The notes under the pieces are model-generated. The model worked only from the letters and a program-made list of their open reading frames with translations. It was not told the origin of the DNA and made no database searches. From a virus: a stretch of DNA of 22,544 bases. The translations under genes were made by a program, and so were the position numbers. The stretch spans positions 1 to 22,544 of IMG/VR virus record IMGVR_UViG_3300020469_000289. One strand, 5' to 3'. Positions within the stretch are counted from its first letter, which is position 1. Each line of letters begins with the position of its first letter. Shown piece after piece: positions 1 to 22,544 of the stretch.

Positions 1-2
1 AC

Positions 3-1061
3 TCTAATCCAAAGAGTAACGACCATAAAATCCGTCACGGATACAACAAGTACGTTTACCCAGTAATTGCAGCACTTCTCAGTGTCCAATGTTTACCTAC
101 ACGTGCAGAAGTAGGTGGTGTTAGTGCTACTGCGAACCCTATCGCCAATAGTTCTGGCTCAGTCACGAACCAGGCAATACAAGTTTTACAAGGTCCATAC
201 ATAACCAACACCTATGGTGGTGGTGTGCAGTGTCAGGGTAGTACTTTTAACCTTACTCCCTACGTGCAGTTTGCCGACTCTCGGAAAGATCCTTGGGTCG
301 ATTTTTATGATGAACCACAATATAATCTGACTGATACCACTGGTAAGATGTCTCCATCAACCGTGTCAGTTAAAAACTATCCTTGGGAAGACTGGTATGA
401 CACAAGGACTAAGGCAGATGGCACTAGATGGTTTGATGATGGTGCTGACATGCAAATAGAAATGGATCTGGATGGTCCTGATGGTGTGCCTGACGTAGTT
501 AATACTGGTGGTACTATGACACCTACGTGGTACAAACCAGTTAGGACTGACATGTCTGCTAACCAGTCATTCAATGCTGGTCTCTCTGCAACACTATCAA
601 TCCCCCTTAACAGGAAGTTAATGAAGCAGTGCCACGAGGCTGCTGCTCAACAGATTGCTATGCAAACTCAACTAGTATCCAATAAGCGACTAGACTTTGA
701 GTTAGCTCGTCTTAAAAATTGTGGTGAGCTCAAGAAAGCTGGTATCATGTTTCATCCCAAGTCACCATACTATAGTGTATGTGCTGACGTAGTAGTAACA
801 GCACCAGGTGGTACTCTGGTACCCCATGAGCATCAGTTACCTAAACCTAATTGGGTTAACCCTTCTTCTTCAGAGGTGGTAGACCCTTCTTCTCTCGATA
901 CTTCTCAGTCATCCTCTCAGTTAAATTCGGACGGCGTTCTTCCTTCTTCCCAAGCATCTTCTGAATCTTCGTCATCGCCTTCTTTATCGCAGGCTTCACC
1001 GCCTTCAGAATCAAGTCCGCTAGGGGCTTTGCAAATAGGGCACTGGCCGTCGCAACAGTAG
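3..1061 (+). CDS. Secreted cyanophage protein of unknown function, 5' end outside window
   Basis: The frame is open from the left edge, so the gene begins upstream of the window. A GTG at 225 could be taken as its start, but the upstream codons encode a sensible continuation. That stretch holds a basic segment, a hydrophobic run (YPVIAALLSV) and a likely signal-peptidase site near LPTRA-EVGG, followed by a Gly/Ser/Asn-rich segment. The body is rich in Asp, Trp and Tyr, with short repeats of the DPWVDFYD and YPWEDWYD kind. A predicted helical segment follows, then a Cys-containing end (ICADVVV-like). The last 65 or so residues are almost pure Ser/Pro/Gln and lie antisense to the Lys-rich end of the opposing gene. 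I do not recognise a function. It may be a virion-associated or exported protein, which is inference. This is the only plus-strand gene I support. Confidence 0.7.
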   Translation, partial: SNPKSNDHKIRHGYNKYVYPVIAALLSVQCLPTRAEVGGVSATANPIANSSGSVTNQAIQVLQGPYITNTYGGGVQCQGSTFNLTPYVQFADSRKDPWVDFYDEPQYNLTDTTGKMSPSTVSVKNYPWEDWYDTRTKADGTRWFDDGADMQIEMDLDGPDGVPDVVNTGGTMTPTWYKPVRTDMSANQSFNAGLSATLSIPLNRKLMKQCHEAAAQQIAMQTQLVSNKRLDFELARLKNCGELKKAGIMFHPKSPYYSVCADVVVTAPGGTLVPHEHQLPKPNWVNPSSSEVVDPSSLDTSQSSSQLNSDGVLPSSQASSESSSSPSLSQASPPSESSPLGALQIGHWPSQQ

Positions 1062-1734
1062 CTATCGTTGCAGTAGTTGTTACAATACCCATTGAAGGGA
1101 GAAACTGTTCCACTGCTGGTACAGGCTCCCAGATAGTCTCACAGAGTTTACCATCAGGTGTTAGTTTATATTCTTTAACTTGCTCATCACCCTTCTGATT
1201 CCTGTCACCTATGCGTCTAGCATTAGGTGGAGGACATTCTATTGTTCCATCAGTGTTGGGTGTGTCAGGTGCTCCTGGTGATTCTGGTGTACTAAGGTCA
1301 GGCTCATCTACATTCATACCTTCATCACCTTCCTCTTGATCGGGGGTGACAGTTTGCCATGTCAACTCCCTAGCATCATAGTTAGGTGGCTCATAGTATG
1401 GCATACCTGCATCACACAATACCATGTTACCTTTAGGGTCATCATTAACTAGATTCTTATTTCTACTTTTATCTCTAACATTCTCTTTATGCACCTTGAC
1501 ACATCCAGGCATATCAATGATAGGTGTGCCAGCATAAACAGTGACTGGAACATCTATACCATTAGTTACCTGCGGTGTCATCTCCCACGAACGTATATCA
1601 GTCACATATACATTACCCACTTGTCTTATATAAGGTTGCCTTACCCACGTTGAACGTATGAAAGGTATACCTGTACCATTCACTCTGATACTAGGTATAC
1701 CTGTATTGATATGTGGGATATTAGGTATCGTCAC
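856..1734 (-). CDS. Hypothetical protein with hydrophobic segment and Lys-rich tail
   Basis: This is the last gene of the minus-strand train, about 292 residues. The N-terminal third is rich in Ile, Pro, Val and Gly (IPNIPHINTGIPSIRVNG), which suggests beta structure. The middle is acidic and Pro-rich (TPDQEEGDEG onward). A hydrophobic Ala/Thr/Val stretch near the C-terminus (TATIATVATASALFA) looks like a membrane segment, and the final 50 or so residues are strongly basic (KKEERR, LPPLKKKG). I chose the GTG at 1734 because it gives a 4-base GTGA overlap with the upstream gene's stop. An in-frame ATG at 1764 would add 10 residues with no visible ribosome binding site and a 34-base overlap. 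The 3' end overlaps the convergent plus-strand gene by about 206 bases. Function is not recognised. Confidence 0.7.
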   Translation of the reverse strand: MTIPNIPHINTGIPSIRVNGTGIPFIRSTWVRQPYIRQVGNVYVTDIRSWEMTPQVTNGIDVPVTVYAGTPIIDMPGCVKVHKENVRDKSRNKNLVNDDPKGNMVLCDAGMPYYEPPNYDARELTWQTVTPDQEEGDEGMNVDEPDLSTPESPGAPDTPNTDGTIECPPPNARRIGDRNQKGDEQVKEYKLTPDGKLCETIWEPVPAVEQFLPSMGIVTTTATIATVATASALFAKPLADLILKAVKPAIKKAMTKIQKMLGKKEERRPNLTERMTEKYREKKGLPPLKKKG

Positions 1735-1895
1735 TGTGATATCTCGTCGTAAGGTGGTTCCCATACTGGAACTATCTCATGCTTTGCTGTAGATATCTTT
1801 CCTTCTTCTAACTTCTTCTCCAACTCTTCAACGCTCAGACTATGGACAACAACCTTGTTGTCTTTATCATACACGTGGAAAGCTAGATCTGTCAT
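1731..1895 (-). CDS. Small hypothetical protein, 54 residues
   Basis: The protein starts MTDLAFHVYDKDNKVV and contains a short amphipathic helix (VEELEKKLEEGK). It ends in an acidic, aromatic tail (VWEPPYDEISQ). I placed the start at 1895, directly after the upstream gene's stop (TAA, one base, ATG). The frame stays open to an ATG at 1958, but that longer form would run 62 bases into the upstream gene and add a basic, unconvincing leader. The stop overlaps the next gene's GTG start as GTGA. The first part looks like a compact beta-hairpin domain, but I do not recognise a family. The tight junctions on both sides support it as a real gene. Confidence 0.65.
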   Translation of the reverse strand: MTDLAFHVYDKDNKVVVHSLSVEELEKKLEEGKISTAKHEIVPVWEPPYDEISQ

Positions 1896-1896
1896 T

Positions 1897-2154
1897 TTAT
1901 TTCTGGGGTATTTGTTTTTTATAATTTTGTGGGTCTGGTGTCCCTTTAACAGGGCCACTGGTAGTCGGCCATGCGTTGACTATTTGTAGATATATTTCTT
2001 CTCTAATGATCTCACGTAGTCTAACCTCTTCAGCGTTAGCTCTCTTTTGTGGTCCACCAGTCTTCTGATCGATGACTGTATTGCCACCAACAAACGCACC
2101 AGTACCTACCACTGCTGCTGCTGTTACACCTGATGTTACTTTTTGAATATCCAT
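1897..2154 (-). CDS. Small hypothetical protein with hydrophobic N-terminus
   Basis: This is an 85-residue protein. Residues 8-25 are Ala, Val, Gly and Thr (GVTAAAVVGTGAFVGG), which could be a membrane segment or a glycine-zipper-like helix. A charged predicted helix follows at about 40-60 (EEVRLREIIREEIYLQI), and the C-terminus is Pro/Lys-rich. The ATG at 2154 overlaps the upstream gene's TAA (TAATG), which fixes the start and suggests coupled translation. No enzymatic motif is visible. A small membrane-associated protein is likely, but no function can be assigned. Confidence 0.65.
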   Translation of the reverse strand: MDIQKVTSGVTAAAVVGTGAFVGGNTVIDQKTGGPQKRANAEEVRLREIIREEIYLQIVNAWPTTSGPVKGTPDPQNYKKQIPQK

Positions 2155-2702
2155 TAGAGATAAGTTACTACTATTACTACACGTCTACCTCTTTTGGGAG
2201 GTACCATACAATGTAGACCTTCAAAGGTTACTATATCATCCTCTTCTGGTGTGAAGTGATGTTTCTTACCACCCTCATCAAATACTATTGTATCACCACC
2301 TGTATTAGTTAGGTAGATTAACAAGTTTTTATGAGGAAACTCATGATCAGTATGGGGTACTGTTAATACATTACCTTCAACTGGGTGAACTGCATTAGCG
2401 TTGATACGATAGACGCAGTGTGGTGTTATTTTATTTAGATGAAATACTTGCTCTAGTAGTCTCTCAATAGCAGGTAAATGCTCGGAGTTTGCCTTAGAAA
2501 ATAGTCCATGTCTAGGACTAGGACCATGCAGAAAGGCATGAGAATAAAATGATAGGTCAGAATGTCCTTCAAATCCCTCCATGTATGGAGTTGCTTTAAC
2601 ATTATATGACCAACCAAAATGTGGTCCTAAGATTAACTCCTTTAATCTCAGGTAATCGTCGTGTATATCTAACTCGTGTAAATTTCTTAATTTGGTAAAC
2701 AT
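2154..2702 (-). CDS. 2OG-Fe(II) oxygenase-like protein (HxD type)
   Basis: This is a 182-residue single-domain protein. It carries the facial-triad pattern of 2-oxoglutarate/Fe(II) oxygenases: HTD at about 117-119, a distal His at about 164 (EGLHCMVPP) and an Arg at about 173-174 (RGRRVVIVV) that would bind 2-oxoglutarate. The strands between them (LLIYLTN, GGDTIVFDEGG) fit the double-stranded beta-helix. Such proteins hydroxylate proteins, nucleobases or small molecules. The substrate cannot be read from the sequence. The start overlaps the preceding gene's end by 16 bases and the stop overlaps the next gene as TAATG. Unlike the other oxygenase-like proteins in the window it has HxD rather than HxH, so it belongs to a different subgroup. 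Confidence 0.75.
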   Translation of the reverse strand: MFTKLRNLHELDIHDDYLRLKELILGPHFGWSYNVKATPYMEGFEGHSDLSFYSHAFLHGPSPRHGLFSKANSEHLPAIERLLEQVFHLNKITPHCVYRINANAVHPVEGNVLTVPHTDHEFPHKNLLIYLTNTGGDTIVFDEGGKKHHFTPEEDDIVTFEGLHCMVPPKRGRRVVIVVTYL

Positions 2703-3301
2703 ATTCTAGGGTAAGGCATCAATCCAATTTCTTGTGACATTCTAAGACGTTCATGATTAAGGTCAAAACCTATAGTATACCTAGGAGTATCCTCATCATA
2801 AGAGTCATCAACCTCAACATGATGAAATAAAGTTCCTGGTCCAATATAAACGTTACCTACCTCATTATCTATCTCAAATATAGTCTTTCCAACTTGCTCA
2901 AATGTACCATCATCAAAAACAGTTCTTGTCTTGTGTGGTCTTATAGTTATATAACCATGCCACGGCCAAACATGGGCGTGTCTGATTAATGGTTTATAGT
3001 CTGGATCACAATTCATCCAAGACTGAATCCATAATTGTTTAGCACCAGTATAATCGTACACTATAGAATTAAGCTCGACCCAGAGGTCATAGAAGACATC
3101 AGTGGGTGAAGTAACACCAAATATATTATACCTACCATACGACCAAGTGAAATCAAATGACTTTTTCATTTGATAAACAGTCCTATCCAATTCATTTAGT
3201 GATGATGCTGCGGTATCTAATACACCACACATCAACTCATGGTTATCCAAAACTACCTGTGATTTAAAAACCACAGGCTCATAATTTAAAGGGTACTTCA
3301 T
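2687..3301 (-). CDS. 2OG-Fe(II) oxygenase-like jelly-roll protein (HxH type)
   Basis: This 204-residue protein has a possible metal site of HAH at about 108-110, a distal His at 160 or 161 (GTLFHHVEV) and an Arg at about 174 (TPRYTIGFDL). The intervening segment (HGYITIRPHKTRTVF, then GNVYIGPG) fits a cupin or double-stranded beta-helix fold. The first His pair is followed by Trp-Pro-Trp, unlike the paralogues at 5593-6911, so this is a distinct branch. Catalytic activity is an inference from the residue pattern. It starts immediately after the small membrane gene at 3302 and overlaps the HxD oxygenase downstream by 16 bases, so the two oxygenase-like genes look co-translated. Confidence 0.65.
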   Translation of the reverse strand: MKYPLNYEPVVFKSQVVLDNHELMCGVLDTAASSLNELDRTVYQMKKSFDFTWSYGRYNIFGVTSPTDVFYDLWVELNSIVYDYTGAKQLWIQSWMNCDPDYKPLIRHAHVWPWHGYITIRPHKTRTVFDDGTFEQVGKTIFEIDNEVGNVYIGPGTLFHHVEVDDSYDEDTPRYTIGFDLNHERLRMSQEIGLMPYPRICLPN

Positions 3302-3532
3302 TTAAAGTGGTGAGTTAGGCACTGGTAATGAGGGTGTTGACTGAGGTGCAGTTGGACTAGGTAGACTAGGAAGAGCACCACCACCGAGAGCACCACCAAG
3401 TCCTCCCAATGCTTTCTCTTTCACCGACTCTATGATGGATTCTTGGTTAACATAAACGTAACCACCAACGCCAACAACGGCAAGAGATACAACGCCAGCC
3501 GCAACAGCAATGACATTAATAATTTTCTGCAT
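3302..3532 (-). CDS. Small single-pass membrane protein with Gly and Pro/Ser tail
   Basis: This is a 76-residue protein. Residues 4-28 form a clear hydrophobic helix (IINVIAVAAGVVSLAVVG) right after a short MQK start. A short charged helix follows (ESIIESVKEKA), then a Gly/Leu/Ala run and a Pro/Ser-rich tail. It could be a signal-anchored protein with a disordered tail outside the inner membrane. It lies 5 bases after a two-helix membrane protein, so the two may act together. A role in lysis is one possibility, but nothing here proves it. Confidence 0.65.
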   Translation of the reverse strand: MQKIINVIAVAAGVVSLAVVGVGGYVYVNQESIIESVKEKALGGLGGALGGGALPSLPSPTAPQSTPSLPVPNSPL

Positions 3533-3537
3533 GATTC

Positions 3538-3954
3538 TTATAATTTGTATGTGTCATCTTTCTTACTAGGATCAACAGCAATGATCTTTAGAGGTGCTTG
3601 CTCAATCCTTAAGGTTTGCACAGGTCCACCACCACTAGTGCCGTTACCGCCACCATTACCATTACCATTCATCTTCATGGTACCATCACCCTTCTTTGAA
3701 GCAGTTTGAATCCCAAAACTCGCCAAAACCCCTGTGAACACAGAAGCTATGAAAGTTGGATCAATTTTCTGTTGTGGTACTCCTGGGATGGCGACGTAAT
3801 TTAACGTCAATATTCCACCCGACCAAACAAGTACACCAAGTCTCACAAAAGTAGATATGATTGCAGCTTGTTCGTCTTCATCTGGTAAGATCTTGTCCTT
3901 TATAGTACCAATAATACCCTTTTTTGTCAAGTCTTCTTCTTTCTTGTCAGCCAT
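3538..3954 (-). CDS. Two-helix membrane protein, holin-like in architecture
   Basis: This is a 138-residue protein. The N-terminus is charged (MADKKEEDLTKK), with two hydrophobic helices at about 30-54 and 65-84, then a Gly/Asn-rich linker (about 95-110) and a Lys-containing tail. The size and the two helices followed by a polar tail resemble phage holins, but many small phage membrane proteins look the same, so this is only an inference. The ribosome binding site is AGGAGGTGA (3969-3961), 7 bases before the ATG and inside the last codons of regA. It is the closest match to the anti-Shine-Dalgarno sequence that I see in the window. The gene therefore appears set for strong translation. Confidence 0.65.
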   Translation of the reverse strand: MADKKEEDLTKKGIIGTIKDKILPDEDEQAAIISTFVRLGVLVWSGGILTLNYVAIPGVPQQKIDPTFIASVFTGVLASFGIQTASKKGDGTMKMNGNGNGGGNGTSGGGPVQTLRIEQAPLKIIAVDPSKKDDTYKL

Positions 3955-3955
3955 A

Positions 3956-4384
3956 CTAGCTCACCTCCTGTGGGGTTGTTGTAGTCTTCTTTTTACCAAT
4001 ATTATATTTGGACTCTAGTGTCCATTCACCTTTATCTTTAAAAGATAAAACTTTTATTTGGTTAAGAGGTGCTAGGTCTTCAACTTCACTACCAATTTCA
4101 ATCAGACCCCAGTCTGACAGTAGTTTAGCTATACGATTGCGACGTTGCACGTCATTTAACGTGATGTTAGTAGGCTTACCATCCAATGCAAAGAGTTCTT
4201 TGAAGTGCACTATGTAATACTTACCACGCTTATGTAGAATGTGACAAGACTGATAGAGCTTACGCTCCTTACGAGATGCTACACCTATACGAGTCAATGT
4301 CTCCCTCACTTTGAGAAAGTCATCAGGTTCCTTAAGAGTAACTTCTAGCATCATGTCTTGAGACCACGAGATCTCATCACTCAT
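3956..4384 (-). CDS. regA: RegA translational repressor
   Basis: RegA binds the start regions of early and middle phage messages and blocks ribosome entry. The segment MLEVTLKEPDDFLKVRETL, then LYQSCHILHKRGKYYIVHFKE and LSDWGLIEI, closely match T4 RegA as I recall it. At 142 residues it is longer than the T4 protein (about 122), with a short N-terminal leader and a longer Lys/Thr-rich tail. The ATG at 4384 overlaps the gp62 stop (ATGA), so it is coupled to gp62 as in T4. An internal Met at residue 11 or 12 would give a T4-like N-terminus. In T4 the next gene is the DNA polymerase gp43. Here small membrane proteins follow instead. The DNA-pol gene is not in this window. Confidence 0.92.
   Translation of the reverse strand: MSDEISWSQDMMLEVTLKEPDDFLKVRETLTRIGVASRKERKLYQSCHILHKRGKYYIVHFKELFALDGKPTNITLNDVQRRNRIAKLLSDWGLIEIGSEVEDLAPLNQIKVLSFKDKGEWTLESKYNIGKKKTTTTPQEVS
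3961..3969 (-). promoter_or_regulatory. Near-perfect ribosome binding site AGGAGGTGA
   Basis: The minus strand reads AGGAGGTGA, then seven bases, then the ATG at 3954. It is encoded within the final codons of regA (Gln-Glu-Val-Ser-stop). Most other genes in the train have weak or no visible site, so this one stands out. Confidence 0.8.
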
Positions 4385-4767
4385 TGTCTTCCTCCAGTAT
4401 CTAATTTAGATCTAATAATTTCAATTTGATCTTGAGTCAAAATTCTCATCGCTTGCTGAGCTTTCTCAGTGTTATAACCATAGTATCTTTTCACTAAGTC
4501 GAGGTCACAGTCTTTGGACTTCTTATCCCAAGGAGAAAATCGCTTAGATTTCCTAACACTATGTATAAAGTACTGGTATTGAAGATCGTTATCTAAATGT
4601 GAAGAAGCATTCATCTCATTGGCATGCATCACAGTGTCAATGAAGGAAGACAGACACTTGTTCACAACAAAAGCAGGGTATTTTTTCATTGCTCTCTCAT
4701 CTTGAGAGAGATCACCCTGTTTTAAATTGATACTGTTAAGATAATCCTTTAAAGGATACTCATGCAT
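4381..4767 (-). CDS. 62: Clamp loader small subunit gp62
   Basis: gp62 is the non-ATPase subunit of the T4-type clamp loader. With four gp44 subunits it loads the gp45 sliding clamp onto DNA. The protein has the characteristic block YPAFVVNKCLSSFIDTVMHA, then QYQYFIHSVRKSKRFSPW, which I recognise from phage gp62 proteins. At 128 residues it is shorter than T4 gp62 (about 187). It overlaps the methylase upstream by 8 bases and regA downstream by 4. In T4, gene 62 directly follows gene 44. Here about 2.2 kb of extra genes separates them. Confidence 0.85.
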   Translation of the reverse strand: MHEYPLKDYLNSINLKQGDLSQDERAMKKYPAFVVNKCLSSFIDTVMHANEMNASSHLDNDLQYQYFIHSVRKSKRFSPWDKKSKDCDLDLVKRYYGYNTEKAQQAMRILTQDQIEIIRSKLDTGGRQ

Positions 4768-5596
4768 ACATTACCTCTAGCGGTGTTGCGTTTACATCGT
4801 AGTTAACTACTAGTAATTCTTTCTTTAACTTATTGTCTGGCCTATGCTTCATACCATAAGTAATTTTGAATTCTTCTTGATGGTAATCTTTATACATTTC
4901 TTTCAGGTCATCATCATTATTATAAGTGACAAACCAATCATGCTTACATAGATTGCAAGCCTCATAAAATTCTTCATGCTTAAAACTCTTATGCAACTCA
5001 GCGTTACTACCGTATAGGTATGTCCCTATCTTATATGGTGGGTCTAAGAAAAGAAACACATTGTCACCATCTGCTTTCATAACCTCAGAGTAATCTAGGT
5101 TAGTGATTCTCCAAGGTTGAATGATCTGTGAAATATTAACGAGGTTTCTAGCACCTTTAATGGTAAAATTCTGTCTAGATGCTGTTGCACTAAAGGAACT
5201 ATTCTCGGTAAGTCCACTATAACTACACTTATTAAGAATCCAAAAAAGCACAGCTTGATTATAAGGGTCTGCTTTGTGTATTTTGTCTTTGGCATCTTTG
5301 AATAACTCCTTAGCCTTGTCCTCTGCCAAATTATCTGTCTTAATCTCTACCAATTCTTCCGATAATCTTTTTCCATCCTTCTGGAGATGGACCCAAAAAT
5401 TATACAGGTATGTATATTTATCATTAATCCACACTGGTATGTCAGGATACATCTGTGAGAATAATAGTGCTACTGATCCACCACCTATGAAAGGTTCTCT
5501 ATACTCAGTGATATCCCTAGGAAATCTAGGAATAAAATCTTTAGCAACCCTAGACTTACCGCCTGGATATCTTAATGGTGTCTTCAAATACTTCAT
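4760..5596 (-). CDS. dam: Dam-type DNA adenine-N6 methyltransferase (D12 class)
   Basis: This 278-residue enzyme should transfer a methyl group from S-adenosylmethionine to adenine N6, typically in GATC-like sites. The N-terminal LRYPGGKSR (about 8-16) and EPFIGGG (34-40) form the D12-class AdoMet-binding motifs. DPPY at 185-188 is the catalytic motif. The region between holds the target-recognition part. Length and motif order fit a complete Dam enzyme. No restriction enzyme is beside it, so protection of phage DNA or control of replication is more likely than a restriction-modification pair (inference). It overlaps the preceding oxygenase by 4 bases and gp62 by 8, inside the block that splits gp44 from gp62. 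Confidence 0.9.
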   Translation of the reverse strand: MKYLKTPLRYPGGKSRVAKDFIPRFPRDITEYREPFIGGGSVALLFSQMYPDIPVWINDKYTYLYNFWVHLQKDGKRLSEELVEIKTDNLAEDKAKELFKDAKDKIHKADPYNQAVLFWILNKCSYSGLTENSSFSATASRQNFTIKGARNLVNISQIIQPWRITNLDYSEVMKADGDNVFLFLDPPYKIGTYLYGSNAELHKSFKHEEFYEACNLCKHDWFVTYNNDDDLKEMYKDYHQEEFKITYGMKHRPDNKLKKELLVVNYDVNATPLEVMYA

Positions 5597-6246
5597 AATA
5601 CTTTAACCTCTAGTTGTGGATGATCCCAAGGACCAACATTAATTTTACCTTCTGGAAATGCGTTGAAACTGATAGTCCATCTATCAAAATCTTCGGTCTG
5701 TCTACCTGAGAAGTGTCTCAACCATGATGGAAAGAGAATCAACTTACCTGGCTCTGCATCTATTGTATCACAGATTCCCCATTCGGCCTCCATCTCTTTA
5801 TGCATATGTATATCCAGTGTATCATATACTCTCGGAGTGCAAGGGTCATCAAATGCAGTAGGTGCACCACCTGTAAGGTAGTATACAGCACTCACATATG
5901 ACATGGGGTGTCTATGTAATGGGTGACCAAACCCACTACGTGCAGGAGCATTGTTAAACCATGACATTGAAATGGTTAACTCCTCACAGTATAACTGATA
6001 CTGATTACGATACTCCTCTAAGCACTCCCTAAACCATGTGTGTAGTCTATGCACGTGCTCATTGTCACACTTATGTAAGTCTGGTTTACTAGTCAGTACA
6101 CCCTCTGGGAAATTAGAAGGTTGTGCAGGATATGTTTTAAAATATTCAATCAGATGCTCATGAATGCCGTCCTCTGGTTTACGATACTCCCTAAGTTTAA
6201 CTGGAAACAATTGTATCTCAGTACCTGGATATGCAGCATGCTTCAT
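5593..6246 (-). CDS. 2OG-Fe(II) oxygenase-like protein
   Basis: This is a 217-residue protein of the phage 2OG-Fe(II) oxygenase family with HRHPMSYVSAVYYLTGG. Putative metal ligands are His111 and His113 (HRH), with a distal His178 (SWLRHFSG) and Arg189 (DFDRWTISFN) for 2-oxoglutarate. It begins with an LFPVK block typical of this family and ends with a conserved FNAFPEG segment. It is a divergent paralogue of the next gene upstream and of the one at 20698. The adjacent paralogues overlap by 4 bases, which suggests tandem duplication followed by divergence. The substrate is unknown. Confidence 0.8.
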   Translation of the reverse strand: MKHAAYPGTEIQLFPVKLREYRKPEDGIHEHLIEYFKTYPAQPSNFPEGVLTSKPDLHKCDNEHVHRLHTWFRECLEEYRNQYQLYCEELTISMSWFNNAPARSGFGHPLHRHPMSYVSAVYYLTGGAPTAFDDPCTPRVYDTLDIHMHKEMEAEWGICDTIDAEPGKLILFPSWLRHFSGRQTEDFDRWTISFNAFPEGKINVGPWDHPQLEVKVL

Positions 6247-6911
6247 TTAATATAATCTCCCAAATTCAAGGGTCCAAGATCATCCCACCCTTGCACCTTA
6301 TCTATTGTAAGCATATTATTATCCCAAGCACCTGCATTGATAGCACCTTGAGGGAATGTATTAAGTGCAATACTAAATCTCTGAGTTTCAGTGTTGTTGG
6401 GATAGGAAGAATGAATTAGATAACTAGGGAAAACAAACATTGCACCTGGTCTTGGATGTACATACTGAGTAGTCTCTTCATTTGGACCACCATCTAGATG
6501 CAACTGTGCCCACTCCCTTACATGTAAGGGATCAACAAATATAGTTGCTGGTCCTTCAGTGAGATAGTATATACCACTCAAATAAGACATTGGATGTCTA
6601 TGTGGTGCATGATGATGACCACTCTGAGCATCAGATCTATTAGCCCAAGACTTATTAACTACTATTCTATCACAATGCCATCCATTATCAGCATGTAGTG
6701 TATCAATACAACTTTGAAACCATGCATGAAGATCATGAAACTGAGGCATCTTATTCATCTCATCAGATGTACCTACCCCATACTCAGCATTATAATTTCT
6801 ATAGTCCAACTCCTTTACTTTGGCAAGAGTATCTTCTGCCATACCTTTAGGAGAACTAAATGACCAGCATTTAACTGGAAACATATCTTGCCTTAAGTAT
6901 CCCTGTCTCAT
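6243..6911 (-). CDS. 2OG-Fe(II) oxygenase-like protein
   Basis: This is a 222-residue protein with the family block HRHPMSYLSGIYYLTEG. Putative Fe ligands are His104, His106 and His167 (SYLIHSS), and Arg178 (TQRFSIALN) would bind 2-oxoglutarate. Extra His residues (GHHHAPHRH) precede the site. The whole length aligns by eye with the protein at 20698-21339, including VGTS, VNKxWANRSDA and WxQxHLDG, so the two are close paralogues. The start overlaps the stop of a 23-codon microgene (ATGA). The reaction is probably hydroxylation of an unknown substrate. Confidence 0.82.
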   Translation of the reverse strand: MRQGYLRQDMFPVKCWSFSSPKGMAEDTLAKVKELDYRNYNAEYGVGTSDEMNKMPQFHDLHAWFQSCIDTLHADNGWHCDRIVVNKSWANRSDAQSGHHHAPHRHPMSYLSGIYYLTEGPATIFVDPLHVREWAQLHLDGGPNEETTQYVHPRPGAMFVFPSYLIHSSYPNNTETQRFSIALNTFPQGAINAGAWDNNMLTIDKVQGWDDLGPLNLGDYIK

Positions 6912-6979
6912 TTTTTAAACACACCAAATTTAGATAGTAACCACAGTGTAACTATTGTCCACCCTATAACGTACCACAT
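6908..6979 (-). CDS. 23-residue single-helix membrane microprotein
   Basis: This ORF exactly fills the gap between gp44 and the oxygenase. Its ATG shares a base with the gp44 stop (TAATG), and its TGA overlaps the next ATG (ATGA). The predicted peptide starts MWYVIGWTIVTLWLL and ends SKFGVFKK. That gives one hydrophobic helix with several Trp and a basic C-terminus, as in small membrane peptides. No ribosome binding site is obvious, so translation would depend on coupling to gp44. It is below the usual length cut-off of gene finders. Function is unknown. The junctions on both sides and the hydrophobic composition argue that it is real, but 23 codons cannot exclude chance. Confidence 0.6.
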   Translation of the reverse strand: MWYVIGWTIVTLWLLSKFGVFKK

Positions 6980-7911
6980 TATTTGTATTCACACCTCATC
7001 ATTAACTCTGTCATGAATGCAACTAGATTAATCTCCTGATCTACCACAAATGAAGACTTGTATTGATACTCAGAGATAATCAACACTGCTTCTGGGATAG
7101 ACTTAGGATCAAAGTAATTGTATAGTCCATCATATATCTTACGCATGATAACTTGTGGCTCGTTGTCCATATTCTGAGCAACCCACTTCTTCATGTTAGT
7201 AAACTCCTTCTTACGAAGATGGCCGACTACTCTATCTATACTAAATTCATTACCAGAAGTTAGTATACCAGAATCTATCACACCTGTTGCAGAATATCTC
7301 TGCAATTCATTAAGAGTCCTACGAAAATCTGGGAAGTACTTTGTTACTACCTCTGCTACTACCCTATCTTCAAACTTAACACTCTCCTTTCTAAGGATCT
7401 CACACACCCTACCAAAGAATGCTTCAGCAATCTTCTGCTTATCCTTTTTAATATTAAAATCAACAACAGAGCACCTACTATGCAGTGGTCCTATGATTTT
7501 ATTCTTATAGTTACACGTGAAGATGAACCTGCAGTTCTTTTGAAACTCCTCAATCGACGCACGTAGTAATAATTGTACGTCTGGTGTTGTATTATCTGCC
7601 TCATCCACAATGATAACTTTGTGACGAGATTCAGATGTAAGAGAAACAGTAGAAGCAAAGGTCTTTGCTTGATTGCGTATAGTGTCCAAGAATCTACCTT
7701 CATCAGACCCATTAATGACATAACTATCTGCTCCTAACTCTTCACATAATGCTTTAGCTATCGTGGTTTTACCTACACCCGCAGACCCAGAGAGCAAGAG
7801 GTTTGGTATCTCCCCTTGCTCTAAGAATCCTTTGAATACTGTCTTAGTATCGTCTGGTAGGATGCATTCTTCAATTGTTTTTGGTCTATACTTCTCTACC
7901 CATAGAAACAT
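6979..7911 (-). CDS. 44: Clamp loader large subunit gp44 (AAA+ ATPase)
   Basis: gp44 is the ATPase of the clamp loader. It opens gp45 and places it at primer-template junctions. The 310-residue protein begins with WVEKYRP, typical of clamp loader and RFC small subunits. Walker A is GSAGVGKTT (42-50) and Walker B is VIIVDEAD (99-106). The SRC motif, whose Arg acts in trans on the neighbouring subunit's ATP, is at 145-147. The length is close to T4 gp44 (about 319). Its ATG overlaps the gp45 stop as TAATG. The other loader subunit, gp62, lies about 2.2 kb further downstream. Confidence 0.95.
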   Translation of the reverse strand: MFLWVEKYRPKTIEECILPDDTKTVFKGFLEQGEIPNLLLSGSAGVGKTTIAKALCEELGADSYVINGSDEGRFLDTIRNQAKTFASTVSLTSESRHKVIIVDEADNTTPDVQLLLRASIEEFQKNCRFIFTCNYKNKIIGPLHSRCSVVDFNIKKDKQKIAEAFFGRVCEILRKESVKFEDRVVAEVVTKYFPDFRRTLNELQRYSATGVIDSGILTSGNEFSIDRVVGHLRKKEFTNMKKWVAQNMDNEPQVIMRKIYDGLYNYFDPKSIPEAVLIISEYQYKSSFVVDQEINLVAFMTELMMRCEYK

Positions 7912-8690
7912 TAGCTAGGCTCCATCGCAACATAATAATCTAACGCAGAATGTGATAAAGAATTGAAGTTAGCAATATTCTTTTCAGTAATAGTTACATG
8001 ATAAGATGCATCAATCAACTTAAGATTCTCTACCTTAAAGCAATAACAGAAATTCAAACGCTCCTTAGTTAACAGTTTCCTACCACTAACATCAGCATCT
8101 GCATTATCAGCAAAGATAACTTTCTTAAGTGGTAAAGAGAATACATTAGAAGTAGTATTCTTCTTATCCTTCACACAGATACTAAATGCAGCAGTCTCTA
8201 AAGAAGCTTCAGGAGCATATCCTTGAATACATAGATCCTCTACACCATATACCTTTGCTGCTTGCATCAATTGTGTTATATCTTTTTGAGGAAGATCAAA
8301 CATAATATCTGCCTGAATAGAATCAGGATTAAATTCAGGTGGAGTTACAATGATCTCAGGATCACTATAATAGAAAGTTGTCTTACCCTTAGTCTCCTCA
8401 TCATATATAATAACCTTCTTATCATCTGGAAATGCCAACCAAGGTTTCTGAAATAGAGACAATGCTCCTAGGAATAATGGTAGATCATAGATCGCCATCT
8501 GACATGGAAACTCTTCTCTTACTGTAGTCAAAGAAATAATATTTTTATTGACTGACATCGTTTGGAGAGTTGTTCCTTCATTAATAAGAATAGATTTATT
8601 AATGGTACTAAAATTTCTCAGTAAATCTATTGTACCTCTACTTAATTGGAAGTTAAACTTCGGATTCTTAAGATCTTGTTGCTCAGTCAT
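7911..8690 (-). CDS. 45: DNA polymerase sliding clamp gp45
   Basis: gp45 forms a trimeric ring that tethers the DNA polymerase to DNA and, in T4, also activates late transcription with gp33 and gp55. The 259-residue protein starts with KFNFQLSRGTIDLLRNFS and has an INEGTTLQTMS segment. The arrangement of strand-helix blocks and its place directly upstream of gp44 support the call. It is somewhat longer than T4 gp45 (about 228). It overlaps the DUF3310-like gene upstream by 8 bases. Sequence similarity alone is modest, but synteny makes the call secure. Confidence 0.9.
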   Translation of the reverse strand: MTEQQDLKNPKFNFQLSRGTIDLLRNFSTINKSILINEGTTLQTMSVNKNIISLTTVREEFPCQMAIYDLPLFLGALSLFQKPWLAFPDDKKVIIYDEETKGKTTFYYSDPEIIVTPPEFNPDSIQADIMFDLPQKDITQLMQAAKVYGVEDLCIQGYAPEASLETAAFSICVKDKKNTTSNVFSLPLKKVIFADNADADVSGRKLLTKERLNFCYCFKVENLKLIDASYHVTITEKNIANFNSLSHSALDYYVAMEPS

Positions 8691-8997
8691 AGTCTATAAA
8701 TTCTGCGGGAGTTGGGGGTTGCTCTGGTTTGTCATCAGGATACGATGTGCCTGAGAAGTAATATAACAGTATAGCATAGTGAATGATTTTTAACACATCA
8801 CTCTTATGCTGACTCTTCTTTTTGTAACGAGATGCATACTTTATAATATTAGACTGACAGAAGTGCTCTGCCGATCCTATTGCCTCAAGGAGGTCTAGAG
8901 TCTGGACCCCCTTCTCTTCGTTTGAGTAGTGAGATCGGTAGGTGCTTGCGATGTAATCGTGCACCACCTTGATCGTATCGTCTTCTCTATATTTCAT
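8683..8997 (-). CDS. DUF3310-like (SaV-like) small protein
   Basis: This is a 104-residue protein. The central block (IGSAEHFCQSNIIKYASRY, then KSDVLKIIHYAILLYY) resembles the DUF3310 pattern of a helix with FCxGNxIKYxxR followed by a Lys-rich turn and a second helix. Many phages encode such proteins, and their function is not settled. The C-terminus is Pro/Asp-rich. The start lies 12 bases after the CobS-like stop, with a TACAAT hexamer in the gap. Similarity was judged by eye. Confidence 0.7.
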   Translation of the reverse strand: MKYREDDTIKVVHDYIASTYRSHYSNEEKGVQTLDLLEAIGSAEHFCQSNIIKYASRYKKKSQHKSDVLKIIHYAILLYYFSGTSYPDDKPEQPPTPAEFIDYD

Positions 8998-9009
8998 ACT
9001 GGTATTGTA

Positions 9010-10104
9010 TCAGTTGGCTAGGATATTGTCAAGGTTCTCGATGTCAACCTCACTATCAATCTTATCATACAATTCTAAGAATGATCTCTTTGTCTCGTCA
9101 TCAAAACGATTTAGGCATACTTGTATTGCCTTAACTCTATCAGAGAATATAGCATATGCTCTGATAATGTGCACTAATCTACGTGTTGAGATGACCTCAT
9201 CCACTCCACCATCGTTGAAAGTTTTACGGATGATCTCTGCCCATGCAGTTAAGTTAGCAATATACTTATCATCGCAGCAGTCTAGCTCTTTACAATAGTT
9301 ATTGAGCATTCTAACCTCAGTAACTGCCTTTGGATAATCTTGCTCTAAAGTGATTGGAAATCTCTCTAAGAATGCTTCATTCAATACATTAGTACCAATG
9401 AATCTACCGTCCTCAGATCCTTTACCTTTAGTGTTAGCAGTTGCAACAACTGTGAATCCCTCAGCAGGTCTTACATAACGTCCTACCTTCTTCAAGAAGA
9501 CACCACTACCCTCAAGGATTGACTGTAAACAGAGAATCTTATTGGAAGCAAGGTCGATTTCGTCAAGTAACAAGACTGATCCACGCTCAAGTGCTTCGAT
9601 GACAGGACCATTGTGCCATACTGTGTTACCATCAACGAGTCTGAAACCACCGATCAAATCATCTTCATCAGTTTCTACTGTGATGTTAACTCTGATAAGA
9701 TCTCTCTTTGCCTGTGCACATGCTTGCTCTACACCAAAGGTTTTACCATTACCTGATAGACCAGTGATGAAAATAGGATAGAAGATCTTAGATGATAAGA
9801 CTTTCTTTAGGTCATTGAAGTTACCGAATGGTACAAAATGATTATCTTTCGCTGGTATCAAAGACTTAACCTCTGTTGCTACTAAGGATACTGTTTTCTC
9901 TAGTTGCTCTTTAGCTTCTGCAACAGTGAGATCCCAGACTCCTCTCTTTACTTTAAATTCTGATAGATATTTTGATACTGTTTGGTATGCTAGGTTGAAA
10001 CGTCCACAAGCATCTTCCAACTCAGGTGTCTTTACGTTTACTCCATACTTTCCTACAAGGTAGTCACGGATGTCTTCTGTTGTTACAGTTAATTTTGTTG
10101 GCAT
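9010..10104 (-). CDS. cobS: CobS-like MoxR-type AAA+ ATPase
   Basis: This 364-residue ATPase has Walker A GLSGNGKT (115-122), Walker B SVLLLDEID (176-184), sensor-1 ATANT (221-225) and a candidate arginine finger at ERFP (about 248). It resembles CobS, the AAA+ subunit of aerobic cobaltochelatase, and the wider MoxR family that partners VWA proteins. CobS-like genes are common in T4-like cyanophages, where a role in cobalamin synthesis has been suggested but not settled. A CobT-like VWA gene lies two genes upstream, so a CobS/CobT-type pair is plausible. No CobN-like chelatase is in the window, so a chaperone or remodelling role is equally possible. A TATAAT hexamer is 25 bases before the ATG. 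Confidence 0.85.
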   Translation of the reverse strand: MPTKLTVTTEDIRDYLVGKYGVNVKTPELEDACGRFNLAYQTVSKYLSEFKVKRGVWDLTVAEAKEQLEKTVSLVATEVKSLIPAKDNHFVPFGNFNDLKKVLSSKIFYPIFITGLSGNGKTFGVEQACAQAKRDLIRVNITVETDEDDLIGGFRLVDGNTVWHNGPVIEALERGSVLLLDEIDLASNKILCLQSILEGSGVFLKKVGRYVRPAEGFTVVATANTKGKGSEDGRFIGTNVLNEAFLERFPITLEQDYPKAVTEVRMLNNYCKELDCCDDKYIANLTAWAEIIRKTFNDGGVDEVISTRRLVHIIRAYAIFSDRVKAIQVCLNRFDDETKRSFLELYDKIDSEVDIENLDNILAN

Positions 10105-10128
10105 TGGATGTTTTGTTTCTATACTATT

Positions 10129-10134
10129 ATTATA
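10129..10134 (-). promoter_or_regulatory. Candidate -10 hexamer before the cobS-like gene
   Basis: The minus strand reads TATAAT at 10134-10129, 24 bases before the ATG at 10104, in one of the few gaps in the train. There is no -35 element at the proper distance, so it may be a chance match in AT-rich DNA. Confidence 0.35.
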
Positions 10135-10669
10135 CTGTCAAATCTACAGGTTGTGTAGGTAACCATGACGGTTTGTTATCTGGCACACGTAAGTAATTAT
10201 CTAAGACCCACGGTTTTGTAGCAAGATATATTCTGTATGCAATAACAGTATCGATACTATTATCATACTTTAATATGTCAGGCATTGCTCTAGCAAATGG
10301 GGTATGTTTTTCAGGACATCCATTATCCATTTGTGTCATTGCTGCTAGTCTGATACTTTTCTCACATGCATGTGTCTTACCGTATCTATTAGTATATTCT
10401 TCACATAATGATATACCATGTTGGAATAACCACTGTAGATTGTCAGCAGATTCTGCTGCCCACTTGGTGCATGGGTGATTACGAAACGCACCTTTATCTG
10501 TTTTATATGGTGTGCCGTCACCCTTTAAGACTGGACCTACATTCCAATACCATTTAGAGAAGACCAACGAAATCATTTGCGTGGTCTCCAGTGGCATTTT
10601 AACTACGTGTTTGTCTGGTAGAGAGAATGCTGCTAGTGCAGGATCCTCATCTACTGCAAAGATATTCAT
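10130..10669 (-). CDS. Conserved phage protein of unknown function
   Basis: This is a 179-residue soluble protein. It begins MNIFAVDEDPALAAFSLPDK and continues HVVKMPLETTQMIS, a pattern I associate with an uncharacterised phage family (VDxDP, DKHVVKMxxETxQM). Later there is a conserved-looking segment with NHPCTKWA and RYGKTHACE. Four Cys (about 67, 89, 102 and 118) and several His could bind a metal. No catalytic family can be named. The ATG overlaps the CobT-like gene's stop by 4 bases, and a promoter-like hexamer follows before CobS, so it sits inside the CobS/CobT-like module and might act with it. Confidence 0.7.
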   Translation of the reverse strand: MNIFAVDEDPALAAFSLPDKHVVKMPLETTQMISLVFSKWYWNVGPVLKGDGTPYKTDKGAFRNHPCTKWAAESADNLQWLFQHGISLCEEYTNRYGKTHACEKSIRLAAMTQMDNGCPEKHTPFARAMPDILKYDNSIDTVIAYRIYLATKPWVLDNYLRVPDNKPSWLPTQPVDLTV

Positions 10670-12891
10670 GCTATTTGTGTAATGAATGCTGATAGGATCT
10701 TCTTATTGTTTGCTTTACCCTTAAGAGACTTAGTGAATGCTCTTTTGATGTCTGCTTTAGAATCAGACTTAGGCTCAAACTCAACCTCAACGTTTAGATT
10801 CTTATTGTTTAAGAAGTAAAGCTCTTGATACCCTCTGATAGGAGCTGCAACAGACTTACTCTTACTAAACTCTTTCTTCATCCTATCTATCTTATCATGC
10901 TTTGGCCAGAATGCATCCTCAAGATACCTATTAACGTCACGATTTGATGCAATTCTGAATCCTAGGAAGTTGCACTGAGGGAAACGACCCTTAAGGTATC
11001 TCAAGAGTTGATCAGTTGTAGTGGATCCACCTTGTCCACCACTTTTATTTGGTGAAAATGTGCGTCCAGTCCTTCTATCTCTGATATGTGTGTTGTATCT
11101 AATGCAAGATCTATTCATATCCTTTCTACCTTGCCAGTCTGACTCTCTCCACTCTGCTGAATATGCTGCTTCACCATCAGAGAGTATAGCAATATGTGTC
11201 TTCTCAACCTTAGACCTAGATTGGAATTCTGGGATAAGAGTTTGGAGACAAGCAACTGCTTCATTCAACGGAGTGCCACCCAACTGTAAGTGATGAGGTA
11301 ATGCATCAGGGACATTAAGTGTTGTTTGTGGTGCACTACTCCAAGGGTTACGATGTCTGTAAGAATATCTGTAATTATACATGAATGTAACTCTGAATAG
11401 ATCCCTAGCATAAGTATCAAACTTTTGGTTATTCAACTTACTATTCAAGAAGTTTAGAAGGAAAAAGTTAGAAGGGACATGGAAGGTACCATCTTTAGCA
11501 ACCCTCTTTTGCCACTCTTCTTCATTCCATTTCTCAGGATAGTAGTGTCCTTCTTGCACGAATGCGTAAACCTCAAATGGAATACCTGCTTTGCGACAGA
11601 AGAGACATAATGATAACAGTTGCTTGTATGTGTCATGAATAATCTCTGCCATTGATCCAGACCAGTCCACAAGAAAGATCATTCCATGATTCTTACCATC
11701 AGGTCTGATTGTTACCTTCTTGAATATATCATCATTAAACTTATAGGTGTGTAGTTTAGATGTGTCAAGCACTCCAGTCCTAGCAACTGCCTCTCTTGAG
11801 TAAGAAGTTGCTGCTTTCTTCATCTCAAACTCCTTAGCAAGGTAATTTACCTCACGTGAGCAATCTCTTTTAAACTTACGATACTCAGCATCAACATCAG
11901 TCCAGTCAAGTGTCCTGTGCCATTCATAGTTAGGATCAGTAAACTGCTCATGACCCCAATACTCATTGTTTAACTCATGAATTCTATCAGGACTAATAAC
12001 ATGATGACCTGTATCCACATTCTGTATCTCAAGATACTTAGGACGTGATTGCTCATCCATCTGTGCTTGGTTTTTAAGATTATCTGATAATGCTTCATCA
12101 GTTATAGAGTCAAGATCACCTGCTTCAGTGCCACCTTGCTTAGTTACTTCGTTGCTATCACGTCCCTCACCTTCCTCTGTATCATCCTCACTCTGTCCTT
12201 TAGTTTGTTGATTACTTTCTTGACCTTCCTCGCTATCTGTATTTCCTGTGGAATCGCCACTTGTCCCATCAACGTTAGAGTCTTCTGTCTCCATGTCTCC
12301 TGATAGGGATTCAAGTTTCTCCTCTTCCTTCTTCTGTTTTGAATATTCATAAATTGCCTCCGCAGCACTCATTGCTTCTGCAAATGTTTCTGTGACTCCT
12401 ACAGCGTCTCTGAGGACTGTCTCAGCGTCATTAAATGGAATCATATGGTATGATCCGATCTTATAAAATAAATTTACTCTATCTATAAGATTCAATGCTC
12501 CTAAATCTATGTCCGCTACACTGAAAAAGTCATCTTCGTTAAGTCTTTTGTATCCTTCAAAGAAATCTTTAGCAAGACCAGGAAACTTACGCTTCATTAG
12601 TTTCTCAATCCTTGCATCCTCTGTAATATTGATGTAGGACTTAGGGATAGTTAACTCTTTCCAATCTGAGTTGGGTGTATAGAGTGCATGACCTACCTCA
12701 TGACCTACCAACAGGTTATATACTCTCTCTGTCACATCCCAGATAGGAAGTACCAAGACTCTCTTGTCAACATCAAATGATGCTGTCTCTACCACCCTAT
12801 GCTCAACGATTAGATTCTCTGTTGCTAGTAGTTTGGCGAGTGTGCCTTTAACTTCCTGTGATGACATGCTGTTTCCCGTGTATGTATACAT
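10666..12891 (-). CDS. cobT: CobT-like protein with HEXXH and VWA domains
   Basis: This is the largest protein in the window, 741 residues. HEVGH at 64-68 is a zinc-metallopeptidase motif, and NITEDARIEKL (about 88-98) may supply a third ligand, as in CobT-type N-terminal domains. Residues 190-270 form an acidic, disordered Glu/Asp/Ser linker. A Lys/Arg-rich block leads into a VWA domain with the MIDAS DWSGSM (409-414). This layout matches CobT-like and related VWA proteins that work with MoxR/CobS ATPases. Cyanophage versions are often called peptidases. The ATG at 12891 lies 12 bases after GGAGGG in a hairpin. An in-frame ATG at 12867 is an alternative start and would suit a promoter at 12890-12895. 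Confidence 0.8.
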   Translation of the reverse strand: MYTYTGNSMSSQEVKGTLAKLLATENLIVEHRVVETASFDVDKRVLVLPIWDVTERVYNLLVGHEVGHALYTPNSDWKELTIPKSYINITEDARIEKLMKRKFPGLAKDFFEGYKRLNEDDFFSVADIDLGALNLIDRVNLFYKIGSYHMIPFNDAETVLRDAVGVTETFAEAMSAAEAIYEYSKQKKEEEKLESLSGDMETEDSNVDGTSGDSTGNTDSEEGQESNQQTKGQSEDDTEEGEGRDSNEVTKQGGTEAGDLDSITDEALSDNLKNQAQMDEQSRPKYLEIQNVDTGHHVISPDRIHELNNEYWGHEQFTDPNYEWHRTLDWTDVDAEYRKFKRDCSREVNYLAKEFEMKKAATSYSREAVARTGVLDTSKLHTYKFNDDIFKKVTIRPDGKNHGMIFLVDWSGSMAEIIHDTYKQLLSLCLFCRKAGIPFEVYAFVQEGHYYPEKWNEEEWQKRVAKDGTFHVPSNFFLLNFLNSKLNNQKFDTYARDLFRVTFMYNYRYSYRHRNPWSSAPQTTLNVPDALPHHLQLGGTPLNEAVACLQTLIPEFQSRSKVEKTHIAILSDGEAAYSAEWRESDWQGRKDMNRSCIRYNTHIRDRRTGRTFSPNKSGGQGGSTTTDQLLRYLKGRFPQCNFLGFRIASNRDVNRYLEDAFWPKHDKIDRMKKEFSKSKSVAAPIRGYQELYFLNNKNLNVEVEFEPKSDSKADIKRAFTKSLKGKANNKKILSAFITQIA

Positions 12892-12895
12892 TATA
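12883..12895 (-). promoter_or_regulatory. Candidate promoter/palindrome upstream of the CobT-like gene
   Basis: The minus strand reads TATAATGTATACA. It contains TATAAT and the palindrome TGTATACA. The 10-mer AATGTATACA also lies just upstream of gp55 (18348-18339). If TATAAT is a -10 box, transcription would begin near 12882, which favours the ATG at 12867 over 12891. Confidence 0.4.
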
Positions 12896-12901
12896 ATAGG
12901 A

Positions 12902-12922
12902 AACCCTCCGCTTGGGAGGGTT
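12902..12922 (-). promoter_or_regulatory. Hairpin 2 upstream of the CobT-like gene (8-bp stem)
   Basis: The arms are AACCCTCC and GGAGGGTT around a 5-base loop, a perfect 8-bp stem. On the minus-strand transcript the 3' arm contains GGAGGG, a good ribosome binding sequence 12 bases before the ATG at 12891. The hairpin could hide that site, or it could be a weak terminator, but only a short broken U-run follows. Confidence 0.6.
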
Positions 12923-12926
12923 GAGT

Positions 12927-12946
12927 AGACACTTCTTCAAGTGTCT
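12927..12946 (-). terminator. Hairpin 1 after gp46 (8-bp stem, 4-base loop)
   Basis: The arms are AGACACTT and AAGTGTCT around a tetraloop (GAAG on the minus strand), a perfect 8-bp stem about 60 bases after the gp46 stop. No U-tract follows, so intrinsic termination is uncertain. It may instead stabilise the 3' end or act together with hairpin 2. Confidence 0.45.
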
Positions 12947-13007
12947 GCGTCTGTCACGTGCTGATCGGAGTGCTTGCGGTTTAAGATGACGCTTTGCCTC
13001 CTTCTTA

Positions 13008-14669
13008 CTATGATGCTGCCAGTTTGGAAAAATCATTGCTCTTGTCGAAACGGAGGGTTTTCTCAAATTTATCAAGAAGTAGCTCCCCTTTGTGGGAAAT
13101 GACAAATAAATTAACATTATCCCCCAATCCCCTCAGAATCTTGAGTAATTCGTCAGTTGCTTGGTCATCCAGAGAGGAATCAAACACCTCATCTAGTATG
13201 AGGAGGTTGGTAGCAGCAGAATTCTTGAGCTTAGCGATGTCTCTCCATGTAAAGAGCAACGATAGGTCAATCTTCTGCTTCTCACCCTCGGAAAAGGATG
13301 CATAGGAGAAGTCATCTCGATATCTGGACTTAATTACTTCATTAAACTCATCGTCAAGCGTGAAGTTAAAGAAGGTGTCCATCTTCTGTAAGTATTTATT
13401 GATAGACTTGTTGATAATTGGCACGAATTTACTGATAATCTTGCTTTTTATACCACTATCCCTCAATAAGGTACCAACCACCTTCAAATTGTCATGCTCC
13501 TTATGTACTTCAGCACAGTCATGCATAGTGGCCGAATGTTTCCTTTCATACTGCTCTAATATTTCTTTCTCAGAATCTATATTAGGTGTCTCTGCATTCA
13601 CATCCTTCAGTAACTGATTCATTTCATTCTGAAGTGCCCTAAACTCATGGTTATTCGCATTTATATTGTCTGCATACCCCTTTAACTCCTTAATCTGTGT
13701 GTTTCCTCTGTTAAGTGAATTAGTGATGACGTTAAGACCTTCCATAAACCTCTTCTGTCTTCTCTGTGCTCCATCTATCATGGCAGTTTTATCTGCTACT
13801 ACCTGATTACAGGTAGGACACTCATCATTTCCCCAATAAAACTTTAAATCTTTCTCCGCTTTGTCTAAATTACTTTGGATCTTAGTTCGCATCTCTTTCA
13901 TATTTTCATACTCTGCCTGTATGTCTTGCATCCGAGAGATCTTCTTGGTAAATTCATCTATCTCATCATGGTTTTCTTCCATCCTAATATTAATCTCACC
14001 TATTCTCTTCTCCATCTTATCTTTATGAGCACCACTCATCTTCTCCATATTAAGAATGGTCTTCTGTTGCGAGGATACATTACTCTCTGCCATTGCTAAC
14101 TGATGATCACAATCCTTAAGGGTCTCTCTTGCATCTTTCATGCGATCCTTAAGGATATTATTCATTTTTGAGAAGACCTGGATGTCGAGTAGATCTTCGA
14201 TAACCTCTCTCCTGACACTTGCTCCGAGTTGCATGAATGGGACAAATGTGGATGATCCGAGGATGACGACTTGTGTAAAGGATTTGAAGTTAAACTTGAG
14301 GATTGATTGCTCCAAATATTTTTGGGTGTCCTTCTGAGCAGCATCTTGATCAAGGATCTTACCGTTTCTGTGAATCTCAAATACATTTGGTTTAATACCT
14401 CTAATAACTAAGTAGTCTGTGCTTCCTATACGAAAATCTATCTCTACTACTGTTTCTCTTTCATTAATACTATTAACTAACTGACTCTTACTGATCTTTC
14501 TAAATGGTTTGTTGAACAAAACAAAGCACAGGGCATCTAACATAGTAGACTTTCCTGCACCGTTAGGTCCTACGACCAAATGTGATTGAGCATCAGTAAT
14601 ATTCACCTGTGTGAAAGAGTTACCTGTAGATAGGAAATTCTTCCAACGAATCTTTTCAAATATGATCAT
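13008..14669 (-). CDS. 46: Recombination nuclease subunit gp46 (Rad50/SbcC-like)
   Basis: gp46 is the Rad50-like ATPase that works with gp47 in processing DNA ends for recombination-dependent replication and host DNA breakdown. The 553-residue protein has Walker A GPNGAGKST (34-42), a central coiled coil with a zinc-hook CPTC (284-287), the ABC signature FSEGEKQK (459-466) and Walker B LLILDEVFDS (489-498). The length is close to T4 gp46 (about 560). It overlaps the DUF3110-like gene by 4 bases. Just after its stop, AAGGAGG (13003-12997) appears with no suitable start codon in range. Confidence 0.95.
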   Translation of the reverse strand: MIIFEKIRWKNFLSTGNSFTQVNITDAQSHLVVGPNGAGKSTMLDALCFVLFNKPFRKISKSQLVNSINERETVVEIDFRIGSTDYLVIRGIKPNVFEIHRNGKILDQDAAQKDTQKYLEQSILKFNFKSFTQVVILGSSTFVPFMQLGASVRREVIEDLLDIQVFSKMNNILKDRMKDARETLKDCDHQLAMAESNVSSQQKTILNMEKMSGAHKDKMEKRIGEINIRMEENHDEIDEFTKKISRMQDIQAEYENMKEMRTKIQSNLDKAEKDLKFYWGNDECPTCNQVVADKTAMIDGAQRRQKRFMEGLNVITNSLNRGNTQIKELKGYADNINANNHEFRALQNEMNQLLKDVNAETPNIDSEKEILEQYERKHSATMHDCAEVHKEHDNLKVVGTLLRDSGIKSKIISKFVPIINKSINKYLQKMDTFFNFTLDDEFNEVIKSRYRDDFSYASFSEGEKQKIDLSLLFTWRDIAKLKNSAATNLLILDEVFDSSLDDQATDELLKILRGLGDNVNLFVISHKGELLLDKFEKTLRFDKSNDFSKLAAS

Positions 14670-14926
14670 TCTTGGGGTGGTGGTATAACAAAATCATCTG
14701 GATGGATGAAACTGAATGCATACCCATGCATTGTGCAGTTTTCTTTGACTTGCTCCTCTGGTATCTCCATCACAGAGAGTTTACGAGGATAGTCTTCAGC
14801 CTTCAATAAACCATAATAACGTACAGCATCGTCTCTGTCAAGAAATATCTGTACCACACGCTCAGTATGGTTATCATCTCTTACAGCATACACCCCACCA
14901 GTCTGTTTGTCCAGTAACACAAACAT
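14666..14926 (-). CDS. DUF3110-like small protein between gp46 and gp47
   Basis: This 86-residue protein resembles DUF3110, a family known from cyanobacteria and plants. It has an FVLL start, a VQIFLDRDDAVRYYGLL helix, an AEDYPRKLSVMEIPEEQV segment and a Pro-rich end (VIPPPQE). The family's function is unknown. It may have been acquired from a cyanobacterial host (inference). It shares a base with the gp47 stop (TAATG) and overlaps gp46 by 4 bases, so it is made together with the two nuclease subunits and might associate with them. The family was recognised from memory. Confidence 0.65.
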   Translation of the reverse strand: MFVLLDKQTGGVYAVRDDNHTERVVQIFLDRDDAVRYYGLLKAEDYPRKLSVMEIPEEQVKENCTMHGYAFSFIHPDDFVIPPPQE

Positions 14927-15957
14927 TAAACTTCTACTGCCTCCATGTATAGCGATTTAAGTATCTTAAATATACCTTCCTTATTCTCAAAGTCAGACAC
15001 ACACTGCTCTAGTATAGTTAACGTGTCCTCTATCTCAACATCGTCATCAACATCATCCAACTCATATGACATGTCTTCAATGATTTTAAGGTCTGCCAAG
15101 TCAGCAGCCTGTAATCTTCTCACTATGCTATCAAACTTAACTTGATCTTTCTTCTCTTCTACTATGACCTTAACATACATCCCCTCCAGTCTTTTGATAT
15201 CAACAGGAGATAGACTCAGATCATCATTGTAATATATCTTATGAAATGTATCAAAAGGATTTGTATGGAATGTTAGACTTCCATTATTATTTAGTATATG
15301 AAACCCTCTTTCCTGATCGTAATCATTCCAATACAACTGACATGGGTTACCTAGGTATCTAATATTTGATTTACTACTCTTGACATGATAATGACCAGAG
15401 CATACCATCTTAAATTTTTTAAATGGAGATGGATCATCACCATGTGTCATAGTATATCCAGGTATGGGATCAAATCCATTTAATTCAAAATGACCCATAC
15501 AATACTTGGCATCAGTATCATTAATTGCTTCCCAACATGCTTGCTTATTCTCTTCACATATCCAAGGGATGAGCATCATTAACTTACCACCTATAACCCT
15601 CTCACCTGGACTATAAATGATCTCAATATTATCAAACTCTCCAAGAAGAAGATCAGGGGAATTAACACGGAGAGTATTTTTATAATAGATGTCATGATTT
15701 CCCAACAAGATGGTCTGTTTGATTCCTCTTTCTTGCAAAGGTCTAAACCACATATCCTTTGCTGCCTCTAAGGATGCAAAATTACAAGACTTTCTTCTAT
15801 CAAAGGTATCTCCCAGATTTAATATCTCTGTGATGCCTTCCTCATCAATCTTAGGTAGGACTACCTCAGTATAAAACTTACGATACCTCTCAACATAATG
15901 GAGGTTATCATTCCTCACTCCGAAGTGCTGATCAGTTATCAGTAATACTTTACTCAT
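14926..15957 (-). CDS. 47: Recombination nuclease subunit gp47 (Mre11/SbcD-like)
   Basis: gp47 is the Mre11-like metallophosphoesterase partner of gp46. The 343-residue protein shows the full set of metal ligands: D9 and H11 (TDQHFG), D50 (LGDTFDRR), N87 and H88 (LLGNHDIYY), H156 (GHFELNG), then H189 and H191 (SGHYHVK). The length is close to T4 gp47 (about 339). The C-terminal part is acidic (DDVDDDVEIED) and likely includes the cap and gp46-binding helices. The start overlaps the preceding oxygenase by 4 bases. Confidence 0.95.
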   Translation of the reverse strand: MSKVLLITDQHFGVRNDNLHYVERYRKFYTEVVLPKIDEEGITEILNLGDTFDRRKSCNFASLEAAKDMWFRPLQERGIKQTILLGNHDIYYKNTLRVNSPDLLLGEFDNIEIIYSPGERVIGGKLMMLIPWICEENKQACWEAINDTDAKYCMGHFELNGFDPIPGYTMTHGDDPSPFKKFKMVCSGHYHVKSSKSNIRYLGNPCQLYWNDYDQERGFHILNNNGSLTFHTNPFDTFHKIYYNDDLSLSPVDIKRLEGMYVKVIVEEKKDQVKFDSIVRRLQAADLADLKIIEDMSYELDDVDDDVEIEDTLTILEQCVSDFENKEGIFKILKSLYMEAVEV

Positions 15958-16547
15958 ACTAAGTTTCCGTTAAAATTGATGCTTATTGCTTGACGTTTAT
16001 TTGTTGCACGATTTGTGCGATGACGTATCCAACCAGGAAATAAGAGGAAATCTCCAGTCCTTGTTGCCACGGGTTCAGCTATGATAGCATCACCATTGTC
16101 TTTCTGCAAGGGGGTCAGCCTACGTACGTAATCTAATGGATCACACAGACAGATATCACCACCCTCATCCTTCTGCAAATAATATACAGATGCTATATGA
16201 CATCCCAATCTACCATTACAATGGGAATGCTCACCAGTAAAATCATTATAGGTGTGCCAATTAGACCAAGAAGCAGTAGGTCTGATCTCAGCAGGTGCAT
16301 ACCCTAGATGCGTATCCCAATACTGTAACACATCAGGCATCATCATCTCTATAAGTTGAGCAACAAGAGGTTCTTCCTCATGTAAAAACAGATTAAACTC
16401 ACCTGTAGACTTACCAGTCTCAGATGCCCACTTGCCTTTATGACAGTCTTCTAGTTTCTCTGCTATTACCTCAAATAAACCCTCTGGAGGATCAATATGG
16501 CCCTTCAAAACTGGGACTGGGAATAGATTTAATATCTGGTTCATCAA
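15954..16547 (-). CDS. 2OG-Fe(II) oxygenase-like protein, overlapping pcyA
   Basis: This 197-residue protein begins with the LFPVPVLKG block typical of phage 2OG-Fe(II) oxygenases. Putative Fe ligands are His107 and His109 (GEHSHCNG) and His176 (GWIRHRTN), and Arg185 would bind 2-oxoglutarate. The IASVYYLQKDEGGDI segment and the SINFNG end also fit. Its first 56 bases overlap the end of pcyA in another frame, yet its N-terminal motif is conserved-looking, so the start at 16547 is probably right. The cassette position suggests co-expression with the bilin reductases, but the substrate is unknown. Confidence 0.8.
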   Translation of the reverse strand: MMNQILNLFPVPVLKGHIDPPEGLFEVIAEKLEDCHKGKWASETGKSTGEFNLFLHEEEPLVAQLIEMMMPDVLQYWDTHLGYAPAEIRPTASWSNWHTYNDFTGEHSHCNGRLGCHIASVYYLQKDEGGDICLCDPLDYVRRLTPLQKDNGDAIIAEPVATRTGDFLLFPGWIRHRTNRATNKRQAISINFNGNLV

Positions 16548-17214
16548 ATAATACCTCGTTCATATACATGTCTGCAAATTCTTCATCAAACCATGACTTT
16601 AATATACCACGTGTCTTGTCATTCCTTTTCTGACTCTTACAATACCATGTCTGGTCATCAATTCTCTTCATAACATCGACCCAGAAGGTATCTCTTTTAG
16701 TATCTAATACCGCTTGACGATACAGATTGAGATAGTGTAGCACAATACAGTAGAAGTTTGCCATGTCTTCATCTTCTTTCAAACTTGTAAACTTACAGTA
16801 TGGTGAGAAGATCTCATCACCCCACAGTGGTAGTGGTCTTTTACCACTGAAACTAATCTTATTACTAATATCTCTGATACTATTATAGAAAGTCTCAGGT
16901 ACACCATGCTGAGGTGACACATCAACTATAGCAGCAGTCACTGTTTTCTCATTAGCAACGATGTCACACCCAAATATAGGTAATTTATAATGGACATCAG
17001 GAAATAATACACAGTGTAGTATCCTCATGTTATTAATCTCTGCCAACTCAAGGTGCATCTTCCTTAAGACAGGAGTCTTATACATGGTATTCTTAATAGA
17101 GATTCCTTCCTTACTTACTTCAGGAATAGGACTCTCCATTTTCTCAACATCAGGGAAGTCCTGCATAGTATATGATAGCAATAATGCTATGTCTTGTACT
17201 AAATCATTCTGCAT
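16492..17214 (-). CDS. pcyA: Phycocyanobilin:ferredoxin oxidoreductase PcyA
   Basis: PcyA reduces biliverdin IX-alpha to phycocyanobilin with four electrons from ferredoxin. The 240-residue protein contains TPVLRKMHLELAE, LHCVLFPDVHYKLPIFGCDIV and AAIVDVSP, which match the cyanobacterial family. The residues equivalent to the catalytic Glu76, His88 and Asp105 of Synechocystis PcyA are visible as E56, H67 and D84. A one-residue deletion lies between the first two. The C-terminal block QKRNDKTRGIL and YMNEVLFDEP also match, followed by an extra 15 or so residues that overlap the next gene. The start overlaps the pebS stop by 11 bases. Confidence 0.93.
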   Translation of the reverse strand: MQNDLVQDIALLLSYTMQDFPDVEKMESPIPEVSKEGISIKNTMYKTPVLRKMHLELAEINNMRILHCVLFPDVHYKLPIFGCDIVANEKTVTAAIVDVSPQHGVPETFYNSIRDISNKISFSGKRPLPLWGDEIFSPYCKFTSLKEDEDMANFYCIVLHYLNLYRQAVLDTKRDTFWVDVMKRIDDQTWYCKSQKRNDKTRGILKSWFDEEFADMYMNEVLFDEPDIKSIPSPSFEGPY

Positions 17215-17851
17215 AACTAAAAAAGAATTCCTTGATTATTTTTTCTGACTCTTCCTTACCAAAAGCACTGCCTAGATACCCTGATATAGGATCTAATCTT
17301 ATCATATACTTATCAAAATCATGATAGAAACTAGTATCTTCTCCAGTCGGTTTAGTCCTCTCTATCATCTCCTTATAGAGAGACAGATAATATTTGAATG
17401 TGGGTAAGAATGTATCAACACCATCTGCTTCACAGTATCTTACAAAAATATTGTTAGAGAAATGATTACCCTTCTCAAAGAAACGATAGGTTTCTTCTGT
17501 CTTAGGTAATGGTGGCACATCTAATAGGTAATTCTCTATTGGATGTTGGAAATCAAAGACTATTATGACCTTCTTGTCACTAAATCCCATCAAGTCCATA
17601 CCAAAGCAAGGGACTATCTCCTCTCCTACCTCTGGTGTCTTAGGATATATTATATTGTTGTGTATATTAAGCTTCTTACCATCCCATATATCTACATGCC
17701 TAGACTTAAGGAAATGCTCACCACTGTATAAGTCAGCAGTTAACTTAGTGCCTCTCTTATTCTCCCACGTTGCATGATTAGATTCAAATTTAAGATCGGG
17801 GAACACATCAAAGACTGCCGACCTATAGCCAGCCCATAAATCAGTCATCAA
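17204..17851 (-). CDS. pebS: Phycoerythrobilin synthase PebS
   Basis: PebS is the phage ferredoxin-dependent bilin reductase that converts biliverdin to phycoerythrobilin in one enzyme, a job hosts split between PebA and PebB. The 215-residue protein contains SGEHFLKSR, CFGMDLMGFSDKKVIIVFDF, RFFEKGNHFSNNIFVRYC and RLDPISGYLG, which agree closely with cyanophage PebS. The two aspartates equivalent to the catalytic pair (Asp105 and Asp206 in P-SSM2 PebS) are D86 and D187. The protein is slightly shorter at the N-terminus than P-SSM2 PebS (about 233). It overlaps gp55 by 4 bases. No heme oxygenase gene lies in the window, so biliverdin must come from elsewhere in the phage genome or from the host. 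Confidence 0.94.
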   Translation of the reverse strand: MMTDLWAGYRSAVFDVFPDLKFESNHATWENKRGTKLTADLYSGEHFLKSRHVDIWDGKKLNIHNNIIYPKTPEVGEEIVPCFGMDLMGFSDKKVIIVFDFQHPIENYLLDVPPLPKTEETYRFFEKGNHFSNNIFVRYCEADGVDTFLPTFKYYLSLYKEMIERTKPTGEDTSFYHDFDKYMIRLDPISGYLGSAFGKEESEKIIKEFFFSYAE

Positions 17852-18324
17852 TTTCTCATATTAGTTTCAATACGACCCTTAATCTGATTCATATCAGCAT
17901 GATCATCATTATTATCTGAGTGGAAGACTTGCTCATACCCACTCTTCTCTATTATCTTGTCTCTTATATCCATCTGACGCTTCTCTTTAGCAATACGTCT
18001 GAGAAATGCGTAGTAAATTATCTGTGTGAAATATGCAAAAGGATTCTTTGACTTAGCAGGATCAAAGTTATCAATATACTGGACACAATTCTCTACTCCG
18101 TCAGAGATCATGTCCTCTTTATACATGTAGTTTATAAAGTTAGGTCTAAATGATAAGTGTGTTGCTATCTTCAAGAAGCACTCTGCTAGGTAGTGAGTTA
18201 TTCTTGGTTTCTCTTTGTCTAAACGACGAGCTTCATCGACAGCCTCACGATATGCAGTTATCTCTGCTAGGAATTTCTTATTGTCAACGTAGTGTTGTTT
18301 TTGTTTACGTGCCACAGCTGCCAT
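17848..18324 (-). CDS. 55: Late-transcription sigma factor gp55
   Basis: gp55 is the small sigma-like factor that directs RNA polymerase to T4-type late promoters. The 158-residue protein shows the conserved core: ATHLSFRPNF, EDMISDGVENC, IDNFDPAKSKNPFAYFTQI and FLRRIAKEKRQ, similar to T4 gp55. It is shorter than T4 gp55 (about 185) and ends ...QIKGRIETNMRN. The C-terminal hydrophobic clamp-binding motif of T4 gp55 (near SLDFLYE) is not evident. The ribosome binding site AGGTGAG (18339-18333) precedes the ATG, and a palindromic element lies upstream. Confidence 0.92.
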   Translation of the reverse strand: MAAVARKQKQHYVDNKKFLAEITAYREAVDEARRLDKEKPRITHYLAECFLKIATHLSFRPNFINYMYKEDMISDGVENCVQYIDNFDPAKSKNPFAYFTQIIYYAFLRRIAKEKRQMDIRDKIIEKSGYEQVFHSDNNDDHADMNQIKGRIETNMRN

Positions 18325-18338
18325 ATGATTATCTCACC

Positions 18339-18354
18339 TGTATACATTGTATAG
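18339..18354 (-). promoter_or_regulatory. Candidate promoter/palindrome upstream of gp55
   Basis: The minus strand reads CTATACAATGTATACA. It holds TACAAT, a possible -10 box, and the palindrome TGTATACA. The last ten bases are identical to the element upstream of the CobT-like gene. The spacing to the ATG at 18324 is 14 bases. Confidence 0.4.
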
Positions 18355-18360
18355 TATTGT

Positions 18361-18807
18361 TTACTTTTTGTCAATATTAGTGCGTTTCCAGAAGTCTTCA
18401 AGCTTTGCTCTAGCCTCTGATACTTTACCAAGTAGTCCCATATTAGGATTCATAGAGATCTCAATTTCACCCTTACTTACACCTTTCTCTTTTCTTACCC
18501 ACATTTTATACATGAGTATAGACTCCATCGACATAGGTGCTACTGTCAATACATCTTCTTCACCCACCATATAGAATTCTTCATCAGAAAACAGCATCCA
18601 TTTAATAAAACCAACTGCCAATCCTGCTTGACCGTCTTTAGTAACTTCATGCTCTTTCGGTTGACAAGGATCCTGTATGTAAAACATAGTCTTACCAGGT
18701 GCAGTATCTTCCTCAGTCGCAATCATTGTGCCAAGGATAGTATCACCTGTCCTCAGTTTAATTACTCCAAAAAATTCTTGCTCGTGTCTAATATAGTTAA
18801 TTGTCAT
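18361..18807 (-). CDS. Small conserved protein, possibly Sm-like
   Basis: This is a 148-residue protein. The start, FFGVIKLRTGDTILGTMIA, resembles the first strands of an Sm/Lsm barrel (VxLxxGxxxxG), followed by GKTMFYIQDP and a second beta-rich part. The C-terminal half is helical with a charged end (VSEARAKLEDFWKR). It lies between uvsW and gp55 and overlaps uvsW by 4 bases. An RNA-binding role is speculative. What is firm is only that it is a compact beta-rich protein in a core region. Confidence 0.6.
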   Translation of the reverse strand: MTINYIRHEQEFFGVIKLRTGDTILGTMIATEEDTAPGKTMFYIQDPCQPKEHEVTKDGQAGLAVGFIKWMLFSDEEFYMVGEEDVLTVAPMSMESILMYKMWVRKEKGVSKGEIEISMNPNMGLLGKVSEARAKLEDFWKRTNIDKK

Positions 18808-20261
18808 TTCTTTAAATTAACCTTGGTTATTTCATAATCAAATTTTTCTTCATCATATATCTTGAGTCTTTCGCCAAGATGACGAAGTGTGTAGTTGTAT
18901 TGATGATCCTTAGAGCAGTCATCAGCAATATCATATAACATTGCCTGTGCTTTATTATCACCTTTACGCAGTACTCTTCCTATAGATTGAAGATTCCTTA
19001 CCCTAGACTTACTAGGAGAAGCAAAGATAACATTATGTAGATTACGAATGTTAATACCTGTAGAGAAGGTTCCATATGATGCTAATATTATAGCATCTTT
19101 TTCACGTTCGCATATGCTACGTGCCTCTTCTCTCTCAACAGCATCAACGCCACCATGAATAAAGAAGACCTTACGATCTTTACTTATCTTATTATTTAGC
19201 ATTTCCCATAACGGTTCACCGTGCTTCTCTATGTAATTGAATAGCACAAGGGTGTTTCCCTTTAGATCTAGTGCCAGATTAGTGATGAAGTTACTACGTC
19301 TGGTGTGCATGCATAGGTAGTCCATCTCTTGCTGATAGGTATCGAAGGGTACCCACCCATGTCTTAGCAGTACAACCCGCACCTTTAATGGTGTCAGGTG
19401 TCCTTTCTTCATTAATTCTACTGTCTTAGTTACCCTATCAACCCTACCAAACAATCCTTCTAGTACTAGTTGATGTGCTTCCATACCATCTAAAGTACCA
19501 GTCAGACCTACACGATACTTGGCATCATAACACTTTGTGAGGATGCCAGTAAGACTCTTTGCCTTATACTGGTGTGCTTCATCACCTATAATGACATCAA
19601 ACCTTTCAAAGAATTTCTTAGGTTCCTTATAAATTGATTGCCATGTGCTGATTACTACTGGTTGATCTGTATATTTCTCTACTCCACCCATGATCTTATA
19701 CACATCCTTAGCATGCCAACCATAGTCTTGAAAATCTTTATACAACTGCTCCACTAGAGACACAGTTGGTACTATAATTAATATCTCTCTATTCTTAAGT
19801 AAGTGCCAACGCACTAATGAATATATTATGAGAGATTTACCTGATCCCGTGGGGGATAATAAAAGTTTGCGACGAAATTTAAGCGCAGAGTAAATTCCTT
19901 TAAGCTGGTAATCTCTTGCTTTAAAGGGGATCCTAAGAGCACGAATAAAAGCCGCTGTGCCTTCAGGTGTGACATACTCCTCAACCTCATTAGGTCTACC
20001 AAAGTATTTATCTTCAACTACCTCATATTCATACCCATGCTGCTCTAGGTAATCGGTAAGGTAATCATATAGTCCTACATATATCTCACCCGTACCAGGT
20101 GAATATAATCTTATCTTACCATCCCAGTATCTCCGCTTCACTGATGGCATATACTTTGCACCAGGCACTTCAAACTGGAAGTGCTCACTTAACTCCTTAT
20201 GAAGATGAGGTTCTGCCTCTACTTTCAAAAAGATTTCATTCTTTTTGGTGATTGTAGTCAT
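18804..20261 (-). CDS. uvsW: UvsW RNA-DNA and DNA helicase
   Basis: UvsW is the SF2 helicase that, in T4, unwinds R-loops and branched DNA, switching off origin-dependent and promoting recombination-dependent replication. The 485-residue protein has a small N-terminal DNA-binding domain, Walker A SPTGSGKS (136-143), a DEAH box (227-230), motif III LTGT (253-256) and motif VI QSIGRVLRKG (425-434). The length is close to T4 UvsW (about 500). It overlaps uvsY by 4 bases, so the recombination mediator and helicase are coupled. Confidence 0.95.
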   Translation of the reverse strand: MTTITKKNEIFLKVEAEPHLHKELSEHFQFEVPGAKYMPSVKRRYWDGKIRLYSPGTGEIYVGLYDYLTDYLEQHGYEYEVVEDKYFGRPNEVEEYVTPEGTAAFIRALRIPFKARDYQLKGIYSALKFRRKLLLSPTGSGKSLIIYSLVRWHLLKNREILIIVPTVSLVEQLYKDFQDYGWHAKDVYKIMGGVEKYTDQPVVISTWQSIYKEPKKFFERFDVIIGDEAHQYKAKSLTGILTKCYDAKYRVGLTGTLDGMEAHQLVLEGLFGRVDRVTKTVELMKKGHLTPLKVRVVLLRHGWVPFDTYQQEMDYLCMHTRRSNFITNLALDLKGNTLVLFNYIEKHGEPLWEMLNNKISKDRKVFFIHGGVDAVEREEARSICEREKDAIILASYGTFSTGINIRNLHNVIFASPSKSRVRNLQSIGRVLRKGDNKAQAMLYDIADDCSKDHQYNYTLRHLGERLKIYDEEKFDYEITKVNLKK

Positions 20262-20701
20262 CGGATACCATAATACTTAACAATCTCAATAGTATTCTTA
20301 ATAGCAAACCCACGATTATGGATCTCTTTAAGTATCCTATCAATAGAATTTATACAAGTTTCTAGGTAGTCTATTTTCTGCTTGACTCTACACACATCAT
20401 CATCACTGTCAATAAACATATCAATGTCACCCTTTAATACCTTAAGATCAAAGGGTTTCTCTGCATATACAGATGCAGGTGCTTTACCGTTGTAATATAA
20501 CCACTTATCTTTATATAATTTGTTGTACTTAGTCTGTGCACTAGACAGCATAAGTTTAAATTCATTATGTAATTGCAAATACTTTGCATGGAGTTTAGGA
20601 GTTTCCATACTATCGTTGGCAAGCAACTCTGGTAAGTCCCTGTGGTCAAAAAACTTCTCAGCATCCTTTGCCCATAACTCTTCAATCTTTTCTAAATTCA
20701 T
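20258..20701 (-). CDS. uvsY: UvsY recombination mediator
   Basis: UvsY loads UvsX recombinase onto single-stranded DNA coated with gp32. The 147-residue protein matches T4 UvsY in size (about 137) and in blocks such as YYNGKAP and HNRGFAIKNTIE (T4 has SRGFAIKHIQ). It lies directly upstream of uvsW, near a baseplate-like gene, as uvsY does in T4. UvsX and gp32 are not in the window. It overlaps the upstream oxygenase by 4 bases. Confidence 0.9.
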   Translation of the reverse strand: MNLEKIEELWAKDAEKFFDHRDLPELLANDSMETPKLHAKYLQLHNEFKLMLSSAQTKYNKLYKDKWLYYNGKAPASVYAEKPFDLKVLKGDIDMFIDSDDDVCRVKQKIDYLETCINSIDRILKEIHNRGFAIKNTIEIVKYYGIR

Positions 20702-21339
20702 AGATACTTACCTACATTATTAACTGTTACATTACACATAGACTCACCATGACCAGAATCTTGTAAATCTCCTTGAGGAAATGTATTAAATGACATGGTA
20801 AACCTATCCACATGTGGGGTATAGTTTGGTTCTGATGCATGTATAACATAACTAGGGAAGACCATCAAACCACCTGCTCCTAGGTGAGAATATTGTCTTG
20901 CATCCCTATCTGGATACCCATCTAAATGGAATTGTCCCCATTCTCTTTCTCTTACAGGATCTAAAAATACTGTCGGTGCTCCTTCAGTAAGATAAAATAT
21001 CCCACTTAGATATGACATGGGGTGACGATGGAAATCATGATGATCTCCACTATTAGCATCAGATCTATTAGCCCAACACTTATTAACTACTAGTCTATCA
21101 CATACATAACCTTCATCCTCCTTTAATTCATCTATACACTTTTGAAACCATAGATGTATATCAAGAAAATCATCCCTAGTCTGTAGTTCGGATGAAGTCC
21201 CAACACCAGCAGGTTCATTATACCTATTATATTCTAACTTCTTTAATTTTTCAAGGGTAGCATCAGTAAGATCTTTCGGTGCATGAAATTCAAAAAATCT
21301 TACTGGGAATGCAGGACATTCCGTGTAAGTTTTGGTCAT
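20698..21339 (-). CDS. 2OG-Fe(II) oxygenase-like protein, close paralogue of the one at 6243
   Basis: This 213-residue protein carries HRHPMSYLSGIFYLTEG. Putative ligands are His104, His106 and His167 (SYVIHASE), and Arg179 (DRFTMSFN) would bind 2-oxoglutarate. It aligns by eye nearly end to end with the protein at 6243-6911 (VVNKxWANRSDAxSG, FNTFPQG), so one gene probably arose by duplication. It sits between a small hypothetical protein and uvsY with short overlaps on both sides. The substrate is unknown. Confidence 0.82.
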   Translation of the reverse strand: MTKTYTECPAFPVRFFEFHAPKDLTDATLEKLKKLEYNRYNEPAGVGTSSELQTRDDFLDIHLWFQKCIDELKEDEGYVCDRLVVNKCWANRSDANSGDHHDFHRHPMSYLSGIFYLTEGAPTVFLDPVREREWGQFHLDGYPDRDARQYSHLGAGGLMVFPSYVIHASEPNYTPHVDRFTMSFNTFPQGDLQDSGHGESMCNVTVNNVGKYL

Positions 21340-21632
21340 GATACTTTACCACCTGGGAGATATCCTTTACCATCAGGATCTACTTTCTCCACCCAATTAA
21401 ACCCACTGTTAGGTGGGTAAACATATAGTCCATCATCATCAAACATACCTGATGTATCTGCTATCCTTGACTCCTTTGATGGATACTTAGGATAAGGTCT
21501 TGTTCCTGCTCTCATCTCATTACCCTTTCTTCTTCTTATTTGATTACCAGTCTCAGGCATATTATCTTTGTCCAACCAAGCAGTGCCTAATATCTCCTTG
21601 ATCATCTCTTGTGTATAACCTTTAGGGTGCAT
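21336..21632 (-). CDS. Hypothetical protein, 98 residues
   Basis: The protein starts MHPKGYTQEMIKEILGTAWL and continues with a basic segment (IRRRKGNEMRAGTRPYPKYP). It ends in a Gly/Pro/Asp-rich part (VYPPNSGFNWVEKVDPDGKG). No fold is recognised, and the composition looks partly disordered. It shares a base or two with the tail-like gene upstream (21632) and overlaps the oxygenase downstream by 4 bases. With the tail gene it may be part of a late transcript, so a minor structural role is possible. Confidence 0.6.
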   Translation of the reverse strand: MHPKGYTQEMIKEILGTAWLDKDNMPETGNQIRRRKGNEMRAGTRPYPKYPSKESRIADTSGMFDDDGLYVYPPNSGFNWVEKVDPDGKGYLPGGKVS

Positions 21633-22189
21633 TAGTCAAGTTGTGTATTACGTTTCGATCCTTCCTTAGTTCTTATCTGGAATGCTAGGTATCTAAACGA
21701 TACAGTTGCTGTAGCATACTCTGTGCCATCTACTGTAGAATTAAACTCCAATGCATTCAACCCTATAGGTATTAGATCTTCAAATACTACATCAAAATTA
21801 TGATTAAAGTTACTATTCAATACCATTAATGTAGCATCAGCATACAGATCTTTGTTACCAAACAACTGCTGCATCTTAAGAGTAAATTCTTTTCTCTCGG
21901 TTGTGCTATCAGGTGTACCTAGCGCACGGATCCAGTTGTGTAATATTAAATAATTTTCTAAATTCTCATCTACCAAAAAAGATAGATTTAATGGATCATA
22001 CTCTATAAATCCTTCCAATGGTAGTGATCTAAATGGTGTGGACTGCTGTTGAATACTTAGATTCATACTAGGTATGTTAGCAGTCTGACAAAAGTATGAT
22101 ACTTTTGGGTATCTTGCAAGACTAAACTTAAACCCTATCGGAGATAGGAAGTTTCTATTAGATATTTGCTTATTCCAAGATGAAGTCAT
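21632..22189 (-). CDS. Tail-tube/baseplate tube-like protein
   Basis: This 185-residue protein has a pattern seen in T4-like tail-tube and baseplate tube-initiator proteins (gp19/gp54 type). A start NRNFLSPIGFKFSLARYPKV is followed by FCQTANIPSMNLS, a central FIEYDPLNLSFLVDE with NYLILHNWI, and a final ATVSFRYLAFQI. In T4, gp54 and gp48 near uvsY have this tube-like fold, which fits the location here. I cannot separate gp19 from gp54. A T4-type late promoter lies 21 bases upstream, and a good ribosome binding site (AAGGAC) precedes the ATG. Confidence 0.65.
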   Translation of the reverse strand: MTSSWNKQISNRNFLSPIGFKFSLARYPKVSYFCQTANIPSMNLSIQQQSTPFRSLPLEGFIEYDPLNLSFLVDENLENYLILHNWIRALGTPDSTTERKEFTLKMQQLFGNKDLYADATLMVLNSNFNHNFDVVFEDLIPIGLNALEFNSTVDGTEYATATVSFRYLAFQIRTKEGSKRNTQLD

Positions 22190-22209
22190 TGCACTAGTCC
22201 TTACTTAAA

Positions 22210-22217
22210 TATTTATA
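22210..22217 (-). promoter_or_regulatory. T4-type late promoter TATAAATA
   Basis: The minus strand reads TATAAATA, the exact consensus of the gp55-dependent late promoter of T4, 21 bases before the tail gene's ATG. It overlaps the stop codon of the membrane-protein gene upstream (the TAA at 22215-22213). Other near matches in the window (GATAAATA, AATAAATA) lie inside genes. Confidence 0.75.
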
Positions 22218-22539
22218 TACGTGGTATAAATGCTTTATACTTTTCTACCTGTGGTATTATATCGTGCTCAACTCTTTCAACAACCCTATCGATAACATTT
22301 ACATCGATGTGCATGAATGGTGGAATGATACCAAGTATTCTTAGAAGACCATCAACAAATAAAGCAAGTGCAGTAAACCCTAGGATCATACTAATGATAG
22401 TTGCTTCTCTGTTATGTTTACGCATCGATGCTTCATCGATAGCACGTGCCTGAGCAACTGCCACATCGACTGCGTGTGCAATCATCCTATCCACTTCCTC
22501 TTTGGTATAGGTATATTTCTTGATGGTTTCTTCAGTCAT
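22213..22539 (-). CDS. Small single-pass membrane protein
   Basis: This is a 108-residue protein. The N-terminal half is charged and helical (EEVDRMIAHAVDVAVAQARAI). A hydrophobic helix at about 46-72 (IISMILGFTALALFVDGLL) is followed by a short C-terminal helix (DRVVERVEHDIIPQVEKY). The ATG at 22539 is only a few bases from the right edge, so the gene is probably complete, but an earlier start outside the window cannot be excluded. Function is not recognised. Confidence 0.65.
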   Translation of the reverse strand: MTEETIKKYTYTKEEVDRMIAHAVDVAVAQARAIDEASMRKHNREATIISMILGFTALALFVDGLLRILGIIPPFMHIDVNVIDRVVERVEHDIIPQVEKYKAFIPRI

Positions 22540-22544
22540 GTATA

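Follow-up and report, generated by a model that had tools for sequence, protein, structure and literature searches.

A 23-codon, putatively mobile microgene of ocean cyanophages predicted to encode a single-span membrane peptide

The window analysed here, a 22.5-kb virus record (22,544 nucleotides), contains an ORF of 23 codons and a TGA stop, encoding MWYVIGWTIVTLWLLSKFGVFKK, that exactly fills the gap between gp44 and a 2OG-Fe(II) oxygenase gene (Table 1). Is this ORF a gene and, if so, what might its peptide do? An earlier note had described a Trp-rich single helix with a terminal Lys, bounded by a TAATG and an ATGA junction. Both junctions were confirmed from the sequence, with the TAA stop codon of gp44 lying inside the TAATG overlap, and the peptide has three Trp in 23 residues, a Lys-Lys C-terminus and a hydropathy in keeping with one helix. 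When the 66 inner bases were shuffled with their composition preserved and both junctions fixed, the gap stayed open in 12% of trials; junction geometry alone is therefore no proof of a gene.

Table 1. Positions of the microgene, its junctions and neighbours, and other features noted in the window and at related loci.
Feature	Location	Strand	Basis or remark
Microgene, 23 codons + TGA, MWYVIGWTIVTLWLLSKFGVFKK	6908..6979	-	ORF; MWY branch of phrog_36745 family
TAATG junction, gp44 stop overlapping microgene start	6977..6981	-	sequence reading
ATGA junction, microgene stop overlapping 2OG oxygenase start	6908..6911	-	sequence reading
Upstream neighbour gp44, clamp-loader subunit	6979..7911	-	Gp44_lid + AAA; phrog_168 E 1.9e-129
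Downstream neighbour 2OG-Fe(II) oxygenase	6243..6911	-	PF13759 E 1.7e-17; phrog_81
Oxygenase-related ORF regions in window	2154-3301, 5593-6911, 15954-16547, 20698-21339		phrog_81 / phrog_274 / phrog_2696 matches
Second small membrane-protein family	L009, L024, L025, L048 just after gp44; L081:4934-5152; L093 upstream of microgene

The window holds one copy of the microgene. Cyanophage P-RSM6 is the nearest named phage to its gp44 (75.8%), and a CobS-like porphyrin-biosynthesis gene, typical of cyanomyoviruses, is also present. Four window ORFs match phrog_81, the phage 2OG-Fe(II) oxygenase family, two of them in tandem after the microgene, and two further ORFs (2154-2702 and 2687-3301) match phrog_274 and phrog_2696. 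This set of oxygenase-type ORFs is unusually dense for 22.5 kb. The label of phrog_274 is DNA endonuclease V, yet this family also matches the oxygenases weakly, so the label looks doubtful.

Two N-terminal heads and their annotation

A tblastn search of 50,697 phage records with the 23-mer returned 13 matches, all from cyanophages and mostly with weak E-values. Re-querying with those relatives led to a single family with two N-terminal heads: a long one of 27 residues, MNNxGLE[IV]xFWTxLxxYxLx[KR]xGVFKK, and a short one of 23 residues, MWYxxxWTxxxxWLLSKxGVFKK, which is the window's form. On sequence grounds the two are one family, because a profile made from MNNxGLE members only was run on eight MWY genomes and in each matched nothing but the MWY ORF (E 4e-7 to 6e-5). 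The P-RSM6 member, MWYVLFWTVIIMYVLVRIGTFKK, is intermediate between the heads. IMG/VR scans yielded at least 436 relatives, and the scan with an MWY query 154.

The corresponding PHROGs entry, phrog_36745, is 27 aa long and carries the function label "unknown". MNNxGLE members match it at E 5e-9 to 4e-20; the window peptide does so at E 1.3e-4 (2.5e-5 with the window searched as a genome), over profile columns 8-27 only, that is, its C-terminal 20 residues. Alignments place the WT...[YW]xL..[KR]xGxFKK core of the entry in the window form, which also has the same single-helix plan and gene-between-gene placement as the listed members (P-SSP7 PSSP7_053 and P-TIM40 gp024). In contrast, it lacks the MNNxGLE head and so does not fill the 27 columns; like all MWY members, it begins MWY. 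The window form is thus best filed as a variant branch of phrog_36745 and not as a typical member.

Gene finders had been expected to skip so short an ORF, and only 2 of 20 annotated isolates list it, as the hypothetical genes PSSP7_053 and gp024; the MWY form is unannotated in the phages that carry it. No paper naming the family was found in the open-licence literature. The MWY branch itself appears to be undescribed, and so do three family traits set out below: mobility, for which matching empty sites exist, restriction to a single copy, and host bias. The microgene ranks with the shortest conserved ocean-cyanophage genes that one might name, and almost every annotation leaves it out.

Constraint on the reading frame

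Selection was examined in 185 loci comprising 124 distinct nucleotide sequences. For the MWY subfamily (23 aa, the window form), pN/pS over the whole peptide was 0.083, and 0.141 over residues outside the search patterns, with no in-frame stop; the latter is the fairer figure, as collecting loci by peptide similarity lowers pN somewhat. The MNNxGLE subfamily (27 aa) gave 0.179. Pairwise differences in the MWY form were distributed 2636/282/7553 over the three codon positions. Its +1 and +2 frames were interrupted by stops in 48 of 48 sequences, and across both subfamilies the alternative frames were broken in most or all sequences. Between the contexts compared, no shared sequence was found outside the ORF. 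The earlier note had proposed looking for a conserved frame and hydrophobic helix in related phages, and both are kept, at pN/pS 0.08-0.18 across the 124 distinct sequences. By these comparisons the microgene is a genuine protein-coding gene under purifying selection in this frame, a status that rests on frame-specific conservation and not on the junctions.

The perfect overlaps, and the 12% chance of an open gap once the junctions are given, might also be explained without any peptide function, by a chance ORF, an RNA element or a cis-acting translational coupler. However, it is the amino acids that are conserved, not the bases, in every context and outside the search patterns; frame-specific constraint rules out a chance ORF, a cis-only coupler or an RNA motif, and we give such explanations next to no weight. 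A frameshift fusion to the downstream protein was likewise rejected, since the A-run is not conserved and members end TTTAAATGA, TTTAGATGA or AAGAAATGA.

Genomic placement and empty sites

Tight packing was general among the 185 loci. On the upstream side, the microgene overlapped or abutted its neighbour or lay within 3 nt of it in 172, and on the downstream side an ATGA overlap was present in 155 of the 178 loci that have a downstream gene. The +1 overlap (TAATG type) seen in the window recurred in 38/84 MWY loci. The neighbours themselves varied, falling into 34 upstream and 41 downstream clusters in about 70 combinations, figures that are approximate, since ORFs were called mechanically and clustered by single linkage. 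Those with annotation include gp44, gp45, gp7, denV, CP12, talC, DNA methylases, a pebS-like oxidoreductase and baseplate gp25, among others; unannotated contigs read by eye added gp45, gp47 and purN/purM/purH. The microgene is often beside replication, nucleotide or carbon-metabolism genes, and in a few carriers next to late baseplate genes. In P-HM2, talC and cp12 belong to the middle genes (PMC5082946), and neighbours such as these, gp44 and gp45 suggest mostly early/middle expression.

This variety bears on the earlier note's suggestion of a peptide tied to the clamp-loader operon, taken here as a dedicated membrane anchor or regulator. The microgene does follow gp44 in the window and at five other loci, and precedes it at L217. 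However, 178/185 loci do not adjoin gp44; the microgene also occurs in T7-like podoviruses, beside talC; and L002, a close gp44 relative, is without it. Among 50 relatives fetched by gp44 similarity and read, the microgene followed gp44 in L044 only. As far as the sequences go, the membrane microgene stands and the clamp-loader link fails, and we regard a dedicated anchor as very improbable.

A second family of small membrane proteins (WYYIFWGxATxxVVxGQxYVGxGYR, about 50-90 aa) is frequently encoded at the position following gp44 or near the microgene; that position has the appearance of a hypervariable cassette site.

Exactly one copy was present in each of 26 carrier genomes or large contigs, with either head, and none in six genomes examined (P-SSM2, Syn9, S-PM2, S-SM2 and two IMG/VR contigs). 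Homologous empty sites, missing the ORF alone, were found at four positions. L002 has the same gp44 and 2OG oxygenase genes joined directly, and L018 has gp45 joined to gp44 where L217 carries the microgene. L027 (GGTTTTACTAATGAGATTAAC) lacks exactly the ORF relative to P-SSM7 (GGTATTATTA-ORF-GATTAAC), and L050 and L105 form a similar empty/filled pair. As many cyanophages are without it, the microgene is not essential. The sequences show that it has moved between two phage families and to many genomic positions, as a unit ending at the ORF. The MNNxGLE form opens with ATGAAY and mostly closes with ATGA, so that stop/start overlaps flank such a cassette once it is in place; insertion may thus proceed through a stop/start junction. 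Single-copy, position-changing and found in two virus families, the microgene shows that 70-85 nt of coding sequence can be swapped as a unit with no recognisable mobility gene.

Carriers, topology and proposed role

Relatives were found in 22 cultured cyanophages of two virus families. Carriers among the cyanomyoviruses are P-HM1, P-HM2, MED4-213, P-SSM3, P-SSM4, P-SSM7, P-RSM1, P-RSM3, P-RSM4, P-RSM6, P-TIM40 and P-TIM68, together with S-SSM4, S-SSM5, S-SSM6a, S-SSM6b, S-SSM7 and S-TIM4; the T7-like podovirus carriers are P-SSP2, P-SSP3, P-SSP7 and P-GSP1. The single-cell record AG-345-L05 also has a member. The microgene is enriched in Prochlorococcus phages: 16/24 Prochlorococcus-named cyanomyovirus records carry it vs 6/355 Synechococcus-named ones (p = 8e-18, indicative only, as hosts were taken from database names and duplicates and clonal series were included). 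That its carriers are viruses of ocean cyanobacteria suggests a host membrane target, and the bias points to a specific one in a phototroph that ranks among the most abundant.

One scan of genome contigs, whose sensitivity could miss divergent host relatives, revealed no cellular homologue. The scan gave two matches. L183 (NZ_RMVE01000006.1), from a Nonlabens xiamenensis assembly (Bacteroidota), repeats the P-TIM40 locus, with CP12, an identical microprotein and the same next gene, and is probably phage contamination; the contig is 188 kb, about as long as the P-TIM40 genome. The other, an archaeal MAG contig, has a DNA methylase downstream of the microgene, as in phage loci, and would be contamination too. 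With both matches judged in this way, a host-derived gene was rejected as far as that one scan reaches.

Hydropathy over 19 residues was 1.5-1.76, borderline, and enough for one span. A model of the longest member (40 residues) placed a helix at residues 4-21, with pLDDT 85 for residues 1-10 and 93 for residues 11-20, consistent with a predicted single-span membrane peptide made of one hydrophobic helix. A conserved helix face was not significant (permutation p 0.43). The C-terminus is basic, with an extended tail in some members (KKSNKKSYSRKKRKK), and this together with the positive-inside rule predicts an N-out/C-in orientation.

That almost all residues are constrained, whatever the context, speaks for a specific membrane partner and against a mere coupler. 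The likeliest product is a single-span peptide of the early/middle phase, oriented N-out/C-in, that would bind a protein of the host membrane. Its translation would be coupled to the gene before it and fall mainly in the early/middle phase. The peptide would insert with its basic tail in the cytoplasm and bind a host membrane protein or complex that matters to phages of Prochlorococcus-type cells, acting during takeover as a small accessory or regulatory subunit that tunes it. We favour this full reading tentatively, giving it somewhat less than an even chance. Counting against it, the searches turned up no homologue of known function, a conserved helix face could not be shown, many cyanophages do without the microgene, and a few carriers have late baseplate neighbours. 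Small single-span regulatory or accessory membrane peptides of this kind include CydX, KdpF and MgtR, which the microgene product resembles by analogy in size, single helix and charged end; unlike them, it is phage-encoded and has no partner gene adjoining. No described microprotein family of this type was matched above cut-off in Pfam or NCBIfam. The P-RSM6 member weakly resembled NCBIfam NF038354, a putative transporter small subunit (E 0.23, residues 3-18), but at 11.4 bits against a cut-off of 40 and with no transporter adjoining, the microgene is not a member. The cultured carriers P-HM2, P-SSP7 and P-SSM4 make a specific host target directly testable, and engineering of a T7-like cyanophage has been described (PMC8776855).

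Exclusion, mimicry of a photosynthetic subunit and lysis all rank below a takeover peptide. A superinfection exclusion or immunity peptide, sitting in the host membrane and blocking DNA entry of competing phages, would likewise be a small, accessory, one-copy membrane peptide exchanged between phages with common hosts. However, profile searches gave no similarity to known exclusion proteins, since the family is conserved across competing phages it would tend to shield against phages that carry the gene themselves, and the diversification expected for specificity was not seen; we consider exclusion unlikely. Photosynthetic and respiratory complexes include subunits of the size of this peptide, and it might instead mimic a small single-span subunit (of a photosystem, cytochrome b6f, NDH or an oxidase) and sustain electron flow during infection, in line with the Prochlorococcus bias and with the pebS-like, CP12 and talC genes that it adjoins in several phages. 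Yet photosynthesis genes are a minority of neighbours, and there was no match above cut-off to solved chains, Pfam or NCBIfam: neither the PDB profile search nor Pfam returned a photosystem, cytochrome b6f or NDH small subunit, and the one PDB match, an olfactory receptor (E 0.62), is a chance one. Such mimicry is rather unlikely. The short hydrophobic helix and basic C-terminus would also suit a holin, pinholin or antiholin-like lysis factor, but known holins do not look like one short helix with a Lys at its centre, the neighbours are mostly early/middle genes and not endolysin, and many related phages do without the microgene, making lysis quite improbable.

A bolder extension of the takeover reading is possible, if not probable: a transposase-free mobile microgene, common to phage families, concentrated in phages of oceanic picocyanobacteria and spread by insertion at ATG(A) stop/start junctions, would encode a one-helix effector reprogramming a host thylakoid or plasma-membrane complex.

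Five members (L124, L134, L100, L103 and L118) have Lys/Arg-rich tails of up to 13 extra residues past GVFKK. On the cytoplasmic side, such tails may serve to bind lipid head groups or nucleic acid.
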